Positions 1-64,000 of a DNA stretch of 64,000 bases are shown piece after piece (positions within the stretch are counted from its first letter, which is position 1; every line of letters starts with the position of its first letter). Both the position numbers and the translations under genes were made by a program. This DNA is from an uncultured Allomuricauda sp. (GTDB lineage Bacteria > Bacteroidota > Bacteroidia > Flavobacteriales > Flavobacteriaceae), in NCBI RefSeq assembly GCF_937884665.1, contig NZ_CAKZYF010000106.1:1-64000 (forward strand). The letters are read 5' to 3'. The notes below the pieces were generated by a model. That model made no database searches, was not told the origin of the DNA, and saw only the letters and a list, made by a program, of their open reading frames with translations.

Positions 1-165
1 AATCGAAGGTCTATGTTTATCATTCAAGACTGATTATTTCATTATATTCAATTTAACACCTTGTAAAACAAATACTTATAGGGTGTTTTACTTTTTTGGC
101 ACGCTGTTTGGTATACTAGTTATGGAATGTAAATAGTTGCATTCGGAAACTTAAAACAGTAGGAT

Positions 166-1353
166 ATGAAAAAGTTAGTACTCATTTTAACAGGTGTTCT
201 TTTTGGAACTTTTGGTACTATGGCTGCCCCAGTGGAAGCGGATGCTTTCTCGACCAGTACGTACCGCTACGGAAACTCCTTCATCTTTGTGGAAGGTGGC
301 GTAACTTTTTCAGTATACCCAGATGGAGAGTTTGACTTTTACATTAATAATCAAGTTAATGTAGGTGTTGGGGCCCAAATTGGAAATGTTGGAATTACAT
401 TCAACTCCGGGTTCAATTATAATCCATTTGTCCAATATGATGATTACGGTGCTGTTGTTCAAGTTGAAAATATTCCGGTTTTCTATGACTTTTATGGCCG
501 CGTGTCGCAAATTGGAGGTGTGGATATCTGGTACAGGAATGGAAGGGTAAGAAGAGTTGGTGGACTGAATATATTTTATAATGGTGGTGTTTTTAGTCAC
601 TACACTGGTTTCATCAATGTTTATAACAGACGTTATATCTATAGACCGTTTCACAGGTTCTTTGCACGACCAGCGGTTGGATTCTGTAATGTGTTCTACA
701 CGCCTTATAGAAGATACTATAGGCCGCTACGATATACCTATTATAGACCGTATCGAAACAATTATAGAAGGGCTTACGCTCGTCTAGGAAAAACATACAG
801 AAATGATAGAGGTGTACGAAGAGCCAATATTTATAGAAATGATAGACGGGTCACCGTACGAAATAATGATGTCAGGAGAAATAGTGCAGTGCGGTCGAAT
901 CGCTCCGTGGAACGTTCCATTTCTAGGTCAAATTCAAATAGGGTTTCTAACGTAAACCGTAATGAAAACTTAAGAAGATCAAATGGTAAAACACGAAATA
1001 GTGTAAGCCGATCGGAAAGTACGGTGCGAAGAAACAGCAATGTAAATAGAAATAACAATAGCGTGAGTAGAACGGTTACCCAGCGTCAGGTTACACGAAC
1101 TCCCAATACGAGAACTGTAAATCGTCGTCAGGTGACCACCACTCCAAGAAGTAAAACGGTGAACCGAAGTACGACCAGCAGAACGTACAAGTCACCGAAC
1201 ACCACAAAAAGGAGTGTTGCCAGCAGGAGCAATTCTTCAAACAGAAATGTAAAAAGGAACTCTTCGGCGACAGTCAAAAGAAGTACGGGAAATTCCACTT
1301 CTAGAAGAAGTAGCAGTAGTTCAAAATCAAGACGGAGTTCTAGAACAAGATAA
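166..1353 (+). CDS. Exported protein, structured N-terminal half, long Arg/Ser/Asn/Thr-rich low-complexity C-terminal tail
   Basis: 395 aa ORF; N-terminal signal-like MKKLVLILTGVLFGTFGTMAAP; extreme R/S/N composition from about residue 180; followed by a strong terminator hairpin. Confidence 0.8.
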   Translation: MKKLVLILTGVLFGTFGTMAAPVEADAFSTSTYRYGNSFIFVEGGVTFSVYPDGEFDFYINNQVNVGVGAQIGNVGITFNSGFNYNPFVQYDDYGAVVQVENIPVFYDFYGRVSQIGGVDIWYRNGRVRRVGGLNIFYNGGVFSHYTGFINVYNRRYIYRPFHRFFARPAVGFCNVFYTPYRRYYRPLRYTYYRPYRNNYRRAYARLGKTYRNDRGVRRANIYRNDRRVTVRNNDVRRNSAVRSNRSVERSISRSNSNRVSNVNRNENLRRSNGKTRNSVSRSESTVRRNSNVNRNNNSVSRTVTQRQVTRTPNTRTVNRRQVTTTPRSKTVNRSTTSRTYKSPNTTKRSVASRSNSSNRNVKRNSSATVKRSTGNSTSRRSSSSSKSRRSSRTR

Positions 1354-1383
1354 AAAGGTAGTTTTTAGGTTGGTTAGTTGTTT

Positions 1384-1419
1384 ACCCCGTGGTTGGATTT
1401 ATCCGCCACGGGGTTTTTT
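1384..1419 (+). terminator. Rho-independent terminator
   Basis: CCCCGTGG...CCACGGGG perfect 8-bp stem followed by TTTTTT. Confidence 0.85.
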
Positions 1420-1446
1420 GATCCCTAAATACTTCGGATGTGTAGG

Positions 1447-2904
1447 TTACTCCCGTTTTTTAAGCCACTTCGAAAGAATACCGGAAATATCTTCAGAGAT
1501 TTCAAATCGATATAAAATCCCCAGATACATCACAACAATAATCGTCGATTTGAAAAGTATGCTGAGAACAGGGTGAAAATCAAAAGTGAATACACTAAAA
1601 AGTACTGCCAGCAAAAGTAAAGTGGCAAAGACTTTAAATGTGGATTTGGTAAAGGGTAATATCCCAAACTTCAGCTTTACAAATATCAGTTTGATGACAT
1701 TAAAAATGCAAATGGAGATAAAACTGGCCAAAGCGGCCCCCTCCAAGCCATAAGCCGGAATAAGAAAAAGGTTCAAGACGATGGTCAATGCCGCTAGGCC
1801 GACACCAAAAAGCAATAGGGTTCTATAGTATTTGGAATTGTATAGAATAGAGTTGTTGTTCCCCAAAAGGGAATCGAACACCTTGGCCATCCCAATCAGA
1901 AAAACAATATAAAATCCATCGCGATAGGTTTCAGGTAACAAAAGATACAGGTCTTCCAAATTGAGCAGTATCAACAGGAAAAGGATTCCCGAAGCTATAA
2001 AAAGGGTCAGGGAGGTTTTTTTGTAAAGTGTTTCCAATCCAAAAAAATCACCTCTATTCAACAATTCAGCGGTCAGGGGATACGTAATCTGGTGCATTGC
2101 CCGAGATGGGACTATAATTACCGTGGCAATATAAACCGCAACCCCATAATATGCGACATTTTCAATTTTTACAAACTGATTTATCATTACCTTATCAATT
2201 TCTACTAAGACGGACGCCGCAGACCCACCAAGAATAATTAAAAGTGAGTAGGAAAGTACTTCTCTGATATTTCCTGGAACTACGTAGCGAAGCTTGGGCC
2301 TGGAAATCTGAAACGCATATAGCTTGATAATAATGGTTCTTAGGACATAGAGGCCCACCAAGAGTTTAAAGAAAACATCCAAAGAAAACAAGTCGAGATA
2401 CAGAAAAAGAAGAAGAAGCATAACACCCAACCTACCGAAAACCTCTTTCATAAAGTTTCCAAAAACTGATTTCAGATGTACTTTGCACCAAGCGTAATAC
2501 ACTTCAAAATAGGCCATTGCGAAACCCACTAAGAAAACATACCACAAATAGTTCCTTACCACGGGATTGATTGTGGACACCAAATCCCCCAATAAATCCT
2601 GAAAAAAAGCAAAAAACAAAAACAGGGGCAAAATCCCTAAAAGTGGAATTACCAGCATTAAGAAAAGGAAACCCTCTTGCTCTGATTGAGCGTAATTACT
2701 ATAAAACTTCACCATGGTATTATGGACACCAAAAGCCATTAGAGGCATAAGAATGGCCGCCGATGCAAGGATAAAAGTCACCAACCCATAATACGAGTCG
2801 GGTAGTATCTGGGTGTATAAAAAAATCGTGTTTACCGCACCAAATAGAAAACCCAAATATGTGGTGAAAACATTTTTTAAGGATTGTTTTAGGACAACTC
2901 CCAT
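1447..2904 (-). CDS. Polysaccharide biosynthesis / oligosaccharide flippase family (Wzx/MATE-like) membrane protein
   Basis: 485 aa, about 12-14 hydrophobic segments, flippase-like N-terminus; overlaps the downstream-encoded glycosyltransferase start. Confidence 0.75.
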   Translation of the reverse strand: MGVVLKQSLKNVFTTYLGFLFGAVNTIFLYTQILPDSYYGLVTFILASAAILMPLMAFGVHNTMVKFYSNYAQSEQEGFLFLMLVIPLLGILPLFLFFAFFQDLLGDLVSTINPVVRNYLWYVFLVGFAMAYFEVYYAWCKVHLKSVFGNFMKEVFGRLGVMLLLLFLYLDLFSLDVFFKLLVGLYVLRTIIIKLYAFQISRPKLRYVVPGNIREVLSYSLLIILGGSAASVLVEIDKVMINQFVKIENVAYYGVAVYIATVIIVPSRAMHQITYPLTAELLNRGDFFGLETLYKKTSLTLFIASGILFLLILLNLEDLYLLLPETYRDGFYIVFLIGMAKVFDSLLGNNNSILYNSKYYRTLLLFGVGLAALTIVLNLFLIPAYGLEGAALASFISICIFNVIKLIFVKLKFGILPFTKSTFKVFATLLLLAVLFSVFTFDFHPVLSILFKSTIIVVMYLGILYRFEISEDISGILSKWLKKRE

Positions 2905-4172
2905 CGAATATAATTAGCCAAAGATTCGGTCAACACCCTTCTATGAAAACCCTTTATATGCTCAGGACTATAAACCAAATTGTTATTCTGATAGCGTTTA
3001 AACCAATCCAAAAGTACAGTTTTAATAGCTTCTTTAGAACCGTGCGCAAAAACTTCCCCCGAATTTGTAGCCGTTATCATTTGTCCAGCCTCCCAGTCTT
3101 TGGGGCCAATGCCCAAAATAGGTCTTTCCGCCTTAAAATATTCAAAAAGTTTGCCTGGAACTATGCCTCGGGTCTCTTCAGAATCAATTTCCAAAAGAAG
3201 TAAAATCTGGGATTTCTGCTGTAGTTCCAAAACTTCTTCATGGGGTACATAGCCCAAAATATCAACAAACTCCATAAGCTTGTGTTTTTTAAGTGCGGTC
3301 AATGCTTCCTCCCCTACTACACCAATAAGTTGAATTCGCAATTCTCGGGCAAAAAGCTCATCGTCGGCCACCAACTCTTGAAGGGCTTGCCATAAACTTT
3401 CGGGATTTCTACCCGTCAGCAAAGAGCCAATATGGGAAATGGTGAACTTGGAATCCAGTTCTTTGGTACTTGGACCATCATCAAAGCCATTCGTAATCGT
3501 TTTTATAGGGGTATCAGTCAGTTTTTCGAACTCAGCTTTCGTCGTTATACTGGTCACTATCAATTTATCTGATTTATCCAAGACCGCTTTTTCTAAATGT
3601 TCATGCTTTCTTCTAGACGATGGGGTCAACCGCAATTTTTTATGATATCCGATAGATGTCCAAGGATCTCTGAAGTCCGCGATCCATTCAATAGCATGTC
3701 TTTGTTTAAGACGCAAGCCAATAAGGTGTACACTATGCGGAGGCCCAGTGGTAATAATGGTTTTAATAGCTTCCTTTTCTATAAACCTGGATAGAAATGA
3801 AGTGGAGGGTTTTACCCATAATTTTCGTGCATCTGGAATAAATAAGTTACCCCGAATCCAAAGTAGCACTTTTTCGGTCCATGAAATGCTTTTGTCAGAA
3901 ATGATTCCTGAACTAATGGTCTTGGTCTTTTTTTTGGACAACAAAGCGGCCCAAGCATAGGGTTCTTTGATAGGTCGTTTTAGGATGTGCAAGTCATCGG
4001 GAACTTCGTTCAAAAGCTCTTTATCGATTATCGGATAATCAGGATTTTCTGGTATATAGACAATCGGTGAAAAGTCGAACTCAGGCAGATACTTGATAAA
4101 TTTGAGCCACCGCTGTACACCAGGTCCCCCTGCTGGGGGCCAATAATACGTTATGATCAAAACCTTTTGCAT
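2889..4172 (-). CDS. Glycosyltransferase (GT4-like)
   Basis: 427 aa; N-terminal ITYYWPPAGGPGVQRWLKF motif and C-terminal KLFEYFKAERPILGIGP typical of GT-B glycosyltransferases. Confidence 0.8.
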   Translation of the reverse strand: MQKVLIITYYWPPAGGPGVQRWLKFIKYLPEFDFSPIVYIPENPDYPIIDKELLNEVPDDLHILKRPIKEPYAWAALLSKKKTKTISSGIISDKSISWTEKVLLWIRGNLFIPDARKLWVKPSTSFLSRFIEKEAIKTIITTGPPHSVHLIGLRLKQRHAIEWIADFRDPWTSIGYHKKLRLTPSSRRKHEHLEKAVLDKSDKLIVTSITTKAEFEKLTDTPIKTITNGFDDGPSTKELDSKFTISHIGSLLTGRNPESLWQALQELVADDELFARELRIQLIGVVGEEALTALKKHKLMEFVDILGYVPHEEVLELQQKSQILLLLEIDSEETRGIVPGKLFEYFKAERPILGIGPKDWEAGQMITATNSGEVFAHGSKEAIKTVLLDWFKRYQNNNLVYSPEHIKGFHRRVLTESLANYIRWELS

Positions 4173-6613
4173 CAGGCTTCATTCACTTTTTTCCTTGATT
4201 TACGGACGAGTGGAAGGACCGAACTACCCAAAATAATCAGGACCAGGACAATACAACTCGCTAAACTAATTTGACTTCCCAATTGCACTACTTCTGGTTG
4301 AAATTGAAATACAATATCGTGTTGGCCCATGGGGATACGTAATCCCCGAAGTGCATAATTCACCCTAAACTGCTCCTGTGCCTTTCCATCAACGGTAACT
4401 TGCCAACCTTTGGGATAGTACATTTCAGAAAAAACGGCAAAACCTTCATTTTCATTTTCGGTACGATACTTTAAATAATTTGGGCGATATTCCAAAAGTT
4501 CAATGCGCGCCACGGAATCCATGGTAAACCTATGTTTCGTAAGTCTCGGATACTTTTTGGTATCCACTATGGCTTCCCGTTTTGAATCAAAGGACTTCAG
4601 CTTCTGAATTTCCTCATCCGGAGAACCAGCAGGTATGATCCGCTCCACGAACCAAGCGTTCCCATTTCTACCATCATTTATTGCAGGGACACTGTTTCCT
4701 TCTTCGTCTTGTTGAATGACGTATTTTACATTCAACATATCCAAAACCTCGGTATTGTTTTGATAGAGATGGTATTCGAACAGATCTTGGAGTCGTTTTG
4801 GTTTGGCAGCATGGTATCCCCCAATAGATTTATGGAAGTACGACGTCCGTGCACCATTTAGCCCTTCCTGCGGGTCAAAGACCCGAAAAGTCCCTGGGTC
4901 TTGTTGAATCGCTTTGTCCAACTGACTGGCTTGAAAAGGAGCATTTACTTGACGTTGTCTCACAAAATCGTCTTCATTTACATAGCGTTGGGCCACTCCT
5001 ACCATATCAAATAGGACTAAAATGACCAAAGCTAGCGTAGCTATCGTTTTGTTGATTTTTTCTTTGACCAATAACCAGATAACAAATGTAGCGAGTGCTA
5101 TGTAGATTACGGACCTCAAGGTATCGTAAATATAGACTGCCTCTCTATCCCTTTGAATCATGGAAATGAGTTCGTCACCAAAATACGTTCGATAGGTTTC
5201 GTCCCGCATTCCCGTGAAATCAAAAAAACTTTTCAAGAGAAAGATAAAAGCTCCCAGGGCCAGTACAATGAAAAAACTCCACTTGAGAGCATTCAACTTT
5301 GTTTTTCGTTTCACAGTATTCTTAAAAATTTCCCGAAGGCCCAGTATCCCCAGGATGGGGAAACAAAGCTCCAATACTACCTGAATGGAGGAGACCGCAC
5401 GAAACTTGTTATACAATGGGAAATAATCGATCATGAAATCCGTAAGCGCCGGAAAGTTCTTTCCCCAAGAGAGTAACAAAGAAATTAGGAATCCAAAAGC
5501 CAACCACCATTTATGCTTGCCCTTCACCAAAAATAGACCGAGAACAAATAAAAAAAACACAATAGCACCTACGTAAGCCGGTCCCGCCACTATGGGTTGG
5601 TCCCCCCAATACAGGGGCAGGCCGCTTGAGAACTCCAAAGCTTTGCTTGAGGACAATCCCTGCCCTACCAGATATTCGTAGGACTTGGAATCCCTTCCCA
5701 AATCCTCATTTCCCGACCCTCCGAACAACCTCGGAGAAAACAAATTCAAGGATTCGGCGATACCGTAACTATATTGGGTAATATAGTCCCTATCCAATCC
5801 GCTGGAAACTACTTTTACGCTCCCATCAGGATTTAAGGTCAACTCCGATTTTCCCCGTGTGCTCCAGTCTGCATATTCTTTAGTGGCCAACAATCCGGTG
5901 GCGTTGGTAGCAATCGAAAGCGCCACCGCGAAAAGCAAAATGCCTACCGATAATACATAATGCTTCACTTCTTTTTTCTTGATGGCGTAGAACAGGTGCA
6001 CCAGTCCCAATACCAATACCAAAAGCATAAAATAATACGTCATCTGGTAGTGGTTGGCACTAATCTCCAAGGCCATGGCCAAAGCGGTTAAACTAAAGCC
6101 CAGCACATATTTTTTTCGAAAAACAAGAAGTATTCCCCCTAAAACCATAGGAAAATAGCCGAGCGCGTGAGCTTTTGCATTATGTCCCACACCTAAAATT
6201 ATTATCAAATAGGTGGAAAAACCAAAAGCGAGGGCACCTAAGATAGCCAGTCGAAACTCGACTTTAAGTGAGAGCATCAAGATGTAGAAACTGATGAAAT
6301 ACAAAAATAAGTAGTCAGCAGGCCTCGGTAAAAATCGAATCAATCGGTCTAATTTCTTAATGTAATCATGTGGATAATTAGCTCCCAACTGGTAGGTAGG
6401 CATTCCACCAAAGGCACTGTTGGTCCAGTACGATTCCACACCGGTCAATTCCTTATAATCATTCCTTTCTTTGGCCATTCCTTTGTATTGGGCAATGTCA
6501 GATTGGAATATCGCCTTACCCTGAAGTACCGGGTAGAAATAAACCAAAGCAACAAGAATAAAAAAAAGGATGGCCCCAAGATGGGGAATAGCATATTTTG
6601 GGGATAGCTTCAT
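4172..6613 (-). CDS. YfhO family membrane protein (predicted glycosyltransferase-like)
   Basis: About 813 aa polytopic protein with C-terminal soluble domain; YfhO-like 'YYPKGWQVTVDGK' region; ATG (MKLSPK) at 6613 preferred over the upstream TTG at 6634. Confidence 0.75.
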   Translation of the reverse strand: MKLSPKYAIPHLGAILFFILVALVYFYPVLQGKAIFQSDIAQYKGMAKERNDYKELTGVESYWTNSAFGGMPTYQLGANYPHDYIKKLDRLIRFLPRPADYLFLYFISFYILMLSLKVEFRLAILGALAFGFSTYLIIILGVGHNAKAHALGYFPMVLGGILLVFRKKYVLGFSLTALAMALEISANHYQMTYYFMLLVLVLGLVHLFYAIKKKEVKHYVLSVGILLFAVALSIATNATGLLATKEYADWSTRGKSELTLNPDGSVKVVSSGLDRDYITQYSYGIAESLNLFSPRLFGGSGNEDLGRDSKSYEYLVGQGLSSSKALEFSSGLPLYWGDQPIVAGPAYVGAIVFFLFVLGLFLVKGKHKWWLAFGFLISLLLSWGKNFPALTDFMIDYFPLYNKFRAVSSIQVVLELCFPILGILGLREIFKNTVKRKTKLNALKWSFFIVLALGAFIFLLKSFFDFTGMRDETYRTYFGDELISMIQRDREAVYIYDTLRSVIYIALATFVIWLLVKEKINKTIATLALVILVLFDMVGVAQRYVNEDDFVRQRQVNAPFQASQLDKAIQQDPGTFRVFDPQEGLNGARTSYFHKSIGGYHAAKPKRLQDLFEYHLYQNNTEVLDMLNVKYVIQQDEEGNSVPAINDGRNGNAWFVERIIPAGSPDEEIQKLKSFDSKREAIVDTKKYPRLTKHRFTMDSVARIELLEYRPNYLKYRTENENEGFAVFSEMYYPKGWQVTVDGKAQEQFRVNYALRGLRIPMGQHDIVFQFQPEVVQLGSQISLASCIVLVLIILGSSVLPLVRKSRKKVNEA

Positions 6614-6637
6614 GAATAGAATTTGAAACGACAAATA

Positions 6638-6907
6638 TTAGTCAATTTCTTCAAAATCTATATATTCTCCAACTTTTTTTGAAGGGTTCGATTTTCGGGT
6701 TGGTCTTTTGAAAACGGATGTTTCACCTTCTTTTGATGAACTTCCATTTTGATGGTCGTACGGCGAAAATGTTCCGCCAAACTTTTCCTGGGTCTTCTTC
6801 ATCGCATACCCAAATAATTTGGGGGCCAACCACCTTAAAAGCAATTTCATAGCATAATATACTAATATGAGAAGTAAAATCGTTTGTATTAAAACCATGT
6901 AACCCAA
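6638..6907 (-). CDS. Small membrane-anchored protein, DUF4834-like
   Basis: 89 aa, one TM segment plus polar C-terminus 'KKVGEYIDFEEID'. Confidence 0.6.
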   Translation of the reverse strand: MGYMVLIQTILLLILVYYAMKLLLRWLAPKLFGYAMKKTQEKFGGTFSPYDHQNGSSSKEGETSVFKRPTRKSNPSKKVGEYIDFEEID

Positions 6908-6980
6908 CTATTGCATCAAAATTACCTAGTTAGTCCGTCCAAAGGCAATAAAGTATCTTAAAAAAGTATTAAAAAGTTAT

Positions 6981-7952
6981 ATGGATATCCCGCATTCACT
7001 TCTCAAAGCCCTTGTTTTTCTGTTGATACCGTACTTCAGTACGGCACAATACACAGATGTCATCAATTCGAACAGACCGGGACGGGCCGTAAGTGCTTAT
7101 GCGGTTGGAAAAAATGTGGTTCAAGCTGAATTTGGATTGTTATATGAACAACAAGATGACGCGAACCTAAATTCTGACTCCAACATTTTCGGAACAGACT
7201 TTTCAATTCGCTATGGCTTACTGTTTGAACAACTAGAAGTGGTATATGAAGGTTCTTTCATCAATCAAAACATAACCTTCATTGATACCAATTTGGAAGA
7301 TACACGCACGGACTTTTCAAGAAATCGCGCAGGCCTCAAATATTTGGTCTTTGACCCATTTAAGGACCCTGAAAAGAACAAACCCAATTTATACAGCTGG
7401 CGGGCCAATAATGTTTTCCAATGGAAAAATTTAATTCCGGCGGTATCCATTTATGCAGGTGCCACCTTTAACTTGGGAGAAAATCCTTTTTTTGTGGATG
7501 TCCCAACAGTTTCCCCACGGGTAGCAGTTGCCACCCAGAGCCGACTTTCTCCACGATTCGTCTTAATTTCCAATGTGGCATACGACCGGATTGGAACCGA
7601 TTTTTCCCAATGGAGTTATGCCGTTTCTTTGACCCATGCGTTTCGCAACCCGAAATGGAGCGTATTTTTTGAAAATCAAGGTTTTTTTGGAGGAGTTTCC
7701 AATGATATGCTTTTACGAACTGGCGTCGCTTACCTCATAAACCAGGATTTACAAGCTGATTTTCATTTAGGTTCTAATTTTAAAAACGACCCCTCCCGGC
7801 TTTTCACCGTACTTGGGTTTTCATACCGACTCGATTTTCATAAAGATGAGCTTGTTCCCATTGAAAATCAAAAACCTACGAACAATAAGAAAATAAGCAG
7901 ACAAAACTTCAAGAAAAACAGAAGGAAGAAGAAGAAAAAGAAGGATTTCTAA
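6981..7952 (+). CDS. Outer-membrane transporter-like beta-barrel protein with Lys-rich C-terminus
   Basis: 323 aa; N-terminal signal; 'VINSNRPGRAVSAYAVGKNVVQAEFG' pattern of Bacteroidota putative transporters; alternating beta-strand pattern. Confidence 0.65.
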   Translation: MDIPHSLLKALVFLLIPYFSTAQYTDVINSNRPGRAVSAYAVGKNVVQAEFGLLYEQQDDANLNSDSNIFGTDFSIRYGLLFEQLEVVYEGSFINQNITFIDTNLEDTRTDFSRNRAGLKYLVFDPFKDPEKNKPNLYSWRANNVFQWKNLIPAVSIYAGATFNLGENPFFVDVPTVSPRVAVATQSRLSPRFVLISNVAYDRIGTDFSQWSYAVSLTHAFRNPKWSVFFENQGFFGGVSNDMLLRTGVAYLINQDLQADFHLGSNFKNDPSRLFTVLGFSYRLDFHKDELVPIENQKPTNNKKISRQNFKKNRRKKKKKKDF

Positions 7953-8018
7953 GTTTTGTACACTCCACTTTTCTACTGATTATAATATTCCTATTATTGG
8001 ACTTTCAAAATCGAGTCC

Positions 8019-9128
8019 ATGGTAACAATTTACAGGGTAGAAGACAAGGCAGATTTAAAGCGTTTTGTAAAATTTCCTTTCAGCCTTTATAAAAAGTCTC
8101 CCTATTGGGTTCCGCCAATAATCAACGGTGAGATGGAATCCTTCAATCCAAACAAAAATCCGGTATTTGAAAATGCCGAAGCCACCTTTTTTCTTGCCTT
8201 AAAGAATGAAAAAGTCGTGGGCAGGGTGGCGGCGATAATCAATTGGCTTGAAGTAAAAGAGCAAAGAATACTTAAAATGCGATTTGGTTGGTTTGATTTT
8301 GTAGACGATTTTGAGGTGTCCAAAGCCCTGTTGGATAAGGTTTTTGAAATAGGAAAAGAAAACATGCTTGCATATATGGAAGGGCCCGTTGGATTTTCCA
8401 ATTTGGATAAAGTTGGTGTACTTACTGAAGGTTTTGACCATATCGGTACGATGATCACCTGGTATAATCATCCCTATTATAAATTGCACTACGAACAATA
8501 TGGCATGGTCAAGGAAAAAGAGTACCTGGAAAACAAATTCCTCGCGGCAAAAGCCGACCCAAAACTGTTCTATAAGGCAAACCTTTTAATCAAAAAAAGA
8601 TACAATCTTCGTGAAAAAAACTTTACTACGAATAAGGAGATTATGCCCTGGGTTGACAAAATGTTTGACTTGTTCAACGAAACTTATTCCAGTTTATCCT
8701 CTTTCGTAAAGATAACTGATGTACAAAAAGAGTATTTTAAAAAGAAATACATCAGCTTCATCAATCCAGAGTACATTAAGTTTGTGGTGGATGCAGAAGA
8801 TAACTTGGTAGCATTTGCCATTGTTATGCCGTCTTTTTCGGAAGCTTTGCAAAAGGCCAAAGGGAGACTATTTCCTTTAGGTCTATTTCATCTGCTAAAG
8901 GCTAAAAAAAATAGTAAGGATGTAATTTTTTATTTGATAGGAATTCATCCAAGTTACCAGAACAAAGGAGTTACTGCCATAATCTTCAACGAATACTACA
9001 AGGTTTTTCAACAACGAGGTATTGTAAATTGCATACGGACCCCGGAGCTGGAAGAGAACATTGCCATCCGACAAATGTGGAAAAACTTCGACCCTGTGAC
9101 ACACAAACGAAGAAGAACCTATCGATAG
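8019..9128 (+). CDS. GNAT-like acetyltransferase domain protein (conserved hypothetical)
   Basis: 369 aa; C-terminal 'IGIHPSYQNKGVTAIIFNEYYKVFQQRGI' resembles the acetyl-CoA binding motif of GNAT enzymes. Confidence 0.55.
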   Translation: MVTIYRVEDKADLKRFVKFPFSLYKKSPYWVPPIINGEMESFNPNKNPVFENAEATFFLALKNEKVVGRVAAIINWLEVKEQRILKMRFGWFDFVDDFEVSKALLDKVFEIGKENMLAYMEGPVGFSNLDKVGVLTEGFDHIGTMITWYNHPYYKLHYEQYGMVKEKEYLENKFLAAKADPKLFYKANLLIKKRYNLREKNFTTNKEIMPWVDKMFDLFNETYSSLSSFVKITDVQKEYFKKKYISFINPEYIKFVVDAEDNLVAFAIVMPSFSEALQKAKGRLFPLGLFHLLKAKKNSKDVIFYLIGIHPSYQNKGVTAIIFNEYYKVFQQRGIVNCIRTPELEENIAIRQMWKNFDPVTHKRRRTYR

Positions 9129-9170
9129 GATTTATGAGTCTTATATTAAGGAGATGAATTACGATCGATT

Positions 9171-10037
9171 GTGAATCCAGAATTAAAAACCCATCTTGAA
9201 GCCGTTCTTGGTTCTAAGGTTTTACGGTATAAATCTGTTAGCGGCGGTGATATAGCCAACGCCTATGTCATTGAAACCGCCACGAATCCTTTTTTTGTAA
9301 AAACCTCCTCGAAGCCTTGGGCAGAAAAACTTTTTAGGTCTGAATCAAGAGGTCTGAAACAATTAAAGGCGACGAAGACCATTAAGGTCCCTCAAGTATA
9401 TGCCGAAGGTGTTTTGGACCCAATTGGATATTTGGTTCTCGAATTTATTGAAAGTAAGCGACCGAGTTCAAAGGATTTTGAGCACTTGGGTCAACAGTTG
9501 GCGGCATTACATCAGGTTCCCCAACCCAACCAATTTGGTGCCCCAATTGATAATTATATTGGACATTTGCCACAGAGCAATACGATGAAAAGTAGATGGG
9601 CCACCTTTTATGTTGAACAGCGATTACTTCCACAAATTCATCTGGCCCAAAACAAAGGGCTCTTAAAAAGTGAAACTATGCCTTCAAAAGCTAAAATGGA
9701 AGAAATATGTTCTTACATTTCTGGGGATGTAATTCCCTCTCTTTTGCATGGCGATTTATGGGCAGGAAATTTTTTGATTGCTTTGGATGGAACCCCTGTA
9801 CTAATCGACCCCAGTACCTATGTTGGACATTCAGAAGTCGATTTGGCGATGAGTCGGTTGTTTGGAGGATTTGGCGCTTCCTTTTACGATGCCTACTATG
9901 AACTGATTGCACCCCATCCCGAACAAAAAGACCTTATATCAATTTATCAGCTATATTCTCTATTGGTCCACCTGAATCTTTTCGGAAGTTCTTATAAGAA
10001 TTCCGTCCTGGGCATCATCAACAAATACTTTCGCTAA
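9171..10037 (+). CDS. Fructosamine kinase / aminoglycoside phosphotransferase family protein
   Basis: 288 aa, GTG start; 'LLHGDLWAGNFLIALDGTPVLIDPSTYVGHSEVDLAM' catalytic and metal-binding motifs. Confidence 0.8.
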   Translation: MNPELKTHLEAVLGSKVLRYKSVSGGDIANAYVIETATNPFFVKTSSKPWAEKLFRSESRGLKQLKATKTIKVPQVYAEGVLDPIGYLVLEFIESKRPSSKDFEHLGQQLAALHQVPQPNQFGAPIDNYIGHLPQSNTMKSRWATFYVEQRLLPQIHLAQNKGLLKSETMPSKAKMEEICSYISGDVIPSLLHGDLWAGNFLIALDGTPVLIDPSTYVGHSEVDLAMSRLFGGFGASFYDAYYELIAPHPEQKDLISIYQLYSLLVHLNLFGSSYKNSVLGIINKYFR

Positions 10038-10045
10038 AAAAGGGA

Positions 10046-11305
10046 TTACTCACCCATTGCCGCTGCAACCGCTGCAGAAAGGCGTTTATAAGTGCCATTT
10101 TGCAATCTTTCCCGTATAGCAGAAAAAGCATCCAGCGTTTCCACAATGTCTTGCATGGTGTGTGTCGCCGTGGGAATCATCCGCAAAAGAATCAGTCCTT
10201 TTGGGATTACTGGATACACAACTATCGAACAGAATATTCCGTAGTTTTCCCTTAAATCCTTAACCAAAGCCATGGCTTCAGGAATGCTACCGTTCAAATA
10301 TACCGGGGTAACGCAGCTGGAAGTGGTTCCAATGTCGAAACCTCTTTCTTTAAGACCATTTTGAAGTGCGTCCACATTTTCCCAAAGCTTCGCCTTGAGC
10401 TCGGGCATGGTGCGCAACATATCCAGGCGCTTCAACGCTCCCTTAACATAAATCATGGGTAATGATTTTGCGAACATTTGGGAACGCAGATTGTATTTTA
10501 AATAATCGATGATTTCCTTATCGGCGGCCAAAAATGCCCCGATTCCCGCCATGGACTTCGCAAAAGTGGCAAAATATACGTCTATATCATCCTGAACTCC
10601 CTGTTCCTCGCCAGCTCCAGCACCTGTTTTTCCGAGTGTTCCAAAACCATGCGCATCGTCAACGAGCAGTCTGAATTTAAATTTTTCTTTTAACGCGACA
10701 ATTTCCCTCAGTTTCCCTTGTTCTCCGCGCATTCCAAAAACCCCTTCTGAAATGACAAGAATACCACCCCCCGTTTCTTGGGCCATTTTTGTGGCACGTT
10801 CCAAATTCTTCTCTAGACTTTCTACATCATTGTGCTTAAAAGTAAAGCGTTTTCCCACATGTAACCGAACACCATCTATAATGCAGGCGTGACAGTCAAC
10901 ATCATAAACAATTATATCATCTTTGGAGACCAAAGCGTCTATGGCAGACATTATTCCTTGATATCCAAAATTGAGGAGATACGCGGCTTCCTTGTTGACA
11001 AAATCTGCCAATTCTTCTTCCAGTTGCTCATGATAATCAGTATGCCCACTCATCATGCGGGCACCCATAGGATAAGCTGAACCATGTTGATATGCGGCAT
11101 CACCATCCACTTTTTTCACTTCGGGAAGATTCGCCAATCCCAAGTAGTCATTCACACTCCAAGTGATTACCTCTTTCCCGTGAAATTTCATTCTGTTGGA
11201 AATAGGTCCTTCCAATTTCGGGAAAACAAAATAACCTTCCGCCTGTGAAGCCCATTTTCCCAATGGACCTTTATTCTCAATAATTCTGTCAAATAAATCT
11301 CTCAT
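10046..11305 (-). CDS. PLP-dependent alpha-oxoamine synthase family (serine palmitoyltransferase-like; candidate cysteate fatty acyltransferase)
   Basis: 419 aa; 'WSVNDYLGLANLPEV', 'DDAHGFGTLGKTGAG' and 'FATFAKSMAGIGAF' (PLP lysine) motifs of the AONS/SPT fold. Confidence 0.75.
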   Translation of the reverse strand: MRDLFDRIIENKGPLGKWASQAEGYFVFPKLEGPISNRMKFHGKEVITWSVNDYLGLANLPEVKKVDGDAAYQHGSAYPMGARMMSGHTDYHEQLEEELADFVNKEAAYLLNFGYQGIMSAIDALVSKDDIIVYDVDCHACIIDGVRLHVGKRFTFKHNDVESLEKNLERATKMAQETGGGILVISEGVFGMRGEQGKLREIVALKEKFKFRLLVDDAHGFGTLGKTGAGAGEEQGVQDDIDVYFATFAKSMAGIGAFLAADKEIIDYLKYNLRSQMFAKSLPMIYVKGALKRLDMLRTMPELKAKLWENVDALQNGLKERGFDIGTTSSCVTPVYLNGSIPEAMALVKDLRENYGIFCSIVVYPVIPKGLILLRMIPTATHTMQDIVETLDAFSAIRERLQNGTYKRLSAAVAAAMGE

Positions 11306-11428
11306 CTACCGCATAGTTGGTTCAAGTGCAAAAATATATATTTTTGGCTAGCCTGCATAATTGAAAAATATTCCATAAAAAAACGACAATGATTGACATT
11401 GTCGCTAAATATCTGATGATTGCAGTGT

Positions 11429-12469
11429 CTACTTGACGTACTCAATCTTTTTTGTAACATCATTATTCTGTAAATCCAAGAATCCTTGGTTTTCCATCCA
11501 CTCATTACTGTATACCTTGCTCATATAGCGTGAACCATGGTCTGGAAATACCACGACCACATTGCTGTCTTCCGTAAATTCACCTTCCATATCCAGCTGA
11601 TATATAGCTTGGACCGCAGCTCCGGTGGTATACCCCCCAAAGATACCTTCTGTTTTGGCCACCTTTCTGGCCATGTGGGCACTGTCCGCATCGGAAACCT
11701 TGACATATCTATCAATCGCATTGAAATCGGTGGCATCCGGAATTAGATTTTTACCTAGTCCTTCTATTCGATATGGATAGATTTCGTCACGATCAAACTC
11801 GCCAGTTTCATGAAATTTCTGAAGCACCGAACCGTATGCATCCACTCCTAAGACACGAACATTTGGATTTTGTTCTTTAAGATATCTGGCGATGCCAGAA
11901 ATGGTGCCTCCAGTTCCACTGCAAGCCACTAAATGGGTAATTTGCCCTTGGGTCTGTTCCCATATCTCTGGCCCTGTAGTTTTGTAGTGCGCTTCAATAT
12001 TCAATTCGTTGAAGTATTGATTGATGTATATGGAATCGTCTATCTCGCTGTGCAAGCGCTTCGCAACCTCATAATATGACCTCGGGTCATCTGCGCTGAC
12101 ATGGGCTGGGCAAACGTACACTTTGGCCCCCATGGAACGAAGCATATCAATCTTATCCGGTGATGACTTGGAACTCACTGCCAAGATACAATCATAACCT
12201 TTTACAATACTTACCATGGCCAAACTGAATCCAGTATTGCCAGAAGTCGTTTCAATTATAGTACTGTTTGGTCCTAAAATCCCTTTCCGCTCTGCTTCTT
12301 CAATAATATAGGAAGCTATTCTATCCTTCGCCGAATGCCCTGGATTAAAAGCTTCCAGTTTAGCATAGAAATTACCGGTCAAAGGCTCTGCGATTCGGTT
12401 GAGATGGACTAAGGGAGTACTTCCAATTAAATCAAGGATATTGCTGTAGGCATGTATCGACTTCTTCAT
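11429..12469 (-). CDS. PLP-dependent cysteine synthase / cystathionine beta-synthase-like enzyme (candidate cysteate synthase)
   Basis: 346 aa; '[17 protein letters not shown]' (PLP Lys), '[14 protein letters not shown]', '[18 protein letters not shown]'. Confidence 0.75.
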
Positions 12470-12538
12470 ATTGGTTTAGATAAGGGATGCCTTTTGATAT
12501 TTCAAAATTCATCGGTGCAAAAATAGTATTTTTTCCTT

Positions 12539-14671
12539 TTATGGGGTTTTTCTTTCCAAATCCAGAATAAAGGCATATTCCTTTGCCGTTTCCTTTAAGG
12601 ATTCGAAGCGTCCTGATGCGCCACCATGACCCGCTTCCATGTTGGTGTCCAAAAAGAGAAGATTGTCATCAACCTTGAGTTCACGCAATTTGGCCACCCA
12701 CTTGGCAGGCTCCCAATATTGGACTTGGGAGTCGTGCAGTCCGGTGGAAACGTACATATTGGGATAGGTTATGGGCTCCACATTATCGTAGGGCGAGTAG
12801 GATTTCATATACGTATAATACTCCTTTTCGTTAGGATTGCCCCATTCATCATATTCCCCGGTGGTCAAAGGAATCGACTCATCCAGCATCGTGGTCACGA
12901 CATCCACAAAAGGCACTGCCGCTATGACACCATGGTATAGCTCAGGGGCCATATTGACCACAGCCCCCATTAACAGACCTCCAGCTGAACCTCCGCTGGC
13001 ATAAAGATGTTGTGGACTGGTGTAGTTTTCTGAAATCAAAAACTTAGAGCAATCAATAAAATCCGTAAAGGTGTTCTTCTTTTTTAAAAGCTTACCGTCT
13101 TCATACCAAGGTCTACCCAAATATTCTCCTCCTCGGATATGGGCAATGGCATAGATAAATCCTCTATCCAGCAAACTCAATCGAACAGATGAAAAATAGG
13201 GATCAATGGTACTTCCATAAGATCCATAGGCATATTGTAAAAGTGGACTTGTGCCGTCCATGGGGGTATTTTTGTGATACACCATGGAAATAGGAACTTG
13301 GACGCCATCCCGGGCAGTGGCCCAAACCCGTTGTGTACGATAGTTGTTCTTATCAAATTTTCCACCGAGCACCTCCAATTCCTTCAATATTGTTTTCGTT
13401 TTATTTGCCATGTCGAAATCGACTATGGTGTAGGGTGTGCCCATTTCATTGTAATAATAGCGAAATGTTCCCGTATCGAAGTCCAGATTTACGGATGGGC
13501 CAGCAACATAGGTTTCACTTTCAAAAGGCAAATAGTATTCTAGGGATTTGTCCCAACGCGCTATTTTCAGTTCGTTCAGACCGTTAGTACGTTCAGATAG
13601 CACGTAATATTCTTTAAAAATATCAACATCCTCCAACAACACGTCTTCGCGATGGGGCACAAATTCCTGCCAATATTCGGATTCAGTAGTGTCCACAGAC
13701 GTCCGCATTAGTTTGAAATTGGTGGCTCCGTCCTTGTTCGTAAGCACATAAAAACTATCTTGAAAATGGGATATAGCGTATTCCAAACCCCTTTTTCTAG
13801 CTGAAAAAACCTTAAAATCCCCATCGGGATTATCCGCTTTTAATGTTCGATACTCCGTGGTGAGCGTGCTCACTGAGCCGATAATCAAATACTCCCTGGA
13901 TTTAGACTTATATACAAAAGTGCTGAAGGTATCATCCTCTTCGTGGAATACCAATTCATCTGCTTCTGCGGGAGTGCCCAATCTGTGCTTATAAATTTTA
14001 TCGGCGCGAAGGGTTACCGGATCCTTTTTTGTATAAAAAAGTGTCTGGTTGTCGTCCGCCCAAACTGAACTTCCCGTAGTATTTTCGATGGTATCCGAAT
14101 AGATTTCCCCAGTTTCCAAGTTCTTTATTTGAATGGTATACTGCCTACGAGAAACCGTGTCCACCGCAAATGCGGCCAATTTGTTATTAGGACTGATGGA
14201 AATTCCCCTTAAGTTGAAAAAATCATGTCCCTCCGCCATTCTATTGACATCGAACATGAGCTCATCTTTATTGTCCAAAGTATCTTTACTCCTATAGTAC
14301 ATCGGATATTCCTTTCCTGTCTCGTACTTGGTCTTGTACCAGTATCCGTTCAATTTGTAAGGCACTGAAGAGTCGTCTTCTTTTATTCTGGATTTCATTT
14401 CTTGGAAAAGGCTATCCTGAAAATCTTTGGTATGGGCCGTCATTTTTTGATAATATGCATTTTCAGCATCCAGATAGTCCAAAACCGCTTGGTCTTCTCG
14501 ATTGTTCATCCAATAGTAGTTGTCAATTCGGACATCACCATGCTTTTCCAAGGATTTGGGAATCTTTTTGGCCACAGGTGGCTTTATTTCCATAGAAGTA
14601 GTATTTGTGCAAGAGCGGACAAAAGTAAGACAGAAAATCAAAAATAAGATAAGTGGTCCATTAAGTTTCAT
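12539..14671 (-). CDS. S9 family peptidase (prolyl oligopeptidase / oligopeptidase B-like)
   Basis: 710 aa; 'YASGGSAGGLLMGAVVN' GxSxGG nucleophile motif, C-terminal catalytic His 'EAGHGGASGR', lipoprotein-like N-terminus. Confidence 0.9.
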   Translation of the reverse strand: MKLNGPLILFLIFCLTFVRSCTNTTSMEIKPPVAKKIPKSLEKHGDVRIDNYYWMNNREDQAVLDYLDAENAYYQKMTAHTKDFQDSLFQEMKSRIKEDDSSVPYKLNGYWYKTKYETGKEYPMYYRSKDTLDNKDELMFDVNRMAEGHDFFNLRGISISPNNKLAAFAVDTVSRRQYTIQIKNLETGEIYSDTIENTTGSSVWADDNQTLFYTKKDPVTLRADKIYKHRLGTPAEADELVFHEEDDTFSTFVYKSKSREYLIIGSVSTLTTEYRTLKADNPDGDFKVFSARKRGLEYAISHFQDSFYVLTNKDGATNFKLMRTSVDTTESEYWQEFVPHREDVLLEDVDIFKEYYVLSERTNGLNELKIARWDKSLEYYLPFESETYVAGPSVNLDFDTGTFRYYYNEMGTPYTIVDFDMANKTKTILKELEVLGGKFDKNNYRTQRVWATARDGVQVPISMVYHKNTPMDGTSPLLQYAYGSYGSTIDPYFSSVRLSLLDRGFIYAIAHIRGGEYLGRPWYEDGKLLKKKNTFTDFIDCSKFLISENYTSPQHLYASGGSAGGLLMGAVVNMAPELYHGVIAAVPFVDVVTTMLDESIPLTTGEYDEWGNPNEKEYYTYMKSYSPYDNVEPITYPNMYVSTGLHDSQVQYWEPAKWVAKLRELKVDDNLLFLDTNMEAGHGGASGRFESLKETAKEYAFILDLERKTP

Positions 14672-14675
14672 TAGA

Positions 14676-14703
14676 TTGAATTTTGCGTAATTTACTACTT
14701 TTG
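14676..14703 (+). promoter_or_regulatory. Putative Bacteroidota-type promoter upstream of the YbaB-family gene
   Basis: TTG ... 17 nt ... TACTTTTG matching the TTG/TAnnTTTG consensus, in the divergent gap. Confidence 0.4.
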
Positions 14704-14729
14704 AAGTAGAAAATCTTTAAGCAAAAACT

Positions 14730-15056
14730 ATGTTTGGTGATTTAATGGGCATGATGGGCAAATTAAAGGAAACCCAAGAGAAAGTACAGGCCACCAAAGA
14801 GCGAATGAACACGGTATTGGTTGAGCAAAAATCTGCTGATGGACTTGTAAGGGTGACCTTGACGGCAAATCGGGAGATAAAATCCATTGAGATGGATGAC
14901 ACATTATTGGAAGATAGGGAACAACTCGAGGATTATTTGGTGCTTACTTTGAACAAGGCCCTAGAAAAAGCCACGGAAATCCAAGAAACTGAGTTAGGTG
15001 CGGTGGCAAAGGAAGGAATGCCCAATATTCCTGGGATGGGCTCTCTTTTCAAGTAG
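14730..15056 (+). CDS. YbaB/EbfC family nucleoid-associated protein
   Basis: 108 aa; '[21 protein letters not shown]' and C-terminal '[13 protein letters not shown]' typical of the family. Confidence 0.85.
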
Positions 15057-15067
15057 CGCCCTTGGAT

Positions 15068-16093
15068 TCAACTAATTTCCTGCAGGGTTTTTAGCAGTAC
15101 GGCGTGCATTTCATCCGTGTAATCCAAATGGGTGACCATGCGAAGTTTCCCTTGGCCCATTCCAATAATGGAAATTTGCTTTTTTGCCAGTCGGTCCAAA
15201 AAGTCTTTTTCTGAAATCTGGGATTCGTCCAATTCAAAAATAATGATATTGGTCTCTACAGGTTCTACTTTTTTTGTGTACGGTTGTTGTGCCAACACCT
15301 GTCCTATTTCGTCCGCCTTTTGATGGTCTTCCTTCAAACGACCAATATGGTTATCCAAAGCATATATCCCCGCAGCGGCCAAGAATCCAGATTGTCGCAT
15401 ACCGCCACCAAGAACTTTACGTATCCGAAGTGCGCTATCAATCAATGTCTTATTTCCCACTAAGACAGAGCCTACGGGACAGCCCAGGCCTTTGCTCAAA
15501 CAAACACTTATGGAATCAAAGAGTGCCCCGTATTTTTTCGCGTCCTCTTCTTTTTTGACCAAGGCATTCCAAAGCCGGGCACCATCTAAATGATATTTCA
15601 GACCATTTGTAGCGCAGACTTCTTTGATTTTTTCCAACTCGGTAAACTCCCAACAAGCTCCACCTCCCTTGTTGGTCGTGTTTTCAATGCAGACCAGGCT
15701 AGTTAAAGGACTGTGATAAAAGTCGGGAGGATTGATCGATGCTTCGACCTGTGACGCTGTCATCATACCACGATGGCCATCCACCAACTTGCAGGAAACC
15801 GAACTGTTAAAGCTCACCCCACCTCCTTCATAATTGTAAACGTGGGCATATTTATCGCAAATAAGCTGATCCCCGGGTTGGGTATGCAATTTAATGGCCG
15901 TTTGATTGGTCATCGTGCCACTGGGGAAATACAAGGCGGATTCCATTCCAAAAAAATCGGCTACCCTTTCCTCCAACGCGTTTACAGAAGGATCATTTTT
16001 AAAAACATCGTCCCCAACGGGAGCCTTCATCATGGCAGCCAACATGCCAGGAGTGGGTTTGGTGACGGTATCACTGATAAGATTAATTTCCAT
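15068..16093 (-). CDS. Low-specificity L-threonine aldolase / beta-eliminating lyase family
   Basis: 341 aa; 'LISDTVTKPTPGMLAAM', 'HLDGARLWNALV', 'SVCLSKGLGCPVGSVLVG' (PLP lysine). Confidence 0.85.
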   Translation of the reverse strand: MEINLISDTVTKPTPGMLAAMMKAPVGDDVFKNDPSVNALEERVADFFGMESALYFPSGTMTNQTAIKLHTQPGDQLICDKYAHVYNYEGGGVSFNSSVSCKLVDGHRGMMTASQVEASINPPDFYHSPLTSLVCIENTTNKGGGACWEFTELEKIKEVCATNGLKYHLDGARLWNALVKKEEDAKKYGALFDSISVCLSKGLGCPVGSVLVGNKTLIDSALRIRKVLGGGMRQSGFLAAAGIYALDNHIGRLKEDHQKADEIGQVLAQQPYTKKVEPVETNIIIFELDESQISEKDFLDRLAKKQISIIGMGQGKLRMVTHLDYTDEMHAVLLKTLQEIS

Positions 16094-16179
16094 TTCAAGG
16101 CAAAATATAGGGCAAATATCAACCTGAAAAAATAAATTTCAATTTAAAGCAGCGTTTTTTCTCCGGGAGTTTGCCTAAG

Positions 16180-17823
16180 CTATCCCCTAACAAGCTTGGG
16201 AAGTATGTAGTCTGAAAGGATTTTTTCCGGCTGTCTCAACAACTGGCCCTTTCTGTAGTTCCCAGAAGTTATCACCACAACGGTATCCAATTCAGGAAGA
16301 ATAAAAATATATTGCCCGCCATTGCCCCTGGCTTCCACTGAAGAAATTGTTTTCCCATCGATTTCATAGGGCTGGTGCCACCAAAAATAGCCGTACTCAT
16401 TTTTGTCGGATACATTTTCCAAACGGGTGTGTTTTTCGAAAGAGGCGTTGACCCATTCCTCCGATAGAATCCGTTTTCCTTCCCAAACTCCTTTATTCAT
16501 GTAAAGTTGCCCTAGCTTCAGCATATCCCTTGGGGTCAAATACAGACCTCCCCCGAAATATGGGATTCCCGTATCATCTGCGTTCATAATGTAATTTGTG
16601 ATACCTAAAGGAGCAAAAAGCTTCTCTTGTATGTAGAATGAAAGAGGTTTTCCCAAGCGTTCATTCAAATACACCCCAGATAAGAAAGGATCGGCAGACT
16701 TATATCGCGTTGTTGTCCCCGAAGCGTGGGCCAGCGGAGCTTCCAATACCGTTTTTAGCCAATTGTCTGACTCTTGATACGTACTTTCATAGACATTGAT
16801 TCCAGAACGCATCGTCAATAGATCGACTAGGCGGATATTGGATTTTTCTTCGTCTTTAGTATATTGATATTTTGATGGCAAATGTGGATAAACCTTTTGT
16901 TCCACATTTTCTATTATTCCATCGTCAATGGCGATTCCGATAATGGTAGAACCCCAACTTTTTGCTGCGGAACGCATGTCATGTGGTATTTCAGAGTTAA
17001 AACCGTTGAAATAGACTTCGTACGTAATTTGCCCTTTTTCTGCGATGATCACACACTCCGTTCCTTCTAGCGTGTTGTTCAAAACATCTTTTTCCAATTC
17101 TGGAAAGGATAAAGGTTTGCTCGCTACTTTCCAGCCATCCGCTTTCAAAGAATCTTTTTTGCCTAAAATTACCTGTTGTTCTGTATTCTCTTCCGCTTTT
17201 TTGTAGGTAATTGAGGCAACGGTAAGGTCTCCGAAGCCAATGTCCATTATGATTTCAGAATTCTTTAGCAAGCCTTTATAATCAAGTCCTGTTTTATAAT
17301 CCGTAAAAGAGATGGAATCTTTCTGCTTCTTAAATTTCATACACCACAAGGTGCCCAGAATAGGATATGCTGGATACTCTTCCTCATTTTCATCCACTCC
17401 TCTTATTTCAAGTTCATAGGCTTGTGGTTGGAGATAATGAATTTTTGAAATATCCCATACTCCCGTGTACCCTTCTTTATCTTTTCTGAGAACGATTGGG
17501 TAAAAATCCCCATTTAGTCGCATAAAGCCTGATATTTTGGTCTTATCCGAACTGAGCTCTCCCGTAAAAACCAATTTAGGGGACAATGAAAGGTTTATTT
17601 GAGTTCTAAATCGAAATGCCTCATCAAAAATTATGTGGTCGTTCGAAACTTTGAAGTGGCCTTTTCCATTTTTCTCGGTATTGACCGTTACCCTAAAATT
17701 AAAAGGATTTTCATTCTCGGTTTTCCCGGTCCATTCCCCAATGTAGGTTTTAAGATTTTGTTGGCTATATCCGAAAAAAGTAATAAAAAATAAAAAGGAT
17801 AGTGTACAAAGTGGTTTTGACAT
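16180..17823 (-). CDS. Serine hydrolase (beta-lactamase/class C family)
   Basis: 547 aa; candidate SxxK 'MRSAAKSWGS', 'LLTMRSGI', 'YGYFWW', C-terminal 'GNGGQYIFILPELDTVVVIT'; signal peptide. Confidence 0.8.
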   Translation of the reverse strand: MSKPLCTLSFLFFITFFGYSQQNLKTYIGEWTGKTENENPFNFRVTVNTEKNGKGHFKVSNDHIIFDEAFRFRTQINLSLSPKLVFTGELSSDKTKISGFMRLNGDFYPIVLRKDKEGYTGVWDISKIHYLQPQAYELEIRGVDENEEEYPAYPILGTLWCMKFKKQKDSISFTDYKTGLDYKGLLKNSEIIMDIGFGDLTVASITYKKAEENTEQQVILGKKDSLKADGWKVASKPLSFPELEKDVLNNTLEGTECVIIAEKGQITYEVYFNGFNSEIPHDMRSAAKSWGSTIIGIAIDDGIIENVEQKVYPHLPSKYQYTKDEEKSNIRLVDLLTMRSGINVYESTYQESDNWLKTVLEAPLAHASGTTTRYKSADPFLSGVYLNERLGKPLSFYIQEKLFAPLGITNYIMNADDTGIPYFGGGLYLTPRDMLKLGQLYMNKGVWEGKRILSEEWVNASFEKHTRLENVSDKNEYGYFWWHQPYEIDGKTISSVEARGNGGQYIFILPELDTVVVITSGNYRKGQLLRQPEKILSDYILPKLVRG

Positions 17824-18037
17824 TTTACTAAAATTTGAGTAAGGAGTCTTTTTTTAAATCGCTGTTACAGTTTTTAGTGAATTCCAAAAAAGTTTTATAC
17901 GACACAACCGAAATAGGAAGCGAAGTAAATGAACAAAGATGATTCACCGGGCAAATAGGGCCTATTGGCCTATATTCCAAATCAGCAAGGATTGCGGCAG
18001 GCATATCGATGCCTACGGGATACAGGTCCAAAAACAG

Positions 18038-20434
18038 CTATTCCATACAATCCATTCCGATAGGAGAACCATCCGGGATTTTGGGAGCGGGAATCACTTT
18101 AAAAGTGGTAGGGGCCTTCAGAAAAGCATCTATTCGTCTTACCATTTCCTGAGATATGGCGGTTTTGCCATCACTTAATAAGTCGGTCTTGATTTGCTTC
18201 AGATGTTGAATTGCCAAACCGTTTACCTGGGGATGTACCTTCGTATGTGCCGCCAAATTTTTAATATGGTACAGCACCCTAAAGTTGATGGTTTGCTGTA
18301 CTTCGGAGAGGTAAGGGTCGCGATGCCGTTTCTGAATGGTCTTATCCGTTAGCAATTTGAGTACGTCAGGCAATCCCAGTTGACTGGCATCCACACTTTT
18401 TTGTTGAATCAAACGCGACGCCCTTTCCGGATGCAGAAGCAATCCCAAAGTCATATCTGAAGCGGTTTCAGCCGCTGCCAACGCATCAAAAGATACACCT
18501 GTCCTTCCTTTAAAGGACTCCCGGCCTCTTCCGTGTCCAATGGCACGCGGTGGAAAAAGTTCAAGCTTGTTTTTAGGAATCGCAATTTCTGAAGCATCCA
18601 AGGTGGTCAGTATGGATTCCAGAGCAGTCTCTTGATTATTTGCATTGATGGGATACACCGTACGCTGACCATCTCCTTTTACCGTGTAGTTGTAGTCCAA
18701 GCCACCAACCAACTTGGCCAGGGCCTCTGTTTGATATCGGTGAAAGAAAAATAGTGGGGCAAACACATCCTCCAACGTAGAGTTGGCCTCACCGGAACGG
18801 ATATTGTCCATGGAAAAATTGGAAATCGCCACCTTTCGTATTTGTAGCACTTTTTCCAATTCCTGCGAGGCACTGGCGCCATTATCCCAAAGATGGCCAT
18901 AGGCATGGGCGCCGCCCATTGGTCTGGCATCTTGATCAGAGATGTACCGAAGTCCATCGTCCTGAGCTTTTTTCAAAATGGCGTTCAACCCTTCCTTCTC
19001 GGTAGTTCCGGATGGAAAATCGGCATAGGAATAGGCAACGGTAACCTTATCCCACTCCCCTATCCCAATATCATAAGCATTGGAAAAATCGATAGTGCCC
19101 TCATTTAATTCGAACTGGGGATGCGGATAATCCATTACGGATGCTCTATTGTTTGTGCTTGCGGCAAAATTATGTGCAAAACCCAAGGTGTGCCCTATTT
19201 CATGAGCGGATAGTTGTCGGATTCGCGCTAAAGCCAAGTCCAACATCGGTTGATAATTGTCATCGCGTTCTGCGAAAGGTTTGTTCATCAAAGCTTGGGC
19301 AATCAAGAAATCCTGGCGAATGCGCAAGCTACCCAGACTTACATGACCTTTGATTATTTCTCCGGTACGCGGATCGGTGACACTACTTCCGTAACTCCAA
19401 CCCCGCGTGGATCGGTGTACCCATTGGATCACATTGTAACGTACATCCAATGGGTCGGCATCATCGGGAAGAACTTTTAGCTGGAAACCATCCTTGTAAC
19501 CAATGGCCTCAAATGCCTGGTTCCACCACCGACCGCCTTCCAAAAGTGCCGATCGGACCGGTTCTGGAGTTCCATTGTCCAAATAATAAATAATGGGTTC
19601 TACGGCTTCACTGATATCTGCATTCGGGTTTTTCTTTTCCAATCGATGTCTTCTGACAAAACGTTTTAAAATAGGTTCTTGAACAGGAGTGGCGTAGTCG
19701 TAATAGGCAAAGGGATACGAACCACATCTCGGGTCAAAAACCCTTTTCTTGTAGCCATCATCCGGTAATTCAATAAATGAATGATGCTGGGCCACTGTCA
19801 CCAAATTTGGATTTGGGGCAACCGAGCGAATCCAATCCCCCTCAGGTGTCCCTTTAAAGGTCAAGGTCACATCGAACTCCACATTTTTTGGAAATGCTTT
19901 AGTTCTTTCAAAAGCAAAGGCACTTCTGGATTTATCCAACTTGTAGGACCCTTGCTTTCTACTTTTTAATCGACTTGAGACACCATGGGCATCCCGCAGC
20001 AAGAAATCAGTTATATCGATTAAGTAGCGTCCTTTGGATTCTTCTGCCACAGGAAAACCAAAAAGTACGGATTTGGCAAAAGCCTGTTCCACAGATTTCT
20101 TCTCCAAAACGTTTTTCGTCAACGCCCTAAACTTAAGATTGGGCTGTACCAAGAGTAATTTGTTCCCAGCTTTTTTAAAGTACACCAACTGCTCATTACC
20201 CAATTGACCGCGGTCCAACCCAATATCGTTACTTCCAATTCCACTGCTCAAAGAATAGACGTACAGAAACTCTTTTTCTAAAGATTCGACTTCCAAATAC
20301 ATTTTATCCGTAGTATCATCATAGTAATAATCGAAGAATCCGTCAAACTTTTGATAGTTCTTGGTCTTATCAAAGGTTTGTGCAAAAAGAAGTCCAAAAG
20401 AGAAAAAAAAGAAAAGTGGAATATAGGTTTTCAT
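18038..20434 (-). CDS. Zinc-dependent metalloprotease (DUF5117/DUF4953-type)
   Basis: About 798 aa; 'HEIGHTLGFAHNFAAS' metzincin-like HExxHxxGxxH motif; signal peptide; ATG at 20434 preferred over the upstream TTG. Confidence 0.85.
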   Translation of the reverse strand: MKTYIPLFFFFSFGLLFAQTFDKTKNYQKFDGFFDYYYDDTTDKMYLEVESLEKEFLYVYSLSSGIGSNDIGLDRGQLGNEQLVYFKKAGNKLLLVQPNLKFRALTKNVLEKKSVEQAFAKSVLFGFPVAEESKGRYLIDITDFLLRDAHGVSSRLKSRKQGSYKLDKSRSAFAFERTKAFPKNVEFDVTLTFKGTPEGDWIRSVAPNPNLVTVAQHHSFIELPDDGYKKRVFDPRCGSYPFAYYDYATPVQEPILKRFVRRHRLEKKNPNADISEAVEPIIYYLDNGTPEPVRSALLEGGRWWNQAFEAIGYKDGFQLKVLPDDADPLDVRYNVIQWVHRSTRGWSYGSSVTDPRTGEIIKGHVSLGSLRIRQDFLIAQALMNKPFAERDDNYQPMLDLALARIRQLSAHEIGHTLGFAHNFAASTNNRASVMDYPHPQFELNEGTIDFSNAYDIGIGEWDKVTVAYSYADFPSGTTEKEGLNAILKKAQDDGLRYISDQDARPMGGAHAYGHLWDNGASASQELEKVLQIRKVAISNFSMDNIRSGEANSTLEDVFAPLFFFHRYQTEALAKLVGGLDYNYTVKGDGQRTVYPINANNQETALESILTTLDASEIAIPKNKLELFPPRAIGHGRGRESFKGRTGVSFDALAAAETASDMTLGLLLHPERASRLIQQKSVDASQLGLPDVLKLLTDKTIQKRHRDPYLSEVQQTINFRVLYHIKNLAAHTKVHPQVNGLAIQHLKQIKTDLLSDGKTAISQEMVRRIDAFLKAPTTFKVIPAPKIPDGSPIGMDCME

Positions 20435-20620
20435 AATGTTCAATTATCTTCTAAAAATAACCAAAAACTGAAACTTTCATCGGTTTAGAAAGTAGGTGGC
20501 CTACAAAAAAATGATTCGCATTAAATTATCCTTAAATTCAGATATTGATTGCCAACGGGCTGTTTTTTTATGGATATACCATTGATTTTTCGTTAAAAAT
20601 CCATTAATTTTTCATTTCAG

Positions 20621-22093
20621 ATGAAAGCCAAGCCAAAAAACTCCCTTTTTTCTTCATATCCTCAAAAACCTGAACTTTTTGACGAGGTTTTTGAAGAAGG
20701 TGGAAACATCAAACCTATTTATGAAAAACTGTTGTACCTGTATGGAGAGCATTCTATAAAAGACTATGTAAATCTGAACAACAAAGCGAAATCCTCCTTT
20801 TTCAATCAGGGGATTACGTTTCAGGTCTACGATGAGGAAAAAACACAGGAAAAAATCTTCCCTTTTGATTTGTTCCCGCGCATAATAGACCCCAGGGAAT
20901 GGGATATCATTGAATCTGGCGCCATACAACGAAGCAGGGCCCTGAACCTTTTTCTACAGGATATTTATCACGACAAAAAGATTATCAAGGACAAAATCGT
21001 ACCTCTGGAATTACTGGCTTCATCAGCAAATTACCTGCACCAAATGATGGACGTAGATCCCCCTGGTGGTATTTACAATCACATATCTGGAACTGACGTT
21101 ATCAAACACGCTGATGGGAACTATTATGTTTTGGAGGATAACATTCGATGTCCTTCTGGGGTCAGTTATGTGATTTGCAATCGAACCGCATTAAAAAGAG
21201 CGCTTTTTGGTGTTTTCAACCATTACAATACTTACACAGTAACGGATTACGCTGAAAATCTTCTTCAAATTTTGGAAAGTGTGAAACCCCATGGGGTCGA
21301 CAACCCAAATTGTGTGGTCATCACGCCAGGTATGTTCAATTCCGCGTATTACGAGCACTCTTATTTGGCCAAGGCTATGGGCGTTGAGTTGGTAGAAGGA
21401 CGCGACTTGTTTGTCGAGAACAATTTTGTTTATATGAAAACGATAAACGGGCCCGAAAAAGTGGATGTAATCTACCGACGTATCGACGATGCTTTTTTGG
21501 ACCCATTGGAATTCAGACCCGATTCCACCTTGGGCGTACCAGGGCTTTTCGCCGCGTATCGCAAAGGGAACGTATGTTTGGCCAATGCTCCTGGAACTGG
21601 CGTTGCCGACGATAAGGCCGTGTATACCTATATGCCGGAAATCATAAAGTATTATTTGGACGAAAACCCCATTTTGAACAATGTCCATACCTATCATTGC
21701 AGCAGACCGGATGAGTTAAAATATGTATTGGAGCATGTCGACGAATTAGTGGTCAAACCGGTAGATGAAGCGGGTGGATACGGAATTTCAATTGGCAATA
21801 AGCTATCTAAATCTGAAATAAAACAGGTGCAAGAGCAAATTAAGAAAGAACCCCGAAAATATGTAGCACAACCTATTTTATCACTTTCCGTACATCCTAC
21901 CTACATTGATGAAAAAGAGTCCTTTGAACAACGCCATATAGACCTTCGTACCTTTACATTGCTCGGCAAGGATTCAGAATTTGTACTGCGTGGCGGGCTT
22001 ACCCGAGTTGCACTTCAAGAGGGTAATCTCGTTGTCAATTCTTCCCAGGGTGGAGGCTCAAGGGACACTTGGGTGCTAAAAAAAGACGATTGA
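20621..22093 (+). CDS. Circularly permuted type-2 ATP-grasp protein (COG2308-like)
   Basis: 490 aa; 'FPFDLFPRIIDPREWDIIESGAIQRSRALNLFLQDIYHD', 'VLEDNIRCPSGVSYV', 'VVKPVDEAGGYGISIG'. Confidence 0.9.
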   Translation: MKAKPKNSLFSSYPQKPELFDEVFEEGGNIKPIYEKLLYLYGEHSIKDYVNLNNKAKSSFFNQGITFQVYDEEKTQEKIFPFDLFPRIIDPREWDIIESGAIQRSRALNLFLQDIYHDKKIIKDKIVPLELLASSANYLHQMMDVDPPGGIYNHISGTDVIKHADGNYYVLEDNIRCPSGVSYVICNRTALKRALFGVFNHYNTYTVTDYAENLLQILESVKPHGVDNPNCVVITPGMFNSAYYEHSYLAKAMGVELVEGRDLFVENNFVYMKTINGPEKVDVIYRRIDDAFLDPLEFRPDSTLGVPGLFAAYRKGNVCLANAPGTGVADDKAVYTYMPEIIKYYLDENPILNNVHTYHCSRPDELKYVLEHVDELVVKPVDEAGGYGISIGNKLSKSEIKQVQEQIKKEPRKYVAQPILSLSVHPTYIDEKESFEQRHIDLRTFTLLGKDSEFVLRGGLTRVALQEGNLVVNSSQGGGSRDTWVLKKDD

Positions 22094-22094
22094 C

Positions 22095-23042
22095 ATGCTA
22101 GCACGGGTAGCGAATAATCTGTTTTGGATGGGCCGATACATTGAAAGGTCCGAACACATAGCCAGATACCTTAACGTTAACTATTTTTCCTCACTTGATG
22201 CGCCCAACGGACTCTCACAGTCCAGACAATTTGTGCTCCACTCCTTCCTTTTCATGATCGGAGAGCCTGAAAACGACCCCGAAAAGGTTTTGGACGAGGA
22301 AAGCGTATTGTTCAACATTGGTCTTGATCCCGATACCTATTATTCCATTATCAACAATGTAAAAGCGGCCCGCGAGAATGCCAACGGAGCCCGGGATTTG
22401 ATATCCACCGAACTCTACGAAGCCATCAACAAATTCTACCATTTTGTGCTCAACTATAGTCCAGATTACTTCGTAAAACAAGGACTTTATGATTACACAA
22501 TGAACGTAATGGAGCGCACCGCCATCCTTCGGGGAAAGATTCGTGGGACCCTTTTGCATGACGAGGTCTACTCCATCATCATGCTGGGGGTCAATATGGA
22601 AAGAGCTACGCAAATCATTCGGATAATTAATTCAAAATACCACGATGCCATCTTGGCCCAGGATAACTACAGTGATAAAATGAGCACTAGTTTTGAATGG
22701 TCCACCTTATTGAAGTGTGCCGAATCGTATGATATGATGCGACGATTCTACAGAAAAACCCCGGATATTATATGTACTTTGGAATTCCTCGTGCTCAACG
22801 ACAATTGCCCCAGGTCCGTTATGAACAGTTTAAACCAAGTGAGCAAACATCTACATACGCTGGACCTGGACAAAAATCCCAAAAAGAACTCAACCGCTTT
22901 TCTCGCAGGGAAACTGCGTTCAGAAATTGAATTCATGAATGTGGAGGATATTGAAAAGGATGTGAAGCAGTTTATCCAACGGATTTTGGAACAACTTTAT
23001 CAAATCTCAAAAAGGATGGAAGAAGAATTTTTCAAGTATTGA
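22095..23042 (+). CDS. Alpha-E domain protein (COG2307-like)
   Basis: 315 aa, 'MLARVANNLFWMGRYIERSEHIARYLNV' hallmark N-terminus; starts 1 nt after the ATP-grasp stop codon. Confidence 0.9.
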   Translation: MLARVANNLFWMGRYIERSEHIARYLNVNYFSSLDAPNGLSQSRQFVLHSFLFMIGEPENDPEKVLDEESVLFNIGLDPDTYYSIINNVKAARENANGARDLISTELYEAINKFYHFVLNYSPDYFVKQGLYDYTMNVMERTAILRGKIRGTLLHDEVYSIIMLGVNMERATQIIRIINSKYHDAILAQDNYSDKMSTSFEWSTLLKCAESYDMMRRFYRKTPDIICTLEFLVLNDNCPRSVMNSLNQVSKHLHTLDLDKNPKKNSTAFLAGKLRSEIEFMNVEDIEKDVKQFIQRILEQLYQISKRMEEEFFKY

Positions 23043-23077
23043 AAACTATTTCCTTTATTTACGCCTTATTTTTTTCA

Positions 23078-23932
23078 ATGTACACAGAATATGCCATAAC
23101 CTATTGCGCCCAAAATGAATATGAATCATTGGTCAAGGGCGCTTTTTGGCAATTTTCAATTGTTCCTGAAGAAAATGGGACTCAAGAGTTGTTGGAGTGG
23201 AAGATAACATCGAATCTGCCCTGTACACAAAATGAGTCCGTAAATGGCCTCGGTTTCCGGACAGTTCATGCACAAACCAAAGAAAAATTCACCCAAGCGA
23301 ATTTTAAGGCTTCATTCTTGGTACTGAAAAAATCCAGCAATCCCTTTGATTTTATCCCTAACCCAAATCCTAAAATGGATTACGATGCCGTTGAATCCCT
23401 CACATTTAAGACGGAGCACGAAACCTATCTTCGCAAGACGCGATATACCCATCTGCCAAATGACTTTAACACTATCTTTTCATTTGACCGAAAAAAAAGC
23501 ATTTTTGAGAATCTCTTGGACCTAAATCATTGGGTATTTGTGCATCTGTTCTTTAAAGTGGGGGTTACCCAGGTAGATACCCCTTTGCGGGAAATCATAG
23601 AAAAGCGACATGGTGTATGTCAAGATTTCACCCACCTTTTTTTGGCCATTGCAAGAGAGAACCATATTGCGGTCAGATATGTTTCTGGATATTTGCACCA
23701 AGGAAACGGCTATTTTGGAGATTCCCAGATGCATGCCTGGGCCGAGGCGTACGTACCTCGGGCAGGATGGATAGGATTTGACCCTACCAACGATATTCTG
23801 GTTGCGGACAATCATATAAAAGTCTGCCATGGACTGGATTATTCGGATTGTTCCCCATTAAAAGGGGTCATTTATTCCGAAGGCGGCAATACCACTTCAC
23901 ATTCTATAGAAGTTAAAGCGTCCCAACAATAA
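23078..23932 (+). CDS. Transglutaminase-like cysteine peptidase family protein (COG1305-like)
   Basis: 'KRHGVCQDFTHLFLAIARE' (Cys), 'MHAWAEAYVP' (His), 'GFDPTND' (Asp); in-frame upstream TTG at 23039 overlaps the alpha-E stop and is an alternative start. Confidence 0.85.
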   Translation: MYTEYAITYCAQNEYESLVKGAFWQFSIVPEENGTQELLEWKITSNLPCTQNESVNGLGFRTVHAQTKEKFTQANFKASFLVLKKSSNPFDFIPNPNPKMDYDAVESLTFKTEHETYLRKTRYTHLPNDFNTIFSFDRKKSIFENLLDLNHWVFVHLFFKVGVTQVDTPLREIIEKRHGVCQDFTHLFLAIARENHIAVRYVSGYLHQGNGYFGDSQMHAWAEAYVPRAGWIGFDPTNDILVADNHIKVCHGLDYSDCSPLKGVIYSEGGNTTSHSIEVKASQQ

Positions 23933-23974
23933 ATCTTTTGTTGGAAGAATGTATTTTAGCACAAATTTTCACGT

Positions 23975-25070
23975 ATGGTAACCACAGATCAGTTTAAAGA
24001 TCTTATTGAACGCCTCGGTGCGTTAAGGAGGTATCTTTGACATTGATGCCAAGCTCATAGAAATAGAGAACGAGGAGGAAAAAACCTTGGCTCCCGGTTT
24101 CTGGGATGATCCCCAAAAGGCCCAAATTCAGATGCAGTCCCTTAAATCCAAAAAAAAATGGGTTGAGGATTTCAATACGGCAAAAACACTGACCGGAGAT
24201 TTGGAGGTTCTCATAGAATTTCAACAAGCAGGAGAAGTTGAAGAATCTGAACTTCAACAACAACTGGAAAAAACACTGGAGGCAGTACAAAATCTTGAAT
24301 TCAAGAACATGCTTTCGGAAGAAGGCGATGAACTGACCGCGGTGTTGCAGATTACGGCAGGGGCCGGAGGTACTGAAAGTTGTGACTGGGCTTCAATGTT
24401 AATGCGCATGTATATCATGTGGGGCGAAAAAAATGGCTACAAAATAAAAGAGCTCAATTATCAAGAAGGTGATGTTGCCGGAATAAAAACGGTAACACTG
24501 GAGGTTGAAGGCGAATTTGCATTTGGTTGGTTGAAAGGTGAAAATGGGGTCCATCGTTTGGTCCGCATCTCCCCATTTGACAGCAATGCAAAACGGCATA
24601 ACTCAAATGCCTCCGTATATGAATATCCACTTGTGGAAGACAGTAATGAAATCGAAGTAAGTCCCTCGGATATTGAAATCACCACCGCGCGCTCGAGTGG
24701 TGCGGGAGGTCAGAACGTAAATAAAGTAGAAACCAAGGTACAGTTGGTCCATAAGCCTACAGGCATTCAAATTTCTTGTTCTGACTCCAGATCGCAACAC
24801 GATAACCGGGCTACGGCCATGAAAATGCTAAAATCCCAACTTTACGAGATTGAGCTTCGGAAAAAACAAGAAGCCCGTGCTGAAATTGAATCCTCCAAAA
24901 TGAAGATTGAATGGGGGTCCCAAATAAGAAATTATGTGATGCATCCTTATAAATTGGTCAAAGATGTACGCACCAATGAGGAGACTGGAAATGTAGATGC
25001 TGTAATGGATGGGGAAATCAATGCTTTTTTAAAGGCTTATTTGATGATGATGGGACAGAAAGAAACATGA
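23975..25070 (+). CDS. prfB: Peptide chain release factor 2, expressed through a programmed +1 frameshift at 24035-24041
   Basis: ATG at 23975 opens [21 protein letters not shown] then TGA (24038-24040); the site AGGAGG-TAT-CTT-TGA-C shifts +1 into [25 protein letters not shown]...; GGQ motif '[20 protein letters not shown]' present. Confidence 0.95.
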
Positions 25071-25154
25071 GGTCCGGTATATAATGTCCAATATCCTAAG
25101 TTTTATGACAAAAAGATTGTATGTTGATGCTGATTAGTTAACCGATTATTGCAA

Positions 25155-25493
25155 ATGAAGATTTATCACAATCCCAGATGCCGAAAATCTCGCGAAGGAT
25201 TGGCTTTTTTAGAACAAAATGGGTATGATTTTGCAGTGGTCCGCTACTTGGAAAATCCGTTGACCCGGCAGGAACTGTTATCCATTATTGAAAAATTAGA
25301 AGTATCTCCGATTGATTTAATTCGCCGGTCCGAATCTGTTTGGAAGGAGAATTTCAAGGGAAAAACGCTTTCAGATCAGGAACTGGTAGAAGCTATGCTC
25401 CAATTTCCAAAACTAATGGAACGGCCCATAGTTGTCCACAACGAAAGAGCAATAATTGCACGACCAGCGGAACGAATTAAGGATATCCTCTAA
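25155..25493 (+). CDS. Arsenate reductase-like (ArsC/Spx thioredoxin-fold) protein
   Basis: 'MKIYHNPRCRKSREGLAFLEQNG' and 'LMERPIVVHNERAIIARPAERI'; CxxS-type variant (NPRCRKS). Confidence 0.85.
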   Translation: MKIYHNPRCRKSREGLAFLEQNGYDFAVVRYLENPLTRQELLSIIEKLEVSPIDLIRRSESVWKENFKGKTLSDQELVEAMLQFPKLMERPIVVHNERAIIARPAERIKDIL

Positions 25494-25583
25494 GGCTATC
25501 CGGTCGGAAAAACGTAATTTTACAAGGAATGTAGGAACGATTTTTGAAGAATTTTTATTTTACAGTATTGAAAATCAGATGAA

Positions 25584-26048
25584 ATGAAAAAAATGCTTTC
25601 CCTTTCCCTCCTTTTTTTGATGATTGGGTTGACCGGAATCGAATCGATATGCGCCCAAGTCGGTTATGGAAATAGATATGGAAGACAACGAAGTACGGTA
25701 CCTCAAATACAAGATACCCCCAAACCACCTGAACCCATGACCGCAGAGGAAATGGTGGATGAGCGCATGCCCTCTATATCAGAAACTTTGGAATTGAATC
25801 CTTTTGAAGAAGCTGTGGTCCGAACCACTTTGATTAAATACGTTCAAAAAAAATTGGAGCTCCAAATCTTGGAACTAGAACCCCAGAAGATGCGTGAGGA
25901 ATATGAAAAGTTGGGTAAATTACAAAATGAAGAGATAAAAGCTGGATTACCCGAAGAGAAGTATGAGGCGTATTTGGAGCTTGAAAAAAATCGGTTCAAG
26001 GCAAAACGAAAAAAGAAGGAGAAGAAGAAGAAAAAGAATAAAGAGTAA
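25584..26048 (+). CDS. Exported hypothetical protein with Lys-rich C-terminus
   Basis: 154 aa, N-terminal signal peptide, tail KAKRKKKEKKKKKNKE. Confidence 0.65.
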   Translation: MKKMLSLSLLFLMIGLTGIESICAQVGYGNRYGRQRSTVPQIQDTPKPPEPMTAEEMVDERMPSISETLELNPFEEAVVRTTLIKYVQKKLELQILELEPQKMREEYEKLGKLQNEEIKAGLPEEKYEAYLELEKNRFKAKRKKKEKKKKKNKE

Positions 26049-26189
26049 AGAACCTCTTATACCTAAGCCAACAGCTTTAAATGAAAAATAACAACTAAAC
26101 TAAAAAGGAAGAAGGTAATCCGTATCGTTTCCCCAACAGCAAATTGGTGAGTCATTTTCAGATATGAAAAGGGCTTTTGCGCTCTTTTT

Positions 26190-26447
26190 TTATTCCTCAC
26201 GTGCGGCTCTCCTGGCCTCGCGCTTCTCTTTAAAAATTTCTATAAGGTTTCCAAACAACCAATACGGAACTACAAAGGCCAACAAAAAAATCATTAACCA
26301 AAAACCTATGGTCAGGATGGTCAAGAACGCTAAAAAACCAAGATATTGGTCAAATTCGAACATGTTCGTTTGTTTGTCATTACAAAGATACCCTGAATTG
26401 AACATAAAATGCAAATCTCTTCGAAAAAATTCAACAAATGGTTTCAC
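26190..26447 (-). CDS. Small membrane protein (hypothetical)
   Basis: 85 aa with two hydrophobic segments and a charged C-terminus. Confidence 0.45.
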   Translation of the reverse strand: MKPFVEFFRRDLHFMFNSGYLCNDKQTNMFEFDQYLGFLAFLTILTIGFWLMIFLLAFVVPYWLFGNLIEIFKEKREARRAAREE

Positions 26448-26476
26448 CCAGTTTTATCTTAAACCGGTTGATACAC

Positions 26477-26484
26477 TACCTTTG
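26477..26484 (+). promoter_or_regulatory. Putative -7 element (TACCTTTG) of the fumC promoter
   Basis: Exact TAnnTTTG match 21 nt upstream of the fumC ATG. Confidence 0.45.
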
Positions 26485-26505
26485 TAAGACTTAAATTTTA
26501 CTATT

Positions 26506-27906
26506 ATGACATACCGTATCGAAAAAGATACTATGGGGGAAGTCCAGGTCCCCTCGGACAAATATTGGGGAGCCCAGACCGAACGTTCCCGAAATAATTT
26601 CAAAATTGGCCCAGTGGGCTCCATGCCTTTGGATGTGGTGTACGGCTTCGCCTATTTGAAAAAAGCCGCAGCATATACCAATCATGAATTGGGCGTACTT
26701 TCTCAAGAAAAAAGGGATTTGATCGCGCAAGTATGTGATGAAATCCTGGCAGGTCAGCACGATGCCCAATTTCCCTTGGTAATTTGGCAGACCGGCTCAG
26801 GGACCCAAAGCAACATGAATGTCAATGAGGTGATTGCCAATCGAGCCCATGAAATTGCTGGAAAGAAAATTGGTGAAGGTGAAAAAACCATCCAGCCCAA
26901 TGATGATGTCAACAAAAGCCAATCCTCCAACGATACTTTTCCTACGGGGATGCACATTGCGGCATATAAAAAAATTATTGAAGTCACTATTCCTGGAGTG
27001 GAGCAATTACGAAATACGCTTGAATCAAAATCCCGGGCTTTCGCAGAAGTGGTAAAAATAGGACGTACCCACCTGATGGATGCCACTCCCCTCACCTTAG
27101 GGCAAGAATTTTCAGGGTATGTTTCCCAATTGGACCATGGATTGAAAGCACTAAAAAACACGCTCGACCATTTAAGCGAATTGGCATTGGGCGGGACAGC
27201 TGTTGGAACCGGTCTTAATACACCAAAAGGATATGACGTCTTAGTGGCAAAATATATTGCCGAATTTACAGGATTACCTTTTCAAACGGCCAAGAACAAA
27301 TTTGAAGCCTTGGCTTCGCATGATGGCATTGTGGAAAGCCATGGAGCATTGAAACAATTGGCCATTTCATTGAATAAAATCGCCAATGATATCCGCATGA
27401 TGGCCTCGGGACCCCGTTCAGGAATTGGGGAAATCACCATACCTGCCAATGAACCCGGGAGTTCCATTATGCCGGGAAAAGTGAATCCCACCCAATGTGA
27501 GGCGCTGACCATGGTTTGTGCGCAAATTATGGGGAACGATGTGGCTGTTGGTATTGGAGGTACCCAAGGACATTATGAACTCAATGTTTTTAAACCCATG
27601 ATGGCCGCCAATATTTTACAGTCCGCACAACTATTAGGGGATGCCTGCGTAAGTTTTGATGTCAATTGTGCTACGGGTATAGAACCGAATCACGAAGTAA
27701 TAAAGACTTTATTGAACAACTCCCTTATGTTGGTAACAGCCTTAAATACCAAGATAGGGTATTACAAAGCCGCGGAAATTGCCAATACGGCCCATAAAAA
27801 TGGAACGACATTGAGGGAAGAAGCCATTAATTTGGGTCATGTAACCCCCGAAGAATATGATGAATGGGTTAAGCCGGAAGATATGGTAGGAAGCCTTAAA
27901 TACTAA
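26506..27906 (+). CDS. fumC: Class II fumarate hydratase
   Basis: 466 aa; '[16 protein letters not shown]' signature and '[19 protein letters not shown]'. Confidence 0.95.
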
Positions 27907-27928
27907 AAACCCAACAACTGTTGAAATA

Positions 27929-27962
27929 AAAAAAGCCCCTCCAATAGGAGCGGGCTTTCTTT
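27929..27962 (+). terminator. Rho-independent terminator between the convergent genes
   Basis: AAAGCCCCTCC aata GGAGCGGGCTTT with flanking A/T runs. Confidence 0.8.
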
Positions 27963-27981
27963 ATTGTATGGATAGTGTATA

Positions 27982-28869
27982 TTACTTTAATGCAAATTTG
28001 GAGGTACCCAACAACTTCAAATTGGGGTCATATACGTTTACCATGTAATTTCCTTTCTGGAAGTCACTTGCCGGTTTATTGATGTAGTCGCAGACATCTA
28101 AAGAACTGTTCTCATAGTAGAAATTGGTTCCCTTGCTATATGTAATGGATGCTCCTTCTTCACTGGATTTCGAAAAGCTATCCCCTAAAACATTACCTTG
28201 AGGGTCCAATACTTCAATAAAGAATTCTCTATCCCCAGCTTCTGCTATTACGTTATCAGCTACTGTAAAACATACTTTAAATTTATCAGTGGACTTTGCG
28301 CGAGAAGTTGAAACCAATTTTCCATTGTTCCTTTCTCTTACAGCATCAACACTAAAAGTAGATAAACTAAGAGCAGAACCTCTTTCAACAGCATCTGCCA
28401 ACTGCGTGTTCTGTACAATCAAAGAATCGTTGAAGACCGTTTGCTTTTCCAATTCCACAAAAGTACTGTCCCTTTCCATGGCCAAGAGTGTATTGGATTG
28501 TGTTAAAGAATCTACTTGCTTTAGCAATTCTTCCCTCTCCGCTTTTAGGACACTGACTTGTCTTCTGTAACGGGAAAGGGTAGAGATATCCGCTTTCATG
28601 GTCTGCACGGAATCGATATACTTCGCAATATTGTCTCGCGCAGCTACCAATTCTTCGTTTGTGGCGTTACTTTCTAGAATAGCTTTGTCATATTCCGACT
28701 TTAAGCTGTTCAAATCTTCAACTACTAGGTCCCTTTCTTGCTGTAGCGCTGTTGTTGTCTTTTTCTTATCTTGGTAAAGACTTACGGTATAAATTATAGT
28801 TCCCAATAGAACTACGCCAAGAAGTCCTGCTATTACCTTTAACCCATTGTTACTTTTTGTTTCCGTCAT
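27982..28869 (-). CDS. Membrane-anchored coiled-coil protein (hypothetical)
   Basis: 295 aa; one N-terminal TM, long heptad-like region, C-terminal beta-rich domain. Confidence 0.7.
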   Translation of the reverse strand: MTETKSNNGLKVIAGLLGVVLLGTIIYTVSLYQDKKKTTTALQQERDLVVEDLNSLKSEYDKAILESNATNEELVAARDNIAKYIDSVQTMKADISTLSRYRRQVSVLKAEREELLKQVDSLTQSNTLLAMERDSTFVELEKQTVFNDSLIVQNTQLADAVERGSALSLSTFSVDAVRERNNGKLVSTSRAKSTDKFKVCFTVADNVIAEAGDREFFIEVLDPQGNVLGDSFSKSSEEGASITYSKGTNFYYENSSLDVCDYINKPASDFQKGNYMVNVYDPNLKLLGTSKFALK

Positions 28870-29033
28870 AACTTAGTAATTAATTGATATTTAATTTGGT
28901 GTATTTATCAATCGTGTTCGGATTATATACGCTTAGGTTGTAATTTTGGATTTTTGGGAGAAAATAAAATCTCAAAAAATATTCTTTCTCTTTCTGAAAA
29001 CCCTAATTTTATTGAGGTTGGAAAGACCTTGTT

Positions 29034-29804
29034 ATGAAAACCAATTTTTTGCGATATTTTGCTTTTTTTCTGGTGTTCTTGAGGATTGCCCAAATTTCAG
29101 CGCAAAAATTGGACCCCGGAAACAGTCAGGTTTTGGGTATCGAAATAGTGCCTATAGAACATGCTACAGCGGTTTTAAAGTGGAACAACACCACCATATA
29201 TTTGGACCCTGTTGGTGGGAAAGAGGCATTTGAAAGGGTACCCCAACCCGATTTGATTCTTATTACGGATATCCATGGGGACCATTTTAGTTTGAAAACC
29301 TTGGAGGCGCTGGATACAGGACGAGCCAAAATTATAGTTCCCCAGGCCGTTGCCGATAAAATGCCCGAAGTATTTACCCCCCAGATTGATGTCTTGAACA
29401 ATGGAGATAGCAAAGAGCGCTACGGTATAACGGTGGAAGCGGTCCCAATGTACAACTTGCGCGAGGAAGCCCTGCGTTTTCACCCTAAGGGAAGAGGCAA
29501 TGGATATGTTCTTCATCTCAACGGAAAAAAACTTTACATTTCCGGGGATACGGAAGATACTCCCGAAATGCGTGCCCTAAAGAATATTGATTTAGCATTG
29601 GTCTGTATGAACCTTCCGTATACCATGAGTGTAGAACAGGCAGCAGATGCGGTTTTGGAATTTAAACCTAAGGTAGTATATCCCTATCACTACAGAGGAA
29701 AAAACAAGGTAAGCAATGTGGACCGGTTCATGAATCTTGTCACCGCTGAGAACAAGAACATTACGGTCGTCCCTTTAGATTGGTATCCTAACGATGATTT
29801 TTAA
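29034..29804 (+). CDS. MBL-fold metallohydrolase (UlaG/L-ascorbate lactonase-like)
   Basis: 256 aa; 'ILITDIHGDHFSLKTLE', 'YISGDTEDTPEM', 'VVYPYHYRG'; signal peptide. Confidence 0.8.
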   Translation: MKTNFLRYFAFFLVFLRIAQISAQKLDPGNSQVLGIEIVPIEHATAVLKWNNTTIYLDPVGGKEAFERVPQPDLILITDIHGDHFSLKTLEALDTGRAKIIVPQAVADKMPEVFTPQIDVLNNGDSKERYGITVEAVPMYNLREEALRFHPKGRGNGYVLHLNGKKLYISGDTEDTPEMRALKNIDLALVCMNLPYTMSVEQAADAVLEFKPKVVYPYHYRGKNKVSNVDRFMNLVTAENKNITVVPLDWYPNDDF

Positions 29805-29862
29805 GACTATATAATATTGTTCCATAATCCTCGTTCTTCTCGTACCATTATCCCAAACTTAC

Positions 29863-30549
29863 TTGACCATGGCACAAAAATCTGTTTTCGCATGCACCGT
29901 GTTCCTTTTTTGTTTTTTCGCCTCGGTTTATGCCAATCGCTGCGATAATTTATATGCAAAGGTCACCTACAGCTTAGGCCACTCCAAAAAAGCGATGTCC
30001 GCTACGAATTTTGAACATCAAATGTATTATGCGGAGCGAGCAATGCTCGCTCTGGAAAAATCAATAGAGTATAAAGCGGAATGTGCTTGTGCAAAATCTG
30101 AAAATAAGACGCTGGATGCCATCGCAATTTTAAAGAAAGCAATAAAACCGTACGACTGGGAAGCTGGACGGTTCTATACCAAAAAATCCATGGCCCTTAT
30201 CCAGGAACTCATCACCATTTTGGATGAATGCACACAAAACGATGTCCCATCTGTTATTGTTGAAGATAGCAATACAGCGACCTTAGAAAATGAAGCGTAC
30301 GCAGACCATGCTGAGGAAAAAGTATCCACTTCGAATGATGGTTTGAGTGAAGTCTTTGAGGAACACGCCCAGGTTCGACTCGATTCAGCAAAAAAGGCAA
30401 TTGAAAAATTGGTCTTACTTTCAAAAACGTACAATCCCTACGGTCAGGATAACAGCTCCGGTAATTTAGTATCGCGCCAAAAAGCCTATTTGGAAGAAGC
30501 TAAAAAAATCTTGGAAGAAGGACTTGAGGCATTGAATAACCGGCCCTAA
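29863..30549 (+). CDS. Exported hypothetical protein
   Basis: 228 aa, signal peptide, helical; terminates before the convergent ettA. Confidence 0.6.
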   Translation: MTMAQKSVFACTVFLFCFFASVYANRCDNLYAKVTYSLGHSKKAMSATNFEHQMYYAERAMLALEKSIEYKAECACAKSENKTLDAIAILKKAIKPYDWEAGRFYTKKSMALIQELITILDECTQNDVPSVIVEDSNTATLENEAYADHAEEKVSTSNDGLSEVFEEHAQVRLDSAKKAIEKLVLLSKTYNPYGQDNSSGNLVSRQKAYLEEAKKILEEGLEALNNRP

Positions 30550-30560
30550 GTATTTATCTT

Positions 30561-32252
30561 TTAACGGATCAGCTTTTTGTACTTAATTCGTTTTGGCATG
30601 ATGTCAGTGCCCAAGCGTTTCTTCTTGTTCTCTTCATAATCGGAAAAAGACCCTTCAAAAAAGTACACTTGGGAATCCCCTTCAAAGGCTAAAATATGGG
30701 TGCAGATTCTATCCAAAAACCACCGGTCGTGTGAAATAATTACGGCACAGCCCGCGAAGTTCTCCAGACCTTCTTCCAGAGCTCTGAGGGTGTTCACATC
30801 AAGATCATTGGTTGGCTCATCCAAAAGCAAAACATTTCCTTCTTCCTTCAAGGTCATGGCCAAATGAAGTCGATTGCGCTCCCCTCCCGAAAGCATACTT
30901 ACCTTTTTATTTTGTTCACTACCGGAAAAATTAAAACGGCTCAAATACGCCCTTGAGTTGACTTGTTTCCCTCCCATCATCACCAACTCTTGCCCATCAC
31001 TGAAATTCTCCCAAATGGTTTTATTGGAATCAATATTGGAATGACTTTGGTCCACATAGGCCAACTTGGCCGTGTCCCCAACCACAAATTCACCGCTATC
31101 TGGTGTTTCTTCCTCCATAATCATTCTAAAAATAGTGGTCTTACCTGCTCCGTTGGGGCCGATGATGCCCACAATACCTGCCTGGGGAAGACTAAAATCA
31201 AGGTTTTCATACAGCAGCTTTTCGCCGAAGGCCTTGCTCACACCTTTAGCAGCGATTACGTTGGTTCCCAATCTGGGACCGTTTGGAATATAGATTTCCA
31301 ATTTTTCCTCAAGTTGCTTTTGGTCTTGGCTCAATAGCTTATCATAGTTTTTTAGACGTGCTTTTTGCTTGGTCTGCCTTCCCTTGGCACCCTGCCGCAC
31401 CCAATCCAGTTCACGTTCCAAGGTTTTCTGCCGTTTGGAGGCCTGTTTACTTTCTTGGGCCAGTCTTTTTGCCTTTTGATCCAACCATCCTGAATAGTTT
31501 CCCTTCCATGGAATTCCCTCCCCACGGTCCAATTCCAAAATCCATCCAGCAACATTATCCAAAAAATATCGGTCGTGGGTAACCGCAATTACAGTTCCTT
31601 GGTATTGTGCCAAATGATGCTCCAACCAGTGTACGGATTCTGCATCCAAATGGTTGGTGGGCTCGTCCAATAGTAAAACATCTGGTTCTTTGAGCAACAA
31701 ACGGCACAGAGCGACCCGCCTTCTTTCCCCTCCCGACAATACGCTTATTTTTTTATCAGGTTCCGGCGTGCGCAGGGCATCCATGGCAATTTCCAATTTG
31801 GTATCCAGTTCCCAGGCATTGGAGGCATCAATCTTATCTTGAAGTCCGGCCTGTTTGTCCATCAGCTTTTGCATTTTCTCCGCATCTTCATAAACCTCAG
31901 GCAGGGCAAACATATCATTGATTTTATTGTACTCATCCAAAATTGCAACGGTTTCTGCCACCCCTTCTTTAACCACTTCCAATACAGTTTTATCTTCCTC
32001 CAGCTGAGGTTCCTGCTCCAAGTATCCGACAGTGTATCCTGGAGAAAAAACCACATCGCCTTGATAATTCTTATCAACACCCGCTATAATTTTCAAAAGT
32101 GTGGATTTACCAGAACCATTTAAACCCAGAATACCAATTTTGGCTCCATAAAAGAAACTGAGATAAATGTTTTTGAGTACTGGCGTATTTGCAGTTTTGA
32201 ATGTCTTGGTAACCCCAGACATTGAGAAAATCACCTTTTTATCGTCTGACAT
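30561..32252 (-). CDS. ettA: Energy-dependent translational throttle protein EttA (ABC-F ATPase)
   Basis: 563 aa, two Walker A (GLNGSGKST, GPNGAGKTT) and two LSGGE signatures, linker region typical of EttA. Confidence 0.93.
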   Translation of the reverse strand: MSDDKKVIFSMSGVTKTFKTANTPVLKNIYLSFFYGAKIGILGLNGSGKSTLLKIIAGVDKNYQGDVVFSPGYTVGYLEQEPQLEEDKTVLEVVKEGVAETVAILDEYNKINDMFALPEVYEDAEKMQKLMDKQAGLQDKIDASNAWELDTKLEIAMDALRTPEPDKKISVLSGGERRRVALCRLLLKEPDVLLLDEPTNHLDAESVHWLEHHLAQYQGTVIAVTHDRYFLDNVAGWILELDRGEGIPWKGNYSGWLDQKAKRLAQESKQASKRQKTLERELDWVRQGAKGRQTKQKARLKNYDKLLSQDQKQLEEKLEIYIPNGPRLGTNVIAAKGVSKAFGEKLLYENLDFSLPQAGIVGIIGPNGAGKTTIFRMIMEEETPDSGEFVVGDTAKLAYVDQSHSNIDSNKTIWENFSDGQELVMMGGKQVNSRAYLSRFNFSGSEQNKKVSMLSGGERNRLHLAMTLKEEGNVLLLDEPTNDLDVNTLRALEEGLENFAGCAVIISHDRWFLDRICTHILAFEGDSQVYFFEGSFSDYEENKKKRLGTDIMPKRIKYKKLIR

Positions 32253-32290
32253 TTTGGATATATTTTAATGTGAATTGAGAAAATAGTAGA

Positions 32291-32473
32291 TTAGACCCTG
32301 CCCTTCAGCGCATTGAAAACCCAAGCGACCGCGAAGAAACCTATACCCACAGCGGCAAAACCATATCCGGCGACTTCGTCATATTTAAAGGCTCCCAGGG
32401 CAATCATCCCAAGACCAACAAAAATCATAATCCATGTGGCCCAAGCTAAAACAGTATTCTTGTTCATTCCCAT
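32291..32473 (-). CDS. Small two-TM membrane protein, flavobacterial CAL67264-like family
   Basis: 60 aa, MNKNTVLAWATWIMIFVGLGMIALG... Confidence 0.65.
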   Translation of the reverse strand: MGMNKNTVLAWATWIMIFVGLGMIALGAFKYDEVAGYGFAAVGIGFFAVAWVFNALKGRV

Positions 32474-32525
32474 ACTACGGTTTCAATAGTCAACCAAATA
32501 TCGTAAAAAAAGGGAAAACTAGGCA

Positions 32526-33509
32526 TTAGGTTTCAAATGGAAATCTGGCACCGATTTGAGACCGTATTTCCCCTAAAAGTTTGGCAATATCCAAACTATG
32601 GGTATGTGACCACAGCTCACTATTCAATTTACTGTTTTTCAAACAGTTATGTACTTCCTCAATTTCAGGCACAAAACCATTTCCCAATATTGGATGTTGA
32701 AATTCCTCGATGCTATCATCTAGTTTGAGGGTAAACCCCTGGGATTCATGCCATCTGGGATGGATAAAAATTTGCCCTTTGGTCCCCGAAATCTCCGCTT
32801 CCATTTTTGATTCGCCCACCAGACCGCTATATAAAATTGCCAAACTATTGGGATATTTAAATAGTATTGATGTTTGAATCTCTGTGCCATTTTCTAGAAA
32901 ATTGGCATAGGCGTGAATTTTTTCAGGTACGCCCAAAAGAAAGTAGGACAAAAACACTGGGTAAATGCCGACATCCAAAAGGGAGCCAGATGCCAATCCC
33001 GGATTTAGAAGACGCGAATCCATACCTTTATCCAAAGCGTAAAAGGAAAAGTCAGCATGTAAATAAGAGACCTTTCCCAATTTTTCTCCAGATACCCAAG
33101 CTTTTACCTTTTTTAAGGTAGGGTTGAAGCGCGACCAAAGCCCTTCCATTAGGAAAACGCCCTCCTGCTGGGCTACCTCAACAATTTCCTCTACTTCTTC
33201 GGGGCTTATTCCCAAAGGTTTTTCGCAAAGTACGTGCTTTCCAGCCCGCATGGCCTGTATGGATAGCTCCTTATGAAACGTATGGGGCGTGGCGATGTAA
33301 ACAATATCAACAATGTTGGAAGTAAAAAGGGCCTCGTAACTTTCAAAAACATGGGGAACGTCAAATTCTTCGGCAAAGATTACGGCTCTTTCCCGATTTC
33401 TGGAGGCTACAGCGCTTACCTCAGCTTCTTTAATTCGCTTTAAATCTTCAGCAAACTTTCGTGCTATTTTTCCCGGGCCAATAATGCCCCAACGTATTTT
33501 ACCTTTCAT
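32526..33509 (-). CDS. Gfo/Idh/MocA family oxidoreductase
   Basis: 'IRWGIIGPGKIARKFAEDL' Rossmann motif, 'HVLCEKPLGISPEE'. Confidence 0.9.
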   Translation of the reverse strand: MKGKIRWGIIGPGKIARKFAEDLKRIKEAEVSAVASRNRERAVIFAEEFDVPHVFESYEALFTSNIVDIVYIATPHTFHKELSIQAMRAGKHVLCEKPLGISPEEVEEIVEVAQQEGVFLMEGLWSRFNPTLKKVKAWVSGEKLGKVSYLHADFSFYALDKGMDSRLLNPGLASGSLLDVGIYPVFLSYFLLGVPEKIHAYANFLENGTEIQTSILFKYPNSLAILYSGLVGESKMEAEISGTKGQIFIHPRWHESQGFTLKLDDSIEEFQHPILGNGFVPEIEEVHNCLKNSKLNSELWSHTHSLDIAKLLGEIRSQIGARFPFET

Positions 33510-33575
33510 GGTATCCAAAAGTAATGATTAATACTCCGTATCTTTAGCGACCAAGTTTAAAACGATTTTTAGATA

Positions 33576-35204
33576 ATGGATTTGAACTTCAATAAGAACG
33601 AAGACCACAATAAACTCAAACTTTCAGAATTAAAAAAGAGACTTGCGCAAATAAAGCTTGGTGGCGGTAAGACCCGAATAGAAAAGCATCATGCCAAGGG
33701 AAAAATGACCGCCAGAGAACGAATTTCCTATTTATTGGACAATGATGCTGATTCCATCGAAATAGGTGCTTTTGCCGGAGAAGAAATGTACCAGGACCAC
33801 GGCGGATGTCCATCTGGTGGGGTAGTTGTCAAAATTGGTCATATCCAAGGAAAACCCTGTGTTGTGGTGGCCAATGATGCCACGGTAAAGGCAGGGGCTT
33901 GGTTTCCCATTACCGGAAAGAAAAATTTAAGAGCCCAGGAAATTTCAATAGAAAACCGATTACCCATTATCTACTTGGTGGACAGTGCCGGGGTTTACCT
34001 CCCCATGCAAGACGAGATTTTTCCGGATAAAGAACATTTTGGGCGAATCTTTCGGAACAACGCCATCATGAGCAGTATGGGAATTACGCAGATTTCGGCA
34101 GTAATGGGAAGTTGTGTGGCCGGGGGTGCCTATCTTCCCATAATGAGTGACGAGGCACTTATCGTGGACAAAACAGGAAGTATTTTTCTAGCTGGAAGTT
34201 ACTTGGTAAAAGCCGCGATCGGGGAGAGTATAGATAACGAAACCCTCGGTGGTGCCACAACACATTCTGAGATTAGCGGTGTAACGGATTATAAGGCCAA
34301 GGATGATAAAGATGCCCTGGCGACCATCAAAAATATTGTAGGCAAAATAGGTGATTTTGAGAAAGCGGGTTTCAATAGGGTGGCACCAAAACTTCCTAAA
34401 GAAAATCAACAGGATATCTATGGGATTTTACCCAAATCCCGAAGTGACCAATATAATATGCTCGAAATCATAAACCGCTTGGTGGACGATTCAGATTTTG
34501 AACAATATAAACAAGGATATGGGCAAAGTATTCTTACAGGTTATGCCCGAATAAATGGTTGGGCCATAGGTATTGTGGCCAATCAAAGAAAAGTTGTGAA
34601 GACCAAAAAGGGTGAAATGCAGTTTGGAGGTGTGATTTATTCAGATTCTGCGGACAAAGCGACCCGATTTATCGCCAACTGCAACCAAAAGAAGATTCCC
34701 CTTGTCTTTTTACAAGATGTAACTGGTTTTATGGTGGGAAGTAAAAGTGAACACGGGGGCATAATAAAAGATGGAGCAAAAATGGTAAATGCGGTGAGCA
34801 ACTCTGTGGTACCCAAATTTACCGTGGTCATAGGAAATAGCTACGGCGCGGGAAACTATGCCATGTGCGGCAAAGCTTATGATCCACGACTTATTGTAGC
34901 CTGGCCCAGTGCCGAACTTGCGGTCATGAGCGGCAATTCAGCGGCAAAAGTATTACTTCAGATAGAAAAGGCCACCCTAGAGAAAAAAGGGGAAACCTTT
35001 GACGCCGAAAAAGAAAAAGCACTTTTCAGTGCAATAAAACAGCGCTACGACCATCAAATATCGCCTTATTATGCGGCAGCACGTCTTTGGACCGATGCCA
35101 TAATCGATCCCTTAGAAACCCGAAAATGGATTTCTATGGGAATTGAGGCCGCTGACCAAGCGCCCATCAAAAAGCAATTTAACATGGGGTTGTTACAGGT
35201 TTAA
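33576..35204 (+). CDS. Acyl-CoA carboxylase carboxyltransferase (beta) subunit
   Basis: 542 aa; 'RERISYLLDNDADSIEIG', 'GSCVAGGAYLPIMSDEALIV', 'GNSYGAGNYAMCGKAYDPRLIVAWPSAELAVMSG'. Confidence 0.92.
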   Translation: MDLNFNKNEDHNKLKLSELKKRLAQIKLGGGKTRIEKHHAKGKMTARERISYLLDNDADSIEIGAFAGEEMYQDHGGCPSGGVVVKIGHIQGKPCVVVANDATVKAGAWFPITGKKNLRAQEISIENRLPIIYLVDSAGVYLPMQDEIFPDKEHFGRIFRNNAIMSSMGITQISAVMGSCVAGGAYLPIMSDEALIVDKTGSIFLAGSYLVKAAIGESIDNETLGGATTHSEISGVTDYKAKDDKDALATIKNIVGKIGDFEKAGFNRVAPKLPKENQQDIYGILPKSRSDQYNMLEIINRLVDDSDFEQYKQGYGQSILTGYARINGWAIGIVANQRKVVKTKKGEMQFGGVIYSDSADKATRFIANCNQKKIPLVFLQDVTGFMVGSKSEHGGIIKDGAKMVNAVSNSVVPKFTVVIGNSYGAGNYAMCGKAYDPRLIVAWPSAELAVMSGNSAAKVLLQIEKATLEKKGETFDAEKEKALFSAIKQRYDHQISPYYAAARLWTDAIIDPLETRKWISMGIEAADQAPIKKQFNMGLLQV

Positions 35205-37208
35205 TCAGTCTATGATAAATTTGGCGAGTTGCTTTTTTTCATTGGGTTCTTGCAGTCTGACCATATAAGACGCTTGCTTTTGGTTTGGTCTCCCAAAATT
35301 TTTGACCACTGTACATTTTAAGAATGTTGCCAGATAATCCGAATTCTTTCCAGAGCCTGCTAAGGGTGTTACATTTAAAATCCATTCTCCGACTGTTTCA
35401 GCACCAAGTATTTCAAATTGTTCCATAGCGCTGCCGACCTCAAGGGCTTTGGTAAACTCCTGGACATTTGACAACCGTGTATGTTCCCAGTCAAAGAAGC
35501 GCTTCTGAGGATTCACGAACTGTACAACAAATTCGGCTTCCGGATTGCTCCATTCCAAAATGAGCCTAGCATTATAGGTAATATTGTTCTGATATTTCAA
35601 ATCCACCTTAGAAACATCCAGATTACTTCGATGACTGTTGATTAAATTTCGTATTTCGGAACCAAGGGATTTTCCAAAACCTTCAGGTTTAGAAGAGGCA
35701 TTGATTTCATTCTGAATCAACGCATAGAGTGTGTTCAAAGCAACCTGATACCTAGCAAGATTGCGGTTTACCACAGCGAAATCAAAGCTATTTTGGATTT
35801 TAGCAGGATAGTCCAAGATAAGTCGGTTTACTATGGCGAGAGCCAAGTCGTGGTTGTTAACAGTGGAGCTCTTCAAATAGGCCGCTCGAAGCATCTCATA
35901 GGTCGGGGACTCCATCTCCAGCACATTGGACAAAATCCGAAAAGCAACATCTGGCGAAGACGCATAGAAAAAATCAAACACATCGGACCAATAGTTTCCC
36001 TCACCTTTGAACTTCTCTCGTTGATTTAGGTAAATGTCATAGGCACTTCGAACATTTTTCCCTTTTTTTAACTCTTTTAAATAAGGGGTTATCAGCGCTT
36101 TAGTATCGATTTTGATTTTTGTATCGTAAAAATTATCTTTTAATTGCATGGCATTGGAACTCTCGTTGTCCGCACTACCATAACTTCCCGTTTTTGTCGT
36201 AATCAGCAAGACTCCGTTAGCGCCCAGAGTACCATAAATATTGGTGGCAGCCAGTCCCTTCAGTACGGTGACATCTTCTATGTTCTTGGGGTCCAAAAAA
36301 CTCGTGGGATAGAAAATTCCATTGGCCGAGGACTGGGATTGGGGTAGAGGAACTCCATCAACCACAATTAACCCATAATTATTTCCCAATAGCGAATTAC
36401 TTGGTCTAAGTACGGCTCTGCTCAAATCGTCATTCTGTGCCAACGCAACTCCCGAGAATTTTCCTTGAATTCCGGTATTTACCGTAGTGGCCGCATCTAA
36501 AATTCGTTCGCTACCTATACTTTGAACCGCATAGCCTAAAGCATCTTTGTCTTTTTTGCCCAAAGCCATGTTTTCTTTTGTATCCGGGTTTTTTTGAGTT
36601 TCAGTTACTACTACTTCTTCCAATCGTACCCCTTTTTTCATATCGAGTTTTGCGCTATCTGATTTTATGACGTTTTGGGCTCCGGCGACCGTACTATCTT
36701 TCCTTTTGGTCCGGGTATTTGCTGAAAGATTTAAAAATTCCGCTTTGCCCAGAATAGAAAGTAGATTGATGGTACGCGTATCATACTTGGGAGAACTATT
36801 GATAACCACGGTCTCACCACCAAATTTTGGAGTGGTTTTGTTCAAGTTCTGTGTTCCGTCTGTAAAGAAGAGATGGTACCCGTCCGAAGCAAGGGACTCC
36901 AGTCCCTGGAAGGAAGTAGCACCGTCATACCGAATATCCTGTATTCTAGTTCGAAGGGCTGTCCAGTCTCCTGCGTTTATCGTGAAGTCCTCTTTAAAAC
37001 GGACGGTATCACTAAATCCGACCAGAAGAACCTTGGTGTCCTGAAAACGCTTAAAGTACGCATCCAAGTACTTCATTTCCATTAGACTGTCACGATATAT
37101 TCTAGAAGTGGATGTATCCCAAAATATGACGGTCCGCGCTTTATCTTGGGAAAAAAGACTTTGGTACAGTAGCAAAAAACCTATCAAATAAACGCCTTTA
37201 AATTTCAT
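35205..37208 (-). CDS. VWA-like / TonB-receptor plug / TPR-like / DUF2135-like protein lacking a beta-barrel
   Basis: 667 aa; plug motif 'YGLIVVDGVPLPQSQ...NIEDVTVLKGLAATNIYGTLGANGVLLITTK'; N-terminal VWA-like fold (TVIFWDTSTS...LFFTDGTQ); C-terminal 'LEWSNPEAEFVVQFVNP...VVKNFGRPNQK'. Confidence 0.7.
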   Translation of the reverse strand: MKFKGVYLIGFLLLYQSLFSQDKARTVIFWDTSTSRIYRDSLMEMKYLDAYFKRFQDTKVLLVGFSDTVRFKEDFTINAGDWTALRTRIQDIRYDGATSFQGLESLASDGYHLFFTDGTQNLNKTTPKFGGETVVINSSPKYDTRTINLLSILGKAEFLNLSANTRTKRKDSTVAGAQNVIKSDSAKLDMKKGVRLEEVVVTETQKNPDTKENMALGKKDKDALGYAVQSIGSERILDAATTVNTGIQGKFSGVALAQNDDLSRAVLRPSNSLLGNNYGLIVVDGVPLPQSQSSANGIFYPTSFLDPKNIEDVTVLKGLAATNIYGTLGANGVLLITTKTGSYGSADNESSNAMQLKDNFYDTKIKIDTKALITPYLKELKKGKNVRSAYDIYLNQREKFKGEGNYWSDVFDFFYASSPDVAFRILSNVLEMESPTYEMLRAAYLKSSTVNNHDLALAIVNRLILDYPAKIQNSFDFAVVNRNLARYQVALNTLYALIQNEINASSKPEGFGKSLGSEIRNLINSHRSNLDVSKVDLKYQNNITYNARLILEWSNPEAEFVVQFVNPQKRFFDWEHTRLSNVQEFTKALEVGSAMEQFEILGAETVGEWILNVTPLAGSGKNSDYLATFLKCTVVKNFGRPNQKQASYMVRLQEPNEKKQLAKFIID

Positions 37209-37568
37209 TGTGGAACGGTTTGGCTTATTGCTTATAAATAATCAAAACGAATGAGGTTTAAACTATCTGCTAGTTAGAAGCTTTTGTGAATTCAAGTTCC
37301 TTCTTTCAACAATTTCAACGTATTTGGTCCGGTAACCTGAATCTCTTACTTGGGATTGGAGTGGATTGTATATCGCCCTTACGCATCGGTACGGGGCGAC
37401 TCCTTAGCGATTAAGGACACCCTTGTTCAAAATTCCAATGTTCCCCTGTAGAATGGAGGCCTGAGTCTTTGCACTTAGCACCCTACCCTAGTCGTCTTTT
37501 TGAACTGATACTGGAAATGCTATCTGAGGCCATAAAAATATGTTTCAATAATAACCGTTGCCTACATC

Positions 37569-39356
37569 CTATGTTCCCGTTTGAGCGGCTTTGTTTATTT
37601 GAAACAACTGGCGATTTACATCTTTGATATCTAATTTAAAGATCTTGGTTTCTTTTGACTGGGATTTGGTTCCATAATTGTGATAAATCGTCGCTCTTAA
37701 ATAGGCGGGGGTCAAGCTCTTATTTCCCAGATATTTCAGGTTTACTTTCCACGTACCCGGTAAGGAAGCGTCAATCAAATACTCTCGCGTGGAATAACCG
37801 TAGTCTTTTTCCCTACTGATGGTATTGGGACTGGCTTCCAGACTATGGGTCCAAGTGTAGAACTGGTTTTCCGGATTAACAAACTGGAGTTCAAATTCAG
37901 CCTCACTATCGCTCCAATCAAAAACGATACGGGTACCATCAAAATCTTCATCGTCCACCTTTATTTTTTTTGTTTTGGATTTTACCACATCCGTCTTTTC
38001 CAAGGCCAAAAGATTGTTGAAATCTCTATTGAGCATCTTCGAAAACATGGTGGTATCCGCACTCATAAAACCTTGATCCAGCAAGTAAAAATAGCGGGCA
38101 TACAAAATAGCGGACTTCTTTGGTTTATCAATATCCCGATTGCTGTTCGCCAAATCCATATAGGATTGCGCATAATTGGGACGTAATATAAACACTTCCC
38201 GGAAGGCATCGTTCGCTTTGTCATACCGTTCTTGGCTCTCGTAGATATAGGCCAAGGATTTTAAGTGTACAGGATTTAATCCTATGGTCGTGTAGGCATC
38301 CTCTATGATTTGATCGGCATACGTTTCGTTTTTCCAAGTATCGTAAAAGTATTGGTAAGCATCCAAAACAAAATAGGGCGAAGCAGCATATTTCTCCGCG
38401 TTGGATTCATACACTGTTTTAGCTTCTTCAAATGTATCGGAACCCCGAAGTTGCTTCATGTAAGACGGTGCATTTTTTGTGAGACTCTCTTGGTTCAGGG
38501 CTTTTCCGTCGTAAAAGTTGTTTTTAAGTCTGGCCCTGTCTATAATCTGCCCTCGGCTATCTCGTGGAGGAATTCCTATACCATTTTTTGTATTGATAAC
38601 AATGACGCCGCCCCTTCCAATATTTCCGTATCTCGTAGTTCCGATGATGGATGAAATAACACCGATTCGTTCAATATTCTGCACATCGATAAAGTCGGGA
38701 AATTGTGTGAAAATCTGACCATCAATATCGAATACCGCACGTCCACCGCGCAATAAGACCGCTCGACCGGCATTAACGCCCGAGGTCCCAGCGAAACCCG
38801 TATCTGGACCAGCTGCAAAATTCGTCCCGAAACCCGGTCCGTCCAAAACCCGAATACCAGCAAACCTGTTTCGCAATACGTTGGCCAAATCGAACTCACC
38901 TGGAAGTATTTTATCCCCATCAAGTGCACGCACGGAATAGGAAACATACTCTTTGTTCAGATATCCAAAAAAGGTTTTTAGAATATTGGGGTTGAAATAG
39001 TAATCTTCTTCCAATTCTTTTTGGCTGGAGCGTCTTCGCGTGGAGACCGTTACGTTATCCAATTTTTCAATTTTGGGGAACATATCCACGTTCAAGACCC
39101 GAGTCACATCCTCCACCCTTATCTGTAAAGGTTCCATACCATCACTTGCATAAAAAAGCAAGTCACCTGTAGAAGCCAGGATTTTGTACTTACCTTCGGC
39201 ATTTGTGGTCGTGGAGGTACCCGCATTAATAATTTGAATCTTGACGTTGGACATCGGGCTTTCACCATCTTGGACCGTACCCGTTATCCATCGTTCTTGG
39301 GCAAAACCTAAAAGAGAAATACAAAAGAGAGCAAAGAAGAAAAGCTGTTTTTTCAT
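37569..39356 (-). CDS. Carboxypeptidase-regulatory-like / TonB plug / TPR-like / DUF2135-like protein lacking a beta-barrel
   Basis: 595 aa; N-terminal 'GTVQDGESPMSNVKIQIINAGTSTTTNAEGKYKILAS', plug 'NIERIGVISSIIGTTRYGNIGRGGVIVINTK', C-terminal 'FDWSDSEAEFELQFVNPENQFYTWTHS' paralogous to the neighbouring ORF. Confidence 0.7.
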   Translation of the reverse strand: MKKQLFFFALFCISLLGFAQERWITGTVQDGESPMSNVKIQIINAGTSTTTNAEGKYKILASTGDLLFYASDGMEPLQIRVEDVTRVLNVDMFPKIEKLDNVTVSTRRRSSQKELEEDYYFNPNILKTFFGYLNKEYVSYSVRALDGDKILPGEFDLANVLRNRFAGIRVLDGPGFGTNFAAGPDTGFAGTSGVNAGRAVLLRGGRAVFDIDGQIFTQFPDFIDVQNIERIGVISSIIGTTRYGNIGRGGVIVINTKNGIGIPPRDSRGQIIDRARLKNNFYDGKALNQESLTKNAPSYMKQLRGSDTFEEAKTVYESNAEKYAASPYFVLDAYQYFYDTWKNETYADQIIEDAYTTIGLNPVHLKSLAYIYESQERYDKANDAFREVFILRPNYAQSYMDLANSNRDIDKPKKSAILYARYFYLLDQGFMSADTTMFSKMLNRDFNNLLALEKTDVVKSKTKKIKVDDEDFDGTRIVFDWSDSEAEFELQFVNPENQFYTWTHSLEASPNTISREKDYGYSTREYLIDASLPGTWKVNLKYLGNKSLTPAYLRATIYHNYGTKSQSKETKIFKLDIKDVNRQLFQINKAAQTGT

Positions 39357-39435
39357 AGTTTGATTTTTTTAATAACGTACTGGCTATGTGAATTTTATCC
39401 CTAAAAATTAATCAAACTTCTTGCCAAGTGCAATT

Positions 39436-40782
39436 TTAATTTCCTAAATGTTCCTTAATTCTTGGAATCAAAAGAAATTCGGTTTGCCTACCGTTGACAT
39501 ATCTAAAACCAGCTTCTCCATAAAATCCAGCTTCTTCCAACATTATGCGAATATCTCGCTTCCACTCTGGGATATTGACCGTGGTATTCAATTCAATAGC
39601 GTAGACCGTATTGGGATTTAGGGGGTACTTTTCCCCATCGTCTTTCATTACGCCATCCTGGGCATCCCACATACCAATGGTTGTTCCTGCTGAGTGGCCA
39701 TAAATACCCAATGGATGGGTGTAAATGGCAGGTCGCAGACCTGCTTTGCGGGCATCTTCCAAGGATTTCGCTAAGATCTCGTTGCCCGTTCGTCCGGTTA
39801 TCATGTTATCGGTCAAAAAATCCTGGACGTCATCGCCTTTTTTCAGGGCATTTACCAGGAAATCCGGGGCTTTTTTCTCATTTGGCTTTAAAACATAGGC
39901 TAATTCTTGACAATCCGTATTCAATCTCAGGTAGGTAATACCCATATCACAATGAAGCAAATCACCCGGTAGAATGACCATATCGTCTGGCCTGCCGGAA
40001 AAGGAATATAAGTGGCCTTCCCGCTTTTCACTGGTACGTTGTACATCAACGGTCGGATGAAACCAAGTGTCCAATCCCAAATCAGTTATCTTTTGGCGCA
40101 TCCACCATTCTACTTCAGTTGTAGTAGTGACTCCGGGAGTAACCACTTTTTCTGAGAAAGCTTCAGCAATAATATCGTGGGTGATATCCACCAATTGATC
40201 ATACAGGACCATTTCCCGTTCAGTTCGCGTTTCTATCCAACGAACCGCAAGTTGCTCGGCAGAAACAATTTTGGAATGATATTTTTTGGGGAGATTGGTC
40301 ATCAACTCGTCATAATCCGTCTTATCAAGACCATCAGCGATATTATGGTCTTTGGAAAAATTCAATCCGATTTTTCTTGGATTTCTTTCCTCAACCAGCT
40401 GTATAAGGCGTTTCCATTGGTCAGGTTCCTTTTCTTTATCCCATGCAGAAGCAATACTTTTCCCAATGTTGTATCGCGCTACTGCCAACTTATCCATATT
40501 CCCCTTTGCGCTATCTCGATAAAAAAGCAAAATTGTTCTACGCCTCGCATTCAGCCACTTTGCCGGTAGCATGGTCTTCAGAACAGGATCTTCATTGTAT
40601 TCCCTTGATATCAGTATCCACATATCAATCCCAGTATCATCCATCAATTTGGGAAGAAGTGTATTGAACCGTTCTTCTAGGACTTCATCCACTACCCTCG
40701 CCCTTTCCGACTCCGGAAGTATCTGTTGCGAAAAAAGTTGGATGGAAAACGCAATAAAAAAAAGAAACAAAAAGACTTTCAT
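39436..40782 (-). CDS. M24 family metallopeptidase (Xaa-Pro aminopeptidase-like)
   Basis: 448 aa; signal peptide; 'LLHCDMGITYLRLNTDCQELAYVLKPNE', 'THPLGIYGHSAGTTIG', 'YAIELNT'. Confidence 0.85.
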   Translation of the reverse strand: MKVFLFLFFIAFSIQLFSQQILPESERARVVDEVLEERFNTLLPKLMDDTGIDMWILISREYNEDPVLKTMLPAKWLNARRRTILLFYRDSAKGNMDKLAVARYNIGKSIASAWDKEKEPDQWKRLIQLVEERNPRKIGLNFSKDHNIADGLDKTDYDELMTNLPKKYHSKIVSAEQLAVRWIETRTEREMVLYDQLVDITHDIIAEAFSEKVVTPGVTTTTEVEWWMRQKITDLGLDTWFHPTVDVQRTSEKREGHLYSFSGRPDDMVILPGDLLHCDMGITYLRLNTDCQELAYVLKPNEKKAPDFLVNALKKGDDVQDFLTDNMITGRTGNEILAKSLEDARKAGLRPAIYTHPLGIYGHSAGTTIGMWDAQDGVMKDDGEKYPLNPNTVYAIELNTTVNIPEWKRDIRIMLEEAGFYGEAGFRYVNGRQTEFLLIPRIKEHLGN

Positions 40783-40815
40783 CGAGAGCTGTATTTAGGA
40801 TTGAAAATACAAAAC

Positions 40816-41886
40816 TTAGGTTATTTCTTGAAGTATGGCCCGCTTGTTGATTTTACCCGTGCGGGTTTCCTTAAAAACTCGAACCCCATAAACCTGTTTT
40901 GGTATTTCATATTTATCCAATAACTTGGAGTGATGTATTTTTTCCAATATCGTTTCAGTGTTTTCTTCACCTTGCTCAGCGACCAAGACCAACTTCTGGC
41001 CTAGAACTTTATCAGGAATACCGGCCACAAAAAACCGGAAATCCAGGATTTGGCTTAGCTTTTTTTCAATCTGCTCTGGAAAAAGTTTAATTCCTCCGGA
41101 ATTGATTACATTATCAAAACGTCCCAACCATGTAAAAGAATCCGTATTCTCAATTTTTACCAAATCATTGGTTACCACAGGTGTGTCCGACACTTTTGGA
41201 GCTTTTAAAACCAAACATCCGCGATTATCTTGAGCTATTTCAATATGTGGTAAAAGCCTAAAATAGGTATCCGTTTTGGGGACAATCTGTCTTACCGCCA
41301 CATGGGTGATAGTTTCCGTCATCCCGTAGGTTTCATATACGGAAATTGGAATTCCTTTCAGCTCCTTTTCCAATAAAAAAGATACTGCCGCTCCCCCTAG
41401 AATAAGAGTCTTTACCCTTTCAAGTTGATGTAAGGATTTCTGTGCTTGAAGCGGTACCATGGCGCAAAAGTCGTACTGCTGTTCTGTTTTCAGTAGCGGT
41501 TGCGATGATGGAGCCACATAATCGAGCCGTAGTCCCAAAACCATGGCCCGAACCAACATCATTTTTCCCGCAATACTGCCAACAGGTAGACAAAGCAACG
41601 CGGTATTTCCCTCCTGCAGATTAAAGTAGGTGCCCGTTGCTAAAGCAGAATTTACGATATGGGTCTTTTGAAGTTGGATTCTTTTGGGTTCCCCAGTAGA
41701 ACCAGAAGTGAATACCTCGAGTGTTGTTTTATGTGAGCACCAATCCAGAAGAAAATCCCCGATGGCCTTTTCGAACTCTTGGCCTTCTTTCACTAAACTG
41801 TAGCCTACCTCATAAAGTTCAGAAAGGGAATACGCAATACCGTTAAGCCGGAATGCTTTATGAATGTTTTGCCAACTCGGATTCAC
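40816..41886 (-). CDS. menE: AMP-binding protein, o-succinylbenzoate-CoA ligase
   Basis: 356 aa; 'TSGSTGEPKRIQLQKTHI', 'YETYGMTETITHVAVR', C-terminal 'RTGKINKRAI'; men gene context. Confidence 0.85.
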   Translation of the reverse strand: MNPSWQNIHKAFRLNGIAYSLSELYEVGYSLVKEGQEFEKAIGDFLLDWCSHKTTLEVFTSGSTGEPKRIQLQKTHIVNSALATGTYFNLQEGNTALLCLPVGSIAGKMMLVRAMVLGLRLDYVAPSSQPLLKTEQQYDFCAMVPLQAQKSLHQLERVKTLILGGAAVSFLLEKELKGIPISVYETYGMTETITHVAVRQIVPKTDTYFRLLPHIEIAQDNRGCLVLKAPKVSDTPVVTNDLVKIENTDSFTWLGRFDNVINSGGIKLFPEQIEKKLSQILDFRFFVAGIPDKVLGQKLVLVAEQGEENTETILEKIHHSKLLDKYEIPKQVYGVRVFKETRTGKINKRAILQEIT

Positions 41887-42829
41887 CCTCTTCCAATGTC
41901 ATAAATTCATCTTTAGGCACCACTCGGCCGAAAAGTTTTTCATTCCATTGGGTCCATTTGTATTTTTTGGAAAAAAGCAGGAGCAACAGTGGAAATACAA
42001 CAAATACTGGAACCAAAATATCCCATCCCAATACGGGTTCCGAAATATCCTTATATACAGAATCAACTTGAAAAGCGGTCCAATCGGCGGTCAAAAGGAG
42101 GGCAGCAATCAGGTTGTTCGCTGCATGGAAACCCAAAGCGAGCTCCAATCCTTCGTCCATTAGGGTAAGAATCCCTAAAAAGAAACCAGTTCCTATATAA
42201 AAAACCATAACGCCGTATCCCAGTTTGTCCACTTCTGGATTAAAAAGGTGCAGGGAACCAAAAAGAAGGGAGGTGATTACCAGCGGCACCCATTTTCTTT
42301 TTGAGGCAATTCCCAACCCTTGCATTAAGTAACCGCGCATAAAATATTCCTCAAAGCTGGTTTGAACGGGAATCATCAGAACAGCAATGATGAACAATAC
42401 CATGAAGGGCTTTAATTTAAAATTGAAAACATAATCATCTGGGGATAAATACACATCTATCAGCATGAAAAGTCCAGATATTGCGCCCCAGAGCAGGAAG
42501 GAAAAACCAATTCGGCCCCAGTCGATTTTTTTACGGGTCGTGGTCAATGATTTTAGGGACTGTCCGTGGACAAATTTTACGTATAACACTAATGCTAGCA
42601 ACCCGATAGCGAAGGTAAGGAGCATGAAAAACAAAAAGGTGTTGGAGCCCAATACTTGGGACATGGCCCCTAAATCCCCAGATGCCACAGCGCTCATTCC
42701 TGAATTTAGAAAAAGTGCGGCAAACAAAGGAATGGAACCTATAAATTGCCAAACGACAAATACCGAGAAGAATCCCAAAATATATCTCCAAAATTCATGA
42801 AATCCCTTGTAACCTTGTTCTATGTACAT
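41858..42829 (-). CDS. CPBP family intramembrane metalloprotease
   Basis: 323 aa; 'SFEEYFMRGYLMQGL' EExxxR motif and 'GFHAANN'. Confidence 0.9.
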   Translation of the reverse strand: MYIEQGYKGFHEFWRYILGFFSVFVVWQFIGSIPLFAALFLNSGMSAVASGDLGAMSQVLGSNTFLFFMLLTFAIGLLALVLYVKFVHGQSLKSLTTTRKKIDWGRIGFSFLLWGAISGLFMLIDVYLSPDDYVFNFKLKPFMVLFIIAVLMIPVQTSFEEYFMRGYLMQGLGIASKRKWVPLVITSLLFGSLHLFNPEVDKLGYGVMVFYIGTGFFLGILTLMDEGLELALGFHAANNLIAALLLTADWTAFQVDSVYKDISEPVLGWDILVPVFVVFPLLLLLFSKKYKWTQWNEKLFGRVVPKDEFMTLEEGESELAKHS

Positions 42830-43872
42830 ATTTCCTGTATTAAATTATCCTTCCAATTTTTAGTACTGCGATAAAACAATTTCCCCTTGGACACTTCCAA
42901 AGGGCTTTGAAAATTATTGGTGTACAAGCTGCCGGTTCCCAAACCTTGGGGTCTTTGGCAATTTAGCGAATACGTCCATTGCGCAAGGGCATTGAGACCT
43001 ATATTACTTTCCAAAGCACTGGTCACCCACCAACCGATTTGGTGGCTTTCCGCCAAATTTATCCACTCGCGTGATTTTCTAAATCCGCCCAGCAAGCTTG
43101 GTTTTAGAATTATATATTGGGGTTTTACCGTTTGTAGCAAACTTTTCTTTTTCGTTACATCCAAAATACCTATTAATTCTTCATCTAAAGCAATGGGAAG
43201 GGGTGTTTCTTCGCAAAGTTTGGCCATCTCCTCCCATTGTCCCGGTTTTATGGGCTGCTCTATGGAATGGATTTGAAATTCAGCTAGCTGTTTTAACTTA
43301 TCCAATGCTTCCCCGGTTCCAAAAGCACCATTGGCATCTACACGTAGCTCGATTTCGGTTGGGGCAAATTCTCTTCGTATGGATTTCAAAAGTGCCAATT
43401 CTGTCTGGAAATCGATTGCACCGATCTTCATTTTTATGCACTGAAATCCTTCTTCCAACTTTTTTTCCAACTGGGAGAACATAAACTTTTCATCACCCAT
43501 CCAAATCAGTCCGTTTATGGGGATTGGTGCCCCATTTTGTACAAAGGGTGAGGGGAAAAGTATAAAGGATTCCGGGGCATCCAGGGATTTAAAGGCTTGC
43601 TCCAGTCCAAACTGGATGGAAGGAAAATCATTCAGTTGTTCAAAAAGACCCTCGAATCCCAGATGGATGTTTTGGCAGACCCAATCCAGTTTTTCCACGT
43701 AGTGCCCTACATCATCCAAACTCAATCCCCGTAAAAGCCCGCACTCCCCTATTCCCAGTTTTCCAGGCTTTTCCAGAATGATGAACCAGGTTTCCTTTTC
43801 TTCGAGAATCCCTCGGGAAGTACCGCTGGGTATTTTAAAATTGAGGATATAGCGTTTGTAGTTGGCCTTCAT
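42820..43872 (-). CDS. menC: o-Succinylbenzoate synthase
   Basis: 350 aa enolase-superfamily; 'IKMKIGAIDFQTELALLKSIRR', 'LRVDANGAF', 'IALDEEL', 'ILKPSLLGG'. Confidence 0.88.
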   Translation of the reverse strand: MKANYKRYILNFKIPSGTSRGILEEKETWFIILEKPGKLGIGECGLLRGLSLDDVGHYVEKLDWVCQNIHLGFEGLFEQLNDFPSIQFGLEQAFKSLDAPESFILFPSPFVQNGAPIPINGLIWMGDEKFMFSQLEKKLEEGFQCIKMKIGAIDFQTELALLKSIRREFAPTEIELRVDANGAFGTGEALDKLKQLAEFQIHSIEQPIKPGQWEEMAKLCEETPLPIALDEELIGILDVTKKKSLLQTVKPQYIILKPSLLGGFRKSREWINLAESHQIGWWVTSALESNIGLNALAQWTYSLNCQRPQGLGTGSLYTNNFQSPLEVSKGKLFYRSTKNWKDNLIQEICT

Positions 43873-43921
43873 CGATTACCTCAAAGTTAGGCATAATAAA
43901 GGACAAAGAATACGCTGGGAA

Positions 43922-45877
43922 TCAGCTAAAATTGAACCAAAAACGAACGCCTTCGTTGGCTCTATCAATGTTCAACTTGGATTGCAGCTGGTTCACCAAA
44001 CGATTCATCAATCGGATGCCCATGGAAGAATTGGTGCGTTCGTCCGCATCTTCTGGTAATCCCACGCCATTATCGGTATATTCAAAGTATCCCTGGTTTC
44101 CATTTTTTCTCAGATGAATATAGATTTTTCCATTTTCATCACTTTCAGGAAAGGCATATTTGAATGAATTCGAAACCAGCTCATTCAAGATAAGGCCAAA
44201 AGGAATTGCTCTGTCGATGTCCAACTCAGTACCTTCTGCATCTATGGTAATGCTAATGTTATGCCCCCCTTTTTTATAAACCGACTGTACACTGTTTATG
44301 AGGCTTTCGATATACCCTTGCATTTCGATTACGGAAAGGTCATCGTTTTGATACAGTTTTTGATGGATAAGGGCCATGGCCTTTACCCTACTTTTTCCTT
44401 CTTCCAGAGCCTCTATTGCTGACTTACTACGTGTATTTTTGGTTTGAAGGCTCAATAAACTGGAGACCATTTGCAAATTGTTCTTCACCCTATGGTGGAT
44501 TTCCTTGAGCAGCGAATCTTTTTCGATAAGGGCATTTTCTATAATGTGCTTTTGGTCTGCGATCAAGCGCTGGTTTTTTATACTTTTTAGGTAGGCATAC
44601 ACAAGACCTGCAAATCCGAGCAAAGTGAAAATCAATGAAATAAAGACAAAATTGATTCTTTCATCCTTGGCCTTCATCTCATTGCGGGCCTGCTCATTGA
44701 TTCGCTTTTGCTCATCAATTAAACGTTGGGAGTTTTCCAGGTCTTCGTTAGCGACTATGGTGACGAGTTGCTGTTTGATCAAAGAAGATTGTTTCTGGTT
44801 GAGCGAATCCTTGATACGCTCATTGCGTCTGTAAAACGTGGCCGCGTTTCTATAATTTTCAACTTTGTCATAAAAAGAAGCCAACAAGCTATTCCGTTTG
44901 ATGGTTTGCAAGGTTGAAATATTTTCAAACTCAATATCCAAATTTCTCTTCGCATCGGTAAACTTTTCAAGTTGAAGGTTGGCATCGGCCAGATTTAAAG
45001 TATTCTCCACCACTTCAATCTGGTGGGAATTTTTAGGAGATGTGGTTAGAAGTTCAATACTATTTTCAAGAAGTGGTATCGCTTCATCATATTCTCCCAA
45101 TAATACATGGCACTTTCCAATATTCCCTTCTATTTCAGCCTTTAAAAATTCGGCGTCAAAAAGTTCTTTTTCTGTCTTCTGTTTAGAAATATCATTTACA
45201 AAAACATCCAGATAGGCTTTTGCTTTTTTCAATTCGCTCAGGGCCGTGGGAGCTGAATTGTCAAGTCTAAGATAATTGCCCACCTTACTGTGATACTTGG
45301 CCAGACCATAGGAATCATTATCGGCTATGGTGGGTTTTACCTCCATGATGTATTGGTTCCGTGCTTTGCGGTGTAATCCCAAGTTGCTGTAAATATCGTA
45401 AAACGCCACGTTCTCGGATATACCTATCTCTCGTTTCCGTTTCCGTATTTCAATCTGCTTATCGTAGAGCTGCAATTTGGCATAGTTGTCATCGAGTACG
45501 TCCAAAATCAATCTTTGTGAAGTAATGTCGAGAGTATCACTCCCGCCATAGAGTTCTTTGGCGAGCACTATACTTTTATCATAATCGCCCAAATCATTAT
45601 AAATCTGGGCTTGCATCAACTTATAGTGTACCGAGGCCGATTCATCTTTTGTTTTTTGCGAATTGCCCAAGTATATTTTTACCGTATCCAACCAATCGTA
45701 AGCCGAATTGATTTTATAACGGTCCAAGGAATTGAAAAAGATATTGAAGCGCTCCTCGGCGGCCTGAGCGTTTTGAAATTCTTGTAAAACAGATTCTTCC
45801 TCCGATTCTTGGGATTGAAGTGGGAAAAACGAGAAAATAATAAAAACAGCAAAAAGTCCCTTCAAAGAATATTTCAT
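43922..45877 (-). CDS. TPR sensor histidine kinase (HisKA_2/HWE-like)
   Basis: 'EIHHRVKNNLQMVSSLLSLQTKNTRSKSAIEALEEGKSRVKAMALIHQKLY' plus HATPase; signal peptide, TPR-like region, one TM; ATG at 45877 preferred. Confidence 0.88.
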   Translation of the reverse strand: MKYSLKGLFAVFIIFSFFPLQSQESEEESVLQEFQNAQAAEERFNIFFNSLDRYKINSAYDWLDTVKIYLGNSQKTKDESASVHYKLMQAQIYNDLGDYDKSIVLAKELYGGSDTLDITSQRLILDVLDDNYAKLQLYDKQIEIRKRKREIGISENVAFYDIYSNLGLHRKARNQYIMEVKPTIADNDSYGLAKYHSKVGNYLRLDNSAPTALSELKKAKAYLDVFVNDISKQKTEKELFDAEFLKAEIEGNIGKCHVLLGEYDEAIPLLENSIELLTTSPKNSHQIEVVENTLNLADANLQLEKFTDAKRNLDIEFENISTLQTIKRNSLLASFYDKVENYRNAATFYRRNERIKDSLNQKQSSLIKQQLVTIVANEDLENSQRLIDEQKRINEQARNEMKAKDERINFVFISLIFTLLGFAGLVYAYLKSIKNQRLIADQKHIIENALIEKDSLLKEIHHRVKNNLQMVSSLLSLQTKNTRSKSAIEALEEGKSRVKAMALIHQKLYQNDDLSVIEMQGYIESLINSVQSVYKKGGHNISITIDAEGTELDIDRAIPFGLILNELVSNSFKYAFPESDENGKIYIHLRKNGNQGYFEYTDNGVGLPEDADERTNSSMGIRLMNRLVNQLQSKLNIDRANEGVRFWFNFS

Positions 45878-46365
45878 TTTCTGCAATCGATAGTGTTCCT
45901 TACCGAACCAGAATCCAGTTAACACCTTATGTGATAATTCGGTAAATAAAAACGTTCTTCTCAAAGAATTGTGGTTTAACAAAATTTATTCGATTTGAGG
46001 GATGCAGATATGACCTTCAATTCCTAATTATAGAACGATTATTTTGTTCCAAAATTAAATTGTAACGATATGACATGTGGCGTATTGTTGTGAAAACGTC
46101 AAATTCTGTTGTGAAAGTCCTTTAATTGTATACCAAAATGCATTTAATCGATGTTTTCAGTACTTTATGGAATTTCAAACCAATGCGTCCTGAATTGAAA
46201 AAGGCCTTGCTTCTTACGGCAAGACCCTTTTACGAGAACACTATATGAAAATGAAAAAATTACTTTTAGAATTAAAATCAAAGCTAAGATAGACGCTTAT
46301 CCCAATGAATCGAAAGATTTGTTGCCAACCTGCCCAAAACTGTTGTGATATCGATTAAAACGTAT

Positions 46366-46397
46366 AAAAAATGCCCATTAAGGGCATTTTATTTTTT
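46366..46397. terminator. Bidirectional-looking intrinsic terminator
   Basis: AAAATGCCC attaa GGGCATTTT with A-run on the left and TTTTATTTTTTT on the right. Confidence 0.75.
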
Positions 46398-46418
46398 TAT
46401 CCTTAATAAATTATAGAC

Positions 46419-47174
46419 TTAACTGTTCATGGAAGAAATAATAAACTCCTTAAAGTCTTTTGAAATCGGAATAAGATTATTGTTGATGACAATATCCTTG
46501 GAATTTATGGCATCGATATGGTCCACATTGACAATGTACGATTTATGGGCCCTGTAAAACTTGTTCTTGGGCAGCTTTTCGAGATAATCCTTTAAAGGTG
46601 ATCGTACCAAAAACTTTTTGTCCGCTGTATTTACCTCGAGATACACATTGTCCGCTTTTATAAATTGGATGTCCTTGAACTGTATTCTATAATAGAGGTG
46701 CTGTTTTTTTACAAAGATGGAATCTTTCAATACGGAATTTGAAGTGAACGCATCTCCTTCATTACCTTCAATTTCCTTACTGTTTTCTTTACGTGAATAG
46801 TTGAAATTGGAAAGGGCAATTTCGATGGAAGTATACAGGTCTTGTTGTTCAAAAGGCTTAACGAGATAACCATCCGGTTTCACGGTTTTTGCATTTTCCA
46901 CTGTTGCCCTATCCGAGTTGGAAGTTACAAATATGAAGGGAATATTGTAATGCTCCCGTATGTGTTTTCCTAAATCGATGCCTGTTTTGTCCGAAGCCAA
47001 GATGATATCGATAAGCACCAAATCCACGTCATTGTTTTTGAGCACGTCAACAGCTTGCTCATAAACGATAACATTATCGACTATTTCGTAGCCGATTTCC
47101 TCCAGCATGGACTGCATATCATCTGCGATGATTACATTATCCTCTACAATCAATATTTTTATGGGGGTTTCCAA
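46419..47174 (-). CDS. LytTR-type response regulator
   Basis: 251 aa; receiver 'ILIVEDNVIIADDMQSML...DLVLIDIIL...KPFEQQDL' and LytTR DNA-binding 'VYLEVNTADKKFLVRSPLKDYLEKLPKNKFYRAHKSYIVNVDHIDAI'. Confidence 0.93.
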   Translation of the reverse strand: METPIKILIVEDNVIIADDMQSMLEEIGYEIVDNVIVYEQAVDVLKNNDVDLVLIDIILASDKTGIDLGKHIREHYNIPFIFVTSNSDRATVENAKTVKPDGYLVKPFEQQDLYTSIEIALSNFNYSRKENSKEIEGNEGDAFTSNSVLKDSIFVKKQHLYYRIQFKDIQFIKADNVYLEVNTADKKFLVRSPLKDYLEKLPKNKFYRAHKSYIVNVDHIDAINSKDIVINNNLIPISKDFKEFIISSMNS

Positions 47175-47207
47175 ATCAATTCAAGTTTAGAGAGTTATAG
47201 GTCAAAA

Positions 47208-48116
47208 TTACAAAAAATAATTAACCGCTATTAAAAACAGGAGGGACAACAAAAATGTACTCAGTGCCAATTTCTTAAGTTCTCCATCCAATTTTACCGG
47301 CTCTTTGGTCCGCATTACTTTTGCAAGATGGACCAAAATGGGTACAAATGCCAAAAGGTACCATGCGTCCAAAAGGGGTATTTTTTCTATCCCAGTGTAC
47401 CACAGCATGGACATAAAAGCCAAAAGAATCAGAACCGAATGATACGTTTTCCCCCTACTGAAACCCATTTTTACGACCAAGGTATTTTTTCCGTGTTTTT
47501 TATCAGAAACCACATCACGGAGGTTGTTTAGGTTAAGTACTCCCACGCATAGACTTCCTATGGTAATGGCAGGTAAAACCGCAATCCAATTCCAAGTTTT
47601 CGTGTAAAGGAAAAAGCTTCCAAGTACACCCAACAACCCGAAGAACAAAAAAACCGCAATATCCCCGAGTCCTTGATATCCGTAAGGATTGGTTCCCATC
47701 GTGTATTTTATGGCGGCCCATAAACTAAGGATACCGAGTATACTAAAGATCAAAAACAGCTGTAGGTTTTCCAAGCCAAATGCCACGAACAACAATAATA
47801 AGGCCAGCAAGAAACTCAGGAGCACCGAGGCCACAATTCCCTTTTTTAAGGTCGATTTGCTCAACATACCAGATTGCAGCGCCCTCATCGGCCCAATTCT
47901 GTCCTCGTTATCCGTTCCTTTCACGCCATCACCATAATCGTTCGCGAAGTTAGAGGTGATTTGAAAACCTATGGTGGTCAAAAGGGCCAGTACAAAAATC
48001 CACAAATCGAATGCACTTTGGCCAATTGCCAGGGCGGTTCCCATAAGTATTCCAGAAATAGAAAGCGGTAACGTCCGCAAACGGGCGGCAAGCAACCAAG
48101 ATTTAATAGAAGTCAA
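47208..48116 (-). CDS. menA: 1,4-dihydroxy-2-naphthoate polyprenyltransferase
   Basis: 302 aa UbiA family; 'NFANDYGDGVKGTDNEDRIGPMRALQSG' and 'LNNLRDVVSDKKHGKNTL'. Confidence 0.92.
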   Translation of the reverse strand: MTSIKSWLLAARLRTLPLSISGILMGTALAIGQSAFDLWIFVLALLTTIGFQITSNFANDYGDGVKGTDNEDRIGPMRALQSGMLSKSTLKKGIVASVLLSFLLALLLLFVAFGLENLQLFLIFSILGILSLWAAIKYTMGTNPYGYQGLGDIAVFLFFGLLGVLGSFFLYTKTWNWIAVLPAITIGSLCVGVLNLNNLRDVVSDKKHGKNTLVVKMGFSRGKTYHSVLILLAFMSMLWYTGIEKIPLLDAWYLLAFVPILVHLAKVMRTKEPVKLDGELKKLALSTFLLSLLFLIAVNYFL

Positions 48117-48119
48117 ATT

Positions 48120-48719
48120 TTAAAATGGGTCTTCAATTTTAATCCGTTTCCCCTCTTTATATGAAGCAACGAACGCATCGTTGAAACCCATATCCACTAA
48201 TTGTTTTCTAAACGTCTGCGCTTCAGACAAGGTTTCAAAAGTACCCAAGGAATAGGCATAAAAGGGATTGGTCTTGACAAACAAGGTATTGGTCAGTGAT
48301 TCCGAGGTTAAAGTCACATTGTTATCCACAAAGGATTTCACTTGGACCGAATAAATTTTTTCCTTTTCCAAAAACGCCTTGGCCAAATAAAACTCTCGGA
48401 CCAGGCTTAACTCCTGATTCTCAATTTTCAGATTGTCTATTCTTGTTTTTATAGCGTCCAAGCTGTCAATGGAGACCAACAGATTGTTCTGGTTCTCAAT
48501 AGCATTTTTACTACTTAGACCTGCGGTGAAAGAAGTAATCGCTAAAATTCCAACAACAAAAAGCAGGGTAATGCCCAGTAAGACATTTCGCTGCAACCTG
48601 AGCTTGCCCAAATCTTTGTTTTTGAACTTGATCTGGTCCAACAATCGCTCATTTATAATCTGTGCCTTATCTATATCCTTATGGAGTTCCAGCAAATCAC
48701 TTTCTTCAATAAATGGCAT
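48120..48719 (-). CDS. Membrane-anchored coiled-coil protein with SPOR-like C-terminus
   Basis: 199 aa; one TM; 'YAYSLGTFETLSEAQTFRKQLVDMGFNDAFVASYKEGKRI'. Confidence 0.65.
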   Translation of the reverse strand: MPFIEESDLLELHKDIDKAQIINERLLDQIKFKNKDLGKLRLQRNVLLGITLLFVVGILAITSFTAGLSSKNAIENQNNLLVSIDSLDAIKTRIDNLKIENQELSLVREFYLAKAFLEKEKIYSVQVKSFVDNNVTLTSESLTNTLFVKTNPFYAYSLGTFETLSEAQTFRKQLVDMGFNDAFVASYKEGKRIKIEDPF

Positions 48720-48844
48720 ACTAGGAAGGGTTATTAGTTGATGTTACTTAAAAAGGTAAACATCAAGGTGTTAGTGTATATTTACAAATGTAAAATTTTT
48801 GCTAACACCACAAAGGAAGAAGGCATAAATTTGTTGCTGTTTTT

Positions 48845-49684
48845 TCAACGGCTTTTATTTAAATAGATGCCATCTTCCTTGATTAAGATTCTTTTTTCTT
48901 TATACAAGGTACCTATCGCTTTTTTGAAAGCTTTTTTACTCAAGTGCAACACCTTTTGAATCTCATCAGGGGATGTTTTGTCATGCAATGCTAAAAAACC
49001 ACCGTTAGCTTGCAGTCTCTCAAAAACAAGTTCAGCAGTGGGGGCTAACATACTTGCTCCAATAGGTTGTAAGGTCAAATCTATTTTGTTGTCTGGACGA
49101 ATTTTCTTGATATATCCCTGTACCCTCTCCCCGATCGAAAGCGGTTGAAAGACATCACTTTCGAAAAGTAATCCTGAGTACTGGTTTTCAATAATGGCCT
49201 CCCAACCCAAAGGCGTTTTTCGATAAATTAAAAGTTGAACAGGCGTATTGATTTTAAAATGTGGAGCTTCATTTGACAAAAACCGCTTTATTCTGCTGGA
49301 CGCCACCAAACGAAACGAATCTGGGTCCAAGTAGCAACGGACCACATATTTTTTTCCTACTTCCATGGTTACTTTCTGTTCGCGAAAGGGAACTAAAAGG
49401 TGCTTTTGCAGACCCCAGTTAAGAAAAGCGCCATAGGGACCGACGTCCATCACCTCTAAAAAAGCAAAACCGTCCCGTTTTACCAAGGGCTCCAGTGTAG
49501 TGGCGATCGGGCGTTGTTCGTTATCCAAGTAACAAAAAACCTTAAGTTCGCCATCCATAGTATATGTTTCAGGCACGTATTTATTGGGCAAAAGAATTTC
49601 CGTTCCCTCCGCATCGCCCAAGAAAAGACCAATTCTTGTACTCCGTAGTATCTTTAAGGTGTTGTCACTTCCGATTTTAATCAC
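48845..49684 (-). CDS. S1-like RNA-binding protein (CvfB/YitL family)
   Basis: 279 aa; 'GPYGAFLNWGLQKHLLVPFREQ', winged-helix C-terminus. Confidence 0.85.
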   Translation of the reverse strand: MIKIGSDNTLKILRSTRIGLFLGDAEGTEILLPNKYVPETYTMDGELKVFCYLDNEQRPIATTLEPLVKRDGFAFLEVMDVGPYGAFLNWGLQKHLLVPFREQKVTMEVGKKYVVRCYLDPDSFRLVASSRIKRFLSNEAPHFKINTPVQLLIYRKTPLGWEAIIENQYSGLLFESDVFQPLSIGERVQGYIKKIRPDNKIDLTLQPIGASMLAPTAELVFERLQANGGFLALHDKTSPDEIQKVLHLSKKAFKKAIGTLYKEKRILIKEDGIYLNKSR

Positions 49685-49712
49685 AGTGCAAAAGTAGTGG
49701 CTAAACCGTAAA

Positions 49713-49738
49713 CAAAAAAAGCCACCAAATGGTGGCCT
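49713..49738 (-). terminator. Rho-independent terminator for the leftward men transcription unit
   Basis: Minus strand GGCCACC att TGGTGGC TTTTTTT. Confidence 0.8.
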
Positions 49739-49758
49739 TCATAGCTAAACGATTTTTT

Positions 49759-50100
49759 TCAATTATATATCGATTCTTTTCCAAAGTGCTTTGCCAACAT
49801 GTAATAGATGACCGCTCGATGCTTACTTTTCTCCGACCTTCCGTATTTGTCGATGACCGTATTGATGGCGTCCATAAGTTCGGCGCTGTCAGCAAGTCCC
49901 AACTTTTTCATCAAAAAATTCTTCTTGACGGTTTCAAGTTCTTTTTCATCAGAGCCTGAAACTTTAGAAGCGTCTAAATTGTAAATAGCCGGTCCCAAAC
50001 CGATGGCAACTTTGTTCAACAAATCCATATCTGGGGTCTCTCCAAATTTGTCCTTGATATCCGCTGCGTATTTCTCAACCAATTCGTCTCTTTTACTCAT
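49759..50100 (-). CDS. DUF2853 family protein
   Basis: 113 aa; 'MSKRDELVEKYAADIKDKFGETPDMDLLNKVAIGLGPAIYN'. Confidence 0.85.
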   Translation of the reverse strand: MSKRDELVEKYAADIKDKFGETPDMDLLNKVAIGLGPAIYNLDASKVSGSDEKELETVKKNFLMKKLGLADSAELMDAINTVIDKYGRSEKSKHRAVIYYMLAKHFGKESIYN

Positions 50101-50144
50101 AATAGTCAGTGTTCTTTACGTGTTTATAAGATTGTAGTATGCTT

Positions 50145-51881
50145 CTAAGATATAAAATCAAAGTATTCGAGCAAAATTTGGTCATTCTCCAATCTTGGCG
50201 TGAACACCTCTAAAATCTTTGGTTTTTCGGAAGTTGTATAAAAACTTTTGAGCGCATTTTGTAGCTCATTGGCATTAGTAGCCACCAAGTATTCAAACCC
50301 GAACATAGCAGCCAGGTGTTCGGCCGTCAGTTCATGTACCGTTTCAAAAAAAGATGAAAATTCGATGGTATCTTCTTTACCCGGAAGAATCCTAAAAATT
50401 CCACCTCCGTTATTATTGATATTGATTATCCTAAAGTCACTTCTCATGCCTTTGAACCAAAGACCATTGCTATCGTACAAAAAACTCAAGTCCCCTGTTA
50501 TCAGCAAGGTTGGCGAATCATGATGTACCGATGCTCCTACCGCTGTGGCCGTACTGCCATCAATACCGCTCGTACCTCGATTACAATAGACGCTCAGTGA
50601 GGCGTCCATGGGAAACAACTGGGTGTAGCGCACAGTAGAGCTATTTGCCAAATGCACCTGATAGTGTTTGGGTATGGTCATTTGAAGTTGATGGAAGACC
50701 GAAAAATCCGAATATCCAATCTTGTTGAGATAAGCCTCCCGTCTTTGTTCATAATTGGCTTTGACCCCATCCCATAACATGCGATACCCCTGCTCCGGTG
50801 CCTGCGGGCTGACAAGTGATTTAAAAAAAATAGTAGGTTCAATGGCAGCATGCCTCTCTAAACAAAAAAATGTATCGTATGCCCTATTTTGACCCACATG
50901 CCAATGGACTTTAGGGTTGTATTGACGAAGAAAAGCCTTGATTTTTTTGGATACGATCATTCCGCCCACGGTAAGCAGTAGGTCTGGTTGCAGTGCTTTA
51001 AAAAGTGCTTCTTTGTTTTCAGATTTTTCAATCGGGGCGATTATACTATCGATACTTGGGAAAAAGGCATCATGATGCACATTTGAGGTAGTTTCTGTAA
51101 AAACCACGACCGTGGTATCCGCTCCAAGTTTTTCCAGGACATCTTGGGCCAAAGTATCAGGTTGGGCTACGCCTATCAATACCATTTTTTTTGAAGAAGA
51201 AGACCAAATTTTAGAAAAATATTCGAGATCGTCCAGTTTTTCTAATCCTGGTAAAGCATCCTCCTCGGACGGTAATACCACTTTTAAATTGTTGGTCCGA
51301 CCGTAGAGAGGCTCTTCAAAAGGGACATTGATATGAACCGGAAGTCTTTTCACCATAGCGACTTCAAGGGCCTTCAATATTTCGAATTGATTATACGCTT
51401 GTATTTCCTGTTGTGTATGGACAAGCAAGGTTTTATCAAACTGGGCCATTACTTCGGTGGCATGGCTGACATCCTGCTTTAAGTTGGCGGAAAAACCTAT
51501 ATGTTTTTGAAAAATGTCAGTTTGGCGAATGGTCTGTCCATCACCTACATCAATTTTATAGGCGGGCCTATCGGCCGAAACGACAACCAAAGGGACTTCG
51601 CTATAATAAGCCTCTGCAACCGCCGGATAATAATTCAAGACCGCACTCCCGGAAGTGCACAATACGGCAACGGGTTCTTGCAGTTGCCTGGCCATTCCCA
51701 TGGCAAAAAAGCCGGCGCACCTCTCGTCAACAATGCTATAACAATTAAAATAAGATTGCTTTGCAAAGCTCAAGGTCAAAGGTGCGTTTCTTGAACCTGG
51801 TGAAATGACAATGTTTCTGATTCCTTTGGCCTGGAAGGTAAGCACAAGCTGTTGTGCTGAAGGAATGTCTGAGTAAATCAT
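50145..51881 (-). CDS. menD: 2-succinyl-5-enolpyruvyl-6-hydroxy-3-cyclohexene-1-carboxylate synthase
   Basis: 'ISPGSRNAPLTLSF', 'TSGSAVLNYYPAVAEAYYS', 'NRGTSGIDGSTATAVG', 'INNNGGGIFRILPG'. Confidence 0.93.
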   Translation of the reverse strand: MIYSDIPSAQQLVLTFQAKGIRNIVISPGSRNAPLTLSFAKQSYFNCYSIVDERCAGFFAMGMARQLQEPVAVLCTSGSAVLNYYPAVAEAYYSEVPLVVVSADRPAYKIDVGDGQTIRQTDIFQKHIGFSANLKQDVSHATEVMAQFDKTLLVHTQQEIQAYNQFEILKALEVAMVKRLPVHINVPFEEPLYGRTNNLKVVLPSEEDALPGLEKLDDLEYFSKIWSSSSKKMVLIGVAQPDTLAQDVLEKLGADTTVVVFTETTSNVHHDAFFPSIDSIIAPIEKSENKEALFKALQPDLLLTVGGMIVSKKIKAFLRQYNPKVHWHVGQNRAYDTFFCLERHAAIEPTIFFKSLVSPQAPEQGYRMLWDGVKANYEQRREAYLNKIGYSDFSVFHQLQMTIPKHYQVHLANSSTVRYTQLFPMDASLSVYCNRGTSGIDGSTATAVGASVHHDSPTLLITGDLSFLYDSNGLWFKGMRSDFRIININNNGGGIFRILPGKEDTIEFSSFFETVHELTAEHLAAMFGFEYLVATNANELQNALKSFYTTSEKPKILEVFTPRLENDQILLEYFDFIS

Positions 51882-51933
51882 GGAATGCAAAAATAAAACC
51901 GAAAAGACAAATTCCCCAAAACCAAGACTGAAT

Positions 51934-52998
51934 TTATAGGATATTCATCATGGTCCTGCTCTTATTTTGGGTTTCTTCCCATTCCTTTACTGGAGAAGAA
52001 CCAGATGTAATCCCCCCACCTACATAAATCTGCACCCGGTCACCGAACAATTGCATACAGCGCAAATTGACGTAAAAGCTGCTTGTGAGGTCTCTACCCT
52101 TATTCAATTCACCAAGATAGCCGGTATAATACATTCTCTGGTAGCTCTCATTTTCTTGAATGAAGGTTTTTGCCAAATCCCTTGGATATCCGCAAACGGC
52201 AGGTGTTGGGTGAAGCAGGTCCACAATTTTTTTTATTGAGGTACTGTCGGAAAGTCTTGCTTGAAATTCAGACTTTAGATGCCAAAGTTTACCTGCCAAA
52301 ATGGTTTGGGGTCCACTAATTTCCAGATCGTGAACTTCTGCCGATAGTTTATTTTTTATAAATGTTGTAACCACTTGTTGCTCTAAACGCTCTTTTTCGC
52401 TCCATTGTGGTTCCTGTTCTTCTTCGTAGGGAAGCGTTCCTGCAAGAGACATGGTTTTCAAGCGACCACCAACCACTTCCATGAAGGTTTCGGGAGTAGC
52501 GCCTATCCACAGGCCGGTCTGGGGATGAAAGAACAAATAGCAAAAAGCTGATGGATATAAATTCAGTAAGCGAACTGTTAGGGTTTTTATATCCACCTCA
52601 ACCTTGACCTCAATTTTTCTAGAAAGTACCACTTTTTGCAGGGGACCCGAACACATGGTGTCAATTGCCTTTTGAACCAATTCCAAATATTCTGACTTTC
52701 CAGCATCATAGCTAGGAAAGCTATCCGCGGCAGTTTCAATCTTTGCAATGGTGAAGGGCGCTTTAACTTCATCATCAGGAATCAGAAGAACTGGACTTTC
52801 GCCACTTTTATAGGGTGCGAATACAAAGCCTCGTTTGTCAAAGTCTGAAGCATAGTAAACCTTTCGGGTCGATTGGAAAACTGCTTTGACCTCAGTTTCA
52901 AAGGGCTTTCGATATAAGCAAACAGGAAAATTGGTATCAATCGCATATTGGACCCGATCCAAAAGTTCATGGAATTTCTTATTGTCGGGGTAATGCAA
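51934..52998 (-). CDS. menF: Isochorismate synthase (chorismate-binding)
   Basis: 354 aa; 'LQKVVLSRKIEV', 'GATPETFMEV', 'TPAVCGYPRDLAKTFI', 'YVGGGITSGSSPVKEWEET'. Confidence 0.88.
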   Translation of the reverse strand: MHYPDNKKFHELLDRVQYAIDTNFPVCLYRKPFETEVKAVFQSTRKVYYASDFDKRGFVFAPYKSGESPVLLIPDDEVKAPFTIAKIETAADSFPSYDAGKSEYLELVQKAIDTMCSGPLQKVVLSRKIEVKVEVDIKTLTVRLLNLYPSAFCYLFFHPQTGLWIGATPETFMEVVGGRLKTMSLAGTLPYEEEQEPQWSEKERLEQQVVTTFIKNKLSAEVHDLEISGPQTILAGKLWHLKSEFQARLSDSTSIKKIVDLLHPTPAVCGYPRDLAKTFIQENESYQRMYYTGYLGELNKGRDLTSSFYVNLRCMQLFGDRVQIYVGGGITSGSSPVKEWEETQNKSRTMMNIL

Positions 52999-53401
52999 TG
53001 GTAGTCAATTTACAGTTCGATATTAAGTTTCCCGCTTCATCCGTGATTTTTATCTCCCACAGTTGGGTGGTACGCCCATTATGTATCATGGCCGCCTTGG
53101 CGTAGACAAATCCTTCGGTAACTGACTTAACATGATTGGCAGATATTTCAATACCACGAACGTAGAATTCCTTAGCATCCAAAAAAACATAAGAAGCGGC
53201 ACTACCCACGCTTTCTGCAAGTGCCACGGAAGCACCTCCATGCAAAACCCCATCCGGTTGATGGACCTTTGGGGTTACCGGCATTTTAGCCACCAGAAAA
53301 TTTTCACCAACATCTACATATTCAATGTCCAAGGTTTCCATTAAGGTGTTCGTACAAATTTGATTGCAAATGGACAGAATTTTTTCCTTGTGTTCCTTCA
53401 T
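52979..53401 (-). CDS. Hotdog-fold thioesterase (candidate DHNA-CoA thioesterase)
   Basis: 140 aa PaaI/YdiI-like; 'QPDGVLHGGASVALAESVGSAAS'; overlaps the isochorismate synthase gene. Confidence 0.82.
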   Translation of the reverse strand: MKEHKEKILSICNQICTNTLMETLDIEYVDVGENFLVAKMPVTPKVHQPDGVLHGGASVALAESVGSAASYVFLDAKEFYVRGIEISANHVKSVTEGFVYAKAAMIHNGRTTQLWEIKITDEAGNLISNCKLTTIALPRQ

Positions 53402-53457
53402 CCTGCTATTTTTTGTAAAATTACGGAAAGCTTTTGCAATAGATTTATAAAACCAAC

Positions 53458-54105
53458 ATGTCCGCTAAAGAAAAGAAGGTTGCCTACACCTCCCAAAACA
53501 CCTACTGTACCCTGAATCAGTTCACTCAAAAAACCGAGCGGGTCTGGTTGGTATTTCATGGTATCGGATACCTGAGCAGATATTTTTTGAAACATTTCTC
53601 ACATCTTAATTCAGATGAAAACTATTTCATTGCCCCGCAAGCACCATCTAAATATTATTTGAAAAATGAATACAAATACGTCGGTGCCAGCTGGTTGACC
53701 AAAGAAAATACCAAGATGGAAACTGAGAATCTCATGGCCTATTTGGACCAAGTTTGTCTTGCTGAAGCAATTCTGAGTCATTCTAAGCTTGTTGTTTTCG
53801 GTTTTTCCCAAGGTGTTTCTGTCGCACTAAGATGGATAGCAAAGCGGAAAATAGATTGCCAAACGCTGGTTTTGTATGCGGGCGGTATTCCCAACGAATT
53901 GAATGCACAAAATTTTGAACACTTGAATTTTGACCAGATACAAATCAAAGCTGTTTATGGTGAGCAAGATGCATATTTGAATGAAAAAAGACTGGTTCAC
54001 GAAAAGGAAAAGCTCGACCTATTATTTCAAAAACAACATGAAGTGATTACTTTTAAGGGAGGCCACGAGATGGTACCAAAGGTGTTGAGCAGATTGGTTC
54101 CCTAA
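53458..54105 (+). CDS. Alpha/beta hydrolase (phospholipase/carboxylesterase-like)
   Basis: 215 aa; 'VFGFSQGVSVALR' (GxSxG), 'GEQDAYL', 'GGHEM' triad. Confidence 0.8.
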   Translation: MSAKEKKVAYTSQNTYCTLNQFTQKTERVWLVFHGIGYLSRYFLKHFSHLNSDENYFIAPQAPSKYYLKNEYKYVGASWLTKENTKMETENLMAYLDQVCLAEAILSHSKLVVFGFSQGVSVALRWIAKRKIDCQTLVLYAGGIPNELNAQNFEHLNFDQIQIKAVYGEQDAYLNEKRLVHEKEKLDLLFQKQHEVITFKGGHEMVPKVLSRLVP

Positions 54106-54109
54106 CGGT

Positions 54110-55036
54110 TTAATTGGGGGTTTCAGCATCTGTAACCTCGGGATAGTAGGCTATTTTACGCGTCGTATATGCGTTGCCCGGGGTCACTATTTTTTTTATC
54201 CAATTTTTGGTTGGATTGTTATCGAACTGAAAAATGTAGGTTTTGACCGATTTTGCATTCTGGGTTTCCGTTGTTTCCTTCGTCAACATGCCATCCGCAT
54301 CGTAACCAAAAGTGAGCTTTTCGTGGGATACGAATTGTTTTTGCGTGGCATCATACGTGAACCTTTCTGATTTTAATCGCTTACCAATTGCATTGAAGGT
54401 TTCCTCCAAGGCACGGTTGGGTTCTCCATCTAAAAATTCCTTGGTGAGAATAATTTTAAAAGTCTGGCCACCACTTCTCTTTTCTGAGGTCCGAATTGAT
54501 TTCTGCAAAATACCATTGGTCGAAAAACTCTGGGTCATTTCGCTCTTGTACTGCTGATATTCCACCGTGGTCTCATCCACTCCTCCTCCATGGGAAGTTG
54601 TAAGCTTTACAAGTTGCCCCTTATCATCGTATTCGTATTCCTGTTGCTCCAAAAACTGCTTGTCGTATGAAATTATTTTTTCCTTGACTTTTTTGAGTGA
54701 ATCCGTCTCGATAGTGTAAAAATTGGCCATGGAGGTAGATGCATCCAAAACCTCATCCTTATAGCTTTCCATACGCTTTTCTACAAGTTCCTCCCCTTTA
54801 TATTTGTAAAGGGTGATATCCTGGTCGGATTCATTGTATCGGGTAACCGAGCGGACCAACCTACTTTTTTCATCAAACTCAAAAAGCTCTCTTCCATAGT
54901 CAGTTATCACCAAGCACGATTTTACGTTTCCGCGTAGGTCAAAATCTTCAACATTGAAAATTTGAATGTCCTGCGCGATTCCCGTTCCGCCAAAAATCAA
55001 AAAGACCAGTACAAGTGAGGTGTAGTTTTTTATCAT
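54110..55036 (-). CDS. Exported hypothetical protein with RHS/YD-like tyrosine repeats
   Basis: 308 aa; signal peptide; 'YDYGRELFEFDEKSRLVRS'-type repeats (YDDKGQLVKLT, YDADGMLTKET). Confidence 0.65.
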   Translation of the reverse strand: MIKNYTSLVLVFLIFGGTGIAQDIQIFNVEDFDLRGNVKSCLVITDYGRELFEFDEKSRLVRSVTRYNESDQDITLYKYKGEELVEKRMESYKDEVLDASTSMANFYTIETDSLKKVKEKIISYDKQFLEQQEYEYDDKGQLVKLTTSHGGGVDETTVEYQQYKSEMTQSFSTNGILQKSIRTSEKRSGGQTFKIILTKEFLDGEPNRALEETFNAIGKRLKSERFTYDATQKQFVSHEKLTFGYDADGMLTKETTETQNAKSVKTYIFQFDNNPTKNWIKKIVTPGNAYTTRKIAYYPEVTDAETPN

Positions 55037-55473
55037 ATGCCAAAATTAGTCCGAAGCTATAAATTAAAAAATCAAAAGCAATGCCAGAACGTAAATATTA
55101 ACCTAAAGATAGTACGGGTATTCAATAGTTACCATGTAAATCATATGAAAACAACACTTTGAAATTCCATACGCTATGACGATACCCACAAACGCCGATA
55201 AAACGCAAAGTAAAAGGATTTGAGAAGTCCCTGTTAAAAAACGAGTATCATCCTTCTTAAAACCATTGCATGCATGCTAAATACGTGCCCCCTTTTTATT
55301 CTATTTGTGAAGCCCAAATAGAAATCTGGGTAGTGTCCTATACATTGAATTCGCATTCTTTTGATCAGCGTAAATCCCGAATTGAAATTATGCTTTCCTT
55401 CCTTTTTTGACTTTACTTCCTTATAATTACTCTGACCAGCATTTGTACCTCCTACTGTTCCATAAACAATCTT

Positions 55474-57072
55474 TTGACTAATTTTAGCAAATTTTTTACC
55501 AAAACATTACTCATGAAAACCCTCTTGTGGTGTTCCACTTTCCTTTTTTTATCCTGTCATCCATCCCATAAAGCAGTTTCCCAGAATAAACCTTTAAAAA
55601 AAGCTATAAATCCCGTTAAATATGCCGAAAGCATAACCCAGGACGAACTAAAAACGCATTTGTTCGTCTATGCGTCGGATGAATTCCAAGGCAGGGAAAC
55701 CGGGAGTCCCGGACAGAAAAAGGCAGTAGAATATTTAAAAAAGTATTATGAAAAGCTCGGGATTCCCGCGGCGAAGACAAATGGCGACTATTTTCAAAAA
55801 GTGCCGCTCCAAAAAATGAGTGCCCCAGATGGCAGTCTTAGTGTAGGAAGTTCGGTTTTCCAACTGGGGGAAGAGATAGTTGCGTTTACCGGAGCCAACA
55901 ACACATATAAAGAATTCGTATATATCGGATATGGTATTGAGGAAGAAAGTTATTCCGATTATTCTACCATCGATGTAGAAGGCAAAGCCGTTCTTATCAA
56001 GTCCGGAGAACCAAAAAACGATGATGGTTCTTTTTTGTTGTCCGGCAACCAAGAGGCCTCGGTATGGAGCAGTATGTCCGAGGGAATTGGTAAAAAAACA
56101 ACTTTGGCTTTTGAAAAAGGGGCCCAGGCCATACTTTATTATGACGACGAGAATTATGCAAGATATCAACAGTATTTCACGTATATCAAAAACAGTAAAA
56201 ACCCAAAAATGTCCTTAAGGGACGAAACGAACAAGAACGCGCTATTGGTCATCGATAAAACCGTCGCAACGCTTTTGCACAAGGACATCGTTGAAGATCA
56301 CGTACCCAAATCGATACCCGTAGACCTAAAATTTCAAATCGAAAGCACGGGATGGGTAGATTCTGAAAATGTGGTGGCCTTTATAAAGGGGAGCACCAAA
56401 CCAGAGGAATATGTGATCGTATCTTCCCATCTAGATCATATTGGTGTTACACCAGATGGACAAGTCAACAATGGTGCTGATGATGATGGCTCGGGAAGTG
56501 TTGCACTTCTGGAAATCGCCCAGGCGTTTAAGAAAGCTAAAGATGCTGGCAATGGTCCACGACGTTCTCTTGTTTTTTTGCATGTGACCGGAGAGGAAAA
56601 AGGATTGCTCGGTTCTAAATACTACACAGATTATAATCCTATTTTTCACTAGGAACAAACAGTGGCCGACCTAAACATTGATATGGTGGGAAGAATTGAC
56701 CCTAAGCGTGAAGGTGACCGAAATTATGTCTATTTGATAGGTTCCGATAAGTTAAGTACGGAATTGCATGAATTATCAGAAGAGGTCAACCAAAAGTATA
56801 TGCAGATTGAATTGGATTATACCTACAACGACGATAATGATCCGAACCGTTTCTATTATCGGAGCGATCATTACAATTTTGCAAAGAACAATATTCCGAT
56901 TATCTTCTACTTCAACGGAACGCACGAAGACTACCATCGTCCCGGTGATACACCAGATAAAATAAATTATGACCTTTTGGAAAATCGAACCCGGCTTGTT
57001 TTTTACACGGCATGGGAACTGGCCAACCGGGAGAATAGGATTACTGTGGACAAAGCAGAGGAACAACAATAA
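55474..57072 (+). pseudogene. M28 family metallopeptidase interrupted by one in-frame TAG (56650-56652)
   Basis: ORFs 55474..56652 and 56662..57072 share a frame; 'SSHLDHIG', 'NGADDDGSGSVALLE' and 'TGEEKGLLGSKYY' lie upstream of TAG, 'NIDMVGRID' and 'HEDYHRPGDTPDKINYD' downstream. Confidence 0.85.
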
Positions 57073-57083
57073 GTTATACCCAT

Positions 57084-57117
57084 AAAAAAAGCTCCTTAAT
57101 ACAGGAGCTCTTTTTTT
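57084..57117. terminator. Intrinsic terminator between the M28 gene and convergent tRNA-His
   Basis: AAAAAAAGCTCCT taatac AGGAGCT CTTTTTTT; A-run and T-run on either side allow both directions. Confidence 0.8.
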
Positions 57118-57118
57118 G

Positions 57119-57192
57119 GGTGGAAGACCGGGTTCGAACCGGCGACCTCTGGAACCACAATCCAGCGCTCTAACCAACTGAGCTACAACCAC
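57119..57192 (-). tRNA. tRNA-His(GTG)
   Basis: Minus strand GTGGTTGTAGCTCAGTTGGTTAGAGCGCTGGATTGTGGTTCCAGAGGTCGCCGGTTCGAACCCGGTCTTCCACC; anticodon loop TTGTGGT = GTG; genomic G at the -1 position. Confidence 0.93.
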
Positions 57193-57488
57193 CATTTTAG
57201 CGGACGCAAAGGTAGATTTTTTTATCAATTCTGTCAAAAGAATTATTCAATCCCATTCTTTTTCGATAGACCATTTGCGTCATACAGAAAGGCAAGTCAT
57301 TGATATGCACCCACTCACCAAAAAATCCATAGATGCCTTTTTTTGTAAAACCTCGATGACGGACATTTCCGATGGAAGTAAACCTACAAAATTCGACGTT
57401 TCACAACATTAAATTTTACGTTGACCACGCAAAACCTATTTTTGGCCAGTTTATAACCAAATCGCGTTAATATCCCGAATCGATAAAT

Positions 57489-59564
57489 ATGGTCCGCAAC
57501 CACCTAAAATTCTTTTTTTCAAAACTAGGTCTTGTCGCCATATTGCTAGTATTTTCCTTACCGCTTCAATCACAAAAGGGCAAAAGGGATAGCATTGCCT
57601 ACCGCATCAAAAGACTGGAATCAACCAACCAGTTCAATGCCAAAGATTCTGTCCACATTGATTTATTGGCAAATCTAGCCAGACATTATCGATTTATAAA
57701 CAATGATAGCCTGTACAAAATTTCCAAACGTGTTCTGTCCTTGAGCCAAGATATAGGGTACAAACTGGGAGAAGTAAACGCCTTGGAAAACATTGGTAGA
57801 TATCACTCGGACCATGGAAAATACGAGAAGGCACTTGTTCATTTCAAAAAGGCACTACAACTATCGCGAAAAATTGGAGACACAAAAGCTGAACTCAACA
57901 TAATCAATGATTTGGGGCATGATTATGCCTACACAGGCAATTACGCCGAAGCCTTGAATCTGTATCTTATCGGTCTGGATGTTGCGCAACAGACCGAAAA
58001 CAACTACATGCTCTCCATCCTTAATGAAAATATCGCAGCGCTTTATGTAAATCAAAAGGATTTTAAGAATGCGCTGACCTTTTACGATAGGGTGCAACGC
58101 ATAAATAAGGAGGTGGGCAACGAAGTGTTCCACGCGGAAACGCAAAGCAATATGGCCGCGCTTTATAAAAACGCAAAGAACTTTGAACTGGCCATGTTCA
58201 ATGTCAATAAAAGTATCACCACCTTTGAGAGATTGAAGATTTACGATTGGTTGGCCTATGCATATGAAGTGAAGGGAAGTATTTATCTGGAACAAAAAAA
58301 ATATCAGTGGGCCTTATATTGGTACGATCAGAGTAGTATGCTCCACCAAATACGGTTGCAGGATGATCGTGAGAAAATCAACTTGCTCAATGGGATGGCG
58401 AAGGTTTACTTAGGTCTGGACAGGGACAGTCTTTCATTGGCCACCGTACAGGAGGGGTTTCAACTTTCCAAAAAAATAAAATCACTTCAGGGACAAATTG
58501 ATTGCTCGGAAACCTTATATCTTATCCACAAGAAAAAAAAGGATAGCGATATCGCCTTATCCTATCTGGAACTGTTTAAGCGACTCTCCGATTCGCTGTC
58601 CAAGGACAAGAACAAGCAAAGTTTGGCCCTTTTAGAAACGAAGTTGCAATATCAACAGGAAAAGCAAGAGCTTATTGCTTCAAACAAAACCGCATTGGCC
58701 AAACAAAGGAACTACATTTATTTTTCCGTGCTCATGGTCTTGATTCTTTCTACCGTGATATTCTTAATTCGAAGAAGTGAGAAAATCCAGAAAAAATTGA
58801 ATCGGGAACTGAAGGAAAAGTCCCGTGTGGTCAGCAAAAGAGAAAATCAGTTGACCGAAATCAACAAGACAAAAACGAAGCTATTCTCAATAATCGGGCA
58901 TGATCTACGGGGTCCGATTGGAGCTTTACAAGGCATGTTGAAATTATTTTCCGACGGCGAAATCAGTAAAAACGAATTCCTTTCATTCATCCCCAAATTA
59001 AGGAACGATGTGGAGAACATATCTTTTGCACTGAACAATTTGTTGTCGTGGGGACAGACCCAATTAAATGGCGTGACCACCAAACCCAAACGCATCCATT
59101 TTGAAAAACTGGTCTTGGATAACATTAAACTGCTTTCTGAAGTCGCTGCCAGCAAATCGATTAAAATAATGAACCAACTACCTGAGAACATAGTACTTTG
59201 GGCCGACTACAACCAAGTCGATATTGTGGTACGGAATCTGCTCAGCAATGCTATAAAATTTACGCCGGATGCCGGACTAATAACCATAGATGCCAAAGAA
59301 ATCGGGGATGTATGGCAGATCATGATCCGTGACACAGGTATTGGCATGAACAAGGAAATTCAAAAGAAGATTTTTGTCGATACTACCAATATTACCACCT
59401 ACGGAACCAATAACGAACGAGGGACGGGATTGGGACTATCACTTTGCAGGGAAATGATCAATAAGAATCGGGGTCAGATATGGGTTGAAAGTACACTTCG
59501 TAAAGGTTCCACTTTCTACTTTACCATTCCAAAGGCCGAAAAGCGCTACCAACAAGCTAGCTGA
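57489..59564 (+). CDS. TPR sensor histidine kinase (HisKA + HATPase)
   Basis: 691 aa; TPR repeats, TM, 'LFSIIGHDLRGPIGALQGML', 'NLLSNAIKFTPDAG', 'GTGLGLSLCREMI'. Confidence 0.92.
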   Translation: MVRNHLKFFFSKLGLVAILLVFSLPLQSQKGKRDSIAYRIKRLESTNQFNAKDSVHIDLLANLARHYRFINNDSLYKISKRVLSLSQDIGYKLGEVNALENIGRYHSDHGKYEKALVHFKKALQLSRKIGDTKAELNIINDLGHDYAYTGNYAEALNLYLIGLDVAQQTENNYMLSILNENIAALYVNQKDFKNALTFYDRVQRINKEVGNEVFHAETQSNMAALYKNAKNFELAMFNVNKSITTFERLKIYDWLAYAYEVKGSIYLEQKKYQWALYWYDQSSMLHQIRLQDDREKINLLNGMAKVYLGLDRDSLSLATVQEGFQLSKKIKSLQGQIDCSETLYLIHKKKKDSDIALSYLELFKRLSDSLSKDKNKQSLALLETKLQYQQEKQELIASNKTALAKQRNYIYFSVLMVLILSTVIFLIRRSEKIQKKLNRELKEKSRVVSKRENQLTEINKTKTKLFSIIGHDLRGPIGALQGMLKLFSDGEISKNEFLSFIPKLRNDVENISFALNNLLSWGQTQLNGVTTKPKRIHFEKLVLDNIKLLSEVAASKSIKIMNQLPENIVLWADYNQVDIVVRNLLSNAIKFTPDAGLITIDAKEIGDVWQIMIRDTGIGMNKEIQKKIFVDTTNITTYGTNNERGTGLGLSLCREMINKNRGQIWVESTLRKGSTFYFTIPKAEKRYQQAS

Positions 59565-60287
59565 TCAAAGAAGTGCTCCTAAGTGGTCCACGGCCACCAA
59601 TCTTTCTACAGTGAAGCCCTCTGCGTACTCCACACCGACCAATCTTCCCAAATCGCGTGCACGATATTTTACACTTTCCAAAAAATTCTTACTACTTATC
59701 GGGGTTTCCGGTTCATCGCTATCTGGATCAAAAAACTGGGAGCTGTAGGCCATAATCGCCTCAGTTTTCTTATCGATGTATCCCGATACGTCCACTGCGA
59801 AGTCAGGATTTAGGTTTTTCCATTGAATGTAGTGGTACAACGCTATGGGGCGCCAAGCTTCCTGCCATCTTTCTTCTCCGTCCATTTTAGTATCAATTTT
59901 TACCAAACCACTCAGAAAACAGGCATCACTCACCAAATTACTGCCCTTGGCATGATCTATATGACGGTCTTCCACGGCATTGCACAGAACAAGGTCCGGT
60001 CTGTATTTACGGACCATTTTGATGATCTCCATCTGATGCCTTTTGTCGTTGACAAAGAAACCATCGGCAAATTCTAAATTCTCCCGAACGGCAATTCCAA
60101 GAATTTTCGCTGCTGCCGCTGCTTCTTTATCTCGTATTTCCGCGGATCCCCGGGTTCCGAGTTCACCGCGTGTCAAATCTACTATTCCCACTTTTTTTCC
60201 AAGTGCGACTTCTTTGGCAATGGTACCACCGGCACCAAGTTCCGCATCATCTGGATGGGCACCGAATACTAAAATATCCAATTTCAT
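59565..60287 (-). CDS. bshB1: Bacillithiol biosynthesis deacetylase BshB1
   Basis: 240 aa; 'MKLDILVFGAHPDDAELGAGGTIAKEV', 'DLTRGELGTRGSAEIRDKEA', 'HIDHAKGSNLVSDACFLSGL'. Confidence 0.92.
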   Translation of the reverse strand: MKLDILVFGAHPDDAELGAGGTIAKEVALGKKVGIVDLTRGELGTRGSAEIRDKEAAAAAKILGIAVRENLEFADGFFVNDKRHQMEIIKMVRKYRPDLVLCNAVEDRHIDHAKGSNLVSDACFLSGLVKIDTKMDGEERWQEAWRPIALYHYIQWKNLNPDFAVDVSGYIDKKTEAIMAYSSQFFDPDSDEPETPISSKNFLESVKYRARDLGRLVGVEYAEGFTVERLVAVDHLGALL

Positions 60288-60300
60288 AAGGAAAGGGTCA

Positions 60301-61470
60301 TTAGGCTAAAACAGACGTTGTTTTACTTTTGGACAGTGCTTGTTCCAAATCTTCTACTAAATCCTTGAATTCTTCAATACCCGAGGAAAAGCGCACCAAA
60401 TTATCACCAATACCTTGTTTTTCCCTATCCTTTGGACTCATTAAGGCATGGGATGTCTTGACCGGGGAAATCATAGTGCTTTCCAATCCCGCAAGGCTCA
60501 TGCTGGGTTTTATCAATTTAAGATTTTTAAAGAACAGGGAAACGTCTATCGCGGCTTGAAGCTCAAAAGAAAGCATCCCGCCATATCCTTTCATCTGGGA
60601 AGTTGCCAGATTATGTTCAGGGTGGGAGCTCAATCCGGGATAATTGACCTTGAATACATCTGGGTTGGTTTCCAAATAGGAGGCCAGTTGCATAGCATTT
60701 TCATTTTGAGCACCTACCCGGAGCGCCATGGTCTTCATGCTGCGTTCCAATAACCAGACTGTGTAGTCACTCAGACTACCACCGAAACAAATGGCGGTTT
60801 GGAACACTTTATCGATATTTTCTTGCGAAGCGGCAACGACCCCAGCGCATAAATCGGAATGTCCTCCCATGTATTTTGTAGCACTGTGCAGGACGATATC
60901 GATTCCAAAATCAACTGGGTTTTGATTGATTGGACTGGCAAAAGTGTTATCAATCATCGTAAGGACCCCATGCTGTGCTGCTAAATCGGAAACCGCCTTT
61001 AAATCCGTTATGGTCAAAAGGGGATTGGATGGTGTTTCAATATAAATAAGCTTTGTATTGGGTAAAAGCTCCTTTTCGAAATCCTCTACTTCCCATCCTT
61101 TGGTAAACGAATAACTAATTCCAAATTTCTCAAGTTGGGTCACGGCAAAATTGTAGGTGCCCCCATATAAGGTCTGTTGTAGAACAATATGGTCCCCTGT
61201 TCCGAGAAAGGTCATTAATGCCGTGCTGATGGCCGCCATTCCGCTTCCAAAAATCATGGCCGCCTCTGTATGCTCCAAAGCCGCCATTTTCTTGCACAGC
61301 GCTTCCTGATTAGGTGTGTTATAATATCTGGGATAGCGTTTAATGTCAACATCTTCAAAAGCATAAGAAGAACTCATGTACAACGGGGATGTTGCCCCCT
61401 TGTACACGGTATCCTCCACTCCTCCCACATGTGTGCAAATCGTGTTTATTCCCTTTTTAGCATCTTTCAT
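60301..61470 (-). CDS. PLP-dependent Cys/Met metabolism enzyme (cystathionine gamma-synthase/lyase-like)
   Basis: 389 aa; 'YIETPSNPLLTITDL', 'DNTFASPINQNPVDFGIDIVLHSATKYMGGHSDLCAGV'. Confidence 0.9.
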   Translation of the reverse strand: MKDAKKGINTICTHVGGVEDTVYKGATSPLYMSSSYAFEDVDIKRYPRYYNTPNQEALCKKMAALEHTEAAMIFGSGMAAISTALMTFLGTGDHIVLQQTLYGGTYNFAVTQLEKFGISYSFTKGWEVEDFEKELLPNTKLIYIETPSNPLLTITDLKAVSDLAAQHGVLTMIDNTFASPINQNPVDFGIDIVLHSATKYMGGHSDLCAGVVAASQENIDKVFQTAICFGGSLSDYTVWLLERSMKTMALRVGAQNENAMQLASYLETNPDVFKVNYPGLSSHPEHNLATSQMKGYGGMLSFELQAAIDVSLFFKNLKLIKPSMSLAGLESTMISPVKTSHALMSPKDREKQGIGDNLVRFSSGIEEFKDLVEDLEQALSKSKTTSVLA

Positions 61471-61505
61471 TCCCTAATGTATTTCTGCTAAATATACGAA
61501 ACACA

Positions 61506-62915
61506 CTATACTTGGACTTCTTTCCATTTTCCTTTTCTGAACCAGATTATGGATAGTATTGCCAATAGAATTTCGGCAGAAGTAATCGCTACAAAGACTC
61601 CTTTAGCTTCCCAACCAAAACTCAAAGCAGCCAAATAAGCAAATGGTAGCTGATACGCCCAGAAAGCGATCAAATTGATTTTGGTCGGTGTTGTCGTATC
61701 CCCGGCTCCATTAAAGGCATTGGCCACTACCATCCCATACGCATAGAAAACATATCCCACTGCAATGATCTGTAAACATAACGAACCACTCTCCACTACA
61801 CTTGGCTCAGCATTAAAAAGTGATATAATATACTCTGCTCCAAAGAAGTAGATTACGGAAATCAAGGCCATAAAGTAGGCATTGTACTTTCCGGTTATCC
61901 AGACTGACTTCTCTGCCCTATCTGGTTTTTTTGCTCCTAGGTTCTGTCCCACCATAGTTGCGGCGGCATTGCTCATACCCCATGAGGGCATCAATGTGAA
62001 CATTATTACGCGAATGGCAATAGTATACCCTGCCAATACTTCGCTACCAAACTCAGACATGATGCGCATGAGAAAAACCCAGCTGGAAGTTCCTATCAAG
62101 AATTGGGCAATGCCACCTAGCGATACCTTGATAAGGTTCAGCATTACCTTGAGATTAAGTGCCACATCCTGGAAAACAAGTTTAATCCTACCCCAGCCAA
62201 AAAACAAAATACCCAATTGGAAAAGCACCGCTGTACCCCTGCCGATATTAGTGGCAATGGCCGCTCCCATGACACCGTATTCGGGTACGGGCCCCCAACC
62301 AAAAATGAATATTGGGTCCAAAATAATGTTGAGTCCATTGGACAACACCAAGGTCCACATAGCAATGGACGCATCGCCGGCACCGCGGAAAATAGCATTT
62401 ATCAAAAAAAGGAGCATTATGGTGAGGTTACCGCCTATCAAAATTTGGGTATATCCATATCCTTCTGCGATTAAATCTGGCTCAGCACCCATTAACCCCA
62501 GAATTTCCTTAGCATAAAAAATACCGGCCAAACCGAACAGAATGGAGACCAGAATCCCCAACAAAATGGCCTGTACGGCAGCAACCCGTGCCCCAAGAAC
62601 ATCCTCTTCGCCAATTCGTCGAGCCACAACCGCTGTTGCTGCCATGCTCAAACCTATTGCCAGGGCATAAATTAAAGTGACCACGGATTCCGTTAAACCA
62701 ATCGTGGCCACGGCGTTAACACTGACACGGGAAACATACGCAATATCCACCAAGGCAAATATGGACTCCATGAGCATTTCCAAAATCATGGGGATGGAAA
62801 GCATAAAAATAGCCCTGCGAATACTTCCTGAAGTGAAATTGGTTTCTCTACCGGTTACCGCAATCCAGAAGTAATTAAAAATTTTAGGGAATGAAACTTT
62901 TTTTAAGTCTGTCAT
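61506..62915 (-). CDS. MATE family efflux transporter
   Basis: 469 aa, 12 TM; 'MLSIPMILEMLMESIFALVDIAYVSRVSVNAVATIGL', 'AFNGAGDTTTPTKINL'. Confidence 0.92.
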   Translation of the reverse strand: MTDLKKVSFPKIFNYFWIAVTGRETNFTSGSIRRAIFMLSIPMILEMLMESIFALVDIAYVSRVSVNAVATIGLTESVVTLIYALAIGLSMAATAVVARRIGEEDVLGARVAAVQAILLGILVSILFGLAGIFYAKEILGLMGAEPDLIAEGYGYTQILIGGNLTIMLLFLINAIFRGAGDASIAMWTLVLSNGLNIILDPIFIFGWGPVPEYGVMGAAIATNIGRGTAVLFQLGILFFGWGRIKLVFQDVALNLKVMLNLIKVSLGGIAQFLIGTSSWVFLMRIMSEFGSEVLAGYTIAIRVIMFTLMPSWGMSNAAATMVGQNLGAKKPDRAEKSVWITGKYNAYFMALISVIYFFGAEYIISLFNAEPSVVESGSLCLQIIAVGYVFYAYGMVVANAFNGAGDTTTPTKINLIAFWAYQLPFAYLAALSFGWEAKGVFVAITSAEILLAILSIIWFRKGKWKEVQV

Positions 62916-63123
62916 TATTGTAAGAATTATGTAAATGAAAAAAGAGAAAAGACGTCGTATCGTTTGGACAACGATTATAACTTAACCAGACCGGCCGTGA
63001 CATCTATAGCTGACATAATTCTTATAGCTTCATAATGCTGCAAATATGCTATTTTTTTTGAATTTTATCCTAATTTCATTTCGGAATTAACGTTTCTAAT
63101 CTTTTCATCGCCAGAATATCATC

Positions 63124-64000
63124 ATGAAACTTTTCACCAAAATCATTTTCCTTATCTTTTTAGTACTCCTTTCGTGCAAAAGCACAACACCCAAGTCGGA
63201 TATAAAATCCAATTCTTCCCCGGCAACAGGTTATCAGGGGCAACCCCCCAGTCCCATAGTCCCCACCGTAGATAAACCAGTCCAGCGACAATGGAAAGGG
63301 ACTTGGTCATTTAATGACAAAACGGTTTTTTTCAGTAACGATTTTGATGGTGCAAGACTGAACGGTGTGGCCTTTGATGGGAATGACCATTACACAGTTT
63401 GGATAACTGCCGAAAACACACCCATCAATGTAAGCCCTTGGTACGCTTTCAAGGTTTGGTCAAAATCTCCCAAAGAAGTCGTCATAAAACTGAGTTATCA
63501 AGACTCCAGGAGTCGCTATTATCCCAAACTGAGCAAAGACGGTATTCATTTTAAGCCTATCGATAGCGCGCTGTACAAACCCCTAAATCCAGGAGAAGGA
63601 GACTTTGGCATAAAAGCCGCTCCTGAATTTGTGGAGTTAAAAGTACAATTGGATGAAGCGCCCACGTGGATATCCGCACAAGAACTGTATCCTTCTAAAA
63701 GAATTGAAGCCTGGGTAGATTCACTGTCACTAGAAAATCACATAAAATCCTATTCGATTGGTGAAAGTCACGAAAAGCGACCGTTACATCTTATGGAAAT
63801 TGGAACGGAAAATCCCGAAAAAAAGGCCATTTTGGTGATTACAAGACAACATCCACCTGAAGTAACGGGCTTCTTGGCCATGAAATCATTTATCGAAACT
63901 ATGGGGGGAACGAGCGAACAGGCAAAGGAGTTCAGAAAAAACCATACTATTTTCGCAGTTCCTCTAATGAATCCTGATGGAGTGGACCACGGTCACTGGC
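63124..64000 (+). CDS. M14-like zinc carboxypeptidase lipoprotein, truncated by the window edge
   Basis: Open frame from ATG 63124 to the window end (absent from the ORF track because there is no stop); lipobox MKLFTKIIFLIFLVLLSC; 'VITRQHPPEVTGFLAMKSFIE' HxxE zinc site; 'VPLMNPDGVDHGHW'. Confidence 0.85.
   Translation, partial: MKLFTKIIFLIFLVLLSCKSTTPKSDIKSNSSPATGYQGQPPSPIVPTVDKPVQRQWKGTWSFNDKTVFFSNDFDGARLNGVAFDGNDHYTVWITAENTPINVSPWYAFKVWSKSPKEVVIKLSYQDSRSRYYPKLSKDGIHFKPIDSALYKPLNPGEGDFGIKAAPEFVELKVQLDEAPTWISAQELYPSKRIEAWVDSLSLENHIKSYSIGESHEKRPLHLMEIGTENPEKKAILVITRQHPPEVTGFLAMKSFIETMGGTSEQAKEFRKNHTIFAVPLMNPDGVDHGHW

Follow-up and report, generated by a model that had tools for sequence, protein, structure and literature searches.

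What does a plug domain do in a protein that has no barrel? Both the plug and the TonB box are known as components of outer-membrane barrels, and SusC/RagA transporters (TIGR04056) carry, in order, an NTE (PF13715), a TonB box, a plug (PF07715) and a 22-strand barrel. Two minus-strand genes of an uncultured marine Allomuricauda sp., lying in a window of 64,000 nucleotides (the whole stretch of DNA that was analysed), encode P0001 (667 aa) and P0002 (595 aa). The preliminary description took them for paralogous plug proteins without a barrel, possibly forming a two-protein complex, with TPR-like and DUF2135-like C-terminal halves and an N-terminus that is VWA-like in one and carboxypeptidase-regulatory-like in the other.

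Table 1. Features of P0001, P0002 and the intervening gene remnant, in window coordinates.
Feature	Residues	Position	Strand	Evidence
P0001: signal peptide, VWA, disordered linker with TonB-box-like motif, SusC-type plug, TPR, DUF2135-like sandwich		35205..37208	-	
P0001 VWA domain	22-165	36714..37145	-	alignment A1; Foldseek to CLCA1 VWA 6pyo and others
P0001 TonB-box-like motif LEEVVVTE, in disordered linker	196-203	36600..36623	-	conservation; likeness to Bt1763 box
P0001 plug	214-342	36183..36569	-	PF07715; TIGR04056; Foldseek to SusC 8aa4 and 5fq6; hhalign 99.9%
P0001 alpha-helical TPR-like solenoid	375-535	35604..36086	-	AF2 model; A3 alignment
P0001 C-terminal DUF2135-like beta-sandwich	540-666	35211..35591	-	AF2; homology to DUF2135 of VIT proteins
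C380 remnant, in 360-bp gap between P0001 and P0002		37349..37541 (about)	-	tblastn
P0002: signal peptide, SusC NTE, box-like motif, degenerate plug, TPR, DUF2135-like sandwich		37569..39356	-	
P0002 NTE / CarbopepD_reg	22-105	39042..39293	-	PF13715 26.8 bits; Foldseek 9hfj (SusC NTE), TM 0.85 over target
P0002 TonB-box-like motif LDNVTV (family consensus L[DE]EV[TV]V)	99-104	39045..39062	-	conservation
P0002 degenerate plug	125-262	38571..38984	-	hhalign 99.1% to transporter plugs; AF2
P0002 TPR solenoid	289-457	37986..38492	-	AF2; TPR matches
P0002 C-terminal DUF2135-like beta-sandwich	468-589	37590..37955	-	DUF2135 18.6 bits (below cut-off); AF2

The AF2 models of both proteins (P0001, pLDDT 81 from a 40-sequence alignment; P0002, pLDDT 87 from an 86-sequence alignment) show a plug-like alpha/beta domain, an alpha-helical solenoid and a beta-sandwich, and the 22-strand beta-barrel is absent from both, as had been proposed. 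Matches to TPR and DUF2135 fall below cut-off in the single sequences of P0001 and P0002, but the models and the alignment of the C-terminal module with undoubted VIT-TPR-DUF2135 proteins (A3, L057/L058) agree on this assignment. The N-termini are also as first described. The P0001 VWA is genuine, with an intact MIDAS (D31xS33xS35, T98, D117-G118; DxSxS...T...DG) and Foldseek matches, while P0002 has no VWA and begins with the carboxypeptidase-regulatory-like NTE.

Both plugs claimed for the pair were recovered, by different means. P0001 matches Pfam Plug at residues 224-333 (39.9 bits, cut-off 23.9) and the SusC profile TIGR04056 over residues 214-361 (93 bits, cut-off 368), and reaches 43.7 bits with the SusC signature TIGR04057, slightly below its cut-off of 46.2. 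In the PDB it is closest to SusC plugs (E 4.9e-17), and model confidence in this region is medium (pLDDT about 72-81). Among the folded domains of P0001-type proteins, none is better conserved than the plug (78-82%, compared to 53-59% for the VWA), and purifying selection on the plug is indicated. P0002 alone has no Pfam Plug match and scores 34 bits with TIGR04056 (cut-off 368); its plug is found by profile-profile comparison, over 124 columns against transporter plugs and at 99.8% against P0001-type plugs.

P0001 and P0002 are paralogues of common ancestry: BLASTP aligns their plug, TPR and C-terminal regions (114 bits, 23%, E 1e-30). They belong to a widespread and so far unstudied family of barrel-less plug-VWA/TPR proteins, for which our literature search found no publication. 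Plug, VWA or NTE, TPR and DUF2135-like sandwich form a conserved architecture, and the reuse of a plug fold outside a barrel, proposed for the pair, is supported. A truncated or frameshifted SusC was rejected because the same architecture recurs throughout a large family that has no barrel reading frame. BamP, a BAM accessory protein, was also rejected (NF053692, 31 bits, cut-off 230, with the N-terminal region alone matched), as was a known anti-phage defence system, PADLOC matching 0 families. Short plug ORFs of the same genome, checked as further barrel-less plugs, were mostly contig ends, apparent frameshifts or of ordinary receptor length.

The family occurs in about one-third of the sampled Flavobacteriaceae genomes, in co-directional arrays of one to five genes; all 125 of 125 adjacent family gene pairs are co-directional, with a median gap of 73 bp. 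Consensus promoters and terminators showed no excess over shuffles. Co-conservation of the pair is partial, since P0002-type genes are frequently found with no P0001-type gene, and in up to five copies. A two-gene unit is moreover incomplete, as the closest relatives have three genes, P0002-C380-P0001, with C380 intact between the other two in L187, L190 and L251. C380 normally sits in the family array, has an NTE-like, unnamed central and NTE-like architecture, and its middle domain is fused to 14 family proteins. The remnant in the window is a decayed pseudogene; tblastn aligns it with C380 residues 12-49 at identities of up to 60%, with an internal stop, and gives a weaker fragment for residues 330-348. 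Elsewhere in the genome no intact C380 was found, generic NTE matches being the only ones. C380 being broken in this genome, the three-gene unit may be in decay there.

A TonB-box-like motif, overlooked in the preliminary description, is the best indication of how these proteins work. LEEVVV of P0001 resembles, at the level of sequence, VDEVVV of Bt1763, a proven and experimentally required TonB box (PMC7782687). Mean pairwise identity of the P0001-type box is 61%, while the flanking stretches reach 23% and 18%, and the box ranks first of 43 six-residue windows in the linker. It is also the top window among four proteins that have lost the NTE, three identities to the window copy being 100%, 100% and 75%, with flanks at 10-30%. 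In P0002-type proteins three of the box columns are nearly invariant (L99 in 83/83, V102 in 82/83, V104 in 79/83); P0002 itself has an imperfect LDNVTV, and pLDDT is below 50 at residues 101-106. LxEVVV commonly follows NTE/CarbopepD domains, and therefore conservation of the P0002 box could partly reflect a domain-edge effect. Overall, the putative TonB box is selectively retained by the family, including after NTE loss. Box conservation in the linker, plug conservation in P0001-type proteins and C380 as a third gene are the new points of this analysis.

The pair had been proposed to act at the surface or in the periplasm. A surface location is unsupported, because a lipobox-like motif lies within the first 40 residues of only 2/270 family proteins and Pfam scans of the window proteins and family members gave no match to a T9SS C-terminal domain; it is simpler to place the proteins in the periplasm.

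Our preferred reading, plausible and held tentatively, is that the family is soluble and periplasmic, that its members acquired the front half of SusC (NTE, TonB box, plug) as a graft with a VWA module on one side and a TPR-DUF2135 module on the other, and that TonB-ExbBD acts on the box and plug. We infer that family proteins would form an envelope complex, in which the VWA with its metal site, the TPR and the C-terminal sandwich bind partners. The inner-membrane motor TonB-ExbBD would bind the box and pull on or remodel the plug as in a transporter; within a scaffold, the plug would then respond to force or serve for docking, and would not gate a channel. P0001 would be the motor-engaging subunit and P0002, with its degenerate plug, a structural partner. 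Retention, on barrel-less proteins, of a motif like the one by which TonB grips real transporters suggests that the motor may also exert force on proteins that are soluble in the periplasm. That these scaffolds would be soluble, barrel-less TonB clients, gripped by the box so that force is spent outside barrel transport, is doubtful. Counted for the preferred reading were the absence of a barrel, plug homology, box likeness and conservation, P0001 plug conservation, the four TonB C-terminal-domain proteins encoded by the same genome, the co-directional arrays, the C380 fusions and the plug clade. Counted against it were P0002-type plug variability, the imperfect LDNVTV, the possible domain-edge effect, the broken C380, the medium-confidence P0001 plug model, and that no TonB-system gene was noticed in the P0001/P0002 locus.

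The plug could instead be a static interaction module, a stable fold that binds a partner or packs on the TPR or VWA with TonB uninvolved. We consider this rather unlikely. It fits the architecture and the variability of P0002-type plugs, which are among the least conserved parts of these proteins (39% mean pairwise identity, compared to 60% for the C-terminal domain) and often lie below detection, with Pfam Plug found in 25/40 members. However, it leaves unexplained why an unstructured box tops linker conservation in P0001-type proteins, even after NTE loss. It is improbable that a free plug and box act as a decoy or regulator, competing for TonB or docking into or onto SusC barrels and so tuning SusCD transport. 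The P0001 plug is close to functional SusC plugs, being 50% identical to one in the same genome, where 55 plug matches exceed the Pfam cut-off; however, VWA, TPR, DUF2135 and C380 would be superfluous for a decoy, the family plugs form a group distinct from transporter plugs, and family genes show no recurrent linkage to SusCD genes. No SusD-like gene was recognised among recurrent neighbour clusters, judged by gene order and sequence. That captured plugs are relics in VIT/VWA-TPR-DUF2135 proteins, without selected function and now being lost, would accord with the C380 pseudogene, the degenerate P0002 plugs and in-frame stops in some relatives (G033, G026), but is very improbable given the conservation of the P0001-type plug and an architecture kept across many genera.

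In a 126-column tree, plugs of P0001-, P0002- and long-type proteins cluster together against transporter plugs (97% SH-aLRT). Plug capture by VWA-linked proteins looks recurrent, because the plugs of VIT and YfbK-type VWA proteins group outside the P0001/P0002 clan; a single origin of all VWA-linked plugs is accordingly unsupported, and 126 columns are too few to give the number of captures.

A large conserved family with plug and box on a barrel-less chain would mean one of two things: TonB drives machines that are soluble in the periplasm, or the plug has a further use, in binding. In both cases, a plug domain would have caused some genes to be annotated as receptors wrongly. The P0001 linker, where the NTE is lost and the box kept, makes the TonB question directly testable.

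Compared to SusC/RagA, the family shares the front half in the same order (NTE in P0002 and in 720-aa P0001 orthologues, TonB-box-like motif, plug) but replaces the barrel with TPR and a DUF2135-like sandwich, often has a VWA in front and is probably soluble. Among its relatives are VIT-VWA-TPR-DUF2135 proteins of about 1000 aa, found across the phylum Bacteroidota (L057, L058, L164-L166), which share the module order VWA (in P0001), TPR, DUF2135 and homology over the C-terminal 300 residues. These differ in that P0001 and P0002 have no match to a VIT domain, while a full plug is missing from VIT forms of the usual kind; some VIT forms in Flavobacteriaceae (L159, L160, L178) carry an NTE-plug at the equivalent place, with plugs that fall in other parts of the tree. 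YfbK-type VWA proteins (for example, L191:3286-5385) likewise combine a VWA with NTE and plug and have no barrel, and some are encoded at the chromosomal site that family genes occupy, but they have a YfbK_C / vWF_A architecture, no TPR or DUF2135, and plugs outside the P0001/P0002 clan. CarbopepD-domain and vWA envelope proteins have been proposed to couple to TolA/TonB-like force (PMC12204202). The PorE and vWA-type force transducers of that proposal have other domains, with no plug described in PorE there, and its vWA proteins have an inner-membrane tether of their own.

P0001 and P0002, two window proteins with a TonB-transporter plug and no barrel, align by BLASTP from the plug through the TPR to the C-terminal domain (114 bits, E 1e-30), confirming the paralogy proposed in the preliminary description. 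The plugs were also borne out, by a Pfam Plug match of 39.9 bits in P0001 and by a profile–profile match to transporter plugs (99.1%) in P0002, whose divergence is too great for Pfam. Pfam matches of P0002 to CarbopepD_reg, DUF2135 and TPR are each sub-threshold. The NCBIfam SusC model TIGR04056 matches the front part only, at 93 bits in P0001 and 34 bits in P0002 versus a cut-off of 368.

Positions and domain order of P0001 and P0002, and family architectures (NTE, SusC N-terminal extension of CarbopepD_reg type)
Feature	Window position	Strand	Length (aa)	Domains (residues) or remark
P0002	37569-39356	minus	595	signal peptide; NTE 22-105; plug-like region 125-262; TPR 289-457; beta-sandwich 468-589
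P0001	35205-37208	minus, downstream of P0002	667	signal peptide; VWA 22-165; disordered linker 167-213; plug 214-342; helical solenoid 375-535; beta-sandwich 540-666
VIT-VWA-TPR-DUF2135			~1000	across phylum
VIT-VWA-NTE-plug-TPR-DUF2135			~1100	
C380-like domain-VWA-NTE-plug-TPR-DUF2135			~1000	
VWA-NTE-plug-TPR-DUF2135			~720-745	
VWA-plug-TPR-DUF2135			667-678	P0001 form of window, NTE lost
NTE-plug-TPR-DUF2135			mostly ~580-620	P0002 form, 131 copies among named loci
C380-like domain-NTE-plug-TPR-DUF2135			~870-890	

AF2 models of P0001 and P0002, built from family alignments of 40 and 86 sequences (mean pLDDT 80.9 and 87.2, respectively), place a helical solenoid and C-terminal beta-sandwich where the barrel would lie, in agreement with the earlier no-barrel claim. 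As modelled, neither protein is a TonB-dependent transporter, because the barrel is absent. Foldseek matched P0001 to SusC plugs (8aa4, 5fq6) and to VWA domains, CLCA1 among them, and P0002 to a SusC NTE (9hfj, TM 0.85, 1.7 Å) and TPR proteins. The VWA domain suspected in P0001 is genuine: orthologues and ~1000-aa relatives alike show D31-x-S33-x-S35 and D117-G118 without exception, T98 is retained in the orthologues (alignment A1), and 58 of 65 VWA-bearing family proteins keep [WY]DxSxS.

The array usually lies between a secreted M24 peptidase gene, present in 98 of 138 loci (not all independent genomes, some occurring twice, as genome-set entries and as named loci), and a convergent acyl-CoA carboxylase gene. 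In the window, the plus-strand carboxylase gene ends at 35204 and the P0001 stop codon extends to 35205, with zero intervening bases; no terminator-like site was found between them. The three nearest relatives (L187, L190, L251) have the order M24, P0002, C380, P0001, carboxylase, where C380 encodes ~380 residues: two CarbopepD domains flanking an unnamed middle domain. That middle domain (approximately residues 128-300; L187:8797-9945) has no Pfam match. Elsewhere it is fused to 14 family proteins, which ties C380 to the plug proteins; among the loci examined it occurs only in C380 or in such fusions. The window copy is a pseudogene: the 360-bp gap between P0002 and P0001 retains part of the C380 start (60% identity, interrupted by a stop) and, more weakly matched, part of its end. 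A search of the genome for an intact C380 found none. The proposed pair thus stands as two paralogous neighbours, but they are the remains of a trio. All 125 adjacent family or C380 gene pairs at named loci are co-directional (median gap 73 bp). Tandem arrays reach five family genes (L207, L210, L199 and others).

Co-conservation was upheld in one direction. By its closest named relatives, the genome falls within the Flagellimonas/Allomuricauda genus group. In the genus sample, P0001 has orthologues in 11 genomes besides the window's; a P0002-type gene adjoins the orthologue in ten, while the remaining genome is a fragmented assembly that carries it on another contig. Many genomes, however, carry P0002-type genes without P0001, so the dependence is one-sided. 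Outside the genus, VWA-type genes may lack an adjoining P0002 form (L172, L185).

SusC Bt1763 requires its VDEVVV residues (PMC7782687). The corresponding place reads LEEVVVTE in P0001 and LDNVTV in P0002 (family consensus L[DE]EV[VT]V). Mean pairwise identity across 20 P0001-type proteins is 61% in this TonB-box-like motif versus 23% and 18% in its flanks, and LEEVVV ranks first of 43 windows in the disordered segment (0.68 versus a median of 0.26). The four proteins that have lost the NTE retain LEEVVVTE or LDEVVVKE, so the box is not merely the NTE edge. The plug is the best-conserved folded domain of P0001 (78-82% to close orthologues, versus 53-59% for VWA). In P0002-type proteins the plug varies more than the C-terminal domain does (39% versus 60% mean pairwise identity), as if diversifying. 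The genome encodes four TonB C-terminal-domain proteins, and coupling of CarbopepD/NTE and vWA envelope proteins to TonB/TolA-like force has been proposed (PMC12204202). We tentatively suggest that TonB would grip the box of P0001 and pull on its plug, while the VWA, TPR and DUF2135-like domains would hold partners (P0002, C380, further ligands). That the conserved plug is instead a static binding module seems rather unlikely. A decoy for TonB/SusC is improbable, and a relic, given such conservation, more so.

Searches with the TPR-DUF2135 module (alignment A3) found relatives in 110 of 301 Flavobacteriaceae genomes sampled (99 at E < 1e-40) and in 54 of 297 across the phylum (27 strong); weak matches cover part of the module only, chiefly TPR. 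A literature search found no published study of the family, which does not prove that none exists. In an exploratory plug tree (101 rows, 126 columns), a 97% branch parts P0001-, P0002- and long-type plugs from transporter, YfbK-type and VIT-type plugs. This separation suggests that P0001 and P0002 probably descend from a single capture of the front half of a SusC, and that YfbK and VIT proteins probably captured plugs on their own; with a midpoint root and short alignment, both readings are only suggestive. YfbK-type VWA proteins with NTE and plug but no barrel (L191:3286-5385 and about 20 other cluster 13 loci), whose plugs group apart from those of P0001 and P0002, are encoded near the array site in several relatives; shorter members (475-478 aa) have NTE and VWA and no plug match. 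At one locus, VIT-type L178:7999-11346 and YfbK-type L178:11550-13715 carry sister plugs (100% support), which suggests that plugs have moved between different VWA proteins by swapping or gene conversion. One VIT-VWA-TPR-DUF2135 protein (L057) has a partial plug. P0001 and P0002 are related to these VIT-VWA-TPR-DUF2135 proteins, but lack VIT.
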